Origin: Miniphocaeibacter halophilus
GTDB taxonomy: Bacteria > Bacillota > Clostridia > Tissierellales > Peptoniphilaceae
Length of the DNA stretch: 64,000 bases
NCBI RefSeq assembly: GCF_016458825.1
Contig: NZ_CP066744.1
Coordinates: 1,671,868-1,735,867, forward strand
Direction: 5' to 3'
Shown: positions 1 through 64,000 of the stretch, piece by piece
Layout: each line of letters begins with the position of its first letter
Numbering within the stretch: position 1 is the first letter of the stretch
Program-made: the position numbers and the translations under genes
Notes under the pieces: generated by a model
The model's input: only the letters and a program-made list of their open reading frames with translations
What the model was told of the DNA's origin: nothing
Database searches by the model: none

Positions 1-412
1 TAAAACAGGAGATATCCAAAGAAAATGGTATGTAGTTGACGCTACAGACAAAGTACTTGGAAGACTTGCAAGTGAAATTGCAGCTGTTTTAAGAGGAAAA
101 AACAAGCCTATATTTACACCAAATATAGACACAGGAGATTACGTAATAGTAATCAATGCTGACAAAGTTAGAGTTACAGGAAATAAGGAAGGTCAAAAAT
201 TATATAGACATCATACTGGTTTTCCAGGTGGTCTAAAATCTATTTCTTATGAAGAGTTAATGGCAAAAAAACCGGAAAAGGCAATTGAAATTGCTGTAAA
301 GGGTATGCTTCCACATAATAAATTAGGTAGAGCTATGTATAAAAAATTAAAAGTTTATGCTGGTCCAGACCATAATCATGAAGCACAACAACCAGAAGTT
401 CTAGACATATAA
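1..412 (+). CDS. rplM: 50S ribosomal protein L13 (5' partial)
   Basis: Large-subunit ribosomal protein L13, truncated by the window edge. The reading frame is open from base 2 and gives 136 visible residues; only the first few are missing. Recognisable L13 stretches include the N-terminal [18 protein letters not shown], then [35 protein letters not shown] and the C-terminal [11 protein letters not shown]. It lies 19 bases ahead of rpsI with an AGGAGGG ribosome binding site in the gap, which is the usual rplM-rpsI operon order. Nothing abnormal is seen in the visible part. Confidence 0.97.
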
Positions 413-431
413 GAAATAGGAGGGATATAAA

Positions 432-824
432 ATGGCTAACGTACAATATTTAGGAACTGGAAGAAGAAAGACATCAGTTGCTAGAGTTAGATTAGTTCCA
501 GGAAATGGACAATTTATTATAAACAAAAGACCAATTGATGAATATTTTGATTTTGATACATTAAGAGTAATTGCAAGAGAACCATTAGTTTTAACAGAAA
601 ACTTAGGTGGATATGATGTTTTCGTAAATGTTAAAGGTGGAGGATATACAGGACAAGCAGGAGCTATTCGTCATGGAATAGCAAGAGCATTATTAGAAGT
701 AGATCCAGAATTAAGACCAACATTAAAAAGAGCAGGTTTCTTAACAAGAGACCCTAGAAAAGTTGAACGTAAAAAATACGGTTTGAAAAAAGCTCGTAAA
801 AGTCCACAATTCTCAAAAAGATAA
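432..824 (+). CDS. rpsI: 30S ribosomal protein S9
   Basis: Small-subunit ribosomal protein S9, 130 residues, the normal length. The N-terminal [16 protein letters not shown], central [20 protein letters not shown] and basic C-terminal tail ending SPQFSKR are family hallmarks; that tail reaches toward the decoding site in known ribosomes. The start follows AGGAGGG by six bases. It is the last gene of the rplM-rpsI unit, since a hairpin with a T-tract follows the stop. Confidence 0.98.
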
Positions 825-834
825 TATTATCTAT

Positions 835-865
835 AAGCTTCAGTTTTATACTGGAGCTTTTTTTA
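835..865 (+). terminator. Rho-independent terminator after rpsI
   Basis: AAGCTTCAG pairs with CTGGAGCTT (9 bp including one T-G wobble) around a short AT loop and is followed by seven T residues. It closes the rplM-rpsI operon. Confidence 0.85.
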
Positions 866-945
866 TGTTTAAAAACATATTTATACATGATAATTCTTTT
901 TTTCATAATAAAGAATTAGTTAATTTAAGTAAAAAATCAAAAAAA

Positions 946-975
946 TTGACAAATATGTAACTAAGATCATATTAT
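946..975 (+). promoter_or_regulatory. Candidate sigma-A promoter for the DUF5714 gene
   Basis: TTGACA at 946-951 and TATTAT at 970-975 are separated by 18 bases, about 130 bases before the next start codon. The -35 is perfect and the -10 matches five of six. The intervening AT-rich leader holds no other recognisable element. Confidence 0.5.
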
Positions 976-1104
976 TTATTAATAATAGTGTATATAATTA
1001 TTATAGGGATATTTATAATATTAGGATGAATAAATTTAAGAAGTAAAATATTTTCTTATTATAATAAAATAATAGATTAAAAAATCATCATAAAGGAGGG
1101 CTGA

Positions 1105-1794
1105 ATGACAAAAGCTGAAGAATGTTTAATTTGCAAAGAGCCTTTAGTGTATTTTAATGAAGGAACTACTATGAAATGCTATATTTGTGGAAAAGAAGAA
1201 TTAAGTACTACAAAATGTAAAAACAATCACTTTGTATGTAATGAATGTCATGGTACAGGTGTTCCTTTAATAAAGGAAATATGTGCAAATTCAAATAGCA
1301 AAAATCCAATAGAAATTACTGAAGAAATTATGAACAAATCATTTATTCATATGCATGGACCGGAACATCATATTTTAGTTGGTTCAGCATTATTAACGGC
1401 ATATAAAAACTCAGGTGGAGATATTGACTTAAAAAATTCCCTTGAAGAAATGGAAAGAAGGGGAAAGCAAGTTCCAGGTGGTACTTGTGGTTTTTGGGGA
1501 GCTTGTGGTGCATCTATATCTTTAGGTATATTTATTAGTATTATTACAGGAGCAACTCCACTAACAAATAATCCATGGAAATTATCCAATCTAGCTACAT
1601 CAAAGGCCTTGGCAAAAGTAAGTGAAATAGGTGGACCAAGGTGTTGTAAAAGAAATTCCTTTATTGCTATTGAAACAGCTATAGATTTTGTAGAGGAAAA
1701 CATGGGAATAAAAATGGAAAAAGAAAGTATTAAATGTAAGTTTAAGGAGAAAAACAATCAGTGCATAAAAAACAGATGCCCTTATTTTAATTAA
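1105..1794 (+). CDS. DUF5714 domain protein, Cys-rich
   Basis: A 229-residue protein that looks like the DUF5714 family of anaerobes; its biochemical function is not known to me. The N-terminal 50 residues hold several Cys pairs (C7/C10, C25/C28, C38, C45/C48) that suggest a zinc-ribbon or iron-sulfur site. The core follows with HGPEHHILVGSALL, PGGTCGFWGACGA and GGPRCCKRNS, and the tail has further Cys (CKFKEKNNQCIKNRCPYF). The conserved His and Cys of the core suggest metal binding, which is inference. It has a strong AAAGGAGGG site and appears monocistronic, with a promoter-like sequence upstream and a short hairpin downstream. No signal peptide or membrane segment is evident. Confidence 0.7.
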   Translation: MTKAEECLICKEPLVYFNEGTTMKCYICGKEELSTTKCKNNHFVCNECHGTGVPLIKEICANSNSKNPIEITEEIMNKSFIHMHGPEHHILVGSALLTAYKNSGGDIDLKNSLEEMERRGKQVPGGTCGFWGACGASISLGIFISIITGATPLTNNPWKLSNLATSKALAKVSEIGGPRCCKRNSFIAIETAIDFVEENMGIKMEKESIKCKFKEKNNQCIKNRCPYFN

Positions 1795-1826
1795 AATAAT
1801 AATTGTATTATAAAAATCTGATTAAT

Positions 1827-1845
1827 AAAGCAATATTGCTTTTTT
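1827..1845 (+). terminator. Short hairpin terminator
   Basis: AAAGCA-ATAT-TGCTTT forms a 6-bp stem followed by T residues between the DUF5714 gene and the PTS gene. The stem is weak, so some read-through is plausible. Confidence 0.5.
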
Positions 1846-1873
1846 AATAAATTATTTTAAAAAGGAGAAGGAA

Positions 1874-3523
1874 ATGAAGAAGTTTTTATCATTTGAATTT
1901 TGGCAAAAATTCGGGAAATCATTAATGGTTGTAATTGCAGTTATGCCTGCAGCAGGATTAATGATTAGTATTGGGAAATTAATTGCAATGATTAGTCCAG
2001 ACCTAAATTTTTTGGTTACTACCGGTGGCGTAGTTGAAAATATTGGTTGGGCAATTATAGGAAATTTGCACTTGCTATTTGCTATTGCAATTGGAGGTTC
2101 CTGGGCAAAAGAAAGAGCAGGAGGTGCTTTCGCTTCAGCTATAGCATTTATTTTAATCAATAGGATTACCGGAGCAGTATTTGGAGTAACTTCTGAAATG
2201 TTAGTAACAGAAGGTGCTGTGACCAATACTTTATTTGGTCAAGAAATACTTGTAAATGGATATTTTACCAGTGTTTTAGAAGCGCCGGCACTTAATATGG
2301 GAGTTTTTGTAGGTATTATAGCCGGTTTTTTAGGTGCTAATATCTATAATAAATATTATAATTTTAGAAAACTACCGGAAGCCTTGTCTTTTTTTAATGG
2401 AAAAAGATTTGTGCCTTTTGTTGTAATCCTGTGGTCAGTAATTATATCATTATTACTTTCTGTTGTATGGCCATTTATACAAACAGGAATAAACACTTTT
2501 GGAGTTTGGTTAGCTGAATCTAGTGATAAAGCACCAATACTAGCACCATTTGTATTTGGTATGGCAGAAAGATTACTATTACCATTTGGTTTACATCATA
2601 TGCTAACAATACCTATTAACTATACTGCCTTAGGAGGAACCTATACTATTTTAACAGGGGCTGGAGCAGGAACAGCAGTTTTTGGTCAAGACCCTTTATG
2701 GTTAGCCTGGGCAAGTGATTTAGTAAATTTAAAATCAGCAGGAAACATGACTGAATATACTAATTTATTAAACTCAATAACACCAGCTAGATTTAAGGTT
2801 GGTCAAATGATAGGTTCCATGGGAATTCTTATGGGAATAGCCTTAGCTATGTACAAAAACACAGACTTAGAAAAACGAAAAAAATATAAGTCAATGTTTT
2901 TCTCAGCAGGAATAGCTGTATTTTTAACAGGTGTAACAGAGCCGTTGGAATTTATGTTTATGTTTGCATCTCCAATATTATATGGAATATATGCTTTAAT
3001 TCAAGGACTTGCCTTTGGATTAGCCGATATAATTAATTTAAGGCTTCATTCTTTTGGTTCCATAGAATTACTTACAAGGGTACCTATAAGTGTAAAGGCA
3101 GGATTAACCGGCGATTTAATTAATTATGTTATAGCTTGTATTGTTTTCTTTGTAGGAACTTATTTTCTTGCAAGCTTCTTAATAAGAAAGTTAAAAATAG
3201 CAACTCCTGGAAGATTAGGAAATTATGATGAAAATGATAACTCTGAAAACAAAGAGGTAGATACTAAAGCAAAGGGTGATGCTAATTCACAGGTAGTAGC
3301 CATAGTAGAACTACTAGGAGGAGCAGACAACATTATAGATGTTGATGCTTGTATGACAAGACTAAGAGTTTCAATTAAAGATGATAGTTTAGTAGGAAAT
3401 GAGGAAGAATGGAAGAAACAGGGAGCTATGGGTCTAATAAAAAAAGATTCAGGAGTTCAAGCTGTTTATGGTCCTAAAGCAGATATTTTAAAATCTGATA
3501 TTAATGATTATTTAAATAGATAA
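1874..3523 (+). CDS. PTS transporter subunit IIBC, glucose/maltose type
   Basis: A 549-residue phosphotransferase permease that imports and phosphorylates a sugar of the glucose superfamily. An EIIC domain with about ten hydrophobic segments occupies roughly residues 1-430 and contains the signature GVTEPLEFMFMF. An acidic linker joins it to a C-terminal EIIB domain (about 474-549) whose phospho-acceptor cysteine is C493 in DACMTRLRV. No EIIA domain is fused, so a separate IIA(Glc) must act in trans, as for MalX/MalT-type permeases. The next gene starts two bases after the stop and encodes an EEP-fold phosphatase. That pairing matches MalT-MapP of enterococci, so maltose is the best substrate guess, with glucose or GlcNAc as alternatives. 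The start follows AAAAGGAGAAGG. Confidence 0.9.
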   Translation: MKKFLSFEFWQKFGKSLMVVIAVMPAAGLMISIGKLIAMISPDLNFLVTTGGVVENIGWAIIGNLHLLFAIAIGGSWAKERAGGAFASAIAFILINRITGAVFGVTSEMLVTEGAVTNTLFGQEILVNGYFTSVLEAPALNMGVFVGIIAGFLGANIYNKYYNFRKLPEALSFFNGKRFVPFVVILWSVIISLLLSVVWPFIQTGINTFGVWLAESSDKAPILAPFVFGMAERLLLPFGLHHMLTIPINYTALGGTYTILTGAGAGTAVFGQDPLWLAWASDLVNLKSAGNMTEYTNLLNSITPARFKVGQMIGSMGILMGIALAMYKNTDLEKRKKYKSMFFSAGIAVFLTGVTEPLEFMFMFASPILYGIYALIQGLAFGLADIINLRLHSFGSIELLTRVPISVKAGLTGDLINYVIACIVFFVGTYFLASFLIRKLKIATPGRLGNYDENDNSENKEVDTKAKGDANSQVVAIVELLGGADNIIDVDACMTRLRVSIKDDSLVGNEEEWKKQGAMGLIKKDSGVQAVYGPKADILKSDINDYLNR

Positions 3524-3524
3524 T

Positions 3525-4334
3525 ATGAAAATTTTAACATTAAACACCCATAGTTGGTTAGAAAAAAATCAAAAAGAAAAATTTAATATATTCATAGATA
3601 ATATTCTTGAAGAAAAATATGATATTATTTTTCTTCAAGAGATTAATCAAAGTATTTCTGCAAAGGAAATAGAAAGAAAAGATGAAGAAATTGTTGAATT
3701 AGCTACAGTTAAGGAAGATAATTTCGGTTTGTTATTAAAAGATGAATTGGAAAGAAAAGGATTAAATTATTATTATACTTGGGATAGTACCCATATTGGA
3801 TATGATATTTATGATGAGGGGATTGCAATCTTATCCTTAAATCCAATTTTGGAAGTTAAAAGTAAAATTATTTCAAGTTCTCTAGAATATAAAAGTCCAA
3901 AAACCAGAAAAGCAACCGGAATAAAAATTAAATATAAGGATAAAAATATTTGGGCATTTACCCTACATTTTTCTTGGTGGAAAGATGGTAGTTTTCAATA
4001 TGAATGGGAAAAATTAAGAGAAATTATAAAGGAAATAGATGCGGATTTATTTATATTAGCAGGGGATTTTAATAATAATGCTAATATAAGAAATGAAGGC
4101 TACGATTTAATATTAAAAAGTGGTTTTTATGATTCCTTTAATTTAGCTAAGGAAAAAATAGGAGAATACACAGTTGAATCTGAAATTGATGGCTGGGCGT
4201 GTGACACCAGTAATAAAAGAATAGACTTTATATTTTTATCAGAAGAAGTAGTTGTAAAAAAATATGAGGTCGTTTTTAAAAATAAATTACAAATATCCGA
4301 TCATTTTGGGGTAAAAGTCGAATTAGAAATTTAA
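3525..4334 (+). CDS. Endonuclease/exonuclease/phosphatase-fold protein, likely maltose-6'-phosphate phosphatase
   Basis: A 269-residue member of the EEP (DNase I-like) superfamily. The catalytic motifs are intact: N7 in LTLNTHSW, E39 in FLQEIN, the LAGDFNN motif near residue 180, RIDFIF, and the ISDHFG motif with D259/H260. No signal peptide is seen, so it should act in the cytoplasm. It begins two bases after the PTS gene, so the two are translationally coupled. Known family context: in Enterococcus, MapP is an EEP-fold phosphatase encoded beside the maltose PTS MalT that removes phosphate from imported maltose 6'-phosphate. The same role is inferred here from gene pairing. No maltose phosphorylase or glucosidase gene is nearby, so the fate of free maltose cannot be seen. 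Confidence 0.75.
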   Translation: MKILTLNTHSWLEKNQKEKFNIFIDNILEEKYDIIFLQEINQSISAKEIERKDEEIVELATVKEDNFGLLLKDELERKGLNYYYTWDSTHIGYDIYDEGIAILSLNPILEVKSKIISSSLEYKSPKTRKATGIKIKYKDKNIWAFTLHFSWWKDGSFQYEWEKLREIIKEIDADLFILAGDFNNNANIRNEGYDLILKSGFYDSFNLAKEKIGEYTVESEIDGWACDTSNKRIDFIFLSEEVVVKKYEVVFKNKLQISDHFGVKVELEI

Positions 4335-4353
4335 ATATTATTGTAAAGTATAG

Positions 4354-4389
4354 ACTGGCTATAGAATAAAATCTATGGCCAGTTTTTTT
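4354..4389 (+). terminator. Strong terminator after PTS-phosphatase operon
   Basis: ACTGGCTATAG pairs with CTATGGCCAGT (11 bp with one wobble) and is followed by seven T residues. Confidence 0.9.
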
Positions 4390-4431
4390 ATAGAATTATT
4401 TAGACATTAAGTTGACAAAAAATAACACATA

Positions 4432-4462
4432 TTAACAGCGTTAAGTAAAATAACGATGTTAA
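4432..4462 (+). promoter_or_regulatory. Two dyad operators upstream of truncated TetR gene
   Basis: TAACAGCGTTA (4433-4443) and TAACGATGTTA (4451-4461) are near-perfect dyads of the form TAACnnnGTTA with centres 18 bp apart. They sit just before the start of the TetR-type fragment and just after a TTGACA at 4412-4417. Paired dyads in front of a TetR gene are typical of autoregulation. The repressor itself is broken here, so these look like orphaned operators. Confidence 0.6.
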
Positions 4463-4475
4463 GTAGAGGTGCCAT

Positions 4476-4637
4476 ATGGTTGGGAAAAAACGTAGGGAAA
4501 ATGAGAAAGAGAAGATGCGTAAGCTTATATTAAATGCTAGTGTAAAAATAATCTTAGAAGAAGGTTACGATAAACTTTCTATGAGAAAAATAGCTGATAG
4601 AATCGAATATTCTGCAACGACAATTTATCTTAAGTAA
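4476..4637 (+). pseudogene. Truncated TetR/AcrR-family regulator
   Basis: A 53-residue remnant beginning MVGKKRRENEKEKM and running through a TetR helix-turn-helix (LSMRKIADRIEYSATTIYL). The frame then ends at LK-stop, exactly where the family continues YFKDK and the ligand-binding domain of about 130 residues. The DNA-binding domain is nearly complete but the dimerisation domain is gone, so it should not function. AGAGGT lies five bases before the ATG. The break at about 4632 abuts the 3' end of the broken EamA gene on the other strand, which suggests a deletion removed the rest of tetR. Confidence 0.8.
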
Positions 4638-4641
4638 ATAT

Positions 4642-5538
4642 TTAAATCAAGAAAAAATTAATAAGATATTTATTAAATTGTGGTATTAACATCATTGTGC
4701 TTGTTACTACTAAAATAAGTCCTATAAAAGCTTTTAAACTTAATTTTTCTTTTAAAACAAAATAGGAAAATATAATTGTTACAACAATACTTAATTTATC
4801 TAGTGGAACAACAACGGAAGCTTGTCCGTCTTTTAATGCCCTGTAATAACAAAGTCAAGAGAGTCCCATTGCAATGCCTGAGAGTATTAAAAAGATCCAA
4901 GATTTTCTTGCTATATTCTTTAAATTTATATTGGCTTTTCTAATATAGACTACAAACCAAGCTGAAATAAATACAAATATTGTTCTAATTGCCGTAGCCA
5001 AATTGGAATCTATATTTTCTACTCCCTTTTTTCCTAGTATTGCTGTTAAACTAGCAAAAACCGCTGAAAGTAAAGCGTATATAAACCATAAATTTCTTCC
5101 ATTTTCCTTTGTTTCTACTTTTTGTTTTCCAATCATCATAAAGGTGCCTATAAACATAGTAATCATTGCTAGTAGAGAAATATAATTATATTTTTCTCCT
5201 AGGAAAATAAAGGATAGTATCATTGTTAAAATAGTACTGCTTTTATCAATTGGGCTACTTTATTTACATCTCCTAGTTTTATTGCTTTAAAATAAAAAAT
5301 CCAAGAAACCCCTGTACTAAAACCGGATAATATAAGAAATAATAAAGTTTGAAAAGAAATCTTATAAATATTTTCTATTACTCCCGTTATTAAAACCAAA
5401 AGCCACGAAGCAATTAGGACAACCGTAGTTCTAATTGCCGTAGCCAAATTTGAGTCAATATCCTTAACTCCAAGTTTTGATAAAATAGCCTTTACTCCCG
5501 CAAAAAAATGCAGAAGCAAAGGCGAAACCAATCCACAT
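4642..5538 (-). pseudogene. Broken EamA/DMT-family transporter
   Basis: Reading the minus strand from ATG 5538 (good GGAGGT site at 5545-5550) gives a ten-helix drug/metabolite transporter of about 298 codons, but only across three lesions. First, a T7 run (plus-strand A 5502-5508) shifts the frame at SAFFAGVKA. Second, one base is missing near 5255, where KVAPIDKSSTILTMILSFIF is expected. Third, TGA stands at 4852-4854 where a Trp is expected (GLS-stop-LCYYRALKDG). After the stop the frame continues through PLDKLSIVVTIIFSYFVLKEK to TAA at 4642-4644. Both repeats of the EamA fold, including the duplicated GVxDIDSNLATAIRT motif, are recognisable. The transporter is therefore inactive. The EamA family moves metabolites, but the substrate is unknown. 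Confidence 0.85.
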
Positions 5539-5712
5539 ATTACAACCTCCAATAATTGATTTCACAATAATACAAAAGCATATGAGGATAAATAAAATAT
5601 AAAAAGACAATAATAAATTTATAAAAAACATAAATTACTAACTATTATTTGAAAATACTTATCAATTAACTTGAAAAAGATTAAATTGAAATATATAATT
5701 ATAAACATTGTT
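5539..5712. other. AT-rich gap between broken transporter and siderophore operon
   Basis: About 170 bases with no credible ORF. It should carry the promoter of the minus-strand EamA pseudogene, but no convincing -35/-10 pair stands out. The Fur-type site and the plus-strand promoter of the siderophore operon begin at its right edge. Confidence 0.6.
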
Positions 5713-5740
5713 GATATTGATTATCAATTATATTTTAAAT
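5711..5740 (+). promoter_or_regulatory. Fur box over candidate promoter of siderophore uptake operon
   Basis: ATTGAT-T-ATCAAT at 5716-5728 is a perfect 6-1-6 dyad inside GATATTGATTATCAATTAT (5713-5731), which matches the classical 19-bp Fur consensus at about 13 positions. TTGATA (5711-5716) and TTAAAT (5735-5740) could be -35 and -10 elements with an 18-base spacer, placing the Fur site between them. Iron repression of the downstream importer is inferred. Confidence 0.7.
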
Positions 5741-5789
5741 TTAATTACAGGATTTTATTTTTTTAATAAAAAATAGGAAGGAGGATTAA

Positions 5790-5834
5790 TTGGAAATTAA
5801 GTTTTATATATTTTGTAATTGTTGTAACAATTAA
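5790..5834 (+). CDS. Micro-ORF of 14 residues, desulforedoxin-like N-terminus or leader peptide
   Basis: TTG start five bases after a perfect AAGGAGG (5778-5784), encoding MEIKFYIFCNCCNN and then TAA. The ribosome binding site is better than that of the following lipoprotein gene, so translation is likely. The peptide resembles the opening of desulforedoxin/desulfoferrodoxin proteins (KFYICxxCGN) with one extra residue. It may be the stump of an iron-binding superoxide reductase gene or a Cys-rich leader peptide. It sits in the transcript between the Fur box and the importer. Which of these it is cannot be decided from sequence alone. Confidence 0.4.
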   Translation: MEIKFYIFCNCCNN

Positions 5835-5897
5835 ATAGTTGAATTTGTATTAAAGGTTTAATTATTTATTAAATAAATATTAAGGAGAAAAATATAT

Positions 5898-6929
5898 ATG
5901 GGAAATAGAAAAATTTTTAAATTATCTGTTTTAATGATAGCTTTAATGGTTATTGTCACAGGATGTGCAACATCAAATAAAGATGCAAGCAAGGATGAAG
6001 TTTATGAAAACACTACTGAAGTAGTTGAAAACAAAAATACTTCTACAGTTGAAATAGAGGATATTCATGGGAGCGTTAAAGTACCTGTAAATCCGAAGAA
6101 TGTTGTTTCTTTAGATAATAGAACTTTTGAAACTTTATCAGATTGGAACATAGAATTGGTTGCGGTGCCAAAAGATGTGATGCCAAAGGAATTATCATAT
6201 GCTAAAGATGAAAAGGTACAAAATATTGGGGACCATAAGGAACCAAATCTTGAGATTATTGCAGCTGTTAATCCTGAACTGGTAATAGTAGGACAAAGAT
6301 TTAGCAGTTATTATGAAGAAATAAAAGCTTTAGTTCCGGATGCAGTTGTTATTGATCTTAGTTTTGATGTTTCCGGTGAAAATGGAGAGACAGGAGAAAG
6401 TTTAGTAAAGGGACTTAAGAATGCTACGATTTCTTTAGGAAAAATTTTTGACAAAAGTAAAGATGCAGAAAAATTAGTAGCTGATTTCGATAAGTCCATA
6501 GAAGATGCTAAAAATGCCTATAATGGTACAGATACGATTATGAGTGTTGTAGTTTCAGGTGGAGAAATTGGTTTTTCAGCTCCTATTTCAGGACGGGTTT
6601 GGGGTCCTATGTATGAGTTATTTGGATGGAAATCTGCTTTAGAAGTTGAAGGTTCTACTTCAGACCATAAGGGAGACGATATTTCAGTTGAAGCTATAGC
6701 AGAAAGTAATCCTGATTGGATTTTTGTTCTTGACCGTGATGCAGCAACTTCATCGTCAGAAGATGCAGTTCCGGCTCAAGATGTAATAGATAATTCACCG
6801 GCCCTTAAAAATACAAGAGCTATTTCTGAAGGAAGAATCTTATATGCGCCAAAAGATACTTACACAAATGAATCAATACAAACTTATATAGAATTATTTG
6901 AAAATATGTCAAATTCTTTAAAGAAGTAA
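5898..6929 (+). CDS. Catecholate-siderophore ABC transporter substrate-binding lipoprotein (FatB/CeuE/YclQ type)
   Basis: A 343-residue periplasmic-binding-type lipoprotein that captures ferric siderophore outside the membrane. A basic N-terminus and hydrophobic stretch lead to the lipobox VTGC with lipidated C23, followed by a Ser/Asn/Glu-rich spacer. The type III binding-protein fold follows: EIEDIHGSVKVPVNPKNVVSLDN, NLEIIAAVNPELVIVGQR, and PISGRVWGPMYELFGW, a motif typical of the petrobactin/catecholate binding proteins. The C-terminal SNPDWIFVLDRDAA is also characteristic. It is the first gene of a four-gene importer; the permease starts one base after its stop. A Fur-type site lies upstream. 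The exact siderophore is inferred from family resemblance only. Confidence 0.9.
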   Translation: MGNRKIFKLSVLMIALMVIVTGCATSNKDASKDEVYENTTEVVENKNTSTVEIEDIHGSVKVPVNPKNVVSLDNRTFETLSDWNIELVAVPKDVMPKELSYAKDEKVQNIGDHKEPNLEIIAAVNPELVIVGQRFSSYYEEIKALVPDAVVIDLSFDVSGENGETGESLVKGLKNATISLGKIFDKSKDAEKLVADFDKSIEDAKNAYNGTDTIMSVVVSGGEIGFSAPISGRVWGPMYELFGWKSALEVEGSTSDHKGDDISVEAIAESNPDWIFVLDRDAATSSSEDAVPAQDVIDNSPALKNTRAISEGRILYAPKDTYTNESIQTYIELFENMSNSLKK

Positions 6930-6930
6930 T

Positions 6931-7950
6931 ATGAAGGAGTACAAAAAAAGAATGAAAATGATAACCGGGGCTGATAGAATTCGGCCTCTAAATAATAATA
7001 AAAATAAATTATGGACGAAATCTTTTATATTGGCCATAATTCTTGTTTTTATATTAGGTCTAGTATCTTTATTTACAGGTGTTTATGATTTACAAGGGCA
7101 GGAGGATGGAATGGATATGTTTTTTATAACAAGAGTTCCTAGAACTGCTGCATTGATGTTAACAGGTGCTGCAATGTCAATTTCCGGCCTTGTCACTCAG
7201 CTTATTACACAGAATAGACTTGTAGAGCCTACTACGACAGGAACAATAGAGTGGGCAGGTTTAGGTCTAATCTTCGTTTATTTGATTTTTCCTGCACCGT
7301 CTTTAGTGTTAAGAATGACAGGTGCAATTATTTTTTCTTTTATTGGAACCATGATCTTCTTTTTATTTTTAAGAAAAGTTAAGCTTCGTTCATCTTTAAT
7401 TGTACCTATTATAGGTATGATGTTAGGAGCTGTAATATCTGCAATTTCTACTTTTATTGGACTGGTTTTTCAAATGACACAGAATATTGAAACCTGGTTT
7501 GTCGGCTCCTTTGCTCCTGTACAAATTGGAAGATACGAATATTTGTGGTTTATTGTTATTGCTACGATTTTAATTTTCTTTTATGCTGACAGATTAACCT
7601 TAGCAGGTCTAGGTGAAGATGTAGCAACTAGCCTTGGAGCTAATTATAATAAAATTGTAATACTTGGTACCGGCATAATTTCTTTAATAGTTGGAATTGT
7701 TGCGGCAGTAATAGGAAATTTACCATTTTTAGGTTTGATTGTACCCAATATTGTCTCCATGTACAGAGGAGATGACCTTAGAAGTAATCTGCCATGGGTT
7801 TGTGTCTTAGGTATGGGAATTATTACACTTTGCGATATTATTTCACGAACGATTATAATGCCTTTTGAAGTTCCTGTATCATTAATACTTGGAACTGTAG
7901 GAGCTATTGTTTTCATTGTTATGTTACTAAAACAAGGGAGGGTAAAATGA
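6931..7950 (+). CDS. Siderophore ABC transporter permease (FecCD family, first)
   Basis: A 339-residue integral membrane protein of the FecCD/BtuC permease family with about nine to ten hydrophobic helices. Family stretches include FFITRVPRTAALMLTGAAMSISG near residues 65-90, EPTTTGTIEWAGLG, LGEDVATSLG and GNLPFLGLIVPNIVSMYRG, the coupling region that contacts the ATPase. It corresponds to FatD/YclN/CeuB in catecholate siderophore systems. It starts one base after the binding-protein gene and overlaps the next permease by four bases (ATGA). Later in-frame ATG codons at 6952 and 6958 are possible starts, but the first keeps the tight operon spacing. Confidence 0.92.
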   Translation: MKEYKKRMKMITGADRIRPLNNNKNKLWTKSFILAIILVFILGLVSLFTGVYDLQGQEDGMDMFFITRVPRTAALMLTGAAMSISGLVTQLITQNRLVEPTTTGTIEWAGLGLIFVYLIFPAPSLVLRMTGAIIFSFIGTMIFFLFLRKVKLRSSLIVPIIGMMLGAVISAISTFIGLVFQMTQNIETWFVGSFAPVQIGRYEYLWFIVIATILIFFYADRLTLAGLGEDVATSLGANYNKIVILGTGIISLIVGIVAAVIGNLPFLGLIVPNIVSMYRGDDLRSNLPWVCVLGMGIITLCDIISRTIIMPFEVPVSLILGTVGAIVFIVMLLKQGRVK

Positions 7951-9011
7951 GCGAATCAACATATAAAAAAGAAAAAAGTGTAAAACTGAACTATAATTCT
8001 AATAATGAAAATAGAACAGCTAAGGCTTTTCCCTCTAAAAAAGACGAAAGAAGATATTGGTTTTTATTAATAACATTACTAATATTGGGAGTAGTATTTT
8101 CTTATGGACTTTTAGTTTATAATAACCCGGTTCCTGTAAATTCACCATCATTTATACCGGTAGTTAAAAGGAGGGTAGTTGCTCTTGCTGCTATGCTTAT
8201 TGCAGCTATAAGTCAAAGTCTTTCTACTGTTGCCTTCCAATCCAGTACAAATAATAAGATTATTACACCATCATTGCTGGGCTTTGAAGCACTTTATTCA
8301 ACAATACACACAGCTACTATGTTTTTTGGTGGTTTAACTATTTTTGTAAACTCTAAAGGTGTAGGATCTTTCTTGTTTCAAGTAGTTGTTATGGTTGTAA
8401 TGTGTTTAATTCTTTATGGATGGTTACTTTCGGGAAAATATGGAAACTTACAACTTATGCTTTTAATAGGAGTTATTATTGGGACAGGATTAAAATCCGT
8501 TTCATCTTTTATGCGTAGACTTCTAGCACCATCGGAATTTGATGTTTTGCAAGCAAGGTTATTTGGTTCTGTTAATAATGCAGATGCAGAGTATTTTCCA
8601 ATAGCAATTCCAATAGTTTTAATTGTTGCTGTTCTTTTATTTGCCTACTCTAAAAAATTAAATGTTTTGTCCCTAGGTAAAGATGCCAGTACTACTTTAG
8701 GAGTTAATCATAAAGCCGGAGTTATTTACACTCTTGTATTAGTTTCAATATTAATGTCAATTTCAACGGCATTAGTAGGGCCTTTAACCTTTTATGGTTT
8801 TTTAGTTGCAACATTAACCTACCAAGTGGCGCCGACTTATGATCATAGGTATATTTTTCCAATGGCTCTTGTTATAGGATTTTTAATTATAACAGGTGCA
8901 TACTTTTTTATGTACCATATATTTAATGCTCAAGGAGTAGTTTCTATTATTATAGAGATGTTTGGTGGAATTACTTTTTTAATTGTATTACTAAGAAAGG
9001 GAACTTTATGA
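7947..9011 (+). CDS. Siderophore ABC transporter permease (FecCD family, second)
   Basis: A 354-residue partner permease with a longer, charged N-terminal tail (about 35 residues) before the first helix. FecCD features include VVKRRVVALAAMLIAAISQSLSTVAFQ, TPSLLGFEALYS, LSLGKDASTTLGVNH and GPLTFYGFLVATLTYQ. It should form the heterodimeric channel with the previous permease (FatC/YclO/CeuC position). It overlaps its neighbours by four bases on both sides, which implies translational coupling, and has its own GGGAGGG site. Confidence 0.92.
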   Translation: MSESTYKKEKSVKLNYNSNNENRTAKAFPSKKDERRYWFLLITLLILGVVFSYGLLVYNNPVPVNSPSFIPVVKRRVVALAAMLIAAISQSLSTVAFQSSTNNKIITPSLLGFEALYSTIHTATMFFGGLTIFVNSKGVGSFLFQVVVMVVMCLILYGWLLSGKYGNLQLMLLIGVIIGTGLKSVSSFMRRLLAPSEFDVLQARLFGSVNNADAEYFPIAIPIVLIVAVLLFAYSKKLNVLSLGKDASTTLGVNHKAGVIYTLVLVSILMSISTALVGPLTFYGFLVATLTYQVAPTYDHRYIFPMALVIGFLIITGAYFFMYHIFNAQGVVSIIIEMFGGITFLIVLLRKGTL

Positions 9012-9760
9012 TAAAAATCAATAATGCAAAAAAGAATTATAATAGTGAAGTTAATATAGGTCCATTAAATATTAAAATACCAAAAGCGGGAATAACTTCT
9101 TTAATTGGACCGAATGGTGCCGGAAAGTCCACTACACTTTTAATGATTGGTAGATTATTAAATATTGACCAAGGGCAAATAGAAGTAGCAAATATGGATG
9201 TTTCTAAGGTTAAATCGGAAGATTTGGCAAAAGTTTTAACTATTTTACGTCAAGAGAATCATTTTGTAACAAGACTTACTGTTAGGCAACTAGTTGGGTT
9301 TGGACGTTTCCCCTATTCAAAAGGAAGATTAAGAGAAGAAGACGAGGTTATTATTTCTAAATATATAGATTTTTTACATTTAAGGGACTTAGAAGACAGA
9401 TATTTAGATGAGCTTTCAGGAGGGCAAAGACAAAGGGCTTATGTTGCTATGGTTTTATGTCAAGAAACTGAATATGTTCTTCTAGACGAACCTTTAAATA
9501 ATCTTGATGTAGCTCGTTCTGTTCAAATGATGGAACATTTAAGATATGCAGCTAATGAATTTGGAAGAACAATATTAACGGTTATGCATGATATAAATTT
9601 TGCTAGCAAGTATTCCGATAGGATTTGTGCCATGAAAAATGGTAAAATAGTAGCTTTTGGAACAATAGATGAGGTAATGAAACCGAAACTTTTAACAGAG
9701 GTATTTGAAACTAAAATAGAAACAATAGAAGGACCTTATGGACCAATTGCAATATATTAA
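9008..9760 (+). CDS. Siderophore ABC transporter ATP-binding protein
   Basis: A 250-residue cytoplasmic ATPase that powers ferric-siderophore import. Walker A GPNGAGKST spans 34-42, the signature is LSGGQRQRAYVAM, Walker B is YVLLDEPLNNLD, and the switch His lies in VMHDINFA. It belongs to the FepC/FatE/YclP class. As the last gene of the operon it is followed by a T-rich hairpin. The operon has no siderophore synthesis or release gene, so the cell probably scavenges siderophores or releases iron by a generic reductase encoded elsewhere. Confidence 0.95.
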   Translation: MIKINNAKKNYNSEVNIGPLNIKIPKAGITSLIGPNGAGKSTTLLMIGRLLNIDQGQIEVANMDVSKVKSEDLAKVLTILRQENHFVTRLTVRQLVGFGRFPYSKGRLREEDEVIISKYIDFLHLRDLEDRYLDELSGGQRQRAYVAMVLCQETEYVLLDEPLNNLDVARSVQMMEHLRYAANEFGRTILTVMHDINFASKYSDRICAMKNGKIVAFGTIDEVMKPKLLTEVFETKIETIEGPYGPIAIY

Positions 9761-9802
9761 AAGTAGATTGTTTTGTTAAAACCGTATAGATTTAATTATA
9801 TG

Positions 9803-9837
9803 AAAAAGTTGAGAGAGTATTCTTTCAACTTTTTTTG
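9803..9837 (+). terminator. Terminator of siderophore operon
   Basis: AAAAAGTTGA pairs with TCAACTTTTT around a 12-base loop and runs into a seven-T tract. Confidence 0.85.
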
Positions 9838-10128
9838 TTCTTTAATTATTTTTTAAAAAATAGACTAATATTATAAAATATTTTAAAAAGAAATTTTATT
9901 AATATTATTTAATAAAACTGTATAAAGGTTTTTGTTAAAATGTTTTAAATATAATTTTAAATATAATTTATTATAAAAAGTGAATATTCGAACAAAAATT
10001 CAAACAATTGATGTTTGCCAAACTTTTTAAATATATAAAGAAAAATAACATATAAGATAATATGAATAATTATTCGTTATAACTTATAGTAAGTGTGTAT
10101 TATTGGATTTAAAATGAATAAAAGACCA
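9838..10128. other. AT-rich intergenic region before the tetronate operon
   Basis: About 290 bases with no ORF. It holds short tandem TTTAAATATAA-like repeats (about 9945-9970) and a perfect 12-bp palindrome GAATAATTATTC at 10064-10075 that could be a regulator site. Otherwise nothing is recognisable. Confidence 0.5.
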
Positions 10129-10157
10129 TTGACATTTATAAAAATTATTTATACAAT
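10129..10157 (+). promoter_or_regulatory. Sigma-A promoter of the DeoR/tetronate operon
   Basis: TTGACA at 10129-10134 and TACAAT at 10152-10157 with an ideal 17-base spacer. The predicted transcript starts about 15 bases before the deoR-family start codon, so the leader is very short. Confidence 0.8.
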
Positions 10158-10180
10158 TTGTTTATAAAGGTGATCATCTT

Positions 10181-10948
10181 ATGAAAACAAACAAAAGAAT
10201 TAATGAAGTTAAAAAATATTTAGATAACAATGGCTTTACAACTGTTACTAAATTAGCAGAAGTTTTTTCAGTTAGTGCTATGACTATTAGGAGAGATTTA
10301 AATTCCTTAGAGGAATTAAATTTAGTAAAAAGAGAAAAAGGAGGGGCTTATCCTAAAAATCCTGCTTATATTGAAACTAAATATGAGAGAAAAAAGATTG
10401 AAAATGTAAGGGCGAAAAGAAGAATAGCTATTGAAGGGAACAAAATTATTGAAGATGGGGATATAATTTTTTTAGATGCTGGTACAACAACATTTATGTT
10501 AATGGAAAGTATTTTGGAAAAGGAATATAAAAATTTAACTGTTGTAACAAATGATATAAGCATTGCTTTTTATATGATGAATAGAGAAGATATAGACATG
10601 ATTTTTATTGGAGGAAACGTTTCTAAAGCAACCTACAGTACACAGGGCTATATTGCAAAAAACAATATAGAAATGCTACATTTTGACAAATGTTTTTTAG
10701 GAATATCATATATAGATAGTAACTACAAATTATATACTCCGACTCTGGGGAAGGTTGAATATAAAAAATTGGTTTTACAAAATTCAAATGAAAAAATTCT
10801 TCTTGCAGATAGCTCTAAATTCAATAAAAATAGTCTATATTTTATAGCAGATATGAAGGAATTCAATGTATTAATAACTGAAAAAGAAATAGATTATGAA
10901 AATAATAAATATTTTTTAGAAAATAATATTAAGGTAATAAAAGCATAA
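10181..10948 (+). CDS. DeoR/GlpR-family transcriptional regulator
   Basis: A 255-residue sugar-operon repressor. The N-terminal winged helix-turn-helix (about 1-57) contains VTKLAEVFSVSAMTIRRDLNSL. The C-terminal sensor domain (about 75-235) has the phosphosugar-isomerase-like DAGTTTFML motif and a VVTNDISIAFYM stretch. DeoR proteins normally release DNA when they bind a phosphorylated intermediate of the pathway they control. Here that would be a tetronate phosphate or triose phosphate, an inference from the three genes that follow within ten bases of each other. A strong promoter lies directly upstream. Confidence 0.92.
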   Translation: MKTNKRINEVKKYLDNNGFTTVTKLAEVFSVSAMTIRRDLNSLEELNLVKREKGGAYPKNPAYIETKYERKKIENVRAKRRIAIEGNKIIEDGDIIFLDAGTTTFMLMESILEKEYKNLTVVTNDISIAFYMMNREDIDMIFIGGNVSKATYSTQGYIAKNNIEMLHFDKCFLGISYIDSNYKLYTPTLGKVEYKKLVLQNSNEKILLADSSKFNKNSLYFIADMKEFNVLITEKEIDYENNKYFLENNIKVIKA

Positions 10949-10958
10949 AGGAGTTACT

Positions 10959-12254
10959 ATGCCCGAATATGTAATGATAGCAGATGATTTAACAGGAGCT
11001 AATGCGAATTGTTCGCTTATGAAAAAAATAGGCATTAGTAGTGCAAGCGTTTTATCGGTAGATAATTATAAGGAAAATGAAGATATTCAAGCAATAGCAA
11101 TTTCTACTGATTCAAGAGCTATGTTTGAAAAGGAAGCATATAGTATTGTAAAAAAAGCCATGGCCAAGTTTAAAAATAAAGATATAGTTTTTTTTAGTAA
11201 AAGAATAGACTCAACTTTAAGAGGAAATATTGGGATAGAAACCATAGCTATGTTAGATTCTTTAGATGACGAATATATGGCTGTATGTGTTCCTATATAT
11301 CCATCAACAAATAGGGTTGTTTTAAATGGAACTATGGTAGTAAACGGCTCTTTATTAATAAATACCGATGCTGGCAAAGATACTAAGACGCCGGTTGATT
11401 CTTCTAAAGTAGAAGAACTTTTTAAAAAACAGTTTAATCGAAAGATTGATAGTATTTATTTAGAAGATATTGAAAAAGGCTCTGAATATTTAGAAAAACT
11501 TATTTTAGAAAAATATAAAAATAATACAAAATTATTATTATTTGATGGATTTACAGATAAACATCTAGAAATAATTGCTAAGGCAGTTATTTCTAGCAAA
11601 ATTAAATTTATTTCCGTTGATCCGGGACCTTTTACTTGTAAATTAGCAGAGAGGTATTTAGAAGAGGAAGAAATATTCAGTAAAGTTTTAATGGTTGTAG
11701 GTTCAGTAACAGATATTACTATAGAACAAGTAAAGGAATTAATATTTAGTTATCCAATTAATATTTTAAAAATAGATCCTTTAAAATTAATAGGAATTGA
11801 CACCTATAAATCTGAAATAAGCAGGGCTGTAAAAGAAGGGGAGAAGTTCTTAAAAGAGGAGGATTTTTTACTTATTACAACTACGCCTTATAATCCCAAT
11901 GACAAAAGGTTGGATTTAAATGAAATATCGAAAGAAACCAATATGCCTATAGATGATATTTCAATTATGATCTCCCATGGGCTAGGTGAAATAGCAGCAA
12001 AATTATTAGTTAAAGATTTTTCTTTTGCAGGAGTGTTTTCAAGTGGTGGAGATGTAACAGTTGAATTAATAAAGGAACTTAATTCAAATATGATTGAAAT
12101 AAAAGAAGAGATTATTCCATTGGCTGCTTATGGTAGATTAATTGGTGGTAAAATTCCGGGTTTAAGAATTATAAGTAAGGGCGGAATGGTTGGAGATAAA
12201 AATGCAATGAAACTATGTTTAGAAAAATTAAAAAATACTTTAGGAGAAGAATAA
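10959..12254 (+). CDS. Four-carbon acid sugar kinase (DUF1537, DtnK/DenK/OtnK type)
   Basis: A 431-residue kinase of the family formerly called DUF1537, which phosphorylates C4 sugar acids such as D-threonate or D-erythronate at O4. The N-terminal domain (about 1-235) starts with the substrate-site motif MIADDLTGANAN and includes FFSKRIDSTLRGNIG. The C-terminal nucleotide-binding domain (about 240-425) has VVGSVTDITIEQ, SHGLGEIAAKLL, SSGGDVT and GGKIPGLRIISKGGMVGD. It lies ten bases after the DeoR gene and 13 before a PdxA2-type dehydrogenase, which is the published pairing for threonate/erythronate catabolism. No isomerase or aldolase partner (OtnI/OtnC) is present. This favours the oxidative-decarboxylation branch. 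Confidence 0.88.
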   Translation: MPEYVMIADDLTGANANCSLMKKIGISSASVLSVDNYKENEDIQAIAISTDSRAMFEKEAYSIVKKAMAKFKNKDIVFFSKRIDSTLRGNIGIETIAMLDSLDDEYMAVCVPIYPSTNRVVLNGTMVVNGSLLINTDAGKDTKTPVDSSKVEELFKKQFNRKIDSIYLEDIEKGSEYLEKLILEKYKNNTKLLLFDGFTDKHLEIIAKAVISSKIKFISVDPGPFTCKLAERYLEEEEIFSKVLMVVGSVTDITIEQVKELIFSYPINILKIDPLKLIGIDTYKSEISRAVKEGEKFLKEEDFLLITTTPYNPNDKRLDLNEISKETNMPIDDISIMISHGLGEIAAKLLVKDFSFAGVFSSGGDVTVELIKELNSNMIEIKEEIIPLAAYGRLIGGKIPGLRIISKGGMVGDKNAMKLCLEKLKNTLGEE

Positions 12255-12267
12255 GGAGGAATAAAAT

Positions 12268-13257
12268 ATGAAACCAATTATAGGAATACCTTTAGGTGAT
12301 CCGGCAGGAATAGGACCTGAAATAACAATAAAAACATTTAATGATGATGAAACTATTAATAATTGTAATTTAATTCTAGTAGGTGATAAATACGTAGTAG
12401 AGAAGGCAATAGAAGTTACCGGAATTAATATGAATATTAATATAATAGAAAAAGTTTCTGAAGCGAAGTTCGAAAAAGGCACTATTGATTTAATAGATTT
12501 AGGTTTAATAAAAGAAGATTTTGAATTTGGTAAAGTAAACTCTACTTGTGGTAATGCTTCTTACCAATATATTAAGGTAGTTGGGGAATTAGCAATGGCA
12601 AAAGAAGTCGATGCCATAGCCACAACTCCTATTAATAAAGAATCCTTAAGAGCTGCTAACATACCATATATAGGTCATACAGAAATGCTAGAGGATATTT
12701 CCGGAGTTCATGATCCTTTAACTATGTTTGAAGTTGAAAACTTAAGGGTGTTTTTCTTATCGAGACATCTTTCTTTAAGAGATGCAATTGATGTTGTTAA
12801 ATACGATAGAGTACTGGATTATATTAGAAGATGTACAGAGGCCTTAAATAAACTTGGTGTTAAAGGAAAAATGGCAGTAGCTGGATTAAACCCACATTCA
12901 GGAGAACACGGACTTTTTGGAATGGAGGAAGTTGAAGAAATAACACCGGCAATAGAGCAAGCACAAAAGGAAGGTTATGATGTTGTAGGACCTGTAGGAG
13001 CTGATTCTGTATTCCATCAAGCATTACAAGGACAATATGCATGTGTTTTAAGTCTTTACCATGATCAAGGACATATTGCAACAAAAACATATAATTTTGA
13101 AAAAACAATATCTATTACTAATTCTATGCCATTTTTAAGAACTAGTGTAGACCATGGAACAGCATATGATATAGCAGGAAAAAACATAGCTTCAGCTGTA
13201 AGTATGATTGAAGCGGTAAAACTTGCTGCAAAATATGCTCCATATTTTAATAGCTAG
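12268..13257 (+). CDS. pdxA2: 4-phospho-tetronate dehydrogenase (PdxA2 family)
   Basis: A 329-residue member of the PdxA (4-hydroxythreonine-4-phosphate dehydrogenase) family. Motifs seen are GDPAGIGPE near the N-terminus, [10 protein letters not shown], the metal-site [24 protein letters not shown] and the C-terminal [14 protein letters not shown]. In DUF1537 operons the PdxA2 paralog oxidises D-threonate or D-erythronate 4-phosphate with NAD and decarboxylates it to dihydroxyacetone phosphate, rather than making vitamin B6. The same function is inferred from context, because the gene lies between the kinase and a GntP permease and no pdxJ is nearby. The start follows AAGGAGGA. Confidence 0.88.
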
Positions 13258-13269
13258 GAGGAATAAATA

Positions 13270-14628
13270 ATGGAAAGAATGGTTGCAGCATTAATTATAG
13301 GAATTATATTATTGGTGTTTTTAATATTAAAGACAAAGATTCATACATTTTTAGCCTTAATATTAGCTTCAATATTTATAGGTATAGTTGGAGGCATGCC
13401 TCAAAATGATGTTTTGACGGCAATAACAAATGGGTTTGGAAGTACCTTAGGTAGCATTGGTATAATTATTGGTTTTGGAGTAATGATGGGTCAAATTTTT
13501 GAAACCAGTGGTGCAGCTACAAGAATGGCCTATACCTTCATCAAGTTATTTGGAAAGGATAGGGAAGAAGCAGCCCTATCTGTAACAGGATTTTTAGTTT
13601 CAATACCTATTTTCTGCGATTCCGGTTTTGTTATTCTTTCACCATTGGCGAAAGCTTTGTCAAAACAAACTAAAAAATCTGTAATTTCATTAGGAATAGC
13701 ACTTGCTTCAGGACTTGTTATAACTCACAGTTTAGTACCACCTACTCCGGGACCGGTTGGAGCGGCAGGTATATTTGGAGCAAATGTAGGAAGTGTTATA
13801 TTATGGGGGATAGTTGTTGCAATACCAATGATGATAGCATCATTAATATATGCTAGATATATGGGAAAACAAATTTACCAATTACCGGGAGATGGTGCTC
13901 AAGAGTGGATAAGACCTGAAAATAGGGAAGAATTGGAAAAGAAACCTATAGAATATTCAGAAGAAGGTCTTCCAGGTGTATTTACTTCTTTTGCTCCAAT
14001 TATTGTACCAATAATATTAATACTTTTAAATACTGTATCAACAGCAATGAAAGTTAAAGGTACATTGGGAAGTGTTTTAGTGTTTTTTGGAACTCCAATT
14101 GTAGCAGTAGGTATTGGACTGGTTATAGCAATACTAACTTTAACTAAAGGCCTAGACAGAAACTTTGTTATTAGTGACATGGAAAAAGGTATACAATCCG
14201 CTGGCATTATTATATTGGTAACAGGTGGTGGAGGTGCTTTAGGACAAGTTTTAAGAGACAGTGGTGTTGGTGAATATATAGCAGGCTATATAGCAAATTC
14301 TCCAATTCCTCCAATATTTCTACCATTTTTAATAGCTACTTTAATGAGATTTATTCAAGGTAGTGGAACAGTTGCAATGTTAACGGCAGCATCAATAACA
14401 GCTCCAATTATGGTGTCCTTAAATGTTGATCCGGTTTTTGCTACATTATCTGCCTGTATAGGATCCTTATTCTTTAGTCATTTTAACGATAGTTTTTTCT
14501 GGGTTGTAAATAGATCCCTAGGAATTATAGATGCAAAAGAACAAATAAAAATTTGGTCCATAACATCAACAATAGCTTGGGCTGTAGGTTTTATAATGTT
14601 ATTAATTATAAATTTAATATTCGGTTAA
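13270..14628 (+). CDS. GntP-family sugar-acid permease
   Basis: A 452-residue membrane protein of the gluconate:H+ symporter (GntP) family with about 12 hydrophobic segments. Family stretches include IGIIIGFGVMMGQIFETSGAA, SIPIFCDSGFVIL, THSLVPPTPGPVGAA, GGGGALGQVLRDSGVG and SACIGSLFFSHFNDSFFWVV. As the last gene of the DeoR-kinase-PdxA2 unit it is the obvious importer of the C4 sugar acid the operon consumes. Substrate assignment rests on this context. It is followed by a good terminator. Confidence 0.93.
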   Translation: MERMVAALIIGIILLVFLILKTKIHTFLALILASIFIGIVGGMPQNDVLTAITNGFGSTLGSIGIIIGFGVMMGQIFETSGAATRMAYTFIKLFGKDREEAALSVTGFLVSIPIFCDSGFVILSPLAKALSKQTKKSVISLGIALASGLVITHSLVPPTPGPVGAAGIFGANVGSVILWGIVVAIPMMIASLIYARYMGKQIYQLPGDGAQEWIRPENREELEKKPIEYSEEGLPGVFTSFAPIIVPIILILLNTVSTAMKVKGTLGSVLVFFGTPIVAVGIGLVIAILTLTKGLDRNFVISDMEKGIQSAGIIILVTGGGGALGQVLRDSGVGEYIAGYIANSPIPPIFLPFLIATLMRFIQGSGTVAMLTAASITAPIMVSLNVDPVFATLSACIGSLFFSHFNDSFFWVVNRSLGIIDAKEQIKIWSITSTIAWAVGFIMLLIINLIFG

Positions 14629-14634
14629 AAAGAG

Positions 14635-14664
14635 AAGGAATCAATTTAATTGGTTCCTTTTTTT
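14635..14664 (+). terminator. Terminator of the tetronate operon
   Basis: AAGGAATCAA pairs with TTGGTTCCTT (one T-G wobble) across a five-base loop, followed by T residues. Confidence 0.88.
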
Positions 14665-14731
14665 GTTATAATATACTTATATATAAAATAATGAACTATA
14701 GTTGACCAAGTTCATTAAACAAGGAGGAACA

Positions 14732-15691
14732 ATGAAAATAACTGTAATAGGTTGTGGAAGATGGGGATCTTTCATAGCTTGGTATTTAAATAAAATAGGA
14801 AATGATGTAACTCTATATGGTAGGGAAAGTTCAAAAAAATTCCAACAGTTTAAAAATACTAGGACAAATGGAATGATAGAATTGCCTGAAAGTATAAAAC
14901 TTTCAAGTGATTTAGCTGTAACCCAAAAATCGGAAATCATTGTTATATCTGTTGGAGCTCAGGTTTTTAGAAATGTACTTGAAGAACTGAAAGAATATAA
15001 CTTAAAGGATAAAATATTTGTCCTTTGTATGAAAGGAATAGAAATTGAGTCAACTGAAAGGTTAAGTGAAATTGCTGAAGCCAATGTAGATTATTCTAAC
15101 AGAATTGCCGTTTGGTTAGGACCTGGTCATGTACAGGAATTTTACAGAGGTGTGCCAAATTGTATGGTAATAGATTCTAAAAACGAAGCTTGTAAAAAGT
15201 TTTTAGTTGAAAAGTTTACCAGCCCTTTAATTAGATTTTATTATGGAAATGATTTATTGGGAAATGAAATAGGTGCTGCGGCTAAAAATGTAATTGGTAT
15301 TGCTGCTGGAGCTTTAGATGGATTAGGTTTAACATCATTAAAAGGTGCTTTAATGAGCAGAGGTACTAGAGAGGTTTCTCGTTTAATTGAAAAAATGGGT
15401 GGTAATCCCTTTTCCGCATATGGACTTTGTCATTTAGGCGATTATGAAGCTACGGTTTTCTCGCAATTTTCCAACAATAGAAAATTTGGAGAGAGCTTAG
15501 TAAAAGGGGAAAAATTTGATAAATTAGCAGAAGGTTATTATACATCTAAGGCTATGATGAAGCTAAAAGAGGAATATAAGGTTGATTTACCAATAACAGA
15601 AGCTGTTTATAATGTATGTTTTAATAAGAGGGATGCTAAGGAAGAAATTGAAAATCTATTTTTAAGAAGTATAAAAAATGAATTTGCTTAA
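14732..15691 (+). CDS. gpsA: NAD(P)-dependent glycerol-3-phosphate dehydrogenase (GpsA family)
   Basis: A dehydrogenase of 319 residues that makes sn-glycerol 3-phosphate for phospholipid synthesis. The Rossmann motif is GCGRWGSF at the N-terminus, followed by ISVGAQVFRNVLEEL, VLCMKGIE, the catalytic region NEIGAAAKNVIGIAAGALDGLGL, and the C-terminal NNRKFGESL. I start at ATG 14732 because AAGGAGGA lies just before it and the Rossmann strand begins there; the longer reading would add ten unlikely residues. The middle HLGDYEATVF replaces the more usual GIGDLIVTC, so this is a divergent GpsA subtype. Substrate assignment is likely but not certain. Confidence 0.8.
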   Translation: MKITVIGCGRWGSFIAWYLNKIGNDVTLYGRESSKKFQQFKNTRTNGMIELPESIKLSSDLAVTQKSEIIVISVGAQVFRNVLEELKEYNLKDKIFVLCMKGIEIESTERLSEIAEANVDYSNRIAVWLGPGHVQEFYRGVPNCMVIDSKNEACKKFLVEKFTSPLIRFYYGNDLLGNEIGAAAKNVIGIAAGALDGLGLTSLKGALMSRGTREVSRLIEKMGGNPFSAYGLCHLGDYEATVFSQFSNNRKFGESLVKGEKFDKLAEGYYTSKAMMKLKEEYKVDLPITEAVYNVCFNKRDAKEEIENLFLRSIKNEFA

Positions 15692-15709
15692 ATTATTTAG
15701 AGGTTAGAA

Positions 15710-15844
15710 ATGGAACTGGAAAATAAGTTAAGGGTAAAGAAAAACTATCATGGTATATGTGAAGAATTTCCCTACAAGGAAAATATTGAAGACCTATATG
15801 TAATTTTTAGGGAAGATTATATTCAGTGTATAAAAATTATTTAA
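15710..15844 (+). CDS. Small ORF of 44 residues, possibly the 5' part of a frameshifted gene
   Basis: ATG 15710 follows AGAGGT and encodes MELENKLRVKKNYHGICEEF and a further 24 residues, ending at TAA 15842. It overlaps the next ORF by 19 bases in another frame. The sequence reads naturally on into the next ORF if one base is restored near 15825 (DYIQ joining YKNYLRNLSKFY). One 147-residue protein is therefore as likely as two genes. No family recognised. Confidence 0.45.
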   Translation: MELENKLRVKKNYHGICEEFPYKENIEDLYVIFREDYIQCIKII

Positions 15845-16137
15845 GAAACTTGTCTAAATTTTACAATAAGGGGGATTTTACAAAAAAATATATTGATAAT
15901 TTAGTACTATACTCAACAATATATGGAGTAAGTCCAACTTTAATAAAAGAAATAAGAAAAATAGATTCATCATATTTTTATAGTTTATCATTAGATTTTA
16001 AAATATTAATTTGGGTAAGGGAGTTTTCTACAGGTTTAATCAATCTATATGATGGTTATTCAATTAAAGATAATATTTTTATGAAAGAAGTTGTAAAATG
16101 GGTACCTAAATATCGTCAAGATACAAGACATAGATAA
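15826..16137 (+). CDS. Hypothetical protein of 103 residues
   Basis: GTG start at 15826 inside the end of the preceding small ORF. The product is basic and aromatic-rich, with no signal peptide, membrane helix or motif I can name (YIDNLVLYSTIYGVSPTLIK, REFSTGLINLYDGYSI). There is no separate ribosome binding site for the GTG, which supports either translational coupling or a frameshifted fusion with the upstream 44 codons. It lies 43 bases before lemA. Confidence 0.5.
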   Translation: MYKNYLRNLSKFYNKGDFTKKYIDNLVLYSTIYGVSPTLIKEIRKIDSSYFYSLSLDFKILIWVREFSTGLINLYDGYSIKDNIFMKEVVKWVPKYRQDTRHR

Positions 16138-16180
16138 AAAGAGTATAAAAAATACTACAATAAATATTAAAGGAGAAATT

Positions 16181-16720
16181 ATGATAATAGCTATTATAAT
16201 AGTAGTTGCCTTATTGGTTATTTTTATAATAAGTTCATATAATAATTTTATAAAGCAAAGAGAAATGGTGAAAAATTCTAAGGGACAAGTAGCTACTCAA
16301 ATAGAGTCAAGGTGGGATGCTATAACAAATTTAATTGAAGCAACAAAGTCATATCAAAAACATGAAGATGTACTATTAAGAGATATTACTATGAGTAGGT
16401 CTAATGTCGATAGGAATTCAAATATTGAAGATTTAGAGAAAAATGATGAATTATTTAAACAGGCAGTAGATAGGCTTAATTTTGTTGTTGAAAATTATCC
16501 TGATTTGAAAGCATCAGAAGTATATCAAAATACAATGACTCAAGTTGATAAATATGAAAACAATGTAAGACACTCACGAATGATTTATAATGATACAGTT
16601 ACTAAATTCAATACAAATATTCAAACCTTTCCAAATAATTTAATAGCAGGAATTTTTAATTTTAAAGAAGAAGAATATTTCCAAAATGTTGAAGAAAAAT
16701 ATAATACGCCATCATGGTAA
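16181..16720 (+). CDS. lemA: LemA family protein
   Basis: A 179-residue membrane-anchored coiled protein. A single N-terminal helix (residues 1-20, IIAIIIVVALLVIFIISSY) is followed by the LemA helical bundle with the conserved NNFIKQREMVKNSKGQVATQIESRWDAITNLIEATKSY and, near the end, NTNIQTFPNNLIAGIFNFK. The family role is unclear; it is usually found next to TPM or DUF2207 proteins at the cell envelope. That pairing holds here, as the DUF2207 gene begins 16 bases downstream. Start supported by AAAGGAG seven bases upstream. Confidence 0.92.
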   Translation: MIIAIIIVVALLVIFIISSYNNFIKQREMVKNSKGQVATQIESRWDAITNLIEATKSYQKHEDVLLRDITMSRSNVDRNSNIEDLEKNDELFKQAVDRLNFVVENYPDLKASEVYQNTMTQVDKYENNVRHSRMIYNDTVTKFNTNIQTFPNNLIAGIFNFKEEEYFQNVEEKYNTPSW

Positions 16721-16736
16721 ATATTGGGGTTTGTAT

Positions 16737-18470
16737 ATGAAAAAAATTAAATTAATTATTTTAAGTATAATATTATTATTGTTTCCAACAATATCTTTTG
16801 CAACAGAATTGGAATCTGTTAATATAAATGTTAAATTGGAGCAAGAGGGAGATGCTATATTAACAAATGAATACAATTACTATGATGATGAAGGTACTGA
16901 ACATTATATAGTTATGGGAAATTTATCAGATTCTGAAATAATGGATTATGTTGTTTACTATAACAATAAACCAATGGAATTTGTAGATAATTGGAACACA
17001 AGTTGGTCCTTTGAAGAAAAAAGTGGAAAATATGGTTTTGTAGAAACTAATAATGGTTATGAATTATGTTATGGTATTTCCGAATATGGAAATAATAATT
17101 TTGTAGTTCAATATAAATTAACAAATTTTGTAAAAAATTCAGATGACTATCAGTTTTTCAATTGGAAATTTATTAATGATAAATTATCTGAAGATATTGA
17201 TAGAGTAAAAGTTGAAATAGAAGTTGAAAATTATGACTTATCCTATGAAAATTCTAAAATTTGGGCATTTGGATATGATGGTGAGATTAATTTTGAAAAT
17301 GGCAAAATAGTAGCGGAAAATAATAGACAATTTAAAGACACAAATTATCTTACTATACTTACCCAATTTACTGAACCTATTTTTTCAACAAGTTCATCGG
17401 TAAATAAAAGCTTTGAAGAAATACAAAAAGAGGCCTTTGAAGGCTCTAGTTATACTATAGATGAATCCGGAAAAGGTGGAAAAAGTAAAAGTGATGAATC
17501 AAAACCATCAACCCATATAGCTGCTTCAAGTGTATTTAAATTTCTAGGACCAATAATATTATTAATTACAGGTTTATTACTTAGCTGGCAATCTAAAAGA
17601 GTTAAGAAAGATAATTATAAAGGAACTGAATCAAACTATATAAAGGTCGATAGAAAGAGCAATAAGGGACTTTATTATAGGGAGATTCCATATTCCGGAA
17701 ACTTAGGTGATTTATTAATTATGCTAAATGGTAAATGGCCTAAGTATTTAGAAAATTATATATCGGCGTATTTTTTAAAATGGATTCAAGAAAAGAAAAT
17801 AGAAACAGTAAAGGATAAATCTGGAATAGTATTTAAAAAAGAAAAAATTTCTTTTAAAATCTTAGAAGATAATATTAACACAACAGATGCTTTTGAAAAT
17901 TATTTGTATAATGCAGTATTAAGTGCAGCAAAAGGTAAAGGAATACTTGAAGCTAAGGATTTTAAATCATGGGCGAGTAAAAATCATGTTGATTTAACAT
18001 CCAGTGTAGCAGATTTTACAGACTTATCTAAGAATTTATTCGAGGATTTAGGATATGTGAATTTGGAGACAAAAGTTAATAGATTTTCCAAACATACAAA
18101 GATTTTATTAACCTCAAAAGGTCAAGAGTTAATGGACAATTTAGTACGATTTGAAAATTATCTCAAGGACTATTCGTTATTAAATACTAGGGATTCTTAC
18201 AATGTTCATATTTGGGATAATTATATGATATATGCAGCATTACTTGGAATAACGAAGGAAGTTGAAAAGGAATTTGAAAAACTATATCCTGACTATTATA
18301 ATGAAACATATTATGATCTAGAGACAATTTTTTGGATTAGAATTTTTTCTTCAGGCTTCTATTCTTCCTATAGCAGTGCAGCCAGCCCTTCTTCCGGTGC
18401 TGGAGGTTTTTCCAGTTTAGGTGGAGGAGGAGGTTCTTTCGGTGGCGGAAGTGGCGGAGGAACACGATAA
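16737..18470 (+). CDS. DUF2207 domain membrane protein with Gly-rich tail
   Basis: A 577-residue envelope protein. I use ATG 16737, where a signal peptide starts (MKKIKLIILSIILLLFPTIS, cleavage predicted after SFA). An extracytoplasmic DUF2207 beta domain covers about residues 22-240, a low-complexity Ser/Gly/Lys linker follows, and a transmembrane helix lies near 265-285 (FKFLGPIILLITGLLLSW). The cytoplasmic C-terminal region then runs to about 550 and ends in a Gly/Ser tail (GAGGFSSLGGGGGSFGGGSG). Function is unknown for the family, and the partnership with LemA is inferred from adjacency. A strong terminator follows. Confidence 0.88.
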   Translation: MKKIKLIILSIILLLFPTISFATELESVNINVKLEQEGDAILTNEYNYYDDEGTEHYIVMGNLSDSEIMDYVVYYNNKPMEFVDNWNTSWSFEEKSGKYGFVETNNGYELCYGISEYGNNNFVVQYKLTNFVKNSDDYQFFNWKFINDKLSEDIDRVKVEIEVENYDLSYENSKIWAFGYDGEINFENGKIVAENNRQFKDTNYLTILTQFTEPIFSTSSSVNKSFEEIQKEAFEGSSYTIDESGKGGKSKSDESKPSTHIAASSVFKFLGPIILLITGLLLSWQSKRVKKDNYKGTESNYIKVDRKSNKGLYYREIPYSGNLGDLLIMLNGKWPKYLENYISAYFLKWIQEKKIETVKDKSGIVFKKEKISFKILEDNINTTDAFENYLYNAVLSAAKGKGILEAKDFKSWASKNHVDLTSSVADFTDLSKNLFEDLGYVNLETKVNRFSKHTKILLTSKGQELMDNLVRFENYLKDYSLLNTRDSYNVHIWDNYMIYAALLGITKEVEKEFEKLYPDYYNETYYDLETIFWIRIFSSGFYSSYSSAASPSSGAGGFSSLGGGGGSFGGGSGGGTR

Positions 18471-18492
18471 AAAACTTAATAAATATTTTAGA

Positions 18493-18527
18493 AATAATAC
18501 CTTAAATAGATTTGAGGTATTATTTTT
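18493..18527 (+). terminator. Terminator after lemA-DUF2207 unit
   Basis: AATAATACCT pairs perfectly with AGGTATTATT and is followed by T residues. Confidence 0.88.
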
Positions 18528-18641
18528 TATTAGTCAAATACAGGTAGCAATTAGATTTAGCTTAAAATACTGCTTTTAGAGCTAGGTAAGATGCTATATA
18601 ATATAAAGAAAGAATTGAATATTTTATTACAGGAGGAAACT

Positions 18642-20375
18642 ATGGATAAACTAAAATTAAAGACATTAATAGATGCAGCAGCTGGAAGAAAACCATGTAG
18701 TAAAGTTTTTAAAAATTGTAGAATTATAGATGTATTTGGACATAGGATAATTGAAGGAAATGTAGGGATATTTGAGGATTATATAGTTGGAATTGGTGAT
18801 TATGAAGGTGTAGAAGAAATAGATTTAAAGGGAAAATACCTTTCTCCAGGATTTATTGATGGGCATATTCATATTGAATCATCCTATTTAAGTCCTGAAG
18901 AGTTGGGAAGTCTTTTAGTACCTTGTGGTACAACTACTATAATCGCCGACCCTCATGAAATTGTAAATGTAAATGGATTAGCTGGCTTAGATTATATGAT
19001 AGATGCATCATATAACACTAAATTGGATATTAAATTTATGATTCCTTCATGTGTACCGGCAACTCCTTTTGAAAATGCAGGAGCAGTTATAAATGCAGAG
19101 GACATGATAGAACATATTAATAAAGAGGAGATTTTAGGCTTAGGGGAGTTTATGAATTTTCCGGGAATAATTAACGGAGACCCTATGGTAATAGATAAAC
19201 TGAATTTAGCTATTAAAAATGGGAAGTTAATAGATGGACATTCACCGGGAGTTACAGGGAAAGATTTAAATGCCTATATATTGCCTGGAATTAATACGGA
19301 ACACGAATGTAGTACAGCAGATGAAATGCATGAAAGACTGTCAAAAGGAATGTATATTCTATTAAGGGAAGGTTCCGCTTGCCATGAACTAAGACTATTA
19401 ATTAAAGAGGTTACAGAGGAAAATAGTAGAAGATGTTTATTCTGTTCTGATGACAGACAACCTAAAACCATATTAGAGGAAGGTCATATAGACAACCATT
19501 TAAGAATATCTGTTGAATCCGGAATAGATCCTATAACAGCAATTCAAATGGCTTCATTAAATGCGGCAGAATGTTTTAAGTTACATAATAAAGGTGCAAT
19601 TGCACCGGGCTATAAGGCTGATTTAGTAGTTCTTGAGGATTTAAATAAATTTAAGGTAGAACAGGTATATATTAATGGTGAAAAAGTAGCTGAAAAGGGA
19701 AAATATTTATTTGAAATAGAGAAAGTTAACAGCGATATTGTAAGAAGCAGCTTTAATGTAAAAGATTTTACAATAGATAAATTACAGTTGAAAATACCAT
19801 CAGGAAAAGCCAATATAATAGAGATTCAACCAGGTGGTGTTGTAACAAAAAGAGTAGTAGAAGAAGTAAATATAGACGAAAATAAAGAATTTATTTATTC
19901 AGAAGATAGGGATATATTAAAAGTAGCAGTAGTTGAAAGGCATAAGGGTACCGGAAATGTTGCAACAGGACTATTAAAAGGGTATGGATTAAAAAATGGT
20001 GCAGTAGCCTTATCAATTGCTCATGATTCCCATAATATTATAGTAGTTGGTGCTAACGATAAGGATATGTATTTTGCCGTAAATGAATTAGTAAAACAAA
20101 ATGGCGGCATTATTGTTGTGGACAAAGAAAAGGTAATCGGAAGTATGCCAATGCCTTTAGGTGGTATTATGAGCGATAAATCAGGAGAATGGGTAGATAA
20201 AAAGCTATCTGAAATTCATGACATTGCCTATGACAATTTAAAGATTAATAAAGATGTGGAACCAATAATGACCCTATGTTTTATGTCCCTAGCAGTAATA
20301 CCGGAAGTTAAACTTACAGATAAGGGCTTATTTGATGTAGGTAAATTTGATTTTATTGATGTAGAAGTACAATAG
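18642..20375 (+). CDS. ade: Adenine deaminase
   Basis: A 577-residue amidohydrolase that converts adenine to hypoxanthine and ammonia in purine salvage. The metal-binding GFIDGHIHIESSYLSPEE lies near residues 75-92, with ADPHEIVNVNG, LGEFMNFPG, DGHSPGVTG, the active-site FCSDDRQP and the C-terminal Ade domain (MPMPLGGIMSD). Length is normal for the family. Start chosen at ATG 18642, seven bases after AGGAGG; the longer frame lacks a site. It is monocistronic, with a TATAAT at 18597-18602 as a possible -10 and a strong hairpin after the stop. No purine riboswitch was recognised in the leader. Confidence 0.95.
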   Translation: MDKLKLKTLIDAAAGRKPCSKVFKNCRIIDVFGHRIIEGNVGIFEDYIVGIGDYEGVEEIDLKGKYLSPGFIDGHIHIESSYLSPEELGSLLVPCGTTTIIADPHEIVNVNGLAGLDYMIDASYNTKLDIKFMIPSCVPATPFENAGAVINAEDMIEHINKEEILGLGEFMNFPGIINGDPMVIDKLNLAIKNGKLIDGHSPGVTGKDLNAYILPGINTEHECSTADEMHERLSKGMYILLREGSACHELRLLIKEVTEENSRRCLFCSDDRQPKTILEEGHIDNHLRISVESGIDPITAIQMASLNAAECFKLHNKGAIAPGYKADLVVLEDLNKFKVEQVYINGEKVAEKGKYLFEIEKVNSDIVRSSFNVKDFTIDKLQLKIPSGKANIIEIQPGGVVTKRVVEEVNIDENKEFIYSEDRDILKVAVVERHKGTGNVATGLLKGYGLKNGAVALSIAHDSHNIIVVGANDKDMYFAVNELVKQNGGIIVVDKEKVIGSMPMPLGGIMSDKSGEWVDKKLSEIHDIAYDNLKINKDVEPIMTLCFMSLAVIPEVKLTDKGLFDVGKFDFIDVEVQ

Positions 20376-20412
20376 TATATATTTAAAAGTATTATAGATA
20401 TTCATATCTTGT

Positions 20413-20452
20413 AAAAATTCCAAAGAAGGTATATACTTTCTTTGGAATTTTT
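20413..20452. terminator. Strong terminator after ade, possibly bidirectional
   Basis: AAAAATTCCAAAGAA pairs perfectly over 15 bp with TTCTTTGGAATTTTT across a ten-base loop. Because the arms begin with A5 and end with T5 it could terminate on both strands. Confidence 0.9.
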
Positions 20453-20537
20453 AAGAATAAAATACAATATATTAATAATTTATAATATCTTATGTTACTA
20501 TAATATGGTATATAAAATTAATTTGTTAGGAGTTACA

Positions 20538-21750
20538 ATGAATACAGTTTTTCTTCCTATTATATTAGGAACAGATATAAATGCATATGGTGTAGCAAGG
20601 TCCTTTCACCAAGCCTATGGTATAAAATCCATTGCTTTAGGAAAACAAGCACTACCATTTACACAGAATTCAAAAATAGTAGAAGTTTTTACCTTTAAAG
20701 ATTTTGATAAACAAGATGTATTTTCAAACAAAATGGTAGAAATTGCCGAAAAATATAAAAATACAGGAAAAAAATTATTGCTTATTTCCTGTTCAGATGG
20801 TTACACAAGTCTTATTACAGAAAACAGGGATTTATTGGAAAAATATTATTTATTTAATTATGTTCCCTTAGAATTACAAAGGCAGTTGGAAAACAAAAAA
20901 GATTTTTATGAAAATTTGCGAAAAGTATAATTTAAACTATCCAAATACCTATGTAATATCCAAAGATATGAGAAATAATTATGAGATTCCCTTTGAGTTT
21001 CCACTAGCAGTAAAAGCAAATGATAGTATAGAATATTTGAATTTGGATTTTCCTGGAAAAAAGAAGGCTTATAAGGCAAATAATGAAGAAGAATATAATC
21101 AGATTATCAGCGATATTTATAATGCCGGTTATAGTGGTGAGTTAATAGTCCAGGACTATATTCCCGGAGACCATTCTACAATGGCTGTTTTAAACGCTTA
21201 TGTTGATTCAAAAGGTAGAGTTAAAATGATGTGCTTTGGAAAATGCCTGCTAGATGAGTCATTACCGGAGGGAATTGGAAACTACAATGCCTTAGTAACA
21301 CAGGACAACCCTGAAATTTATAAAATGTGCAAAAAATTTCTTGAAGATATTAACTATAGAGGATTTGCAAATTTTGATTTTAAATATGATATAAGGGACA
21401 AGAAGTATAAGGTATTTGAAATAAATATAAGACAGGGAAGATCCAGTTTTTATATGACAACAGGTGGTTGTAACTTTGTTACATTTCTAGTAGATGATCT
21501 TATATATAATGAAGATAAACCAATATATTACCACAAAAATGAAAAATTATGGTTATACGTAGATCCATTAGTACTTAAAAAGTATGCCAATGAAAAAGAT
21601 AAAGAATATGTTAAAAAACTATTAGCAGATGGTTTTGAATTTACCCAATGGTATAAAGAAGATAGAAACTTAAAAAGATTTTTAAACTATTGGAGAAGAA
21701 GACTTGGAACAATAAAATATTATCCAAAATTCCAACCGGGCAGAGATTAA
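20538..21750 (+). pseudogene. ATP-grasp carboxylate-amine ligase, frameshifted
   Basis: Two overlapping frames together give one ATP-grasp enzyme of about 403 residues. The first frame (ATG 20538 after TTAGGAG) holds the N-terminal domain MNTVFLPIILGTDINAYGVARSF and stops at 20930. The second (from about 20908) continues KICEKYNLNYPNTYVISKDM, KANDSIEYL, VQDYIPGDHSTM and FEINIRQGRSSFYMTTGG, which are ATP- and metal-binding parts of the fold. One extra A in GAAAATTTGC near 20911 accounts for the shift. ATP-grasp enzymes join a carboxylate to an amine; some Firmicute relatives act on peptidoglycan or amino acids, but the substrate here is unknown. ATG 20908 has no ribosome binding site, so two separate genes are less likely. 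It could be an inactive gene or a base-calling error. Confidence 0.75.
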
Positions 21751-22093
21751 TGACCTAACACTGCTTGCGTCTTTTGCAAGTAGATGTAGGTCAGATACAG
21801 CGAAGTCCAAATCTACGATTTGGCAAACGAAGCAGTGAAATGACCTAACCCCAAATCTATGATTTGGTGGTAGGTCTAATGCAACCTGTTTCCCAAGGTT
21901 CGAAGAAGCTTGGAAGAAACAGTCTGCAATAAGACAAAGTGAAATAGAAGTAAGAGATAAAAGAGAAAGAATTATACCCTCTAGAAAAGAGAAACTCATC
22001 TAACCCCAAATCTGTGATTTGGTGGTAGGTCTAATGCAACCTGTTTCCCAAGGTAGGACGAAGCTTGAAAAAAACAGTTTGTTTTAAGACAAA
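21751..22093. repeat. Structured repeat region with paired hairpins
   Basis: Two copies of a unit of about 92 bp lie at 21846-21937 and 22001-22093 (offset 155). A third, diverged relative lies at 21751-21840. Each full unit has two hairpins. The first is GACCTA...CCAAATC/GATTTGG...TAGGTC, a two-tier stem with CCAAATC repeated three times in the region. The second is CTGTTTC-CCAAG pairing with CTTGG-AA-GAAACAG, kept in copy two as CTGTTT/AAACAG with CAAG/CTTG. The diverged unit also has CACTGCTT (21759-21766) complementary to AAGCAGTG (21830-21837). No ORF on either strand looks real. It could be a dispersed intergenic repeat, a small non-autonomous mobile element or a structured RNA. Confidence 0.75.
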
Positions 22094-22158
22094 AAAGAAA
22101 TCTTTTGAAAAAGTTTTAAAAAAGAATAGTTAAAACTATGAAAAATATTTAATAAAAT

Positions 22159-22194
22159 ATATGCCAAAAATTATTTTGAAAGGGCATATTTTTT
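22159..22194 (+). terminator. Terminator-like hairpin after the repeat region
   Basis: ATATGCC pairs with GGCATAT across an AT-rich loop and is followed by six T residues. It separates the repeat region from the ylxM-ffh promoter. Confidence 0.65.
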
Positions 22195-22239
22195 ATTTTA
22201 TTAATTATTATTTCTTATATAAAAAATATAAAAAAATCA

Positions 22240-22268
22240 TTGACTTTTAAATCTTTTGCAAGTATAAT
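22240..22268 (+). promoter_or_regulatory. Sigma-A promoter of the ylxM-ffh operon
   Basis: TTGACT at 22240-22245 and TATAAT at 22263-22268 with a 17-base spacer, about 45 bases before the ylxM start. Confidence 0.85.
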
Positions 22269-22312
22269 ATACAAGGTCAATGTAAAAGGTTGACAGTGCA
22301 AAAGAGGTAATT

Positions 22313-22684
22313 ATGGAAAAGCTAGTGGAAGTTGCAATACTTTTTGATTATTATGGTGAGTTATTGTCTAAGAAACAATTTAAAATGGTTGATGAGTATT
22401 ACAATGAGGATTTATCTTTAACAGAAATAGCTGAATTAAATAATATTTCTAAACAAGCTGTATCAGAAAATTTAAAAAGAGCTATTAATAAGCTATATAG
22501 TTTTGAAAAAAAACTTAATTTAATAAATAAAGGTTATAATGCAAGTAAATTATTAAAAAAAATCAAAGAAGATTTAAATAATTTAGCTTTAAAGTATAGC
22601 TTTAGTGAAGAGATAATATATAAGGATATTATTTTTGAAATAGATAAATTCTTAGATGAAAATGCAGGAGATAATTATTTATGA
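22313..22684 (+). CDS. ylxM: YlxM family DNA-binding/SRP-associated protein
   Basis: A 123-residue protein of the UPF0122 (YlxM/p13) family. A sigma-70 region 4-like helix-turn-helix covers about residues 20-65 (QFKMVDEYYNEDLSLTEIAELNNISKQAVSENLKRAINKL), followed by a helical tail. In streptococci and Bacillus YlxM binds Ffh/SRP RNA and modulates the targeting GTPases. Its stop overlaps the ffh start in ATGA, the standard arrangement. Start supported by AAGAGGT seven bases upstream. Confidence 0.93.
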   Translation: MEKLVEVAILFDYYGELLSKKQFKMVDEYYNEDLSLTEIAELNNISKQAVSENLKRAINKLYSFEKKLNLINKGYNASKLLKKIKEDLNNLALKYSFSEEIIYKDIIFEIDKFLDENAGDNYL

Positions 22685-24025
22685 TATTTGAAAACCTATC
22701 GGACAAATTACAAAATGCACTTTCAAAATTAACAGGAAAAGGAAAATTAACAGAAAAAGATATTGATGTTGCTATGAGAGAGGTAAAACTTGCTCTTTTA
22801 GAAGCGGATGTTAACTTCAAAGTTGTTAAGGATTTTATAAAAACTGTTAAAGAAAGAGCGCTAGGAGTAGAGGTAATGGAAAGTCTTACTCCTGGACAAC
22901 AAGTTATAAAAATTGTTAATGAAGAATTAACAAAGCTAATGGGAGAAAGTGAAGCAAAAATAAACTTTTCTTCAAATCCACCAACTGTAATATTATTATG
23001 TGGATTACAGGGGGCTGGTAAGACCACACATGGTGGTAAACTAGCATTACATTTAAAGAAACAAGGCAAAAGACCTATTTTAGTTGCTGGTGATATTTAC
23101 AGACCTGCAGCAATTAAACAACTGCAAGTTGTAGGTGAAAAAGTTGATGTACCTGTATTTTCCTTAGGGGATAAAATTAGTCCTGTAGAAATAGCTAAAC
23201 AAGCTGTAGAAGAAGCTAAAAAGAATAACAACGATGTTGTAATTGTAGATACTGCAGGTAGACTTCATATTGATGAAGAATTAATGCAAGAGTTAAAGGA
23301 TATTAAGTCAACGGTTAATCCGGATGAAATTCTTCTAGTTGTCGATGCTATGACAGGGCAAGATGCAGTTAATGTTGCAAAATCCTTTAATGAAGAATTA
23401 GATGTTACAGGAATTATTTTAACTAAGCTTGACGGTGATGCAAGAGGTGGGGCAGCATTATCTATACGAAATGTTGCAGAAAAACCAATTAAATTTATTG
23501 GTGTAGGAGAGAAGTTAGACGAATTAGAACCTTTCCATCCAGATAGAATGGCTTCAAGAATACTAGGCATGGGTGATGTTCTTTCATTAATCGAAAGGGC
23601 TCAAACTGCAATAGATGAAAAGAAGGCTAAGGAATTAGAAGAAAAAATTAGATCGCAAAAATATTCCTTTAATGATTTCCTTGAACAATTAGATCAAATA
23701 AGAAGCATGGGACCATTAGATGAACTTTTAGGAATGATTCCTGGAGTAAATTCTAAAGCATTAAAGGGGTTGAGTTTCGGAGACAAGGAAATTAAAAGAA
23801 TTGAAGCTATGATTCAATCTATGACTCATTATGAAAGGGAAAATCCTGAAATAATAGATTCAAGTAGGAGAAAAAAGAATAGCAAAGGGTTCTGGAACAA
23901 CAGTTTCCGAGTTAAATAAATTATTGAAACAATTTAAAGAAACAAGAAAAATGATGAAACAAATGGGCAATATGGGTAAAAACATGAAAAAAAGAGGAAA
24001 ATTTGGACTTCCCTTTTTTAAATAA
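22681..24025 (+). CDS. ffh: Signal recognition particle protein Ffh, frameshifted near 3' end
   Basis: SRP54-type GTPase that binds 4.5S/scRNA and signal peptides for membrane targeting. The N and G domains are intact: GLQGAGKTTHGGKLA (P-loop), DTAGRLHIDEEL, TKLDGDARGGAALS. The M domain has the expected RMASRILGMGD, LEQLDQIRSMGPLDELLGMIPG and NPEIIDSSRRK. At 23871-23876 a run of six A shifts the frame, so the plain ORF ends at 23919 with an aberrant tail. With five A the frame continues KRIAKGSGTTVSELNKLLKQ, a Met-rich segment and a stop at 24023-24025. The lost part completes the RNA-binding and signal-peptide groove. Ffh is essential, so a sequencing error or poly-A slippage is likelier than true loss. 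Confidence 0.9.
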
Positions 24026-24055
24026 ATTTTAAACAATATTTTGGAGGTTTTATAA

Positions 24056-24334
24056 ATGGCAGTAAAAATTAGATTAAAAAGAATGGGATCAAAGAAAAAT
24101 CCATTTTATAGAATAGTAGTAGCAGATATAAGAGCACCTAGAGATGGTAAGTTTATTGAAGAAATTGGATATTACAATCCTTTAACAGAACCAAAAACAG
24201 TTAAGGTAGATGCTGAAAAAGTTAATAAATGGATAAAAAATGGTGCAAAACCTACTGATACAGTAAATAGATTATTTAAAAACAACGGTGTTTACGAAAC
24301 TAAAAACGATAATTCAGAAGAAGTTTCAGAGTAA
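24056..24334 (+). CDS. rpsP: 30S ribosomal protein S16
   Basis: Small-subunit assembly protein S16, 92 residues, with the signature [22 protein letters not shown] at the N-terminus and [19 protein letters not shown]. The C-terminal tail is short and acidic. TTGGAGG lies nine bases upstream. It sits in the ffh-rpsP-khpA-rimM-trmD-rplS order typical of Firmicutes. Confidence 0.97.
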
Positions 24335-24357
24335 GAGTCCTACCATTAGGAGGTATT

Positions 24358-24588
24358 ATGGTTGAATTAGTAGAAACTATTGCTAAAGAACTAGTAGAAA
24401 ATCCAGATGCAGTAGTTGTAACACATAGGGAAGAAGGAAATACCTTAATAATAGAAGTAAAGGCTGATCCTAATGATCTAGGTAGAATTATTGGAAAAGA
24501 AGGAAGAATAGCTAAGGCTATAAGAACAGTAGTTAAAGCTGCGGCCATAAAAGATGGCGTTAAAGTAGTAGTGGACATTATGCAGTAG
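24358..24588 (+). CDS. khpA: KH-domain RNA-binding protein KhpA
   Basis: A 76-residue single KH-domain protein (YlqC/UPF0109). The GxxG RNA-binding loop is GKEG in DLGRIIGKEGRIAKAIRTVVKAAA, about residues 40-62. In Gram-positive bacteria KhpA pairs with KhpB/Jag to bind RNA and affect cell elongation. It follows rpsP by 23 bases with an AGGAGG site and precedes rimM by six. Confidence 0.95.
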   Translation: MVELVETIAKELVENPDAVVVTHREEGNTLIIEVKADPNDLGRIIGKEGRIAKAIRTVVKAAAIKDGVKVVVDIMQ

Positions 24589-24594
24589 GTAATT

Positions 24595-25089
24595 ATGGAA
24601 TTTGTAAAAGTAGGATATATTACAAATACACATGGTATTAAGGGTGATTTAAAGGTCTATCCTCTAACTGATGATCCTAAGAGATTTGAAGACGATATTG
24701 ATTTTTTTCTTGACGATAATAAAATCAAGGTAAGAATAATAAAAAGTCGTATTTACAGGGGACTCGTATATATTAAACTTGAAGGTTTTAATAATATAAA
24801 TGAAGTATTGAAGTTTAAAGATAAATATATATATATAAAAGAAGAAGATAGAATGGAATTACCAAAGGGTACCTATTATATTTCTGATTTAATTGGTATG
24901 GAAGTTATTAATGACTCTAAGGTTGTTGGATATATTAAGGATGTACTTATTAATTCGAAAAATGATATTTACTTATGTGAAACAAAAAATAAAAAAGAAT
25001 TTATGATACCGGCAGTTAAAGAATTTGTTAAGGAAATAGATATAAAAAATAAAAAAGTTTATGTAGAACTTATAGAAGGAATGCTCTAA
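24595..25089 (+). CDS. rimM: Ribosome maturation factor RimM
   Basis: A 164-residue 16S rRNA processing factor that binds S19 during 30S head assembly. The N-terminal RimM beta-barrel opens VKVGYITNTHGIKGDLKVYPLTDDP, and a C-terminal PRC-barrel domain follows (YYISDLIGMEVINDSKVVGYIKDVL, MIPAVKEFVKEIDIKNKKVYVELIEGM). It shares one base with the trmD start (TAATG), so translation of the pair is coupled. Confidence 0.95.
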   Translation: MEFVKVGYITNTHGIKGDLKVYPLTDDPKRFEDDIDFFLDDNKIKVRIIKSRIYRGLVYIKLEGFNNINEVLKFKDKYIYIKEEDRMELPKGTYYISDLIGMEVINDSKVVGYIKDVLINSKNDIYLCETKNKKEFMIPAVKEFVKEIDIKNKKVYVELIEGML

Positions 25090-25784
25090 TGAAATTCAAA
25101 GTATTGACTTTATTTCCGGAGTTTATTAATTCATTAAATTCTTATGGAGTTATAGGAAGGGCAATTGAACAAGAAAAAATAGAATTAATTGTAAAAAATA
25201 TTAGAGATTATTCTAAGGATAAACACAATAGGGTTGATGATGAAATATATGGTGGAGGAGCAGGAATGTTAATGACTCCACAGCCTGTTTATGATTCTAT
25301 TATGGATGTAAAAACAGAAAATTCTATTGTAATATATATGTCACCACAAGGTAGGGTTTTAAATCAAAACATATGTAAAGAGCTATTGAATTACGAAGAT
25401 ATAATTCTATTATGTGGACATTATGAAGGAATTGATTCTAGAATTGTTGACAATTATGTCGATATGGAACTTTCAATTGGCGATTTCGTTATGACCGGTG
25501 GAGAATTGGCTGCTATGGTAGTAATAGATTCTGTTTCCAGATTAGTAGATGGTGTATTAGGCAATGAAGAAAGTGTAGTAACAGATTCTCACTATAATCT
25601 TCTATTGCAGAATAATGTTTATACAAGACCTAGGGAATTTAATGGACTTAAAGTTCCAGAAGTGTTATTTAGTGGAAACCATAAAGAAATTGAAAAGTGG
25701 AAACATGAAAGTTCATTAAAAAACACTAAGGAAAAAAGACCGGATATATATGAAAAATATATTAAAGATAATAAATTGAAATAG
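25089..25784 (+). CDS. trmD: tRNA (guanine-N1-)-methyltransferase
   Basis: A 231-residue SPOUT enzyme that makes m1G37 in tRNA and guards against +1 frameshifting. Motifs: FKVLTLFPEFINSLNSYGVIGRA, DDEIYGGGAGMLM, the AdoMet-knot LCGHYEGIDSRI and SIGDFVMTGGELAAMVVIDSVSRL, then HYNLLLQNNVYTRPREFNG. Length is normal. The rplS promoter overlaps its 3' end. Confidence 0.97.
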   Translation: MKFKVLTLFPEFINSLNSYGVIGRAIEQEKIELIVKNIRDYSKDKHNRVDDEIYGGGAGMLMTPQPVYDSIMDVKTENSIVIYMSPQGRVLNQNICKELLNYEDIILLCGHYEGIDSRIVDNYVDMELSIGDFVMTGGELAAMVVIDSVSRLVDGVLGNEESVVTDSHYNLLLQNNVYTRPREFNGLKVPEVLFSGNHKEIEKWKHESSLKNTKEKRPDIYEKYIKDNKLK

Positions 25785-25804
25785 AAATTTTATTATGATA
25801 TAAT
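25776..25804 (+). promoter_or_regulatory. Internal promoter for rplS
   Basis: TTGAAA at 25776-25781 and TATAAT at 25799-25804 with a 17-base spacer. The -35 overlaps the end of trmD. It would give rplS its own transcript with a leader of about 65 bases. Confidence 0.75.
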
Positions 25805-25810
25805 CACAAA

Positions 25811-25860
25811 GTTATGTAAAACGGATGGTCCTCTGCTTAATAGCATGAACATTTATAAAT
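25811..25860 (+). promoter_or_regulatory. Possible L19 autoregulatory leader
   Basis: The short leader between the promoter and rplS contains ATGGTCCTCTGC followed by GCATGAACAT. This resembles, from memory, the conserved core of Firmicute L19 leader RNAs that bind the protein for feedback control. The assignment is tentative; a covariance-model search would decide it. Confidence 0.45.
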
Positions 25861-25875
25861 TAGGAGGATTTACAA

Positions 25876-26223
25876 ATGGATATAATCAAGCAAATAGAAC
25901 AAGAACAATTAAGAGAAAACAGTTTTGATTTTAATGTTGGTGATACAGTAGTATTAGACTATAGAATTGTTGAAGGTGGAAAAGAAAGAGTTCAAAAGTT
26001 TGAAGGAACAGTTATTAAAATTCAAGGAACTGGTTCAAGAAAAACTTTTACTGTAAGAAGAGTAGCTTATGGTACAGGAATTGAAAGAACTTTCCCAATT
26101 CATTCACCAAGAATTGAAAACTTGAAAGTTACAAGAAAAGGTAAAGCTAGAAGATCTAAATTATATTACTTAAGAGATAGAGTAGGTAAATCTGCAAAAG
26201 TTAAAGAATATAAGAACTTCTAA
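25876..26223 (+). CDS. rplS: 50S ribosomal protein L19
   Basis: A 115-residue large-subunit protein at the 30S-50S interface. It matches the family throughout ([78 protein letters not shown]). The start follows TTAGGAGG. It has its own promoter and ends at a perfect palindromic terminator. Confidence 0.98.
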
Positions 26224-26227
26224 TAGG

Positions 26228-26251
26228 AGCGCTATTAATAGCGCTTTTTTT
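26228..26251 (+). terminator. Terminator after rplS
   Basis: AGCGCTATTAATAGCGCT is a perfect 18-bp palindrome followed by seven T residues. Confidence 0.92.
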
Positions 26252-26514
26252 ATGTAAATGAAAATAGCATATAGACAGATTCATGAAACATGCAGCCAAT
26301 CAAAGCCTTTGTCTAGGACCTACTTGTAATTTCAGTATTTTCTAAGAGGGAATGGTCAGATTAGATAAAAATAAGGAAGGTTAAAATCTTTATTTTAGAG
26401 ATAAAATATTTTTTAATATTTAGAAATATATAATTGAGGTATTTAATTTTTTATATTAAACTTTAAATATAGAGTATTAAACTTTTAAATTAGTTATATT
26501 GTGAGGAAAAAATT
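26252..26514. other. Intergenic region between rplS and rbgA
   Basis: About 260 bases with no credible ORF and no strong promoter. The left half is less AT-rich and contains a GGACCTACTTG stretch loosely like part of the repeat near 21.8 kb, too short to call a copy. Confidence 0.5.
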
Positions 26515-27387
26515 ATGAATAATATGAACATAAATTGGTACCCTGGACATATGAAAAAAACCATTGATTCTTTAAAAGCATCTTTAAAATTAGTGGATAT
26601 TGTTGCAGAATTATTGGATTCCAGAATACCTATTTCAAGTAGAAATCCATTAATAGATGAAATTTTAGGCGATAAGCCTAGAATAATATTAATGAATAAA
26701 ATGGACTTATCGGATAAAAAGGAAAATGAAAAATGGATGGAATACTTTAAAAAAGAAGGCCATGAAACTGTTATGATAAATTCTATGACAGGCTATGGTG
26801 TTAAAAATATTGAAAAGGCTTGTCGTTCACAACTAAGGGAAAAGTTTGAAAAAAACAAAGAAAAAAATATTTTATCAGATAGGATTAGATTGATGATTGT
26901 GGGAATACCCAATGTTGGAAAATCAACATTAATTAATAGGTTGGCCAATAAAAAATCAGCCAAAGTTGGAAATAGACCAGGGGTAACTCGCCATAATCAG
27001 TGGATAAAAACATCTGGAAATATGGAACTATTGGATACACCTGGAGTTTTATGGCCTAAATTTGAAGATAAGTTAACAGGACTTAATTTAGCCTATACAG
27101 GAGCAATTAAAGATGAAATAATGGATGTGGACAATTTAGCCTTTTCACTAATAGAAACTTTACAAAAAATAGATCCTAAAATACTTTCTACTAGATATAA
27201 TATTAAGACAGACAATAAATCTACATTGGAAATTATGGAAGAAATAGCATTGAGAAGAGGTGCTATTTTAAAGGGTAAGGAAATAGATTACACTAAAACA
27301 GCCAATATTGTATTAGATGAATTTAGAAAGGGTATATTAGGTAATATTACTTTAGAAAAAGTAGAGGATATAGATGTTCGAGTATGA
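26515..27387 (+). CDS. rbgA: Ribosome biogenesis GTPase RbgA (YlqF)
   Basis: A 290-residue circularly permuted GTPase needed for late 50S assembly. Motif order is G4 first (LMNKMDLSDK, about residues 60-70), then G1 GIPNVGKSTLINRL (about 128-141), then G3 LLDTPGVLWP. The N-terminal INWYPGHMKKTIDSLK is the RbgA hallmark. It overlaps rnhB by 14 bases. The upstream region gives no clear promoter. Confidence 0.95.
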   Translation: MNNMNINWYPGHMKKTIDSLKASLKLVDIVAELLDSRIPISSRNPLIDEILGDKPRIILMNKMDLSDKKENEKWMEYFKKEGHETVMINSMTGYGVKNIEKACRSQLREKFEKNKEKNILSDRIRLMIVGIPNVGKSTLINRLANKKSAKVGNRPGVTRHNQWIKTSGNMELLDTPGVLWPKFEDKLTGLNLAYTGAIKDEIMDVDNLAFSLIETLQKIDPKILSTRYNIKTDNKSTLEIMEEIALRRGAILKGKEIDYTKTANIVLDEFRKGILGNITLEKVEDIDVRV

Positions 27388-27988
27388 TTTAACAAAATAC
27401 TACAATAATAATTTCAAAATAGCAGGTGTAGATGAGGTTGGAAGAGGACCATTAGCAGGTCCGGTAGTTTCATGTGCTATTATAATGCCAAATGATAAAT
27501 TTATTGAAGGAATAAAAGATTCTAAAAAATTAACGGAGAAAAAAAGAATAGCCTTAGATGAAGAAATAAGACAAGAGGCTATTGCTATAGGAATTGGTGT
27601 AGTAGACGAAAGAACAATAGATGAAATCAATATAAAACAAGCAACAAGACTTGCAATGAAAATAGCTGTAGAAAATTTACAAGATAAAAATGGGAAAAAT
27701 CTTTCACCTGATGTAACTTTTATAGACGCAGAGAATATAGATTTAAATATAAGGCAGGAATCTTTAATTAAGGGAGACGATATTTGTTATCCAATAGCCT
27801 GTGCATCGATAGTTGCTAAAGTTTATAGGGACAATTTATTTATTGACTTTGACAAAGAATATCCGGGATATGACTTTTTAAACAATAAAGGATATGGAAC
27901 TAAGAAACATAGGGAAGCAATACTTGAATTAGGAGTAACTCCTATACATCGACATAGTTTTTTAAAAAAATTATTAGGGAAAAAATAG
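27374..27988 (+). CDS. rnhB: Ribonuclease HII
   Basis: A 204-residue enzyme that removes ribonucleotides and RNA primers from DNA. The catalytic acidic residues lie in IAGVDEVGRGPLAGPVV (DExGRG motif) and in VTFIDAENID, with the C-terminal GYGTKKHREAI. Length is typical. The start is inside the end of rbgA; the yraN start lies two bases after its stop. Confidence 0.96.
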   Translation: MFEYDLTKYYNNNFKIAGVDEVGRGPLAGPVVSCAIIMPNDKFIEGIKDSKKLTEKKRIALDEEIRQEAIAIGIGVVDERTIDEINIKQATRLAMKIAVENLQDKNGKNLSPDVTFIDAENIDLNIRQESLIKGDDICYPIACASIVAKVYRDNLFIDFDKEYPGYDFLNNKGYGTKKHREAILELGVTPIHRHSFLKKLLGKK

Positions 27989-27989
27989 T

Positions 27990-28337
27990 ATGAATTCTAA
28001 AACTATAGGAAACAAAGGTGAAAACCTTGCATTAGAGTTTTTGCTAAACAAAGGGTATAATTATATAGAAAGAAATTTTAGTACAAGAACCGGAGAAGTT
28101 GATTTAATTTTACAGGACAATGAATATCTTGTATTTGTAGAGGTAAAATTAAGGAAAAATACTAAATTTGGATATCCAAGGGATTTTGTTACTTTAAACA
28201 AGCAAAATAAGATTATTTCTACAGCAGAATCCTTTATTCAAATAAATAATCTATATGATTTTCAACCAAGATTTGACATAGTAGAAATTATAGAAGATGA
28301 AAATATTATTGAGCATATTATTAATGCATTTCCGTAG
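27990..28337 (+). CDS. YraN family endonuclease-like protein
   Basis: A 115-residue UPF0102/YraN protein with a Holliday-resolvase-like nuclease fold. The motif series GENLALEFLLNKGYNYIERNF, GEVDLILQDNEYLVFVEVKLR carries the E-D-ExK active-site pattern. The cellular role is unproven. Its place after rnhB is common in Firmicutes. Confidence 0.93.
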   Translation: MNSKTIGNKGENLALEFLLNKGYNYIERNFSTRTGEVDLILQDNEYLVFVEVKLRKNTKFGYPRDFVTLNKQNKIISTAESFIQINNLYDFQPRFDIVEIIEDENIIEHIINAFP

Positions 28338-28345
28338 GAGGTAAA

Positions 28346-28834
28346 ATGTTTAAAGCAGCTATATTGACCATATCCGATAAAGGGAGTAAAGGCGAAAGAG
28401 AAGATTTAAGCGGTAAGGTTATTAAAGAAATATTATTGGAAAATAAATACCAAGTAGCAATTTATGAAATTATTCCAGATGAACAGAGTACCATAGAAAA
28501 TAAATTAATAGAGTTTGCAGATAAATACCAAGTGGATTTAATTTTAACTACAGGCGGAACCGGATTTAGTAAAAGGGATGTTACACCGGAAGCTACAATT
28601 AAGGTAGCAACTAAATTAGTACCTGGAATATCAGAAGCAATTAGACAATTTAGCTTACAAATTACTAAAAGAGCCATGCTTTCAAGAGCGGCATCAGTAA
28701 TTAGAAACAACACTTTAATAATTAATTTACCGGGAAGTCCAAAGGCAGTAAGAGAAAGTTTAGAATATATTATTACAGAATTAGACCATGGACTTAATAT
28801 ATTAAAAGGAAAAGATTCAGAATGTGCAAGATAA
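28346..28834 (+). CDS. MogA/MoaB family molybdopterin adenylyltransferase
   Basis: A 162-residue protein of the MoaB/MogA fold. AAILTISDKGSKGEREDLSG starts the domain, with LTTGGTGFSKRDVTPEATIKV as the molybdopterin-binding loop and NLPGSPKAVRESL near the C-terminus. MogA adenylylates molybdopterin before metal insertion. No other molybdenum-cofactor gene is in the window, so its role here cannot be confirmed. It follows yraN by eight bases with an AGGAGG site. Confidence 0.9.
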   Translation: MFKAAILTISDKGSKGEREDLSGKVIKEILLENKYQVAIYEIIPDEQSTIENKLIEFADKYQVDLILTTGGTGFSKRDVTPEATIKVATKLVPGISEAIRQFSLQITKRAMLSRAASVIRNNTLIINLPGSPKAVRESLEYIITELDHGLNILKGKDSECAR

Positions 28835-28835
28835 C

Positions 28836-28864
28836 TTGTTAAGCATTCTTTCTATTGATATAAT
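28836..28864 (+). promoter_or_regulatory. Promoter for efp
   Basis: TTGTTA at 28836-28841 and TATAAT at 28859-28864 with a 17-base spacer, 28 bases before the efp start and directly after the mogA stop. Confidence 0.75.
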
Positions 28865-28892
28865 TAATTAAGAAAATATTTAGGAGGTACAT

Positions 28893-29450
28893 ATGATATC
28901 AGCAGGAGATTTTAGAAAGGGTACTACTTTTGAAATGGATGGCGATGTTTGGCAAATTATAGATTTTCAACACGTTAAACCAGGAAAAGGTGCTGCTTTT
29001 GTTAGAGCAAAAATCAAATCAGTAATGACTGGTGCTAATAAAGATATAACTTTTAACCCATCAGAAAAATATCAGGAAGCGAGAATAGAAACTAAGGAAA
29101 TGCAATACTTATACAATGATGGATCATTATATTATTTTATGGATCCAGTAAGTTATGAGCAAGTTCCAATAGACTCTGAAGGAGTTTCCGATGCTATAAA
29201 TTATATAAGGGAAAATGATAATGCAACAATTAAGTTCTACCAAGGAAGTCCTTTCTCTGTTGCGGCTCCAAATTTTGTAGAATTAGAAGTAACTCACACA
29301 GAACCAGGAGTAAAAGGAGATACTGCAACAGGGGCAACAAAACCTGCAACAGTAGAAACAGGAGCAACAGTATTAGTTCCTTTATTTATTAATGAAGGAG
29401 ATATAATAAAAATAGATACAAGAACTAACGAATACTTATCAAGAGTATAA
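28893..29450 (+). CDS. efp: Elongation factor P
   Basis: A 185-residue translation factor that rescues ribosomes stalled at polyproline. Three beta-barrel domains match the family: [45 protein letters not shown], and the C-terminal [29 protein letters not shown]. The tip of the loop carries K32, the position modified in Bacillus EF-P. The start has a TAGGAGGT site and its own promoter. The next small acidic gene is 17 bases downstream. Confidence 0.97.
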
Positions 29451-29467
29451 AAACAAGGAGGTTCAAA

Positions 29468-29758
29468 ATGGATAATATTTATGAAAATATTGCATATTTA
29501 AGAGGACTAGCGGAAGGAATATCTGTAGAAGAAGATGGTAAAACAGGTAAACTTTTACTAGGTATCATCGATGTATTAGATGATTTAGCAGAAGAAGTTG
29601 AAGCTTTATCATATGATGTTGAAGATGTTGAAGAATACTTAACATTTATGGATGATGACCTTTCAGACGTAGAAGAATGTTTATTTGAATATGACGATGA
29701 TTATGACGACTATGATGATTATGATGAATTCATAGAAGATGATGATCTGGAAGATTAA
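29468..29758 (+). CDS. CD1247-type small acidic protein
   Basis: A 96-residue protein that resembles the CD1247 N-terminal domain family found beside efp in clostridia. It opens MDNIYENIAYLRGLAEGISV and is helical up to about residue 70. The tail is extremely acidic (repeated DDYDDYD). Function unknown. No signal peptide or membrane helix. It shares the efp transcript and ends at a clear terminator. Confidence 0.8.
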   Translation: MDNIYENIAYLRGLAEGISVEEDGKTGKLLLGIIDVLDDLAEEVEALSYDVEDVEEYLTFMDDDLSDVEECLFEYDDDYDDYDDYDEFIEDDDLED

Positions 29759-29765
29759 GAAAACT

Positions 29766-29789
29766 AGATGCTGAAAAGCATCTTTTTTT
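29766..29789 (+). terminator. Terminator after efp operon
   Basis: AGATGCT-GAAA-AGCATCT with a stable GAAA tetraloop and seven T residues. Confidence 0.93.
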
Positions 29790-29830
29790 GTGGGAAAATG
29801 TAAAGGAACCTTGACAAAAGAGGTGGTAAG

Positions 29831-30046
29831 TTGAAAAACAAAGTTAAAGAATTTAGAAAGGAATTTAAATTAAGTCAAGATGAATTTGCAAAAGTAATTA
29901 GAGTTTCAAGGCAAACTGTTAGTTCCATAGAGACGGGAAAATATAACCCTTCGTTGGAATTAGCTTTTACGATAGCTGATTTTTTTGGAAAGTCAATTGA
30001 AGAAGTATTTATTCATAAAAGGGGTAAAATGTATGAAAAAGAATAA
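29831..30046 (+). CDS. XRE-family helix-turn-helix regulator
   Basis: A 71-residue Cro/CI-type repressor with an UUG start after AGAGGTGG. The whole protein is one HTH domain: VKEFRKEFKLSQDEFAKVIRVSRQTVSSIETGKYNPSLELAFTIADFF. Such short XRE proteins commonly control an adjacent membrane gene. Here the downstream membrane-protein gene starts inside its last codons (overlap 14 bases), so the two are made together. Confidence 0.9.
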   Translation: MKNKVKEFRKEFKLSQDEFAKVIRVSRQTVSSIETGKYNPSLELAFTIADFFGKSIEEVFIHKRGKMYEKE

Positions 30047-30470
30047 TTTAATAGTTAGTTTAATATATCTAATATTAGGAATTTTGATACTCATTAGTAC
30101 ATTGTTTTATACTATTAAATATGAGTCAATAATATTTGGTTTTGCTTTTATAGGAGCAGGATTAGGAGGGGGTATCAGATATATATATTGGACAAGGGGG
30201 AAGAATATTAAAAAATATGAAGAAAGAAGAGAATTAAGAGAAATCGAATTAGAGGATGAGAGAAAAGAGCATTTAAGAAATATATCGGGAAGATATACCT
30301 ATATAATAGGGCTTATTATAATATTTTTATCATTTATAACTTCAACTATAGTCTTAATGTTAGACTTAATAGAAGGAATAGAAATATTATGGACATATCT
30401 TATTATCTATCTTATCTTTCAATATATAGTGGGTGTTATAATTTTTAAGAGATTAGACAAAAAATATTAA
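30033..30470 (+). CDS. Membrane protein paired with XRE regulator
   Basis: A 145-residue integral membrane protein. The start at ATG 30033 is preferred because AAAAGGGG precedes it; an upstream in-frame start would add 16 unlikely residues. Four helices are evident in two pairs (about 5-26, 31-50, 88-110, 118-140) with a charged cytoplasmic segment between them (KNIKKYEERRELREIELEDERKE). The layout resembles DUF2178-type proteins, but I do not assign it. Function unknown. Confidence 0.75.
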   Translation: MKKNNLIVSLIYLILGILILISTLFYTIKYESIIFGFAFIGAGLGGGIRYIYWTRGKNIKKYEERRELREIELEDERKEHLRNISGRYTYIIGLIIIFLSFITSTIVLMLDLIEGIEILWTYLIIYLIFQYIVGVIIFKRLDKKY

Positions 30471-30497
30471 AAACCAGATGAAATTTTCATCTGGTTT
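30469..30497. terminator. Bidirectional terminator between convergent genes
   Basis: AAACCAGATGAAA pairs with TTTCATCTGGTTT. A and T flanks allow function on both strands, between the XRE-membrane pair and the minus-strand nitroreductase gene. Confidence 0.85.
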
Positions 30498-30500
30498 AAA

Positions 30501-31103
30501 TTATCTAAATATTTTAATTCTATTGTCTATATTATCAAATTCTTTTTCTCCTGCCGGGCTTAATATTTCACCAAAAGGCATTTGTGCAACTAATTCAAAT
30601 TCTTTTGGGATATCCCATTTAGCTTTTATTTCATTATCTATTATAGGATTATAATGTTGTAAATTTGCACCTATATTTTGTTCTGCAAGGCCTAACCAAA
30701 TTAATATTTGTAATATAGCAGATGAATGTTGGCTATATTGTGGAAATTTGTCAGCATATGATGAAAAAGTTTCTTGTAGTTCCTTTACTTTATTTTTATT
30801 TTCAAAATATAAAATTGTACCGTAAGCAGCTTTAAAACCATCTATTTTAGCCTTAGTTTTAGAAAAGTCCCTATCCGGACCCATTTTCTTCTTTAGAGTA
30901 TTTTCAACAATATTCCATAAATCATTGTGGTTTTCATTTAATAATATTGATATTTTACCGGTTTGGGAGTTATATGCAGAAGGTGCATTTTTAACAATGT
31001 CGGATATTAAATTTATTATTTCATCTTCCGATATTGGTAGATTTTTTCCAAGTTTATAAATTGATCTTCTTTTTCTTTCTATTTCTAATAAATTACTATT
31101 CAT
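30501..31103 (-). CDS. Nitroreductase family protein
   Basis: A 200-residue FMN-dependent oxidoreductase of the nitroreductase superfamily, small HBN1/Frm2-like branch. The FMN-phosphate region is ERKRRSIYKLGKNLPISEDEI near the N-terminus, with VKNAPSAYNSQTGKI, a central WLGLAEQNIGANLQHYNP and the C-terminal MPFGEI. It should act in the cytoplasm on nitro compounds, quinones or fatty-acid derivatives; the natural substrate is unknown. It has an AAGGAGA site. Upstream DNA carries long inverted arms that may be a regulator site. Confidence 0.9.
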   Translation of the reverse strand: MNSNLLEIERKRRSIYKLGKNLPISEDEIINLISDIVKNAPSAYNSQTGKISILLNENHNDLWNIVENTLKKKMGPDRDFSKTKAKIDGFKAAYGTILYFENKNKVKELQETFSSYADKFPQYSQHSSAILQILIWLGLAEQNIGANLQHYNPIIDNEIKAKWDIPKEFELVAQMPFGEILSPAGEKEFDNIDNRIKIFR

Positions 31104-31361
31104 TGAAATTCTCCTTAATTAATATTTATTATTAGTCACGTAAATAAGTATACCCTCTTGAAAAACTTTAAACACTAATTAGTAATAAATATTAATTTAC
31201 CTTATGTAAAAATAAGCAAATCTACTAGAAAATTTTTATATATCGATAATATGAATATATATATTTTTTTCTATATTTTATAATATAATACTTGATAAGA
31301 GTTAAAATAAAAATTTAGCATTGTATTTATATTTTTTTTAAATTTAATAACTAATAAATTA
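31104..31361. other. Intergenic region between divergent genes, with inverted arms
   Basis: AT-rich, no ORF. AATTAATATTTATTA at 31117-31131 is the perfect inverse of TAATAAATATTAATT at 31183-31197 (15-bp arms, 51-base separation). The arms flank the presumed minus-strand promoter of the nitroreductase gene. Confidence 0.5.
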
Positions 31362-31390
31362 TTGACTAAATGGCTAGTTTGTGGTAAATT
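31362..31390 (+). promoter_or_regulatory. Promoter of rpmG-secE-nusG-rplKA
   Basis: TTGACT at 31362-31367 and TAAATT at 31385-31390 with a 17-base spacer, about 55 bases before rpmG. Confidence 0.7.
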
Positions 31391-31446
31391 AATCAAGTAT
31401 GAATATGAGTAAAAACTCTATTTAAATTTTTCTTAGGAGGTGCAAA

Positions 31447-31596
31447 ATGAGGGATAAGGTAGTTTTGGAATGTACTGTATGTAAAAATAGAAATTATGAC
31501 ACTATGAAAAATAAGAAAAATACAACTAATAGAATAGAACTTAAAAAATATTGTAAATTCTGTAAAAGTCATACTCTACACAAGGAAACTAGATAG
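31447..31596 (+). CDS. rpmG: 50S ribosomal protein L33
   Basis: A 49-residue ribosomal protein. It keeps the four zinc cysteines of the C+ form: CTVC (C9, C12) and CKFC (C36, C39). The family pattern [34 protein letters not shown] is intact. A strong AGGAGGT precedes the ATG. Carrying the zinc-binding form means ribosomal zinc storage is possible. It heads the secE-nusG-rplKA unit. Confidence 0.96.
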
Positions 31597-31615
31597 TTAG
31601 AAATGGAGGATCGAT

Positions 31616-31813
31616 TTGGCTCAACAAAAAAATGTAGCAAAGAAGAGCTTTGCTAAAGGTGTTATGTCAGAATGGAAAAAAATTATTTGGCCTACACCTA
31701 AGGAAGTTTTAAACTATGCAATTGTAGTAGTAATTGTATGTTTAATAGTTGTTTTGTTAGTATTTGGTTTAGATTCTGTTTTCCACTTCTTATATAAACT
31801 AATTTCTAAATAA
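31616..31813 (+). CDS. secE: Preprotein translocase subunit SecE
   Basis: A 65-residue tail-anchored subunit of the SecYEG channel. UUG start after TGGAGGA. A short amphipathic helix with the conserved MSEWKKIIWPTPKEVLNY precedes one transmembrane helix (about 36-60). Its position between rpmG and nusG is the standard bacterial order. Confidence 0.95.
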   Translation: MAQQKNVAKKSFAKGVMSEWKKIIWPTPKEVLNYAIVVVIVCLIVVLLVFGLDSVFHFLYKLISK

Positions 31814-31852
31814 GAATTAAGATTAATAAGAGTAGGGAAGGAGGCCTTTACT

Positions 31853-32404
31853 ATGACAGAGCAAAATAATGATATACAAGATAGAGCAAAGGATGCTAAA
31901 TGGTATGTCGTTCATACTTATTCAGGACATGAGAATAAAGTAAAAGCAAACATAGAAAAAATGGTAGAAAATAGAGGATACGTTGACGATATCTTTGAGG
32001 TAATGGTACCAACAGAAGAATATGTATCGGTAGTAGGTGGCGTAAAAAAGACAAAAGAGAGAAAACTCTTCCCAGGATATGTTTTTATAAAAATGATAAT
32101 CAATGATATTTCTTGGTATTTAGTTAGAAATACTAGAGGTGTTACTGGTTTCGTTGGTCCAGGTTCAAAACCTGTTCCATTGACTGATAGAGAAATGAGA
32201 GATTTTGGTGTTGAAAATATTACAATGCCGGATTTAGATGTAGAAGTTGGAGATTCAATAAAAATTGTTTCTGGAGCTTTTAAAGATTTCGTCGGATCAG
32301 TTGAAGAAATTAACGCAGAGAAAAGAAAAGTTAAAGCATTTGTATCAATTTTTGGAAGAGATACAAGTGTGGAAGTTGACTTTGATGACGTTGAAAAAAT
32401 ATAA
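31853..32404 (+). CDS. nusG: Transcription termination/antitermination protein NusG
   Basis: A 183-residue factor that contacts RNA polymerase and, in other species, Rho or ribosomal S10. The NGN domain covers about residues 12-120 (KWYVVHTYSGHENKVKANIEKM, ERKLFPGYVFIKM, NTRGVTGFVGPGSKPVPLTDRE). The KOW domain follows (VGDSIKIVSGAFKDFVGSVEEI). Length and motifs are normal. AAGGAGG precedes the start. Confidence 0.97.
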   Translation: MTEQNNDIQDRAKDAKWYVVHTYSGHENKVKANIEKMVENRGYVDDIFEVMVPTEEYVSVVGGVKKTKERKLFPGYVFIKMIINDISWYLVRNTRGVTGFVGPGSKPVPLTDREMRDFGVENITMPDLDVEVGDSIKIVSGAFKDFVGSVEEINAEKRKVKAFVSIFGRDTSVEVDFDDVEKI

Positions 32405-32493
32405 ATTTGAATATAATTGAAATAATTCGTTCGATATAGATTCAAGTGGGAGGGGGAACCCGCCAAACCACATTAGTTTTAAGGAGGACTATA

Positions 32494-32919
32494 ATGGCAA
32501 AGAAAGTTCAAGCAATAGTAAAATTACAAATTCCAGCTGGAAAGGCAACTCCAGCTCCACCAGTAGGTACTGCATTAGGACCTCATGGTGTTAATATAAT
32601 GCAATTCACAAAAGAGTTTAACGCTAAGACAGCTGATCAAGCAGGTATGATAATACCGGTAGTTTTGACAGTATATCAAGATAGATCTTTTACATTTATA
32701 ACTAAAACTCCACCAGTTCCAGTTTTAATCAAGAAAGAATTAAATTTGGATAAGGCTTCTGGAGAGCCTAACAAAACAAAGGTTGGAAAATTAACAAAAG
32801 ATCAAGTTAAGAAAATTGCAGAAATAAAAATGCCAGATTTAAATGCAGCATCAGTAGAATCTGCTATGGAAATGGTAGCTGGTACAGCTAGAAGTATGGG
32901 TATAACAGTAGAAGAATAA
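32494..32919 (+). CDS. rplK: 50S ribosomal protein L11
   Basis: A 141-residue stalk-base protein that binds the GTPase-associated region of 23S rRNA. The start is ATG 32494 after AAGGAGG; the longer frame adds 16 residues not in the family. Conserved stretches: [34 protein letters not shown] and the C-terminal [16 protein letters not shown]. Confidence 0.97.
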
Positions 32920-32964
32920 AATTAGTGGGAGAAAAAATTCGATAATACCACGAGGAGGTTCATA

Positions 32965-33669
32965 ATGGCAAAAAGAGGAAAAAAATACCAAGATAGTATT
33001 AAATTAATAGATAGAACTAAAGCTTATGATTTAGATGAAGGAGTAGATTTAGTTTTAGAAACAGCTAAGGCTAAATTTGATGAAACAGTTGAATTACATG
33101 TTAAATTAGGAGTAGATTCTAGACATGCTGATCAACAAGTAAGGGGAGCTATGGTTTTACCTCATGGTACAGGTAAATCATTAAAAGTTGTGGTTTTTGC
33201 AAAAGGCGATAAGGTTGCTGAAGCAGAAGCAGCAGGCGCTGATTATGTTGGCGGAGAAGATTTAGTAGCTAAAATTCAAACAGAAAACTGGTTTGATTTT
33301 GATGTTGCAGTAGCAACTCCAGATATGATGGGTGTTGTAGGTAAAATTGGTCGTCTATTAGGACCTAAAGGACTAATGCCTAACCCTAAGTCAGGAACTG
33401 TTACTTTTGATGTAGCTGACGCTATTAAAGACATTAAAGCTGGTAAGGTAGAATATAGAGTTGATAAAGCTAATATAATACATTCTCCAGTTGGTAAAGT
33501 TTCTTTTGGTAAGGAAAAATTATCAGAAAATATAAATGCTTTAATGGGAGCTATTATTAAGGCTAAACCTTCATCATCTAAAGGTAAATATTTAAAATCA
33601 GTTTCCATTTCTTCAACAATGGGACCTGGAATAAAATTAAATTCAGCTAAGTTCTCAACAGAGGCTTAA
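32965..33669 (+). CDS. rplA: 50S ribosomal protein L1
   Basis: A 234-residue protein of the L1 stalk, also a translational repressor of its own operon in many bacteria. Motifs: [72 protein letters not shown] precedes the start. Unusually, rplJ and rplL do not follow; a terminator closes the operon directly after this gene. Confidence 0.97.
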
Positions 33670-33679
33670 TTTAATATAT

Positions 33680-33712
33680 GCAGATATGGTGTAAGTACAT
33701 ATCTGCTTTTTT
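33680..33712 (+). terminator. Terminator after rplA
   Basis: GCAGATATG pairs with CATATCTGC across a nine-base loop and runs into a T-tract. Confidence 0.88.
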
Positions 33713-33927
33713 ATTTGTTTTTAAGATAAAACAGTACATATTTTAATATAAATTCTATATTATTACTAAAATTCTTGTAAATTATTGGATTATGCAATAT
33801 TATTTAAAGGTAGGTTTTAAATATAAAAGTAACATTAGTTTTATAAGATTTGAATATGAAATAACCGTCCTATGTATTCAACTATAAATTATAGTATAAT
33901 ATAAATATAATCGGAGGAGAGAATTCA

Positions 33928-34551
33928 TTGTTTATTACTTTTGAAGGACCGGATGGTTCAGGCAAAACGACAATTATTAATATGGTCTATAATAGCCTTG
34001 TTGAAAAAGGATACAAGATAATAAAAACAAGAGAACCGGGTGGAACTGCAATATCTGAAAAGTTAAGAGATATAATATTAGATAAAAATAATAAAGAATT
34101 AACTTATAGGACAGAGGCTTTATTGTATGCAGCATCTAGAGCTCAATTAGTTGAAGAGGTAATCTATCCAAATTTGCAAAAGGGTAATATTATTTTATCC
34201 GATAGATACGTTTTGTCTAGCTTAGCTTATCAAGGAGCAGGAAGAAAATTAGGCATTAAAGAAATATTTGAAATAAATAAATTTGCTACAAATAATTTAA
34301 ATCCAGATCTGGTACTTTTTTTTAAGGTAGATCCAATAACTACTTTAAAGAGGAAAAATGCTTTATTTGAAGCAGATAGAATGGAATTGGAAGATGAAAA
34401 TTTTCATTCAAGGGTATATAAAGGATATATGGATATATTTGAAAAATATCATGAAAATGATAATTTTGTAGAAATAGATGCAACTAAAAGCATTGAAGAA
34501 GTATTTTCAAATTGTTTAAATATTATTCTTGAAAGAATTAGGAGGAAATAA
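33928..34551 (+). CDS. tmk: Thymidylate kinase
   Basis: A 207-residue dTMP kinase supplying dTTP. UUG start after GGAGGAG. The P-loop FEGPDGSGKTT spans residues 5-15, followed by the substrate motif REPGGT, LLYAASRAQLVEE, the DR(Y/H) motif LSDRYVLSSLAYQGAG and DLVLFFKVDP. It shares one base with the next gene (TAATG). A TATAAT at 33895-33900 is a likely -10, without a clear -35. Confidence 0.96.
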   Translation: MFITFEGPDGSGKTTIINMVYNSLVEKGYKIIKTREPGGTAISEKLRDIILDKNNKELTYRTEALLYAASRAQLVEEVIYPNLQKGNIILSDRYVLSSLAYQGAGRKLGIKEIFEINKFATNNLNPDLVLFFKVDPITTLKRKNALFEADRMELEDENFHSRVYKGYMDIFEKYHENDNFVEIDATKSIEEVFSNCLNIILERIRRK

Positions 34552-34877
34552 TGAAGTTAATTATAGCAATAGTTCAAGATCAAGACTTATACTTATTAAG
34601 GGAAGATTTAGCAAAAAATAATTTTAGGATGACCAAATTATCTTCTTCAGGCGGTTTTTTAAAAATTGGTAACAGTACTCTTTTAATTGGTGTTGAAGAT
34701 GAAAGAGTAGAGGAATGTTTAAAAATAATTGAAGAGGATTGTAAAGCTAGAACAGCAGATTCATCATTATTAAATATAACAATGCCTACGGATTCCTATA
34801 TGCCATATCCGGTAGAAGTAACAATTGGTGGTGCAACTGTTTTTATTTTAGATGTTGAAGAATATTATAGGTTTTAG
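34551..34877 (+). CDS. darA: Cyclic di-AMP receptor DarA (PstA/YaaQ)
   Basis: A 108-residue PII-like signal protein that binds c-di-AMP as a trimer. It matches the DarA family along its length: MKLIIAIVQDQDLYLLREDLAKNNFRMTKLSSSGGFLKIGNSTLLIGVEDE, then the long T-loop/B-loop region and the terminal GGATVFILDVEEYYRF. The position after tmk is conserved in Firmicutes. A second, shorter paralog follows eight bases downstream. Confidence 0.95.
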   Translation: MKLIIAIVQDQDLYLLREDLAKNNFRMTKLSSSGGFLKIGNSTLLIGVEDERVEECLKIIEEDCKARTADSSLLNITMPTDSYMPYPVEVTIGGATVFILDVEEYYRF

Positions 34878-34885
34878 GTGATTAT

Positions 34886-35164
34886 ATGAAATTTATTGTA
34901 GCAGTAGTTGAAGATGATATATCTCATGATATAACAAAATTATTAGCAGTTAAAAAAATTAGATGTACAAAAATATCCTCTACAGGAGGAGCTTTGAAAA
35001 AAGGAAACTCAACCTTAATTATTGGTTTTAAAGATGAACAATTAGATGAGATATTAAAAATATTTAAAGATATTAGTGAAAATAGACTAAAAGAACCGGA
35101 TGATAAAAAATCTTACAACGCAAATGTTTTTGTTTTAAACATGGAGAAAAGTGAGAGTTTTTAA
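34886..35164 (+). CDS. Second DarA-like PII-type protein
   Basis: A 92-residue paralog of the preceding gene. It keeps the core (MKFIVAVVEDDISHDITKLLAVKKIRCTKISSTGGALKKGNSTLIIGFKDE and NANVFVLNMEKSESF). The loop between strands is about 16 residues shorter and lacks the GGA motif before the last strand. The STGG and GNSTLIIG segments that contact c-di-AMP in DarA are retained, so ligand binding is plausible. It occupies the place that yaaR has in Bacillus. It overlaps the holB start by one base. Confidence 0.85.
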   Translation: MKFIVAVVEDDISHDITKLLAVKKIRCTKISSTGGALKKGNSTLIIGFKDEQLDEILKIFKDISENRLKEPDDKKSYNANVFVLNMEKSESF

Positions 35165-36012
35165 TGGTTTTAAAAAATAGAATATTAAAAGAGCAATTAT
35201 TGAATAATACAGTTTCTCATGCGTATCTTTTTGTTTCAAGCTCTGAAAATATTTTAGAAGAGGAGACTAAAGCCTTTATTTATGATTTACTAGGTTTGGA
35301 ATTAGGCGAAAAGTTTTTATCTGGAAACTATGTGGATTTTTTAGAGGTTTTACCAGATAATAAGAATATAAAAATTGCAGAAATTAGAAATGTTATTAAA
35401 TTTTTAAGTACAAGTCCAGTAGAAGGTAAATATAAACTTGTTTTAATTAGAAATGCGGAATTCTTCAGGAAGGAATCTGCAAATGCCTTACTTAAAATAC
35501 TAGAAGAACCACCGGAATATGGAAAAATAATTTTAACTACAAATAATGAAGAACAAATTATTAAAACCATTATTTCAAGATGTCAAGTAGTAAACTTGGA
35601 AAATAATGTACAACTATATGGTGGGAAGAATAATCAATTAAATGATATACTAATTAACAGCATAAATAGGGAACTTTTAGAATTAGCCAGATCAAAGGAT
35701 TATTTTAATGAAAACAAAGATGATTCCTATGATATTTATACTTACTTCTATAATTTTTTTCATGATTTATTAATTTATAAAAATACAAAGGATATAGAAG
35801 AAATCATATATAAAGATAATATTAATATATACAAAGATATAGATGTTTTTAACAATGAAAATATATTAAAAATTTTAGATAAAATTTTGGAAATTAAAAA
35901 TAATTTTAAAATTAATGTAAATTTTCAGCTCTCAAATGAAGAGCTTTTATTATATATAATGGAGGAACAAAATGGTCGAAGTAGTAGGAATACGCTTCAA
36001 AAGGGCAGGTAA
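35164..36012 (+). CDS. holB: DNA polymerase III subunit delta'
   Basis: A 282-residue clamp-loader subunit. The AAA+ core includes LLNNTVSHAYLFVSS, an IRNVIKFLSTSPVEGKYKLVLIRNAEFFRKESANALLKILEEPPEYGKIILTT block (the most conserved part; cited here as positions about 78-130) and SRCQVVNL. It lacks an obvious Walker A, which is normal for a delta' subunit. The gene runs 41 bases into ricT in another frame. The order tmk-darA-...-holB-ricT supports the call. Confidence 0.9.
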   Translation: MVLKNRILKEQLLNNTVSHAYLFVSSSENILEEETKAFIYDLLGLELGEKFLSGNYVDFLEVLPDNKNIKIAEIRNVIKFLSTSPVEGKYKLVLIRNAEFFRKESANALLKILEEPPEYGKIILTTNNEEQIIKTIISRCQVVNLENNVQLYGGKNNQLNDILINSINRELLELARSKDYFNENKDDSYDIYTYFYNFFHDLLIYKNTKDIEEIIYKDNINIYKDIDVFNNENILKILDKILEIKNNFKINVNFQLSNEELLLYIMEEQNGRSSRNTLQKGR

Positions 36013-36820
36013 AATATACTATTTTAGTCCTAATGGATTTGATATAGAAAAAGGTAATGATGTAATAGTTGAAACTGCTAGAGGAATTGAATTTGGCAAG
36101 GCAATTGAAAACATAAAGACTATAGAGGAAAAAGACTTAGTATCTGAGTTAAAACCGGTTATTCGAATAGCCGATGAAGCTGATAAATATATAAACAAAG
36201 AAAACAAGAAAAAAGCAAAAGATGCATTGGATATATGTGAGATCAAAGCAAAAGAGCATAATCTTGATATGAAATTCGTAGATTGCGAATACACATTTGA
36301 TAATAATAAAGTTATTTTTTACTTTACTTCAGATGATAGAATTGACTTTAGGGAATTAGTAAGAGATTTGGCCAGTATTTTTAAAACAAGAATAGAATTG
36401 CGACAAATAGGAGTGAGAGACCATGCAAAATTAATAGGTGGTCTTGGTTCTTGTGGTCAACCTTGCTGCTGTAGTAGGTTTTTAAGTGAATTTACTCCTG
36501 TATCTATAAAAATGGCAAAAGATCAGTCAATTTCTTTAAATCCAACAAAAATTTCTGGTCTTTGTGGAAGATTAATGTGTTGTTTAAAATATGAACAGGA
36601 AGGCTATGAAGAAGGACTAAAGAAACTTCCTAAAGTAGGTACAAAAATTAACACTCCAGAAGGTGAAGGAAAAGTATATGATGTTGATATTCTAACTGAA
36701 TTAATTAAGGTAAAAATATTAACTGAAGACGATATAGAAGAAATAAAATATTTTTATGCTGAGGATATTATAGGAAATAATTGTAATGATTGTTCCTGTA
36801 AATGTGACACAGAATATTGA
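35972..36820 (+). CDS. ricT: RicT (YaaT), PSP1-domain regulator of RNA processing
   Basis: A 282-residue PSP1-domain protein. In Bacillus, RicT with RicA and RicF forms a complex that carries two [4Fe-4S] clusters and directs RNase Y-dependent mRNA maturation. The Cys clusters are clear: GSCGQPCCCSRFLSEF and GLCGRLMCCLKYEQEGYEEG, plus a CNDCSCKC tail at the C-terminus that is unusual and may bind another metal. The PSP1 domain covers about residues 60-145. Start after ATGGAGG inside the end of holB. Confidence 0.95.
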   Translation: MVEVVGIRFKRAGKIYYFSPNGFDIEKGNDVIVETARGIEFGKAIENIKTIEEKDLVSELKPVIRIADEADKYINKENKKKAKDALDICEIKAKEHNLDMKFVDCEYTFDNNKVIFYFTSDDRIDFRELVRDLASIFKTRIELRQIGVRDHAKLIGGLGSCGQPCCCSRFLSEFTPVSIKMAKDQSISLNPTKISGLCGRLMCCLKYEQEGYEEGLKKLPKVGTKINTPEGEGKVYDVDILTELIKVKILTEDDIEEIKYFYAEDIIGNNCNDCSCKCDTEY

Positions 36821-36846
36821 TTTTAAAATTATTATATGGCATAATG

Positions 36847-36872
36847 TTTTTAGATATTAAGATATCTAAAAA
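36847..36872. promoter_or_regulatory. Perfect inverted repeat upstream of ferredoxin gene
   Basis: TTTTTAGATAT and ATATCTAAAAA are perfect 11-bp arms separated by TAAG, 18 bases before the ferredoxin start. The T-rich side comes first, so it is not a plus-strand terminator; an operator or an mRNA-stability hairpin is more likely. Confidence 0.5.
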
Positions 36873-36889
36873 TTTAAGGGGGTATTGTA

Positions 36890-37057
36890 ATGGCTTATCA
36901 TATAAATGATAGTTGTATAGCTTGTGGATCATGTTTACCAGAGTGTCCAGTTGATGCAATTGAAGAAGGAGACATCTATTCAATAGATCCGGACCTATGT
37001 ACTGATTGTGGATCATGTGCAGCTGTATGCCCAACTGATTCAATCGAAGCTGAATAA
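36890..37057 (+). CDS. 2[4Fe-4S] ferredoxin
   Basis: A 55-residue clostridial-type ferredoxin. Two CxxCxxCxxxCP motifs are intact: CIACGSCLPECPVDAI (C9, C12, C15, C19) and CTDCGSCAAVCPTDSI. The N-terminal AYHINDS and overall acidity are typical. It carries low-potential electrons for anaerobic metabolism. AAGGGGG precedes the start and a strong terminator follows, so it is probably transcribed highly and alone. Confidence 0.97.
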   Translation: MAYHINDSCIACGSCLPECPVDAIEEGDIYSIDPDLCTDCGSCAAVCPTDSIEAE

Positions 37058-37093
37058 AATATATTATAAATAATATATTTAAATAGGGGAAAG

Positions 37094-37118
37094 TGGAGCC
37101 TTTAAAGGCTCCATTTTT
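37094..37118 (+). terminator. Terminator after ferredoxin gene
   Basis: TGGAGCCTTTAAAGGCTCCA is a perfect 20-bp palindrome followed by five T residues. Confidence 0.93.
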
Positions 37119-37139
37119 ATTAATAAACTTGGAGAAAAA

Positions 37140-37985
37140 ATGAGTAAGAATAATATTGTTTTAATAAATGATAGACCGGGGTATAGTAGGGTAGCTTTAT
37201 CAGCTATGACACCAATTCTATATCATATGGGGTATGGAATATTAAATCTACCAACAGCTATAGTATCTAACACCTTAGATTACGGAGAGTTTGCAATTTT
37301 AGATACTACAGACTATATGGAAGAATGTATTGAAATTTGGAAAAAACTTAATTTTAACATTAATAGCATTTCCACAGGATTTGTTTTAAATGAAAAACAG
37401 ATAGATATTATTGAAAAAGTTATTTATATGAATAGAGAATATAATCCTTTTGTTATGGTTGATCCAATTATGGCAGATAATGGGCAACTATATAATGGAA
37501 TAGAAAAAGATAGAATACCTATTATGAGGGAGCTTATAACCAATGCTGACTTAACTATTCCGAATATTACTGAAGCATATTTATTGTTGGAAAATAGATT
37601 TAATAGGGTTTTTGTTGATACCAAAACAGAATTAATTGATTTAATAGACGGTATTCGTGAATATGGTAGTAAGTCGGTGGTTATAACAAGCGTTAAGGCA
37701 AGTAATGGTAAGTATTATATTGCCGGATATGACCATATATATAAAGAATATTTTAAAATTCCTTATGAAAAGATTTCTGTAAATTATCCGGGAACAGGAG
37801 ATATTTTTTCAGCAATAGTATTGGGATATGTTTTAAAAAATGTAAAATTAGTAGAAGCAACTAGAATTGCAGCAGATTTTATTTATAATTCAATACTTGA
37901 GTCGGAAAAAAACAAATGTGATAGAAAAGAAGGAATTAATTTAGAATTATATATTCACAACATAGACAAGGACTTGAAAAAATAA
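37140..37985 (+). CDS. pdxY: Pyridoxal/pyridoxamine kinase
   Basis: A 281-residue ribokinase-fold enzyme that phosphorylates B6 vitamers in salvage. Family marks: NDRPGYSRVALSAMTPILYHMGY (substrate loop), a conserved VDPIMADNGQLY, PNITEAYLLL and the anion-hole motif NYPGTGDIFSAIVLGYVL with the catalytic Asp in GTGD. Start at ATG 37140 after TTGGAG. It is followed by a terminator into whose T-tract an insertion sequence has jumped. Confidence 0.9.
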   Translation: MSKNNIVLINDRPGYSRVALSAMTPILYHMGYGILNLPTAIVSNTLDYGEFAILDTTDYMEECIEIWKKLNFNINSISTGFVLNEKQIDIIEKVIYMNREYNPFVMVDPIMADNGQLYNGIEKDRIPIMRELITNADLTIPNITEAYLLLENRFNRVFVDTKTELIDLIDGIREYGSKSVVITSVKASNGKYYIAGYDHIYKEYFKIPYEKISVNYPGTGDIFSAIVLGYVLKNVKLVEATRIAADFIYNSILESEKNKCDRKEGINLELYIHNIDKDLKK

Positions 37986-37987
37986 AA

Positions 37988-38033
37988 GCACCTAGAAAGT
38001 TAGATTTAAAACTAGCTTATAGGTGCATTTTTT
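37988..38033 (+). terminator. Terminator after pdxY, T-tract invaded by ISL3 element
   Basis: GCACCTA pairs with TAGGTGC and an inner AGTTAG/CTAGCT region extends the stem. The T-run at 38028-38033 runs into the 8-bp target duplication of the insertion sequence. Confidence 0.75.
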
Positions 38034-39542
38034 ATTTAGGTTCTTTGTCAAATGGTGTTGGTATACAATAAAATAACAAACTACTTTTATATCAGGCAGC
38101 TATATAGCTGCCTGATAATTTTCTATTGGCTTCATTAAATTTTTAATTATAAAAACTCTATTTCTAAAATTATAAAATGACCTATATCCAAAAGCTATTC
38201 TTTTTATACTTTTAATAAGATTATTAGTACCTTCCAAGGGTCCATTTGTAATGTTCGTACTTAAAGTGTTTTTCACATATTCAAAATATTTTAACAAGGT
38301 GTTTATAGCTACTTCCATTTGTTCACTTACTGTATCCTTAAATAAAGTTAAATGTTCCCTTAATCTTTTAGAATTTTCACATCTAATATCAGATAAAAGA
38401 ATTTGATAAACCTCATATGTTTTCTTTAAATTATCATCAACGGCTATAGTTTCATTTACTACATCAGATGTGCTTTTCCACTTATTAAAATGTGTCCATT
38501 TACTAAAGTGGATTATATCAAGTTTAGAAGAATCCTTTTGAATTAGCTTCCAATATCTTTTTAGTCTTTTATATTCAATAGAGGAAGTACTAAAGTTTTT
38601 CATTATTTCAATCCTTGTTTTTAACAAAGCCCTGCCAATAAGATTTACAATATGAAACTTATCTAAAACTATTTGAGCATTAGGAAAAACATCCTTAATT
38701 AATGACATATAAGGTTTATATATATCTATACAAATATATTTCACATTTGCTCTTGCTTTATAGGTAAACTTTCTAAAATATTTAGTTAAATAAGGGAGAG
38801 TACGATTTTCAACAATATCTATAATATTAAAATTCTTCCTATCACCATTACAAAAGATAAAGCTCATACTGCCCTTAGCATCTTTAGTGGATTTGAATTC
38901 ATCAAAACACAAAGTTTCAGGCAGATATGACTTGTTAACTCTAAAAGCCTTATAATTAGCCTCTAAAGAACGACTAACAGTATTAGAAGATACGTAATTT
39001 AACCTAGCAATATCCTTTTGACTTATTTTCATAGTTAGATTTTCAGTTATATGTAATTTTACCCTATTTGAAATAAAACAATTTTTCTCTACAATATTGG
39101 TTTTTGCTGTAAAAGTATGAGAACATTCTTTACAAAAAAATCTTTGTTTTCTTAATTTTAAAATAGTAGGATCTCCATTTAGTGGAAGAAGTTTAATATT
39201 TGATATTTTATTTCCGTGCTTAATAATTGCATTCTTGTCCATATTTCCACAAATTGGACAAACATTAGGAGTATAAGAAAGTTTAGCGTCTATAACTTTA
39301 TATGTTACATTGTTCTTTCTCATGTTATTGCTGAATTTAATAAATTTAATATTCTTATCTTTTATTCCTAAGAAATCTAAGATATAATTACTTGTAGACA
39401 TAATGACCTCCGATTGGTATTTTGTAGTGAATTTATTGTATCGGAAAAATGGTTGTTATGTCTCTTTTTTTATAAAAAAATGGTGCTGGAGAAGATTTTC
39501 ATTTTTCTTCACCAACACCATAAATTATAGAACCTTTATTTA
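38031..39542. mobile_element. ISL3-family insertion sequence with 8-bp target duplication
   Basis: The element spans 38039-39534 (1,496 bp). The left end (38039-38062) and right end (39511-39534) are inverted repeats of 24 bp: outer GGTTCT and inner ATGGTGTTGGT are identical and seven bases between them differ. Direct repeats TTTATTTA flank it at 38031-38038 and 39535-39542, the 8-bp duplication expected for ISL3. It holds one intact transposase on the minus strand. Intact ends and perfect duplication imply a recent, probably still mobile insertion. It lies between pdxY and trmN6 and breaks no gene. Confidence 0.95.
38100..39401 (-). CDS. ISL3 family transposase
   Basis: A 433-residue DDE transposase. 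The N-terminal zinc ribbon is CPICGNMD with FFCKECSHTF. A helix-turn-helix follows (MKISQKDIARLNYVSSNTVSRSL). The DDE core has the first Asp in LCFDEFKSTKDAKG, the second in AQIVLDKFHIV and the Glu in GPLEGTNNLIKSIKRIAFGYRSF. Full length with a GGAGGT site before the ATG. It is the only gene of the element. Confidence 0.95.
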   Translation of the reverse strand: MSTSNYILDFLGIKDKNIKFIKFSNNMRKNNVTYKVIDAKLSYTPNVCPICGNMDKNAIIKHGNKISNIKLLPLNGDPTILKLRKQRFFCKECSHTFTAKTNIVEKNCFISNRVKLHITENLTMKISQKDIARLNYVSSNTVSRSLEANYKAFRVNKSYLPETLCFDEFKSTKDAKGSMSFIFCNGDRKNFNIIDIVENRTLPYLTKYFRKFTYKARANVKYICIDIYKPYMSLIKDVFPNAQIVLDKFHIVNLIGRALLKTRIEIMKNFSTSSIEYKRLKRYWKLIQKDSSKLDIIHFSKWTHFNKWKSTSDVVNETIAVDDNLKKTYEVYQILLSDIRCENSKRLREHLTLFKDTVSEQMEVAINTLLKYFEYVKNTLSTNITNGPLEGTNNLIKSIKRIAFGYRSFYNFRNRVFIIKNLMKPIENYQAAI

Positions 39543-39625
39543 AAATTACTATTAGGTTTACTTTTAGTTTTTTTGATTTATATAATATAATGGTATGATA
39601 GGGTTGAATTTAAATAGGAGATATT

Positions 39626-40342
39626 ATGAAATTAAACTATATACCGGGAACGGAATATAAAATATATACAGATAGTGAAAAATTCTCTTTTGGTATTGAT
39701 GCAATTTTGCTATCTGATTTTGCAAAAACTAAGAGGAATAGTAAGATATTGGAAATTGGTGGAGGAACGGGAATCATTTCTTTAAGAATGAATTATTTAT
39801 ACTCACCGAAAAATATAGCTTGTGTGGAAATTCAAAAGGACAATTTTGAAATTTTATCTAAAAATATAGAATTAAATAAACTACAAGACCAGATTAATCC
39901 TATTAATGAAGATATTAACAATTGTTACGATTTAATAAAAAATGATTCATTAGATGTAATAGTTACAAATCCACCCTATTATAAATTAAATCATGGCATA
40001 AAAAACGATGATTTAAATCAGTTTATTTCAAGGTATGAAGTATATTTAAAATTAGAGGATATTTTTAAATTTGCAAAATTAAAGTTAAAATCCAACGGAA
40101 TTTTATATATGATAAATAGACCAAGAAGGCTTGTAGATATTTTATATTACGGTAGAAAATATAAGATAGAGCCTAAAAAAATAGTTCCTGTAGTCTCTAG
40201 AAAAACAGAAGAACCAAAGATGATTTTAATTAAATTTATTAAAAATAGTGGAAATGATTTTGTTTTTGAAAAGCCATTGATTATTTATAATGACAAAAAC
40301 CAATATACAGATAAGATTAAGAGGATTTATTATGGAGAATAA
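39626..40342 (+). CDS. tRNA1(Val) (adenine-N6)-methyltransferase-like protein (YabB/TrmN6)
   Basis: A 238-residue class I methyltransferase. The AdoMet-binding loop is LEIGGGTGIISL (about residues 45-56), the acidic strand end is CVEIQ, and the catalytic NPPY is in VTNPPYYKLNHG, typical of N6-adenine methylation. The Firmicute YabB group occupies this place before rsmI. The tRNA target is inferred from E. coli TrmN6. Its end overlaps rsmI by 11 bases. Confidence 0.9.
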   Translation: MKLNYIPGTEYKIYTDSEKFSFGIDAILLSDFAKTKRNSKILEIGGGTGIISLRMNYLYSPKNIACVEIQKDNFEILSKNIELNKLQDQINPINEDINNCYDLIKNDSLDVIVTNPPYYKLNHGIKNDDLNQFISRYEVYLKLEDIFKFAKLKLKSNGILYMINRPRRLVDILYYGRKYKIEPKKIVPVVSRKTEEPKMILIKFIKNSGNDFVFEKPLIIYNDKNQYTDKIKRIYYGE

Positions 40343-41150
40343 ATTATATATAGTTCCAACTCCAATTGGAAATTTGAAGGATATAACGCTAAGAGCTTTA
40401 GATGTGTTAAAAGAAGTAGATGTTATTTATTGTGAAGATACAAGAAATACAGTAAAACTATTAAATCATTATGATATAAAAAATAATTTAAAGTCCTACC
40501 ATGAGCATAACGAAAAGTTAAGAACAGAAGAAATTGCAAGACAAATACAAAGTGGACTTAGCATTGCTATTGTTAGTGATGCAGGTATGCCTGGAATATC
40601 GGACCCGGGACATACTATAATAAAATATTTTATTGAAAATAATATGGAATTTGAGGTTTTACCAGGTGCTACTGCTAGTATAACAGCTTTGGTTTCATCT
40701 GGATTAGATAATGATAAGTTTGCTTTTTTAGGTTTTGTTCCTAGGGAGAAGAAAAAATTAAAAGAATTTTATGAATTATTGGATAATTTGCAAATGACAT
40801 CAATTATATATGAATCGGTTCATAGAATAAAAAGCACTTTAAAAAAACTTGCTGAAGTATATCCTAATAGAAAAGTTGTAGTTTGTAGAGAATTAACAAA
40901 AATTTATGAAGAAAAAATTTCAGGAACCTGCAATGAGCTTTATAATATTTACAAAAATAAGAATAATATTAAAGGAGAATTCGTAATAGTTTTAGATAAG
41001 GCTGAAGTAAAAGAAGAGTTATTGGATATTAAGAAATTATTATTGGAAGAAATAAATAATGGTTTGTCAAAGAAGGAGTCAGTTAAGGCTGTTACGAGTA
41101 AGTATGGTTTAAACAAAAATGAAGTATACAAAATTAGTTTGGAATTATAG
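40332..41150 (+). CDS. rsmI: 16S rRNA (cytidine-2'-O)-methyltransferase RsmI
   Basis: A 272-residue tetrapyrrole-methylase-fold enzyme that modifies C1402 of 16S rRNA. Motifs: LYIVPTPIGNLKDITLRALDVL, YCEDTRNT, VSDAGMPGISDPGH, LPGATASITALVSSGL, ICRELTKIYEE-like VVCRELTKIYEE. The C-terminal helical HTH-like tail is present. Start set at ATG 40332 after AAGAGGA; the longer frame adds 14 residues from inside the previous gene. Confidence 0.96.
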   Translation: MENKLYIVPTPIGNLKDITLRALDVLKEVDVIYCEDTRNTVKLLNHYDIKNNLKSYHEHNEKLRTEEIARQIQSGLSIAIVSDAGMPGISDPGHTIIKYFIENNMEFEVLPGATASITALVSSGLDNDKFAFLGFVPREKKKLKEFYELLDNLQMTSIIYESVHRIKSTLKKLAEVYPNRKVVVCRELTKIYEEKISGTCNELYNIYKNKNNIKGEFVIVLDKAEVKEELLDIKKLLLEEINNGLSKKESVKAVTSKYGLNKNEVYKISLEL

Positions 41151-41159
41151 GTGATTTCT

Positions 41160-42119
41160 TTGGAAGAAAAATTAAGCAATGAATTAAAAAAATTAAATAA
41201 TCTTTTAATTGAAAAATATTATTCTATTGATAAATATAACAGAGATGAAAAAAGGAATTTACTTAGCAAGGTAGGAAATTACATTAATATAAAATCCTTA
41301 AAGGTTGATGAATTAAAAGAAATAAAGGATTTAGGTGGAGTTATAGCAGTTGATGGCTCAACGAATAAATTTGGTGGAGCCTTTCCTCATTATGTTCAGA
41401 TGTTTAAAGCAGTAGCCAGTTTTGGACTTAAGGAAAATGAAAATATTGAAATTGCAGATTTATATTGCCCATTAATCGAAGAGGGCAATATTTACGAAGA
41501 AAAGAAAATTATTGATAAAAAATTAGCCGAAATAGAATTAAAAGCTGCAATAGAAGCTATAAAAAACAATCCTAAAATTATAATTATGGACGGCTCTCTA
41601 ATAAGATACAGAATATTAGCAGAGAATTTATGGGTTAAGTTAAAGGATTTAGTAATTAAAAATAATATTATATTGATAGGTGTAGTTGAAGATATAAAAA
41701 CATCTGTAATTTATGATAATATATATAACATAAATCATGAAAACAATACTAGTGAAACTATATATGATAGGGAATTTATTTTTGATGCTTTAGATTCTTT
41801 AGAAGCATTATATTTAAATAAACAAAAAAAAGGTAAGGATAGTTTTGGATTTAGATCGACTTTCTTTAGAAGTAGTCAAGCTCCTTCAGCTATAGCGGTG
41901 GATATTTTAGAAGAACAGGAGCAATATTTAGAATTTTGCTTGTCGTTACTTGCATCAATAACCGATGTAAATAGTAGGGGAGTTCCCTTTATCTTGGATA
42001 TAGCAGATGTACAAGCAAGAATTACAAATGATTTAACAAAACAATTAATAAAGACCTATATAAATGTAGAATTTTATGAAAAGTTATTTAATGCCCAAAG
42101 ATTTAAAAGGAGTTTTTAA
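41160..42119 (+). CDS. nurA: NurA-type 5'-3' nuclease
   Basis: A NurA-domain nuclease of 319 residues that works with the HerA translocase to resect DNA ends. The metal-site motifs are VIAVDGSTNKFGGAFPHYVQM near residue 60, IIMDGSLIRYRIL near 145 and DIADVQARIT near the C-terminus. I prefer UUG 41160, because AGGTGA (41149-41154) is correctly spaced before it; GUG 41151 would give 322 residues but overlaps that site. It abuts rsmI and shares one base with the HerA-type gene (TAATG). This coupling strongly supports the pair. Confidence 0.88.
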   Translation: MEEKLSNELKKLNNLLIEKYYSIDKYNRDEKRNLLSKVGNYINIKSLKVDELKEIKDLGGVIAVDGSTNKFGGAFPHYVQMFKAVASFGLKENENIEIADLYCPLIEEGNIYEEKKIIDKKLAEIELKAAIEAIKNNPKIIIMDGSLIRYRILAENLWVKLKDLVIKNNIILIGVVEDIKTSVIYDNIYNINHENNTSETIYDREFIFDALDSLEALYLNKQKKGKDSFGFRSTFFRSSQAPSAIAVDILEEQEQYLEFCLSLLASITDVNSRGVPFILDIADVQARITNDLTKQLIKTYINVEFYEKLFNAQRFKRSF

Positions 42120-43972
42120 TGGATATTAAAATAATTGGTATGACAGACCAACAAGAAGCATATATTGGTTCAAATTCAAGGAAATTTAGGATAAATGAAT
42201 TTTTAATAATTGAGGATATGGACCAAGGTGATATTTTAGGAGAAGTTGTTGAAGTCCATACCTATAATAGATATATTCCCATGGCAAATGATGGGGAAAT
42301 TATAGACAATAATTTAATAAAAAACTTAAGTATGTTAGGATTTAATTTAGAAGATGGAACAATTTACTTAGGAAAAATTAGATTATTAGAGGAAGCAAAC
42401 TATCCAATAGAAACCGGATCAAACTGTAGAATTCCTAAATTTAAAGAAGTAAAAAAATACTTTATTTCTACAGATTTAAATAAGGGTTTAAATATTGGAG
42501 TAATTAGAAATACAGATGATATTTATGAAAATATAGATGAAGAGTTTGTTGATTTGTCGTTAACCTTAGAAAACAAACAGCTTATTAAGCAAAAGGAAGT
42601 ACCCTATATATTAAATCTCTATGATATGCATGAATATCCTCATGTAGGGATATTTGGAGGTTCCGGTTCTGGTAAATCCTTTGGATTAAGAGTTGTGTTA
42701 GAGGAATTAATGAATAAAAATATTCCAACTTTAGTATTGGACCCTCATTATGAAATGGATTTTTCAGAAAAGTTGAAATCCGACTATGGAAGGGATTATA
42801 CTAACTTATTTTCAAAATTCACAATAGGTGAAAATATTGGAATAGATTTTAAGAAAATATCCAGCAGGGATTTGAAAAATCTACTTCAAACTTCTTCAAG
42901 GTTATCTGAGGCCATGGAAAATGTAGTTGATAATTTACATAAACCTCAAGACAGTTTATTGACTTTTGAACAAAGACTTGAAAGATTGAAAAAAGGCCAA
43001 GAGTTAGGTTCATCTTTAAATATTAAAAAGGAAATAGAAGCTACTGATAATATTGAAGAGAAAAAATATTTAAATAAGGTTTTAGAAACCTACGAAAAAT
43101 TAAACGATAAATCTCCTCCTTCATCTGTAGCAGGTGTATCATGGAGATTTGATAGATTAAAAAAACTTGGAATATTTGAACATAATTCAATAAACGCCGA
43201 GGAGGCCTTAAAATCAAATAAATTAGTGGTTATACAGGGAAGTATAAAAATAATTCAGGTATTTTCAACATTTTTAATAAATTCAGTGTATGAAAAAAGA
43301 AGAAATTATAAGGATGCTATAATAAATAATAGTGAAGAAGATTATTTTCCTCCATTTTTTATAATAACAGATGAGGCACATAATTTTGCACCTCAATCTA
43401 AAGATGGTACTTCAGAATCGCCGTCAAAATATATTTTACGAGAAATTGCTCAAGAAGGCAGGAAATACGGAGTATTTTTAATTTTAGCTACTCAAAGGCC
43501 TTCACTATTAGATAGTACAATTACGGCACAGCTTAATACTAAGTTTATTTTTAGAACTACAAGGGCAAATGACATACAGACTATTAAGGAAGAAACCGAC
43601 CTAAGTATTGAACAGACTAAAAGGCTTCCTTATTTAAAAACAGGAGATGTTTTTTTATCGGAATCCGCTATTGGAAGAACTATGTATGTAAGAATAAGAG
43701 CTGCCCATACTACAACACCACATAAGGAAAATCCATTTATTGAACTGGAAAATAGACTAAAGACTGATAATAATGATATTATGGAAATAATAGAAAATTA
43801 TTTACCTATATCCAGCAATGATTTTTTTGATTTAATTAAAGAAATTCAAGAAGATACAGGTATGGTTTATACAATAGACCAGTTAAGAAATATTTTAGAC
43901 AATTTAGTTTTAAGAGAGCAACTGGTAGTTAAGAAAACTTTTTTAGGGGATAAATATGAAAAATTTAAATAA
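42119..43972 (+). CDS. herA: HerA-type DNA translocase/helicase
   Basis: A 617-residue hexameric P-loop ATPase (FtsK-HerA superfamily, DUF87). The N-terminal HAS barrel (about 1-100) anchors NurA in known complexes. Walker A GGSGSGKS spans 180-187, Walker B is FFIITDEAHNFAP, and sensor/arginine-finger elements lie in ILATQRPSLLDSTI and FRTTRAND. A C-terminal wing-like segment follows. NurA-HerA is best known from archaea, where it acts with Mre11-Rad50 in double-strand break resection, and it occurs sporadically in bacteria. No mre11/rad50 (sbcDC) is in the window. Confidence 0.9.
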   Translation: MDIKIIGMTDQQEAYIGSNSRKFRINEFLIIEDMDQGDILGEVVEVHTYNRYIPMANDGEIIDNNLIKNLSMLGFNLEDGTIYLGKIRLLEEANYPIETGSNCRIPKFKEVKKYFISTDLNKGLNIGVIRNTDDIYENIDEEFVDLSLTLENKQLIKQKEVPYILNLYDMHEYPHVGIFGGSGSGKSFGLRVVLEELMNKNIPTLVLDPHYEMDFSEKLKSDYGRDYTNLFSKFTIGENIGIDFKKISSRDLKNLLQTSSRLSEAMENVVDNLHKPQDSLLTFEQRLERLKKGQELGSSLNIKKEIEATDNIEEKKYLNKVLETYEKLNDKSPPSSVAGVSWRFDRLKKLGIFEHNSINAEEALKSNKLVVIQGSIKIIQVFSTFLINSVYEKRRNYKDAIINNSEEDYFPPFFIITDEAHNFAPQSKDGTSESPSKYILREIAQEGRKYGVFLILATQRPSLLDSTITAQLNTKFIFRTTRANDIQTIKEETDLSIEQTKRLPYLKTGDVFLSESAIGRTMYVRIRAAHTTTPHKENPFIELENRLKTDNNDIMEIIENYLPISSNDFFDLIKEIQEDTGMVYTIDQLRNILDNLVLREQLVVKKTFLGDKYEKFK

Positions 43973-44699
43973 AAATATGTATCATTCAGAAAATTATAAA
44001 ATATATAGTTTTAATTGTAATGAAAATGGTGAGGCAAGTTATCAAGCAATAGTTCAATATATGATTGAAACTTCCATAGAGCAAACCAATATTGTAATGA
44101 AGAACAACCATGATTTTGACGACTATTTTTGGGTTATCTACCAATGGGATATAGATTTTATTAAAAGACCAAAAATGGGTGATGAAATAATAATTGAAAC
44201 AGTGTCAGCAGGAGCTAAAAAATTTTATGCCTACAGAAACTTCACAGTATTTGACGAAGATGGTAATGTTTTTGTACAAGCAAAATCTAAATGGCTATTA
44301 CTAAATAAAAATAGAAAGATGCCTGCAAGAGTACCTGATGAATTAATTAGCCTTTATGGGAAAGACGAAAGTCTTGAAATCATTAATGGTGAATTTGAAT
44401 TTAGCAAAGATTTAAAGTTTACAAGGGAAATAGATTTTAGAATTCGTAAATCCGATATAGATACAAATAAGCATGTAAACAATGCAAAATATATTGATTG
44501 GATTTTAGAAACAATTAACAGTTATAAAAAAATAAAGAAGATTCAACTAACCTATAAAAAAGAAACCAGATATGGGGAGGAAATAAAATCTAAATCAACA
44601 GATTTACTAGAAGAAAATGGCGATAAGGTAATTTATAATATTATAGAAGACAATGAAGGAAATGTGAAAACCTTAAGCAAAATTTATTTAGGAGAGTAA
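43956..44699 (+). CDS. Acyl-ACP thioesterase
   Basis: A 247-residue double-hotdog thioesterase that releases free fatty acids from acyl carrier protein. The first hotdog contains YWVIYQWDIDFIKRPKMGDEI-like FWVIYQWDIDFIKRPKMG and the second the motif DIDTNKHVNNAKYIDWILE with the catalytic Asn/His pattern. No signal peptide, so it is cytoplasmic. It overlaps herA by 17 bases, an odd partner for a DNA-repair gene. The chain-length preference cannot be read from the sequence. Confidence 0.9.
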   Translation: MKNLNKNMYHSENYKIYSFNCNENGEASYQAIVQYMIETSIEQTNIVMKNNHDFDDYFWVIYQWDIDFIKRPKMGDEIIIETVSAGAKKFYAYRNFTVFDEDGNVFVQAKSKWLLLNKNRKMPARVPDELISLYGKDESLEIINGEFEFSKDLKFTREIDFRIRKSDIDTNKHVNNAKYIDWILETINSYKKIKKIQLTYKKETRYGEEIKSKSTDLLEENGDKVIYNIIEDNEGNVKTLSKIYLGE

Positions 44700-44700
44700 A

Positions 44701-47013
44701 ATGAAAAAGTTATTAAGTAAAATATTATTAGCTGCTATTTTATTAACATCGTTTAACATTAACACCAGTTACGCAAAGGAAAATAAAATAGAAGATAGTC
44801 TTACTGATAAAATTAATAATAATGAAACAGTAGATGTATTAGTAGATATTAAAAGTACAGAGGAAATAAAAACTGTTGTAGATTTAAAGGATAGTAAAGA
44901 AAAAAATATATCTGACAGAGAAAAATATATTAATGAAATAGAAAATAATGCTAAAAAATCACAAAAGGAAATCATTGATTTTTTAGAAGAAAATCTTAAA
45001 AATGAAAATATAAAGGAATATGAAAGTTTTTATATAACTAATACTCTACATATTGTAGGTAATGGAAAAACTATTAAAGAATTGGCTAAAAATGAAAATG
45101 TTTCATATGTTGAAGAAAATAAAGAAACTAAACTAAATACAGAAAATAATCTTTTCGATGAATCGGAACTTGCATCTAATAATAGATGGAATTTTAAAAA
45201 TACTAAAATAGATGAAGTATATAGTAAATATAATTTAAAAGGTTCAGGAGTGGTTATTGGGTTTTTAGACAGTGGAGTAGATTATAAACATAGGGAGCTC
45301 TTTGATAATTGGAGAGGTAACACAGATGGAGTTGAATATAGCTGGTTTGATGTATATAACAAAAGTGAATATCCTGAAGATGGAGAAATGTCCGGCCATG
45401 GTACAGCTATAGCAGGCGTTGCTGTTGGAAAAACCGTAGGAGTAGCACCGGAAGCACAATGGATAGCAGCAAGAGCATTTCAAGGTAAAAGAACTAAAAA
45501 TTCAGATATTTTAAAAGCAGCAGAATGGTTTTTAGCCCCAGGTGGTAGGGCTGATATGGCCCCTGATATTATTAATAACTCTTGGGGTGAAAATACCAAT
45601 AGTAGATGGTTTGACAAAATGTTAGCTTCTTGGATTGCTGCAGGAATAACACCGGTATTTGCATCGGGAAATAATCAAAATGGAGAAACTAAAGCAGGTT
45701 CCATAGAGTACCCGGCATCTAGTTTAGACGTTATTTCCGTAGGAGCAGTAGATGAGGGAAATATGATAGGATATTTTTCTAAAAAAGGTCCTTCAAATTT
45801 AGATAATAGTAAAAGTATTATTAAACCGGAAGTAGTGGCACCAGGAGTAGGAGTATATACAAGTGAACCAGGAGATATTTATTCTTTTTGGACAGGAACT
45901 TCAATTGCAGCACCAAATGTTTCAGGTGTTATAGCATTAATGCTTGAAGCAAATAGAAATCTAACAGTATCAGAATTGAAAAACATTGTATCTGTTACAG
46001 CAAAACCTACAACAGACAGCAAAAATCAAGTATCACCTAACATGACTTATGGCTATGGTTTGGTAAATGCCTTAGAAGCTGTTGAATTAGCATATAATTA
46101 CTCAAACTATTCAAATATTAAAAGAATAGCCGGTTTAAATAGAAATGTTACAGCAACAGAAATTGCAAAGAATTTTTATAGTGAAACAGATACCGTGTAT
46201 ATAACAAATGGAAATTTATATGCAGATGGTTTAAGTATGGGGTCATTAACTAAGGCCGACAACGGTCCTTTATTACTAGCAGATAAGGATTCAATAGATA
46301 CAAATTTAGACAGTACTTTAAAATTACTATCACCAAGTAAAATAGTTATAATTGGGGGAAATAATGCTGTTTCCTCTAAAGTAGAAAAAGATTTGAAAAA
46401 CTATACTTCCAATGTAGAAAGAATAAGTGGTAGTAGCAGAGTGGACACAGCTATTGAAATTGCAAAAAAAGTTAGGCAGTCTAATAAAACAAAAAATATA
46501 TTTTTAGTTAACGGATATATTGAAGCCGACTCAATTAATATAGTGTCTGTTTCCAGTAGGGACGGAGTGCCTGTTTTATTTACAGATCAAAATAAACTTC
46601 CATCTCAGGTTAAAAATTACATTAATAAAGAAAATATTAAAAATGTTACTATAGTTGGTGGTGAAAACACAGTAGGCAGTAATGTAGTAAGAGAATTAAA
46701 AAACACAGGAGTTACTGTAAATCGAATTAGCGGTAGCGATAGGTATGCAACAGGAGTGGAAGTCAATAAAATATACCATCAAGAAAGTAATACGGTATTT
46801 TGTGCAAATGGAGTTAATATAGCTGATGCATTATCAGTGGGGCCAGTTGCAGGTAGATTAGGAGCACAGATCCAAATACTACCAAAGGACAATATACCAC
46901 AAAGTATAAATTCCTATTATTCAGGAAAAACCACAGAAGATTACTATATACTAGGTGGAGAAAATTCCATTTCCAAGATAAATGCTTATAATTTGTATAA
47001 GCTATTTCAATAG
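44701..47013 (+). CDS. Cell-wall-anchored S8 subtilisin protease with three CWB2 repeats
   Basis: A 770-residue secreted serine protease. A signal peptide (about 1-25, ending NTSYA) is followed by an I9-like propeptide (about 26-145) and the subtilase domain. The catalytic triad is D190 in GFLDSGVD, H233 in GHGTAIAGV and S401 in GTSIAAPNVSGV, with oxyanion N324 in SGNNQNG. Residues from about 475 form three cell-wall-binding type 2 repeats (RIAGLNRNVTATEIA, RISGSSRVDTAIEIA, RISGSDRYATGVEV), which bind anionic wall polymers in clostridia. Likely roles are surface protein processing or nutrient proteolysis. It starts one base after the thioesterase gene. Confidence 0.94.
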   Translation: MKKLLSKILLAAILLTSFNINTSYAKENKIEDSLTDKINNNETVDVLVDIKSTEEIKTVVDLKDSKEKNISDREKYINEIENNAKKSQKEIIDFLEENLKNENIKEYESFYITNTLHIVGNGKTIKELAKNENVSYVEENKETKLNTENNLFDESELASNNRWNFKNTKIDEVYSKYNLKGSGVVIGFLDSGVDYKHRELFDNWRGNTDGVEYSWFDVYNKSEYPEDGEMSGHGTAIAGVAVGKTVGVAPEAQWIAARAFQGKRTKNSDILKAAEWFLAPGGRADMAPDIINNSWGENTNSRWFDKMLASWIAAGITPVFASGNNQNGETKAGSIEYPASSLDVISVGAVDEGNMIGYFSKKGPSNLDNSKSIIKPEVVAPGVGVYTSEPGDIYSFWTGTSIAAPNVSGVIALMLEANRNLTVSELKNIVSVTAKPTTDSKNQVSPNMTYGYGLVNALEAVELAYNYSNYSNIKRIAGLNRNVTATEIAKNFYSETDTVYITNGNLYADGLSMGSLTKADNGPLLLADKDSIDTNLDSTLKLLSPSKIVIIGGNNAVSSKVEKDLKNYTSNVERISGSSRVDTAIEIAKKVRQSNKTKNIFLVNGYIEADSINIVSVSSRDGVPVLFTDQNKLPSQVKNYINKENIKNVTIVGGENTVGSNVVRELKNTGVTVNRISGSDRYATGVEVNKIYHQESNTVFCANGVNIADALSVGPVAGRLGAQIQILPKDNIPQSINSYYSGKTTEDYYILGGENSISKINAYNLYKLFQ

Positions 47014-47022
47014 GAGATATTT

Positions 47023-47796
47023 ATGAAGGAAAAACTTTTAACTGACAGACAATTTCACATTGATTTAGAAAAAGGTGATGTAGGAAAATATGTCCTCTTA
47101 CCGGGAGACCCTAAAAGATGTAAACTAATAGCAAAATATTTTGACAATCCAAAACTTATAGCAGATAAAAGAGAATACGTAACATACACAGGATTTTTAG
47201 ATGGAGAAAAAGTTTCAGTAACTTCAACAGGAATAGGTGGTCCATCAACTGCAATTGCAGTTGAAGAGCTATGTAACGTAGGAGCTGATACTTTTATTAG
47301 AGTAGGAACATGTGGCGGTATGGACTTAGATGTAAAATCGGGAGATTTAGTCATAGCTACAGGTGCAATAAGAATGGATGGTACATCTAAAGAATATACT
47401 CCTGTTGAATATCCGGCTGTTTCCGATTTTGACCTAACTAACTCATTAGTTGATGCTTGTAAAACAAATAAAAATTTATTTCATATAGGGGTAGTTCAAA
47501 GTAAAGATTCATTTTACGGCCAACATAGTCCCCATAATAAACCGGTATCCTATGGACTGGAAAATAAATGGGAAGCGTGGAAAAAAGCAGGATGTTTAGC
47601 ATCAGAAATGGAAGCATCTACCTTATTTATAGTTTCAAGTTACAGAAGAAAAAGAGCGGCAGCAATATTTTTATGTATAAACAATCAGGAACGTGTAAAA
47701 GAAGGATTGGAAAACAAAGTAGTAGAAGATGTGGATTTGGCTATTAAAACAGCAATAGAAGCTTTAAGAATTCAAATTAAAAAAGATAAAAATTAA
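47023..47796 (+). CDS. udp: Uridine phosphorylase
   Basis: A 257-residue nucleoside phosphorylase that splits uridine to uracil and ribose 1-phosphate. The family motifs are [20 protein letters not shown] (phosphate site), [33 protein letters not shown] and the nucleoside-binding [24 protein letters not shown]. Length is normal. It follows the protease by nine bases and ends the long operon that began with trmN6. A strong hairpin follows. Confidence 0.94.
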
Positions 47797-47801
47797 AAAT
47801 A

Positions 47802-47843
47802 AAAAAGGAGTTTAGCTTATATGAAAAAGTTAAACTCCTTTTT
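47802..47843. terminator. Terminator after udp
   Basis: AAAAAGGAGTTTA pairs perfectly with TAAACTCCTTTTT (13 bp). Because it contains AAGGAG plus an ATG in the loop, it also mimics a start site, but no ORF follows. Confidence 0.88.
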
Positions 47844-47987
47844 CTTAAACATATAGTATAAAATAATTTGTATATTTAATTATTTTTGTAATATAATAGC
47901 TAGGAAATGAAAAATTTGATTTATTAAAGACATAATACTATTTATTAAGATATATATTTATATGGTATTATATTATAGAGGTGAAAG

Positions 47988-49196
47988 ATGAAAAAATGGT
48001 TTAAAATAACTTTATCAACGGTTATTTTAATAGGACTATTATTAGGCTCTTTTTATTTAGGGAATAAAATAGCAATAGATAATGGCAATAAGGTAGTAAT
48101 TGATAAAGAAGAGTATGATATTTTTTCTAAACTAGATAGTTTTAAAGATATTGTAGATGAATATTTTTTATTTGATATAAAAGATGAGGATTTAAAAACA
48201 TCAACATATAAAGGCTTTTTCAATGGATTAGGAGATCCATATACAGAATATATGACAGAAGAGGAATATGAAAAATTAGTAGAAAGTTCCAGTGGGGAAT
48301 ATTCCGGAATTGGTGTTTATATTACTGTAACAGATGATAATCTAATAAAGGTTATTTCTCCAATAAAGGGTTCTCCTGCTTTTAATTCAGGTATTCAACC
48401 GGGAGATATTATAGCTCAAGTAAATGGAGAAACATTTACAGGAGATCAATTAAATGACGCTATGGCAATTATGAAGGGAAAACCTGGAGATAAGGTTACA
48501 ATAGGAATAAAAAGATTGTCAGAAGACGGTAGCTATGAAGATTTGGAAGTAAATGTGACAGTGGATATTGTAGAATTAAAGACAGTAGAGTATTCTAAAG
48601 TTGATAATTTAGGATATATATTAATTAGTCAATTTGGAGAAAAAACATATGAAGAATTTGTAGAAGGGTACAATTCTTTAAAGGATGATAAGGTTAATGG
48701 AATTATATTGGATTTAAGAAATAATCCTGGAGGTTTGAAAGATACATGTGTGGAAATTGCAGACTTTCTATTACCAGAAGGACCAATTGTTAAAACCGTT
48801 GACAAAAATGGAAATGAGGACATTTCTAAGTCAGATCCAAAAGAAGAAAATTTACCTATGGTTGTACTTGTAAATAATAACTCTGCTTCAGCTTCTGAAA
48901 TATTAGCAGGAGCTATTCAAGACTATGAGAAGGCAACTATAGTTGGTAGCACTACTTATGGTAAAGGCTTAGTTCAAACATTGGCACCATTGAAAACTTT
49001 TGGTATTAATGATAATGGAGCTTTGAAAATAACAATTCAGGAATATTTCACTCCTAAAGATAGAAAAATAAATGAAGTAGGTGTAAAACCTGACAAAGAG
49101 GTAGAAATGCCGGAAAATACGACAGAATATGGAATTGAGCATTTAGATACGGATATTCAGCTAAAGACAGCAATAGATATATTAGCAAATAGTTAA
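47988..49196 (+). CDS. ctpA: S41 family C-terminal processing peptidase
   Basis: A 402-residue CtpA/CtpB-type serine protease anchored by one N-terminal helix (about 7-27). A PDZ domain occupies about 95-185 (YSGIGVYITVTDDNLIKVISPIKGSPAFNSGIQPGDIIAQVNGE). The S41 domain includes LRNNPGGLKDTCVEIADFLLPEG, the catalytic Ser in VNNNSASASEILAGA and the Lys in STTYGKGLVQ. In Bacillus such enzymes cleave envelope signalling proteins. The partner here is unknown. It is followed 19 bases later by a peptidoglycan/polysaccharide deacetylase, which suggests an envelope function. Confidence 0.94.
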   Translation: MKKWFKITLSTVILIGLLLGSFYLGNKIAIDNGNKVVIDKEEYDIFSKLDSFKDIVDEYFLFDIKDEDLKTSTYKGFFNGLGDPYTEYMTEEEYEKLVESSSGEYSGIGVYITVTDDNLIKVISPIKGSPAFNSGIQPGDIIAQVNGETFTGDQLNDAMAIMKGKPGDKVTIGIKRLSEDGSYEDLEVNVTVDIVELKTVEYSKVDNLGYILISQFGEKTYEEFVEGYNSLKDDKVNGIILDLRNNPGGLKDTCVEIADFLLPEGPIVKTVDKNGNEDISKSDPKEENLPMVVLVNNNSASASEILAGAIQDYEKATIVGSTTYGKGLVQTLAPLKTFGINDNGALKITIQEYFTPKDRKINEVGVKPDKEVEMPENTTEYGIEHLDTDIQLKTAIDILANS

Positions 49197-49215
49197 TATA
49201 GAAATAGGAGGGATT

Positions 49216-50073
49216 ATGAAAGAAAAACTTAAAAACATTAAAAATATATTTGGAGTCATTTCCATTTTTTTCGTAATTATTCTATTTGTTATATTAGTAT
49301 TTGAAAATAAAAAATATACTAAAAATTTAGAAAAAGATATAACAAAAAAGGAAGAGATGAAAAAGGAAAAGAAAGAGGAGAATAAACCGAATAATATTTA
49401 TTCTGCAGGGCAAATACAAAAAATTATATCAGGTAAAGAGGAATACTCAGGAGAAAAATTGGTGTTTTTAACTTTTGATGATGGACCTTTTAATGATTCT
49501 ACAAATAAAATATTAGATGTGTTAAAAGAAAAGAAGGTAAATGCTACTTTTTTCTTACAAGGTAAAAATGTTAAAGATGAAACTTCCGATGTTTTGAAAA
49601 GAATTGTAAGTGAAAAAAATGGAATAGGAATGCATAGCTTTGACCATGATTATAAAAGATTGTATCCTGAGAAAGTCGGAGACGCTACTGTAATAGTAGA
49701 CGAAATGAAAAAAACAGATACTGCCTTAAAAAAACAATTAGGAGAGGAATTTAAATCTAGTACATGGAGATATCCAGGAGGACATATGTCATGGAAGGGA
49801 TTAGAAGAGGCTGATAAACTTATGGCTGATGCAGGAGTAACTTGGATTGATTGGAATGTCCTTAACGGAGATGCAGAACCTTCTTCTACTAGACCTAAAA
49901 CTGTAGATGAAATGATTGATAAATTAGATAATTCTATGGAGAATACACCGGTTAAGGATGTAGCAGTAGTTTTAATGCATGATGGAAAGAGTAAAGAATT
50001 AACAGTTGAAGCCTTACCTAAAATTATTGATTATTATAAAGAAAAAAATTATAAATTTTGTATATTTAATTAA
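49216..50073 (+). CDS. Polysaccharide deacetylase (NodB domain)
   Basis: A 285-residue membrane-anchored deacetylase. One helix (about 12-30, FGVISIFFVIILFVILVF) is followed by a charged Lys/Glu linker and the NodB domain. Motifs: LTFDDGPFNDSTNKILDVL (catalytic base DD), HSFDHDYK (metal His pair), RYPGGHMSW, WIDWNVLNGDAEPSS and VVLMHDGKSKE. It probably removes acetyl groups from peptidoglycan or a surface polysaccharide, which can confer lysozyme resistance. Its TAA stop is part of the TTAA duplicated by the insertion sequence that begins at the next base. Its native terminator has therefore been displaced. Confidence 0.92.
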   Translation: MKEKLKNIKNIFGVISIFFVIILFVILVFENKKYTKNLEKDITKKEEMKKEKKEENKPNNIYSAGQIQKIISGKEEYSGEKLVFLTFDDGPFNDSTNKILDVLKEKKVNATFFLQGKNVKDETSDVLKRIVSEKNGIGMHSFDHDYKRLYPEKVGDATVIVDEMKKTDTALKKQLGEEFKSSTWRYPGGHMSWKGLEEADKLMADAGVTWIDWNVLNGDAEPSSTRPKTVDEMIDKLDNSMENTPVKDVAVVLMHDGKSKELTVEALPKIIDYYKEKNYKFCIFN

Positions 50074-50101
50074 AAGTTCACTACAATATGTAGTGAATTC
50101 A

Positions 50102-50134
50102 GGCTGTTGACAATGAAATTGTCAGCAGCCTTTT
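50102..50134 (+). terminator. Terminator-like hairpin inside left end of IS1182-type element
   Basis: GGCTG-T-TGACAAT pairs with ATTGTCA-G-CAGCC around GAA and is followed by TTTT. It likely stops transcripts coming from the deacetylase gene and may shield the transposase from read-through. Confidence 0.75.
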
Positions 50135-50166
50135 AAAATGGGTAAAAATAATATAGGGTGATAAAA

Positions 50167-51657
50167 ATGATGGGTAAAAAAGACAAGATAAGTAAAACAC
50201 AAATAGAGATATTAAGTTTAGATTCATTAGTTCCACAAGATCATTTGGTAAGAAAACTGGATCAAGTTATTGATTTAAGCTTTATCTACGATTTAGTAAA
50301 AGATCTTTATTCTAAAACAGGAGCCGAAAGTATAGATCCTGTTGTTTTAATAAAATTAAATATTATCCAATATACATTTGGAATTAGGTCTATGCGACAA
50401 ACAATAAAAGAAATAGAAGTTAATGCAGCATATAGATGGTACTTAGGATATGGATTAACTGAGAAAATACCACATTTCTCAACCTTTAGTAAAAATTATC
50501 AAAGACGATTTAAAGGAACAGATATTTTTGAACAAATATTTTTCAGAATTTTAAATGAAATAGCTAAATGTGGATTACTTACAGAAGAAAATATATACAT
50601 AGATGGAACTCATATAAAGGCAAATGCAAATATACATAATAAAGAAACCATAGAAGTAGAAGAATCTGTTAAATATTACCAAGACATATTAGAAAAAGAA
50701 ATAAATGAAGATAGAAAAAATCATAATAAAAAACCATTAAAAAAAAACGAAGAAATCAAAACAAAAGAAATAACAGTAAGTAAAAATGACCCAGATTGTG
50801 GAATATTTCATAAAGGAGAGCATAAAAAAGTATTTGCATATTTATCAAATACAGCGTGTAATGATTATGGAATAATACTTGATTTTGAAGTAACCTCAGG
50901 AAATAAACATGATTCAACAGTATTTCCTATATTATATGAGAGAATAAAGAATAAATATAAAAGTAATAAATACATAGCAATTGATGCAGGATATAAAACA
51001 CCGGCAATAGCAAAACAAATACTTGATAATGATAAAATACCATTATTACCATATAAAAGACCAATGACAAAAAAAGGGTTCTATAAAAAATATGAATATG
51101 TTTATGATGAATATTATGATTGTTATATATGTCCAAATAACAAAATATTAAAATATAGTACAACCAATAGAAATGGATATCAAGAATATAAAAGTAATCC
51201 TAACGATTGTAAAAACTGTAAATATGTCAAAAATTGTACAGAAAGTAAGAATAATCAAAAAGTAGTAACTCGTCATATCTGGGAAGAATACATAGAAAAA
51301 TGCGAAGATATTAGACATACTAAAGGATTTAAAGAAAAATATGGAAGAAGGAAAGAAACAATAGAGAGAGTTTTCGCTGATGCAAAAGAATTACATGGGA
51401 TGCGATACACATTACATAGGGGTTTAGAAAGAGTTAAAAATGAACTATACCTCTTATTTGGGTGCATGAATTTAAAGAAGTTGGCAAAAATCATATGGAA
51501 AAGGTATAAGAATTCTTCCGAATTACATGTTTTATTTGAAGATTTGAAAAATATTTCAAATTTCAGAATTTTAAAAAGGCATTTTAGATTATTGATAAAT
51601 TCTAAAATGCCTTTTGTCTTCAATCTGAGTTCACTACAATATGTAGTGAATTTTTAA
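50167..51657 (+). CDS. IS1182 family transposase
   Basis: A 496-residue transposase (499 if the upstream GUG 50158 is used; ATG 50167 has AGGGTGA correctly spaced). The N-terminal domain LSLDSLVPQDHLVRKLDQVIDLSFIYDLV and IDPVVLIKLNIIQYTFGIRSMRQTIKEIE is typical, and the DDE core includes ENIYIDGTHIKANAN, KYIAIDAGYKTPAIAKQIL and the C-terminal GRRKETIERVFADAKELHGMRYTLHRGLERV. A Cys motif (CPNNK, CKNCKYVKNC) lies between. The last codons run through a hairpin and the terminal repeat, and the TAA stop comes from the duplicated target. It appears intact. Confidence 0.93.
   Translation: MMGKKDKISKTQIEILSLDSLVPQDHLVRKLDQVIDLSFIYDLVKDLYSKTGAESIDPVVLIKLNIIQYTFGIRSMRQTIKEIEVNAAYRWYLGYGLTEKIPHFSTFSKNYQRRFKGTDIFEQIFFRILNEIAKCGLLTEENIYIDGTHIKANANIHNKETIEVEESVKYYQDILEKEINEDRKNHNKKPLKKNEEIKTKEITVSKNDPDCGIFHKGEHKKVFAYLSNTACNDYGIILDFEVTSGNKHDSTVFPILYERIKNKYKSNKYIAIDAGYKTPAIAKQILDNDKIPLLPYKRPMTKKGFYKKYEYVYDEYYDCYICPNNKILKYSTTNRNGYQEYKSNPNDCKNCKYVKNCTESKNNQKVVTRHIWEEYIEKCEDIRHTKGFKEKYGRRKETIERVFADAKELHGMRYTLHRGLERVKNELYLLFGCMNLKKLAKIIWKRYKNSSELHVLFEDLKNISNFRILKRHFRLLINSKMPFVFNLSSLQYVVNF
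51574..51615 (+). terminator. Hairpin at right end of IS1182-type element
   Basis: AAAAGGCATTTTAGA pairs perfectly over 15 bp with TCTAAAATGCCTTTT. It lies inside the 3' part of the transposase ORF, so it may act as a terminator that ends the transposase transcript before the stop codon, or only as a barrier to invading transcription. Confidence 0.65.
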
Positions 51658-51782
51658 TATTAATAATAAAAAATATTTTATACCACAATGTTATATGAAT
51701 ATTTAATGAATAAATTTTAACTATATTAACCGAAATTGGTAGGTTTAGAGAAAGAGTGAGAAATAATTATGAATATTCTTTA

Positions 51783-51829
51783 ACACTACATATAGTGTGT
51801 CTACATATAGTGGTTGCCATATATTGTAG
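51783..51829 (+). promoter_or_regulatory. Three phased NrdR boxes
   Basis: Box 1 ACACTACATATAGTGT (51783-51798), box 2 TGTCTACATATAGTGG (51798-51813) and a weaker box 3 TTGCCATATATTGTAG (51814-51829) all fit the NrdR consensus acaCwAtATaTwGtgt. Offsets are 15 and 16, so boxes 1 and 3 lie 31 bp apart, the usual three-turn spacing, with an extra box between. Box 3 covers the -35. Repression of nrdDG when dATP is high is expected. Confidence 0.85.
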
Positions 51830-51841
51830 ATCTGTTAAAAT
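51814..51841 (+). promoter_or_regulatory. Promoter of nrdDG
   Basis: TTGCCA at 51814-51819 and TAAAAT at 51836-51841 with a 16-base spacer, just upstream of nrdD and overlapped by the third NrdR box. Confidence 0.65.
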
Positions 51842-51857
51842 ATTTATGGGTGATAAA

Positions 51858-53978
51858 ATGAATGTAATTAAAAGAGATGGAAATATTGTAGAATTTAATA
51901 AAAATAAAATAGTATCTGCTATAAAAAAAGCAATGAACAGTAGTACTGGAATATACGAAGAGAATTTAGCTGAAAAAATCGCTGATGAAATAGAGGATTT
52001 TTCTAAAACAACAGGGAGAACCTTAACTATTTCAGATATTGAAGATCAAGTATATTATAAGTTAATACAAAATAATAATCCTGCAACTGCTAGGGCCTAT
52101 GAAAATTATAAGGCAGTTCAAACTTATAAAAGGGAAAGCAATACTACAGATGCTAGTATTATAGGATTATTAAATACAGAAAATTCAGAATTAATGAGTG
52201 AAAATTCAAATAAAAATGCCTATATAGCTTCTACACAAAGGGACTTAATAGCTGGAGAAGTTTCAAAGGATATTGCAAGAAGAAAAATTATTCCTACTGA
52301 TTTAATTCAAGCTCATGATGAAGGTGCAATACATATACATGACATGGATTATATTATTCAGCCTATGTTTAATTGTTGTTTAGTAAATATGAAGGATATG
52401 TTGGATAATGGAACTGTAGTTAATGGAAAGATGATAGAATCTCCAAAATCTTTTCAGGTAGCTTGTAATGTAATGACTCAAATTATAGCTCAAATTGCCA
52501 GTAATCAATATGGTGGTCAAAGTATTGATATTAGATGTTTAGGAAAATATTTAAGAAGAAGCTATGAAAAGAATTTAAATTTAGCCTTAGAAACTATTGG
52601 TGATATAAAGTTTGCTGAAAAAATGGCTGATAAAATGACTAAAAAAGATTTGGAGTCAGGTATTCAAACAATCCAATATCAAATTAATACATTGATGACC
52701 AGCAATGGACAAGCACCATTTGTTACCTTATTTATGCATGTAGTTGATGGTGACCAATATGAAAAAGAAACAGCTATGATAGTAGAAGAAATTCTAAAAC
52801 AAAGAATTCAAGGTATTAAAAATGAAGTTGGAGTTTATGTAACACCGGCATTTCCAAAATTAATATATGTACTTGATGAAAATAATATTCATGAAGAGAG
52901 TAAATATTATTATTTAACAAGTCTATCAATTAGATGCACTGCAAAAAGAATGTATCCGGATTATATTTCCGCTAAGAAAATGAGAGAAAATTATGAAGGA
53001 AATGTATTTAGCCCAATGGGATGTAGAGCGTTTTTATCACCATGGCAAGATGAAAATGGAACATATCAATTTGATGGTAGATTTAATATGGGAGTTGTTA
53101 CAATTAACTTACCTCAAATAGGTATTTTAGCAGAAGGAAATGAAAGTAAATTCTTCCAAATATTAGATAAAAGACTTGAATTATGTAAAAAAGTTTGTAT
53201 GTTAAGATATGAGTTATTACAAAAGGCCAACAGTGATTCATCTCCTATACATTGGCAACATGGTGCAATAGCTAGACTAGGAAAACACGAACCTATTTCA
53301 AAGCTATTAACAAATGGATATGCTACTGTAACATTAGGATATATTGGAGTCTATGAAGCTACTCTTTTAACAACAGGAGAAAGTCATACATCTGAAAAAG
53401 GTGAAGAATTTGCCCTTAAGATTATGGATCGCTTAAATGAAAAAATAGATCAATGGAAAAGAGAAACAGGACTTGGGTTTGCCCTATATGGTACTCCGGC
53501 AGAAAGTTTAACCCATAGATTTAATTCAATAGATAGAAAGAGATTTGGCGTTATTAAAGATGTAACAGACAAAGGTTACTATATAAATAGTTTCCATGTT
53601 GATGTTAGAGAAGAAATAGATGCTTTTAAAAAATTTAAATTTGAATCTAAATTTCAAGATAAGTCAAAAGGCGGATGTATTTCCTATATAGAAATTCCAA
53701 ACATGGCCCATAATTTAGAGGCTTTGGAAACAATGGTAAAATACATTTATGATAATATAACTTACGCAGAATTTAACACTAAATCCGATTTTTGCCAAGT
53801 TTGTGGCTTTGATGGAGAAATAACCCTTAATGAAAACAATGAATGGGAATGTCCTCAATGTGGAAACAAGGACACAGCTAAAATGAATGTAACAAGAAGA
53901 ACTTGTGGCTACCTAGGTGAAAATTTCTGGAACGAAGGTAGAACAAAAGAAATTAAAGACAGGGTATTACACATTTAA
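51858..53978 (+). CDS. nrdD: Anaerobic ribonucleoside-triphosphate reductase
   Basis: A 706-residue glycyl-radical enzyme that makes dNTPs without oxygen. The N-terminal ATP cone (about 1-90, MNVIKRDGNIVEFNKNKIV) gives allosteric control. The core includes AIHIHDMDYIIQPMFNCCLVNM, CNVMTQIIAQIASNQYGGQS, MGCRAFLSPW and GYIGVYEATLLTTGE. Near the end are zinc Cys pairs (CQVCGFDG, CPQCG) and the glycyl-radical loop RRTCGYLGENFWNEGRTKEIKDR. I start at ATG 51858 after GGGTGAT; the longer frame would translate the NrdR boxes. The activase gene starts one base after its stop. Confidence 0.97.
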   Translation: MNVIKRDGNIVEFNKNKIVSAIKKAMNSSTGIYEENLAEKIADEIEDFSKTTGRTLTISDIEDQVYYKLIQNNNPATARAYENYKAVQTYKRESNTTDASIIGLLNTENSELMSENSNKNAYIASTQRDLIAGEVSKDIARRKIIPTDLIQAHDEGAIHIHDMDYIIQPMFNCCLVNMKDMLDNGTVVNGKMIESPKSFQVACNVMTQIIAQIASNQYGGQSIDIRCLGKYLRRSYEKNLNLALETIGDIKFAEKMADKMTKKDLESGIQTIQYQINTLMTSNGQAPFVTLFMHVVDGDQYEKETAMIVEEILKQRIQGIKNEVGVYVTPAFPKLIYVLDENNIHEESKYYYLTSLSIRCTAKRMYPDYISAKKMRENYEGNVFSPMGCRAFLSPWQDENGTYQFDGRFNMGVVTINLPQIGILAEGNESKFFQILDKRLELCKKVCMLRYELLQKANSDSSPIHWQHGAIARLGKHEPISKLLTNGYATVTLGYIGVYEATLLTTGESHTSEKGEEFALKIMDRLNEKIDQWKRETGLGFALYGTPAESLTHRFNSIDRKRFGVIKDVTDKGYYINSFHVDVREEIDAFKKFKFESKFQDKSKGGCISYIEIPNMAHNLEALETMVKYIYDNITYAEFNTKSDFCQVCGFDGEITLNENNEWECPQCGNKDTAKMNVTRRTCGYLGENFWNEGRTKEIKDRVLHI

Positions 53979-53979
53979 A

Positions 53980-54474
53980 ATGAGATATGCACAAATTAGA
54001 GAATTTGATGTAGCAAATGGACCAGGCGTAAGAACGACGATTTTTGTTACAGGTTGTACCCTAGGATGTAAGAATTGTTTTAATAAGGAATACCAGGACT
54101 TTAATTATGGTAATATTTGGACTAGGGAACAGACTAATGAAATTGTAAAATATTTAAAGTCAGATATTATTGAGGGAATGACCATATTAGGTGGTGAGCC
54201 TTTTGATAATTCTGAAGATCTTGTGAAAATTGTATCTGATATTAAAAAAGAAACAAAAAAGAATATTTGGATTTTTTCAGGATATGTTTTTGAAAAATTA
54301 ATTAAAGACAAAAAAAATATTGAGTTATTAAAGTTGTGTGATGTTCTTGTAGATGGACCTTTTGTTGAAGAATTAAAAAATCTAAGGTTAAAATTCAGAG
54401 GTTCTGAAAATCAAAGAATTATTGATTTGAAAAAAACCTTTGAAGAAAATCGAATAGTAAAATATATGGAATAG
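53980..54474 (+). CDS. nrdG: Anaerobic ribonucleotide reductase activating protein
   Basis: A 164-residue radical-SAM activase that generates the glycyl radical on NrdD. The cluster motif CTLGCKNC (CxxxCxxC) lies near residue 25-32, with MRYAQIREFDVANGPGVRTTIFVTG before it, and TILGGEPFDNSEDLV as the GGE motif. Start chosen at ATG 53980, one base after nrdD; earlier in-frame ATG lies inside nrdD. No individual ribosome binding site is obvious, so coupling with nrdD is likely. Confidence 0.95.
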   Translation: MRYAQIREFDVANGPGVRTTIFVTGCTLGCKNCFNKEYQDFNYGNIWTREQTNEIVKYLKSDIIEGMTILGGEPFDNSEDLVKIVSDIKKETKKNIWIFSGYVFEKLIKDKKNIELLKLCDVLVDGPFVEELKNLRLKFRGSENQRIIDLKKTFEENRIVKYME

Positions 54475-54497
54475 AAGCAGTTTTGCTTCTATTTTTT
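54471..54497 (+). terminator. Terminator overlapping the nrdG stop
   Basis: ATAGAAGCA pairs with TGCTTCTAT around GTTT, followed by T residues. The upstream arm contains the nrdG stop codon. Confidence 0.88.
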
Positions 54498-54509
54498 ATA
54501 TAGTTTAAA

Positions 54510-54557
54510 TTGACAAAGATTTCTAAAACGGGTATAGTGTATATAAACATTATACAC
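54510..54557 (+). promoter_or_regulatory. Promoter and operator of YknWXYZ-like exporter operon
   Basis: TTGACA (54510-54515) and TATAGT (54533-54538) with a 17-base spacer form a strong promoter. GTGTATA (54537-54543) and TATACAC (54551-54557) are perfect 7-bp inverted arms separated by seven bases, spanning the predicted start of transcription. This is a good place for a repressor. No regulator gene is adjacent. Confidence 0.75.
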
Positions 54558-54686
54558 ACTATTTAAAAGTAAGTTAAATAAAAGATAAAATAATTAGTTA
54601 AATATTTAGAAGTAAATTGTTTAATTCAATTTGTTTTGGTATAATTATAGTGTATTAGTTTATTAATGTACAAAAGGGAGGATAAA

Positions 54687-55181
54687 ATGGATAAAGAAAG
54701 ATTATTTAAAAGAGCAAAAGGATGGAATACATTTATAATTGTTATTAAAATTATAACAGTAATATTTACTGTATTGGGTTTAGTTAGTTTATATGCGATT
54801 AATAATTCAAAGGAAGTAAGAGACCAATTAATTGCAGTGGGAACGGATATGTCAGTTTTTGAAACAAGTACCTTTGATAATATAATTTCAATTATAATTT
54901 TAATAATTACTATTGGAATAATTGTTATGGCAATTATGAATTCTAAAAAAATGAAGAATCAAGAACTTTTTAATATTACGCCATATATATTAATAATATT
55001 ACTAGTAATTTATTCTGTAGCAACAACAATTATTAGTGCGGTTAGTTTAAATGTTCCAGGAGCAATGATGTCAATTATAATAAATATGATAATAAGTATT
55101 CTAATAAATGTTCTACCATCAGTAATAATAATATCAAGTTATAATAAAATAAATAATATAATGGGAGAAGAACAAAGATAA
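54687..55181 (+). CDS. Four-helix membrane protein heading exporter operon (YknW-like position)
   Basis: A 164-residue integral membrane protein. ATG 54687 is preferred because AAAGGGAGG precedes it. Four hydrophobic helices lie at about 16-40, 66-88, 98-120 and 126-150. No sequence motif is recognised. In Bacillus the yknWXYZ operon begins with a four-helix membrane protein that helps assemble the exporter, and this gene has the same position and topology. Sequence similarity to YknW is not evident by eye, so the functional link is inferred from operon order. Confidence 0.65.
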   Translation: MDKERLFKRAKGWNTFIIVIKIITVIFTVLGLVSLYAINNSKEVRDQLIAVGTDMSVFETSTFDNIISIIILIITIGIIVMAIMNSKKMKNQELFNITPYILIILLVIYSVATTIISAVSLNVPGAMMSIIINMIISILINVLPSVIIISSYNKINNIMGEEQR

Positions 55182-55183
55182 TT

Positions 55184-56491
55184 ATGACTAAGAGAAGTAA
55201 GATAATAGTAGCTATAGTTTCAATAATTCTTATTGTTGCTATAGCACTAACAATATTTTTTAGTAGAGATACTAAAGAAACAGTAGAACTATACGAAGTA
55301 ATAGAGCAAGATCCTATTTCCTTTTCTGGAAATGTAGAGGCTAGTGAAAAGCAGGAGGTATATTTAGATTCTACTAAAGGAAAAATAAAGGAATATTATG
55401 TTAATGATGGAGATTCTGTAGAAGTAGGACAGAACTTATTTATCTATGAAAATGATACAGTTAAAAGTCAATTAGTTCAATTAGATACACAGTATAATTT
55501 AGCTGTAGATGCAAAAAACTCTGCAAATTCACAATTAAGTAAAGCTAAAAGCAGTTTATCGGCAGCTAATAAAAAAGTAACTGACCTAAATAATAAAATT
55601 AAAAATATTTCTTCAAATATTACTCTGCCAACAGATATTGAGGATTATAACAATCCAAATAATACGGGGAAAAGTTCAGGGGAACTTACTCAGTTGCAGA
55701 TGGAATTAGAGTCGGCAAAAATGGAAGTTCAAAGTTTGGAGTCTACAATTCCAAGTTTTGAGTCTGCTGTAAGTCAAGCAAATGCAGAAATTAAAGGAAT
55801 AGATTCCCAAAGAAAAACTGCTAAAGAAAACTTAAACTATGTAGAAAAAGCTAAAATATCCGGAAAAATAAAACTTGATAAAGAGGCTGCAGAATCAGCT
55901 ATGAGTATGACAGGTGCAAGTCCGGTTGTAACTATAAACAGTAACGAGATTGTTATAAAAGGACAGGTTTCAGAATACGATTACGACAAATTAAAAGTTG
56001 ATAATAGGGTAAAAATAATAGTTGCAAATTCTGGAGAGGAAATTGAAGGGACTATAAAAAGCATTGAAGAAATGCCAATTAGTAAGGATTCTCAAATTTC
56101 TATGAACCAACAAACAACATCAATTGCAAATTATAGTTTTACAGTTACACCAGATGAAAATATTCATTATGGATTTTCAGTAAATATAAAGCTACCTCAA
56201 GATAAAATTTATTTACCATTTGAAGCAGTATTAAAAGAAAAAGAAAAGTATTTTATTTTTAAAGTTAAAGATGGAAAAGCAATTAAAGAAGAAATAGAAG
56301 TAGAAATAGAAGATGGTATATATAAATTAATATCCGGTTTAAAGCTTGGCGATAAAATAATTTCCAATATAGAAGGTATAACTGAAAATATGGAAGTAAA
56401 AGTAGACGATGATAGTAAAAATAATAATACAGAGGCTACAAAAGAAGTAGAAGATAGTAATAGTTCAACAAATCCGGAGACACAACAATGA
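55184..56491 (+). CDS. MacA/YknX-type efflux adaptor
   Basis: A 435-residue membrane-fusion (HlyD/RND adaptor) protein. One N-terminal helix (about 6-28) anchors it. A split lipoyl domain follows (GKIKEYYVNDGDSVEVGQNLFIYEND), then a long coiled-coil hairpin (about 85-215) rich in Ala/Ser/Lys, then a beta-barrel region (KGQVSEYDYDKLKVDNRVKIIV) and a membrane-proximal domain ending in an acidic Asn/Ser tail. It links the ABC permease to the cell wall side. It begins two bases after the membrane-protein gene and overlaps the ATPase by four. Confidence 0.92.
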   Translation: MTKRSKIIVAIVSIILIVAIALTIFFSRDTKETVELYEVIEQDPISFSGNVEASEKQEVYLDSTKGKIKEYYVNDGDSVEVGQNLFIYENDTVKSQLVQLDTQYNLAVDAKNSANSQLSKAKSSLSAANKKVTDLNNKIKNISSNITLPTDIEDYNNPNNTGKSSGELTQLQMELESAKMEVQSLESTIPSFESAVSQANAEIKGIDSQRKTAKENLNYVEKAKISGKIKLDKEAAESAMSMTGASPVVTINSNEIVIKGQVSEYDYDKLKVDNRVKIIVANSGEEIEGTIKSIEEMPISKDSQISMNQQTTSIANYSFTVTPDENIHYGFSVNIKLPQDKIYLPFEAVLKEKEKYFIFKVKDGKAIKEEIEVEIEDGIYKLISGLKLGDKIISNIEGITENMEVKVDDDSKNNNTEATKEVEDSNSSTNPETQQ

Positions 56492-57165
56492 TAGAGGTAA
56501 GGAAGGTTAACAAAACATATATTACCGGAGAGGAAAAACTACATGTGTTAAAAGATGTATCCTTTGAAGTACATGAAGGTGAATTTGTTGGAATTATGGG
56601 TGAATCAGGCTCGGGAAAATCAACCTTAATGAATATAATAGGATTTATGGACAATAAATATGAAGGAGAATATCTTTTTGATGGAAAATTAACAAAAAAT
56701 GAAAATGATGATAAACTTTCCCATATAAGAAATAGAGCTGTCGGGTTTGTATTTCAAAATTTTAATTTAATAGATAATTATACAGTTAGGGAGAATGTTG
56801 AATTACCATTATTATATGCAGGATTAACTCCTAGAAAAACAAAAAAAATTGTTTTAGAAGCATTGGAATCTGTAGGAATACCTGAAAAAATAGATAAATA
56901 TCCTACACAACTTTCAGGCGGTCAGAAACAAAGGGTAGCAATTGCTAGGGCAATAGTCCATAATCCTAAATTTATCCTTGCAGACGAACCAACAGGCGCT
57001 TTGGATTCAGCAACATCAAGAGAGATTATGGAAATATTTAAAAAACTAAATATAGAAAATAAAACAACTGTAGTTATGGTAACTCACGATAGAAGTTTAG
57101 CTTCCTACTGTTCAAAAGTTCTTTTTATGGTTGATGGAAATTTAGAAGAAAGGTTTGATTTGTAA
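56488..57165 (+). CDS. MacB/YknY-type ABC transporter ATP-binding protein
   Basis: A 225-residue ATPase of the LolD/MacB class. Walker A GESGSGKST is at 38-46, the Q-loop in VGFVFQNFNLI, signature LSGGQKQRVAIARAIV, Walker B FILADEPTGALDS and switch His in VMVTHDRSLA. These ATPases drive mechanotransmission rather than substrate passage through the membrane. One base is shared with the permease gene. Confidence 0.95.
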   Translation: MIEVRKVNKTYITGEEKLHVLKDVSFEVHEGEFVGIMGESGSGKSTLMNIIGFMDNKYEGEYLFDGKLTKNENDDKLSHIRNRAVGFVFQNFNLIDNYTVRENVELPLLYAGLTPRKTKKIVLEALESVGIPEKIDKYPTQLSGGQKQRVAIARAIVHNPKFILADEPTGALDSATSREIMEIFKKLNIENKTTVVMVTHDRSLASYCSKVLFMVDGNLEERFDL

Positions 57166-58367
57166 TGAAATTTTCGGTATTATTTTCAGATGCATTTAAT
57201 GCTATAAAAAGAAATAAAAAACGAAGTATACTGACTATGTTAGGAATAGTAATTGGAATTGGTGCAGTAATAGCAATAATTTCTATTGGCCAAGGTTTTG
57301 AAAATTATGTAGTAGAGGAACTTACAGAAGATGAGTCTCAAGATATTACTAGTAATATTACTTTTCAACCTAATGATATGTCCCTGGCATATGATTCAAA
57401 TATAAAGTTTTTTTCAGAACAGGATTTAATAGAAGTAGGAAAAATTAAAGGTGTCAAAAATGTAGAAATAACCGGTGTAAACACCGATTCAAATAATGCT
57501 TCAATGATTTTGGAAACAGATAAAACTACAGAAAATTCTACAGCTGAACTAGTAAAAAACACAGATAAAAAATTAGTCGAGGGAAGAAATTTAACATCCG
57601 TAGACAATAAAACCAAAAATAGGGTAGTTGTTATTAGTGACTATATTGCAAAAAAGCTTTTTGAAGATAAAAATTCCTATCTAGGTAAAAATATAAAGAT
57701 TAATGGTCTAAATTACCAAATAGTAGGTGTTTATAAAGGTGCTACCGGTATGATGGCAATGATGAATTATTCTCTATTAATTCCAAAAGATACATATGAA
57801 TTTTATAATGAGGCAAAATTTGCAAGTGCTTCAATAACCTTGTATTTGGAAAAAGGTGCTCAGGTTTCAGATGTATCGGAAAAAGTTGTAGATTTTTTAG
57901 CCGACAATGGAAGCATGAAAAATTTAGGCAAATATACCTTTGTGGATATTGGAGAAATAATGGATGGTATATCCAATATTCTAGATAGCATTACTACTTT
58001 TATAGCCTTAATAGGAGGTATTTCACTTCTAATAGCAGGAATAGGAATAATGAATATGATGTTTATATCAGTTTCTGAAAGAACAAAGGAAATTGGAATA
58101 AGAAGAGCTTTAGGAGCAACAAAGAAGAATATTACAATACAATTTTTATTAGAAGGAATAATAATAACTGTAATTGGCGGAATATTAGGGTATTTCTTTG
58201 GTATACTATTTGCTATGATAATAGCTATATTTTTACCTTTTACAATTTCAATAGAGACAGGCCCTGTACTTGTTTCCCTATTTATTTCTCTAGCAATAGG
58301 CATTATATTTAGCTATAGTCCGGCAAAAGCTGCAGCAAATAAAAATGTAATTGAAATACTAGCCTAG
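57165..58367 (+). CDS. MacB/YknZ-type FtsX-family permease
   Basis: A 400-residue ABC permease with four transmembrane helices: one near 21-43 (RSILTMLGIVIGIGAVIAIISIGQ), then a large extracytoplasmic MacB periplasmic core domain (about 45-275), then three helices in the FtsX domain (IALIGGISLLIAGIGIMNMMFISVSERTKEIGIRRALGAT and onward to SYSPAKAAANKNVIEIL). It forms the YknXYZ-like complex with the preceding genes. Known systems of this kind export or resist peptides and toxins; the substrate here is unknown. Confidence 0.94.
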   Translation: MKFSVLFSDAFNAIKRNKKRSILTMLGIVIGIGAVIAIISIGQGFENYVVEELTEDESQDITSNITFQPNDMSLAYDSNIKFFSEQDLIEVGKIKGVKNVEITGVNTDSNNASMILETDKTTENSTAELVKNTDKKLVEGRNLTSVDNKTKNRVVVISDYIAKKLFEDKNSYLGKNIKINGLNYQIVGVYKGATGMMAMMNYSLLIPKDTYEFYNEAKFASASITLYLEKGAQVSDVSEKVVDFLADNGSMKNLGKYTFVDIGEIMDGISNILDSITTFIALIGGISLLIAGIGIMNMMFISVSERTKEIGIRRALGATKKNITIQFLLEGIIITVIGGILGYFFGILFAMIIAIFLPFTISIETGPVLVSLFISLAIGIIFSYSPAKAAANKNVIEILA

Positions 58368-58391
58368 TATAAAATTTAATAAATAATTTAT

Positions 58392-58429
58392 AAATCAAAT
58401 ATATCTATATAGGTGTATTTGATTTTTTT
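58392..58429 (+). terminator. Terminator of exporter operon
   Basis: AAATCAAATA pairs with TATTTGATTT across a 14-base loop, then T residues. Confidence 0.82.
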
Positions 58430-58436
58430 AAACTTA

Positions 58437-58494
58437 AAATTATTGTAAAACGATAATTTAACTGATATAATTATTGTAAAACAATAATTATATC
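58437..58494 (+). promoter_or_regulatory. Promoter bracketed by two large palindromic operators
   Basis: TTGTAA (58443-58448) and TATAAT (58466-58471) with a 17-base spacer form the promoter. Operator 1 at 58437-58459 has 10-bp arms AAATTATTGT and ACGATAATTT around AAA with one mismatch. Operator 2 at 58464-58494 has perfect 14-bp arms GATATAATTATTGT and ACAATAATTATATC around AAA. The shared core is ATTGTAAAACnAT, centre-to-centre 31 bp, so both sites lie on the same DNA face and cover the -35 and -10. The YozG-like regulator encoded two genes downstream is the obvious candidate ligand. Confidence 0.8.
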
Positions 58495-58508
58495 AAGGGG
58501 GGGATATT

Positions 58509-59504
58509 ATGAATATGAAGAAGAAATTAACCATGTTCTTAATAATAGAAGTTTTAATACTTTTAATTTTTAATATTTTTGAAGCAAATATTTTTAATAT
58601 GGAACAAATAGTATTTTTTCCATATTACCAAATAAGTAATATTTTAAGAAGTATGTCTATAAGTGGAAGTATTGGAAATATAATATCTTGGGCTATATAT
58701 ATTTTAATATCTATAATTCCAATAATAATTTTTGTTAAGATAAAAAGGAGAAATAATTTTAAAAATATAGATTATTTATTATTATTTATTTCATTATTGA
58801 TATTTTTAACTATATATGTAGGAATAAACCCAAATATAATTGAGATAATTTTAAAACAAAATATTAGTTTACAAATTTCATTTCCTATTATTACAAATCA
58901 ATTAATTTTATTGTATATTATATGGAGATTTTTAAAGATAGATATAAATAGATCAAACTCTATAAAATATATTATAGGGATTTTGTTTTTAACAAACGTT
59001 ATTGCAGTAATTAATATTTTTGGTGTTGGCTTAAAAGATAATTTAAATAATATGGAAACATTAAGTTATTATGGCAATACAATATCTATATTTGATTATT
59101 TGAATAGATTAAAAGAAAAATATATGTTTGCAATAGATAATTATGAATTGATTAGAATTATTCTAGATTTTATAAATAATAATATTTTTAATATAATGTA
59201 TATTTTTTTAAATATGAATTTAATATATATTCTTATAGATATGGAAAACAAATTTAGTGAAAATACTGCAATTAATAAATTATATTCACTAAAAAATAAA
59301 ATTAAACTTGGCTTGTTATTATCGATTTTTATAAATATAATTATAAATTTGGTCTATATAATTTTTGAAAAGCATTTTTACAACATTACTATAAAAATAA
59401 ATTTTAACTTAGAATTATTGGTTTATTTTTTATTTATTAGTTTAATTGTACAGTATTTAATAAAAGTTAAAGAAATAAAAGATGAAAATAAAATGTTTAT
59501 TTAA
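58509..59504 (+). CDS. Eight-helix membrane protein of unknown function
   Basis: A 331-residue, very hydrophobic, Ile/Asn-rich protein preceded by a GGGGGGG ribosome binding site (ATG 58515 is an alternative start two codons in). About eight helices are visible, starting LTMFLIIEVLILLIFNIFEA and ending LELLVYFLFISLIVQYLI. No motif or family is recognised; DUF2975-type membrane proteins that pair with YozG regulators are usually shorter. It lies downstream of the palindromic promoter and is followed eight bases later by a small HTH gene and then a lipoprotein gene. Confidence 0.75.
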   Translation: MNMKKKLTMFLIIEVLILLIFNIFEANIFNMEQIVFFPYYQISNILRSMSISGSIGNIISWAIYILISIIPIIIFVKIKRRNNFKNIDYLLLFISLLIFLTIYVGINPNIIEIILKQNISLQISFPIITNQLILLYIIWRFLKIDINRSNSIKYIIGILFLTNVIAVINIFGVGLKDNLNNMETLSYYGNTISIFDYLNRLKEKYMFAIDNYELIRIILDFINNNIFNIMYIFLNMNLIYILIDMENKFSENTAINKLYSLKNKIKLGLLLSIFINIIINLVYIIFEKHFYNITIKINFNLELLVYFLFISLIVQYLIKVKEIKDENKMFI

Positions 59505-59512
59505 GGTGAATT

Positions 59513-59728
59513 ATGGCAATAAAAGTATATTTAGATGAAATATTAAAAGATAGGAATATGACTTCAAAAGAATTAGCAAAATTAATTAATATTACTGAAG
59601 CTAATTTATCTATTTTACGTTCAGGTAAGGCAAAAGGAATAAGATTTAATACTATAAATAAAATTTGCTATTATTTAAATTGCGATATTGGTGATATATT
59701 AAAATTCGATGGAGAATTGGAGGACTAA
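59513..59728 (+). CDS. YozG-like XRE helix-turn-helix regulator
   Basis: A 71-residue single-domain regulator of the COG3655/YozG type. The HTH runs YLDEILKDRNMTSKELAKLINITEANLSILRSGKAKGIRFNTINKICYYLNCDIGDIL, cited as positions 6-63, with the typical LSxLRxGKAKxIRFxTLxxIC pattern. Such proteins are often encoded with a membrane protein and control their own operon. The two palindromes around the upstream promoter are likely targets, an inference from position. AAGGTGA precedes the start. Confidence 0.9.
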   Translation: MAIKVYLDEILKDRNMTSKELAKLINITEANLSILRSGKAKGIRFNTINKICYYLNCDIGDILKFDGELED

Positions 59729-59729
59729 T

Positions 59730-60635
59730 ATGAAAAAGTTCAATGTAGTTTTATTAATTTTGCTAATGGTTCTTTCTCTTAGTGGATGTAAGTTGGCAAA
59801 AGAAGAAACAGTTAAAAATCCAGCATATGATACATTAGTTGGAGGATTTGTTCAATTTATTGAGTATGGAAAAGAAAAGGAAATTAAAAATATTGAGGAT
59901 GTAAAAATAGAAGTTAAAGGTAAAGATACAAATAAATACATAGAGGTAGATGGAGCCGAAGGTTATGCCTTTTTAGCAATAGCTACAATAGATTTAGAAA
60001 ATAGCTATAGTACATCAGAAACAATAGCTAGTCCATGTATAGAAGCAAGTGCAGATTACAAATATGAAGAGGGTCAATCAAGATTTCAAATTAATTTAAA
60101 AGGTAAAATTTATATAGATGCAGAAACTAAAGGAAGTTTAAAACTATATCCTATATACTTAACAGATGATAATAAATACTATATCGGTAAAAATAAGTAT
60201 GTTTTTGGATTGGACTTAGATGGAAATTATTTTCAAAATTTTGAGGAAGGAAATTATGAGAAAATTTCAATATCAGAAAATTTTAATAATAAACTAAATA
60301 AAAAGGAGCAATCTAATACTGTAGAATTAGAAGTAAAAAAAATATTAAGAAAAAAAGAAATAAAAATAATAGAAATGGACAAAAATAATAATATGTTAAA
60401 TATTGAAAAATTTAATTATTCGAATTTACCATATAGGATAGAAATTAATTCAAATACAGAGTATATCCTTTTAGAAGAAACGACAGATAAGAACTTAATT
60501 GAAAGAAAGATTATAAATTATGTTGATGATGAATTAGAACAGTTTAGATTTGGAGATAATACTGTTACATTTCCAATATTCAATAATGGGAATATAGCAG
60601 AAATCAAAAATATAAAAATTGAAAAGGACATATAA
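59730..60635 (+). CDS. Lipoprotein of unknown function
   Basis: A 301-residue secreted lipoprotein. The start at ATG 59730 gives a clean lipobox, LSGC with lipidated C19, and has TTGGAGG before it; the longer frame would spoil the signal peptide. The mature part is acidic and rich in Lys/Glu/Asn with beta-strand character (VEVDGAEGYAFLAIATIDLENS). No domain is recognised. It ends the three-gene unit and begins one base after the regulator. Together the genes suggest a membrane complex with an exposed lipoprotein. Confidence 0.82.
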   Translation: MKKFNVVLLILLMVLSLSGCKLAKEETVKNPAYDTLVGGFVQFIEYGKEKEIKNIEDVKIEVKGKDTNKYIEVDGAEGYAFLAIATIDLENSYSTSETIASPCIEASADYKYEEGQSRFQINLKGKIYIDAETKGSLKLYPIYLTDDNKYYIGKNKYVFGLDLDGNYFQNFEEGNYEKISISENFNNKLNKKEQSNTVELEVKKILRKKEIKIIEMDKNNNMLNIEKFNYSNLPYRIEINSNTEYILLEETTDKNLIERKIINYVDDELEQFRFGDNTVTFPIFNNGNIAEIKNIKIEKDI

Positions 60636-60660
60636 TTTAAAATATTTAAATTTTTATGAT

Positions 60661-60693
60661 ATATTGTATAATTATAGAAAAAGTATACAATAT
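60661..60693 (+). promoter_or_regulatory. Inverted repeat over possible -10 of flaR-like gene
   Basis: ATATTGTATA (60661-60670) and TATACAATAT (60684-60693) are perfect 10-bp arms. A TATAAT lies at 60667-60672 inside the first arm; no good -35 accompanies it. It is a candidate operator just ahead of the kinase gene. Confidence 0.5.
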
Positions 60694-60707
60694 GGATTGG
60701 AGGGAAT

Positions 60708-61223
60708 ATGAAAATAGCTGTTTTAGGATATAGTGGCAGTGGAAAGTCGACACTATCTAAATATTTAAGCGGAAAATATGGTATTCCCCTTTTATACCTT
60801 GATACTGTTCAGTTTTTACCTAATTGGGAAATGAGAGATAGGGAAGAAGCAAGGTCCTTAGTTTTAAACTTTATAAATAAGGAATCCTGGGTTATAGACG
60901 GCAATTATACTTCTTTTTTTCAAGAAGAAAGGTTGTCCTTGGCAGATAAAATAATTTATATGAAATTTAATCGATTTTCCTGTCTGTATAGGGGTTTTAA
61001 AAGGTATTTACAATTTAAAAACACTACAAGGGACAGTATGGCGGAAGGATGTAAGGAAAAATTTGATTTTGAGTTTATTTATTGGATTTTGTATAAGGGA
61101 AGAAATAAGGATATAAAAGAACATTATAAAGAAATTTTAGACAAACATAAGAATAAGCTAATTGTTATTAAAAACCAAAGACAGTTACAGGAATTTAAGG
61201 AAAATATAGATAAATTTATTTAG
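60708..61223 (+). CDS. FlaR-like P-loop kinase (annotated elsewhere as DNA topology modulation protein)
   Basis: A 171-residue adenylate-kinase-like P-loop protein. The Walker A is GYSGSGKSTLSKYL (residues 7-20), then a typical YLDTVQFLPNWEMRDREE, VIDGNYTSFFQEERLSLADKIIYMKFNRFSCLYRGFKRY and a C-terminal helical segment. Family members are called topology modulation proteins after B. subtilis/Listeria FlaR, but the true substrate is unknown and a small-molecule kinase is likely. It has TTGGAGG before the ATG. Confidence 0.85.
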   Translation: MKIAVLGYSGSGKSTLSKYLSGKYGIPLLYLDTVQFLPNWEMRDREEARSLVLNFINKESWVIDGNYTSFFQEERLSLADKIIYMKFNRFSCLYRGFKRYLQFKNTTRDSMAEGCKEKFDFEFIYWILYKGRNKDIKEHYKEILDKHKNKLIVIKNQRQLQEFKENIDKFI

Positions 61224-61229
61224 TATAGG

Positions 61230-61269
61230 CTTAAAGTCCAAAAAATAAAATAATATTTTGGACTTTAAG
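61230..61269. terminator. Bidirectional terminator between convergent genes
   Basis: CTTAAAGTCCAAAA pairs perfectly with TTTTGGACTTTAAG over 14 bp. It separates the plus-strand kinase and the minus-strand VWA gene. Confidence 0.88.
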
Positions 61270-61272
61270 AAT

Positions 61273-63051
61273 TTATTCAAGTTCATTTATTAATACATTT
61301 TTTAAAAAGCTTCCAACTATATCAGAAAATCTGTTTATGTTGGAAATATAGGCAAAATCATTTCCATATATCTTTTTTTCACTTGGAAGATCTTCTTCTT
61401 CGCCGGTAAATACACCTAAGACTATGTTGTCAGAATTTCTACTTAAAAAAACTTCCTTTGATGAATCTTTAATAGCATCTTCTTTTATATAATCCTTAGC
61501 TTTTTTATTAATATTTCCGATGATTTTCAAATTGATTTTGTCGTTTGGCTTACCATCGCTTAATACTATTAGAATTCTTCTTTCAAAACCTGTATTGTTC
61601 ATAAGATAGCTAACGGTTTTAATAGCTAATCCATCTCTATTTGAACCTGATGCAGTATATTCAAAAATATTTTGGTTTTTATTATCTGAATCAAAGTAAT
61701 CTCTAAATATTTTTAAGATTAAAACATTATAAAAATTATTAAAGGACATTACCCTTGTCGGAATGTTTAAATCCGTTAGGGATTGAGCAATTATAAAACC
61801 TTGGGATGCTATTAATGCTTGTCTTTCAATTTGAGAAGCGGAGCTGTCCAATAAAATATCTACTGAAACTGTTCCAATTTCATCCTTTTTTTCTTTTAAA
61901 AATATTTTATTATTATTTATATATTTTGGTTTCCAAAGTAAGGAAGGAATTAACTTACCATTAGTAGATAGGTACTTACTTTCGTTTAAATCCGTTAAAA
62001 TCTCCCTTCTTATTACTTCTCTTAATTTAGTAATGGATCTTTTATATATTAAATAGTTTTTATTAAAATGCTCTAAATTTTCTTTTTTTATTTCCTGCTT
62101 TTCAGATTCTCTAAATTGTTCGTTTAAGCTTTTGCCAAATTTTCCCCTAGTAAGTAAAATTTGTATTCCTTCATGTATTCCTGTACATAGCTTATTTTCT
62201 AGTTTGCTTGTATTTGAACTACTTAAGATACTTTTACCATATACTTTTTCAGCTAAATCCTTTAAATAACCTTCTTTAGTATAGTTTTCTGTAGTAAGAT
62301 TATTTTCTTCCAGGTCTCTATCTATTTCCCTATCTTCAAAGAGAAAGCTGGATTTATTAAATTCAGCAGCTTCAACTTGATCTTTGTCTAATACATTTTG
62401 ATTACGATTTTTAAATTCTATTTTGACCTTCAAATCTTTAGGCAATTTATCTTTTTCTTTGGAGCTTTCTAGAGATTTTTTTAAATTTTGCTCATAGTTA
62501 ATATTTAGGTGTATATGAAAATGCCTTTTAATAATTTTATCTATTTTTAATATAAGGTCTGAAGTGTTTTTTATATTTTTAATATTCATAATATCATTTA
62601 ATAATAAGATAACCATCTCTCTAGTTTTAGGAACATAGGATAATTTTCTACTATAATAGGCATATTCTAACTCTTCTGCTAAATTATTAGGTGTTCTAAA
62701 TTTGTAATTATTGTATTTTTCTTTAGTTGTATAATCTCTAAATTCTACTATACCCGGTCTATATTTGTCATAGTAAAACCAAAAGTATTCCTCCAGCATT
62801 AATTCGGTTATTTTATAATAATCGTCAGGGTAGGGATTGTCCTCAGTTAGTACATAGAGGAAATTATAAACCTCCTCTATTTGAAATTTACCATAGCTAA
62901 AGCCGGCTAAAGCAGACTTGTAAATATTGATTTTATTATTATCTTCAAATTTAAATATATTATAGTTTGGTATAAAATTATAATTATTTGCAACGGTCCA
63001 AGTAATATTGTTCATTCTGTTAGTACTTAAATCCATTAATTTATTTTCCAT
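61273..63051 (-). CDS. VWA-domain protein paired with MoxR ATPase (CobT/NorD-like)
   Basis: A 592-residue soluble protein. The C-terminal third is a von Willebrand A domain with an intact metal-ion site: DSSAS near residue 400 (DxSxS), the Thr in TASGSNRDGLA and the Asp in VLSDGKPNDKIN. The N-terminal 380 residues are helical and charged, with no family motif that I can name. In known MoxR-VWA pairs (CobS-CobT, NorQ-NorD, RavA-ViaA) the ATPase and VWA protein together remodel or load metal into a target enzyme. The target is not visible here. It shares one base with the upstream ATPase gene (TAATG). Confidence 0.88.
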   Translation of the reverse strand: MENKLMDLSTNRMNNITWTVANNYNFIPNYNIFKFEDNNKINIYKSALAGFSYGKFQIEEVYNFLYVLTEDNPYPDDYYKITELMLEEYFWFYYDKYRPGIVEFRDYTTKEKYNNYKFRTPNNLAEELEYAYYSRKLSYVPKTREMVILLLNDIMNIKNIKNTSDLILKIDKIIKRHFHIHLNINYEQNLKKSLESSKEKDKLPKDLKVKIEFKNRNQNVLDKDQVEAAEFNKSSFLFEDREIDRDLEENNLTTENYTKEGYLKDLAEKVYGKSILSSSNTSKLENKLCTGIHEGIQILLTRGKFGKSLNEQFRESEKQEIKKENLEHFNKNYLIYKRSITKLREVIRREILTDLNESKYLSTNGKLIPSLLWKPKYINNNKIFLKEKKDEIGTVSVDILLDSSASQIERQALIASQGFIIAQSLTDLNIPTRVMSFNNFYNVLILKIFRDYFDSDNKNQNIFEYTASGSNRDGLAIKTVSYLMNNTGFERRILIVLSDGKPNDKINLKIIGNINKKAKDYIKEDAIKDSSKEVFLSRNSDNIVLGVFTGEEEDLPSEKKIYGNDFAYISNINRFSDIVGSFLKNVLINELE

Positions 63052-63965
63052 TATAATACCTTAAAAATATCTTCTCTTGTTAAGTCGTTTTTAAAAAGAC
63101 TGTTAATTACATCCTGGATTATTTCTCTTTCAAAAAGGTCGAAGGTTTTATTTACTAGACCTATTTGTAAAGCTGATTTTATATTTAATCCTATTTTCAT
63201 TGCTCCAATAGCTGCTATTAAACCTCTAATATCAATAGCTTTTGAAGAAATTTCAGAGTTCATACTCTTTTCTTGAAGGTCTAAAAACAATCTTATAAAT
63301 AAATCCAAAGCATTTTCTCTTAGGTAGAAATCTGTAAGTAAAATATGTTTCAATGTTTCTTCACTTGCTTTAGGCATATCTATTACAAGAAATCGAGAAA
63401 TAAGAGCTTCATTTAATTCTTTAGTGCCTGCATAGCCATAATTCATTGTACCAATAAATCTAGTAGCATCGTTTAAATTTATTTTTTCATATCCGGGAAC
63501 ATCTATTATTCTCCTATAGTCAAGTAGGGAATGAATAACTGCAACGGAATCACTTTTAGCCATATTTACTTCATCTAATATACCAAAACCACCATTTAAA
63601 GCTACATCATAAACAGGTCCCGGTCTAAAGGTTACTTCATTGTCCTTAAAAGTATCTGTTCCAATTAAATTTGTACTGTCGGTGTTTACATGAAAGGATA
63701 TATTCCAAGTAGGTCTTTGAAATAGGGCAGCTAAGTTATCGCTAAGAACATTTTTTCCTGTTGCCTTAGGACCGCTGAGTAGGATATTTGAACCTTGTAG
63801 TATAGCGGTAATACTTTGCTCCCAAACTTCTTTTCCGTAATATTTATAATGTGGTGACGGAATACGATTTATATATTTATTGTCTAATTGATGGTTTTTT
63901 CTAAATTCTAAAACTTTATCTATTAACTTATTATCTATATTTTGTTCTTTTAAAAAATCTATCAT
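63051..63965 (-). CDS. MoxR/CobS-type AAA+ ATPase
   Basis: A 304-residue AAA+ ATPase of the MoxR clade. Walker A is GPKATGKN (residues 65-72), Walker B GGFGILDEVNMAKSD, sensor 1 in RFIGTMNYGYAGTKELNEALISRF, with the MoxR-specific FRPGPVYDVALNG insertion. It likely forms a hexamer that works with the VWA protein downstream. A TATAAT on the minus strand at 63992-63987 is a probable -10, and AAAAGGAG precedes the ATG. The region upstream is outside the window, so its 5' neighbour is unknown. Confidence 0.92.
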   Translation of the reverse strand: MIDFLKEQNIDNKLIDKVLEFRKNHQLDNKYINRIPSPHYKYYGKEVWEQSITAILQGSNILLSGPKATGKNVLSDNLAALFQRPTWNISFHVNTDSTNLIGTDTFKDNEVTFRPGPVYDVALNGGFGILDEVNMAKSDSVAVIHSLLDYRRIIDVPGYEKINLNDATRFIGTMNYGYAGTKELNEALISRFLVIDMPKASEETLKHILLTDFYLRENALDLFIRLFLDLQEKSMNSEISSKAIDIRGLIAAIGAMKIGLNIKSALQIGLVNKTFDLFEREIIQDVINSLFKNDLTREDIFKVL

Positions 63966-64000
63966 TTAAATCTCCTTTTCAAATTAATTATAGCATAGTG

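Follow-up and report, generated by a model that had tools for sequence, protein, structure and literature searches.

A three-gene operon of Miniphocaeibacter halophilus with a predicted operator pair, a YozG-type regulator, a lipoprotein and a membrane protein likely related to DUF2975

Genes and features of the locus

The analysed stretch of Miniphocaeibacter halophilus DNA (64 kb, hereafter the window) contains three closely spaced genes behind a predicted promoter, which is overlapped by two palindromic boxes. The features are as follows.

58438-58458, + strand: predicted operator box 1, AATTATTGTAAAACGATAATT; holds the -35 hexamer; kept in relatives
58443-58471, + strand: predicted promoter, TTGTAA (58443-58448), 17 bp, extended -10 TGATATAAT
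58469-58489, + strand: predicted operator box 2, AATTATTGTAAAACAATAATT; lies within a perfect-arm palindrome (58463-58495); kept in relatives
58509-59504, + strand: membrane protein of 331 aa, eight predicted transmembrane (TM) helices, C-terminal part DUF2975-like, tail KDENKMFI
59513-59728, + strand: Cro/C1-type helix-turn-helix (HTH) protein of 71 aa (HTH_26, YozG-like), predicted repressor; recognition helix ITEANLSIL with E29
59730-60635, + strand: lipoprotein of 301 aa, lipobox LSGC, all-beta model

The HTH gene starts 8 bases after the stop of the membrane-protein gene, and the lipoprotein gene starts 1 base after the HTH gene. The HTH protein matches HTH_26 (PF13443) with 83.7 bits (curated cut-off 22); against the VanU equivalog of NCBIfam (NF000090) it scores 31.1 bits, below the cut-off of 150. 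Neither the membrane protein nor the lipoprotein matches a Pfam or NCBIfam family above its cut-off, and neither is found in PADLOC. The preliminary description of this DNA had proposed a membrane-plus-lipoprotein module belonging to no named family, and such a module, conserved in relatives, is what is found.

An operon for a 4-TM protein, an HlyD-like adaptor, an ABC ATPase and a MacB/FtsX permease lies directly upstream (54666-58367). Its gene order is presumably that of Bacillus YknWXYZ; the match to YknW reaches E 0.38 only. The permease gene is also found upstream of the cassette in the same-genus genome G001. On the minus strand (61273-63965), an AAA_5-type ATPase is paired with a protein weakly matching the CobT VWA domain.

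Promoter and predicted operator

The promoter matches the consensus at 10 of 12 positions and has an extended -10 (TGA-TATAAT). This match alone is weak, since the promoter scan gave 35 promoter-type sites over 2.5 kb and shuffled sequence still gave 26.6. Box 1 encloses the -35, and the -10 runs into box 2, which directly precedes the ribosome site. A transcription start 7 nt past the -10 would coincide with the centre of box 2.

Two palindromes 31 bp apart around the promoter had been described previously. Their position and distance stand; the arms around box 2, given then as 14 bp, are perfect over 15 bp (58463-58477 and 58481-58495). In box 1 a single mismatch between 8-bp arms is seen by inspection. 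Palindromes with perfect arms of at least 14 bp occur five times in the 64-kb window and are not rare in this AT-rich DNA, and at least four box matches at up to three mismatches were obtained in 5 of 100 shuffles. The significance of the palindromes therefore comes from their conservation, as long perfect arms alone are not rare here.

No site other than these two boxes matches AATTATYGNNNNNCRATAATT without mismatch in the 2.39-Mb genome. At up to two mismatches there are 27 sites, compared with 24 for the reversed pattern; the genome-wide scan lists a one-mismatch site at G000:C1:2169974. Because its two boxes are the only mismatch-free matches in the genome, the HTH protein probably acts chiefly or solely at this promoter.

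The palindromes could also act as RNA hairpins, that is, as a leader attenuator or processing sites instead of operators. The 15-bp arms and the position of box 2 just before the ribosome site are compatible with this, yet box 1 holds the -35 and is therefore upstream of any transcript from this promoter. The boxes moreover share one sequence, not only complementarity, and their outer base follows the class of the HTH protein (see below). We consider the hairpin explanation highly improbable.

Spread and conservation

The membrane protein is present in 5 of 61 near genomes, in 3 of 150 genomes of the order (one match weak) and in 22 of 391 genomes of the class (two weak), with the window's own genome counted each time. 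The weak matches (L013, L037 and L038) have E values from 3e-4 to 9e-4. Among 24 loci read in detail, the box pair occurs at 23. The HTH gene is readable at 22, the two misses being contig ends, and a third gene follows it at all 22 readable loci; at L010 this gene runs off the end of the locus. The alignments A4 (21 rows), A5 (19) and A6 (21) were drawn from these 24 loci: L008 and L036 (contig ends) and L022 (a near copy of L021) were left out, and L010 and L027 are absent from A5.

With the HTH protein as sole query, a scan across 84,980 species genomes matched at least 595 stretches, at least 552 of which were confirmed. The best 80 were analysed; being ranked by HTH similarity, they do not represent HTH_26 genes at large. 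The 8-TM gene was found upstream at 80 of these 80 loci (E <=1e-3), a count to be read with the choice of the loci by their HTH in mind (best 80 of at least 552). The lipoprotein gene was found downstream at 79 of the same best 80 (E <=1e-2), and the sole locus lacking it, L049, sits at a contig end. The three genes thus occur as a set in numerous anaerobes, one of them the cultured Lachnospiraceae species Schaedlerella arabinosiphila (L076). Alignment A7 comprises 56 of the 60 8-TM rows that were usable, and alignment A8 holds 60 of the 75 lipoprotein rows, the window being added to each. One side observation is a tandem pair of lipoprotein-type reading frames behind one HTH gene at L086 (2208-4094).

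Five of the best 80 loci have no upstream DNA. Among the other 75, the box pair is present at 67, one box at seven and none at one. Elsewhere in the same loci, 439,058 bases outside the searched stretch contained no box pair. A TTGACA -35 lies within box 1 in 60 of the 67 pair-bearing relatives. The boxes are spaced by 31-45 bp, most commonly 42; since spacings of 31-36 and of 41-45 both occur, we do not propose strictly helical phasing. The preliminary description had suggested looking for the same gene order and palindromes in related genomes. Order and boxes are kept, and scattering of the genes was not seen, with the reservation that the 24-locus and 80-locus sets are not fully independent because species overlap between them. 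The HTH protein had also been named as the autoregulator, which the operator pair kept before the same genes (67/75 loci) makes probable.

In 29 of the 67 pairs (L039-L118) the half-sites are arranged as a mirror, with the T-type half outside and the C-type (CG) half inside in both boxes. The two boxes there thus form a larger inverted repeat; the pair of the window is not mirrored.

The three proteins are conserved to different degrees. Over 56 loci the median pairwise identity is 0.78 among the HTH proteins, 0.29 among the membrane proteins and 0.28 among the lipoproteins. With respect to the proteins of the window, the partners fall to 16-28% identity and the HTH protein ranges over 71-82%. 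Membrane-protein and lipoprotein distances are correlated with r 0.84, a value that none of 999 permutations reached (56 of the 80 loci), so that the two proteins are inherited together; HTH distances correlate less with those of the two partners (0.38 and 0.34).

Membrane protein and lipoprotein

The membrane protein of the window has no Pfam match to DUF2975 (PF11188) over the curated cut-off, and only 1 of 21 members touches this family (best E 0.0027). Profile comparison with hhalign aligned the C-terminal half to DUF2975 (YoaS) at 94.1% (E 1.3e-7); this alignment covers profile positions 213-330, and a separate comparison placed the DUF2975-like part at residues from about 148 to 329. In the controls, the N-terminal half reached 0.7%, the reversed profile 0.4% and the best of 50 block shuffles 73%. 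Given this last value, homology is likely, not certain: the C-terminal half is likely a distant DUF2975-like domain. Internal duplication of the 8-TM protein was rejected (N-half against C-half, 0.7%).

The structure model of the membrane protein is helical throughout (mean pLDDT 86.3). Seven segments are predicted from hydropathy, to which the model adds one more helix (120-143). With this helix the positive loops fall on one side, so both termini are probably cytoplasmic, as judged partly from loop charges. Searches for solved relatives by sequence gave nothing convincing (best E 0.25), and no clear fold match emerged: Foldseek against the PDB returned none at E <=0.001, and VIA-align of the helical model, applied after this, gave Z up to 8.8.

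The C-terminal consensus of the 8-TM proteins, LK[DE][DE]ND[LM]F[IV], is conserved to the last residue. DUF2975 proteins end in a similar consensus, KEENDLT[IV]. These proteins have four helices and a length of about 150-220 aa, a range that the window protein, with 331 aa and eight predicted TM helices, exceeds. The statement that the 8-TM protein is unrecognised and unlike the partners of YozG is hence correct in that no family matches over its cut-off, and fails in that the C-terminal half is DUF2975-like and the tail matches.

The model of the lipoprotein is all-beta (mean pLDDT 86.2). It has no clear fold match: no structure at E <=0.001 was found by Foldseek in the PDB or among viral structures, and VIA-align thereafter gave Z up to 4.8; the best solved relative by sequence (E 0.038) is unconvincing. 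In some relatives the third protein has, by inspection, a signal anchor without the lipobox cysteine.

Sister operons and the class split of the regulator

Operons of DUF2975 (PF11188, YoaS) and a YozG-type HTH protein share with the operon described here a membrane-protein gene placed directly before an HTH_26 gene. At 28 of 30 DUF2975 loci the next gene downstream of DUF2975 is that of the YozG-type protein, and in the window the usual DUF2975 companion likewise stands directly downstream of the membrane-protein gene. The likeness extends to the alignable C-terminal half, to the tail and to a sister operator core upstream. The 8-TM version differs in an N-terminal extension that does not resemble DUF2975, a third gene for a secreted protein or lipoprotein (79 of the best 80 of at least 552 loci), two boxes 31-45 bp apart, a glutamate in the recognition helix together with A at operator base 2, and a score below the Pfam cut-off.

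The sister core, TTATYGN5CRATAA, differs from the 8-TM operator at one outer base. It was found at 45 sites in 53,207 bases upstream of HTH genes and at one in 150,322 bases elsewhere. A mismatch-free sister box is present at 40 of 60 DUF2975 loci and absent at 20. Because this core recurs in DUF2975-YozG operons, which share with the 8-TM operons only the HTH type and a distant membrane domain, the predicted operator is assigned to the HTH protein as its reader. At eight DUF2975-type loci (L131, L135, L139, L141, L156, L181, L182 and L185) two boxes stand exactly 21 bp apart, with a core mismatch in one or both boxes at all but L182.

E-type HTH proteins are defined by glutamate at the second position of the recognition helix (ITEANLS; E29 in the window). 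Its presumed counterpart in the 434 repressor is Gln28, a residue in contact with the outermost operator base. All 14 half-sites of E-type HTH proteins, contributed by four DUF2975-type loci on plasmids (Anaerococcus, Providencia, Cedecea and Serratia), carry A at operator base 2; among 76 half-sites of non-E proteins this base is T in 65, A in nine and another base in two. A mismatch-free box is lacking at three other E-type loci on plasmids, two from Klebsiella and one from Edwardsiella. The counts are restricted to boxes free of core mismatches, two per locus at most, and 60 of 64 loci yielded the HTH motif. For 59 of these 60 loci the penultimate membrane-protein residue was counted as well: it is T in all but one of the 52 partners of non-E proteins (51/52) and I, V or F in 7 of 7 partners of E-type proteins; in the 8-TM proteins it is F, I or Y (57/57). 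The operator base, the recognition-helix residue and the tail residue split together into two classes.

In the HTH tree, which has only 75 columns and covers 22 of the 80 8-TM loci, the window and 60 DUF2975-type loci, the 8-TM HTH proteins form one clade (100/97) within a group of all E-type rows (98/89). Since all three positions split on one branch of this tree, the class-coupled triple change may be a single event and could reflect common descent without contact.

Related systems and earlier descriptions

Among solved structures, only 3tyr/3tys matched the HTH profile at E <=0.001 (E 5.5e-5). We take 3tyr to be VanU_G. A gene table elsewhere pairs the name YozG with 3TYR (PMC9239279). In the vanG operon of Enterococcus, footprint and gel shift placed VanU_G on two palindromes at the -35; it represses its own operon according to the Discussion, and it is displaced by the activator VanR_G, with no sequestration reported by the authors (PMC4405338, available sections). 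The likeness to the regulation predicted here consists in a small Xre/HTH repressor of its own operon acting at two adjacent palindromes at the -35. The difference is that VanU_G acts with VanR-VanS, and no DUF2975 partner appears in the available sections of PMC4405338.

The pairing of Xre and YoaS-like membrane proteins was recorded in the toxin-antitoxin survey of Makarova and others in 2009, which counted 32 occurrences and excluded them; in their reply the authors said that pairs of the membrane-protein kind might be novel systems (PMC2701414). The gene pairing is the same as here, whereas the operator, the tail motif and the 8-TM/lipoprotein version are absent from the available text of that survey. 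Other sources mention YozG-type regulators accompanying restriction-modification genes (PMC12376442), a microarray row among YozG/DUF2975 mentions (PMC4326333) and a Streptomyces cluster with DUF2975 and HTH genes listed as adjacent (PMC7827011).

Several operons illustrate the variety of gene content. In the window's genome, outside the window, L015 (553-2313) is a second, DUF2975-type operon for a secreted protein of 150 aa, a DUF2975 protein, a YozG-type HTH protein and a lipoprotein of 197 aa. The upstream stretch scanned at L015 showed no recognisable operator box, which places this operon among the 20 of 60 DUF2975 loci lacking a mismatch-free one. On the Anaerococcus prevotii plasmid pAPRE01 (L154, 1972-3213), a lipoprotein-like gene, a DUF2975 gene and an E-type HTH gene form one operon preceded by two boxes at a distance of 30 bp, which is possibly an intermediate form. 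A Serratia plasmid (L158, 983-3213) carries a membrane-protein gene and an E-type HTH gene directly before a MacB efflux pump pair. On a Klebsiella plasmid (L160, 1-2807), the membrane-protein and HTH genes stand between genes for a serine hydrolase and an ATP-grasp amidoligase; a similar gene set with a DUF2975 gene lies on a mapped genomic island (PMC12708576).

Mobile elements, defence and the toxin-antitoxin possibility

A defence or immunity unit had been suggested for the locus, and the toxin-antitoxin-like form of this idea would make the membrane protein a toxin or immunity protein silenced by the HTH protein. The excluded Xre and YoaS-like pairs and the authors' reply quoted above (PMC2701414, available text), the patchy spread (22 of 391 class genomes) and the occurrence of DUF2975-HTH pairs on plasmids speak for it. 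However, PADLOC gave no match for the membrane protein or lipoprotein, either from the window or from L018; the HTH protein matched HTH proteins only (best E 7.4e-6). Neither the 8-TM nor the lipoprotein gene was found in the plasmids searched, nor the 8-TM gene in the phages searched, where the query was one distant member (L058) and members at 16-28% identity can be missed. HTH relatives occur in 10 phage records at <60% identity, and a scan of viral contigs with the HTH protein found one relative at 47%. To our knowledge, a lipoprotein is not a usual part of toxin-antitoxin systems.

A conserved neighbourhood was not found: no family among the 12 largest clusters of 305 flanking ORFs occurs at more than 5 of the best 80 loci. 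The two largest clusters reach 5 of 80 loci each, one coming from related genomes (68% identity) and the other being loose (25%); by eye, the loose one resembles a MATE transporter. The same-genus genome G002 was checked for an empty site and gives no clean comparison, because the MacB operon and the kinase gene are separated in that genome. In view of the PADLOC, plasmid and phage searches and of the flanking genes, the defence and mobile-element readings of the 8-TM operon were rejected, and a toxin-antitoxin-like or immunity unit appears unlikely.

Proposed regulation of the operon

The reading we favour, with a probability of roughly 0.55, is an autorepressed envelope module in which the cytoplasmic tail of the membrane protein governs the repressor. 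Its first element, predicted autorepression of the operon by the HTH protein, is well supported, though indirectly, by the conserved boxes and by the analogy with VanU_G. Dimers of the HTH protein would bind both boxes, cover the -35 and the start region and so shut the operon; 8 of 75 loci without a recognisable second box count against this. Tail control and the signal input would come in as follows. The membrane protein, with its distant DUF2975 C-terminal half, would have both ends in the cytoplasm, and its conserved last residues would dock on the HTH protein and either take it off the operator or hold it there. A signal sensed by the membrane protein or by the lipoprotein outside could then lead to more of both being made. 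The lipoprotein, co-inherited with the membrane protein, would be an outward-facing sensor or effector. A role in envelope stress or signalling is possible.

Alternatively, the operon could be autorepressed by an HTH protein that never touches the membrane protein: the repressor would keep levels low, and the membrane protein and lipoprotein would form a transporter or envelope enzyme. Autorepression alone accounts for the boxes, and divergent partners (16-28%) beside a constant HTH protein (71-82%) are expected if only the HTH protein and its operator are locked together. All coupled positions also change on one branch. VanU_G is described without sequestration by a partner in the available sections of PMC4405338; as it is displaced by VanR_G, a small HTH protein need not be membrane-controlled. 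YozG-type HTH proteins are likewise found beside restriction-modification genes (PMC12376442). Conservation of the membrane-protein C-terminus to the last residue and the split of its penultimate residue by HTH class nevertheless argue for contact, and the HTH gene directly after the DUF2975 gene at 28 of 30 loci is hard to explain without a functional link. Regulation lacking such contact is thus a less probable, though serious, contender.

Significance for the DUF2975 family

DUF2975 proteins were found in 40 of 99 genomes sampled from the class and in 46 of 199 from the phylum. In the literature searched, whose coverage leaves out most subscription papers, no functional study of the YoaS/DUF2975-YozG pair was found; for this reason the three-gene 8-TM version with its operator is called undescribed as far as these searches reach, the YoaS-Xre pairing itself being known since 2009 (PMC2701414, available text).

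More tentatively than control of this operon by the tail, DUF2975-YozG operons and the 8-TM version could together represent a single, widespread and undescribed way of signalling across the membrane. A 70-residue repressor would have the free C-terminal peptide of a membrane protein as its ligand, and matched positions in the tail (penultimate residue), the recognition helix and the outer operator base would keep parallel systems apart in one cell. What the analysis adds for the DUF2975 family is a concrete predicted operator, a candidate site at which membrane protein and repressor could meet, and a new branch of three genes, one of them for a surface lipoprotein.
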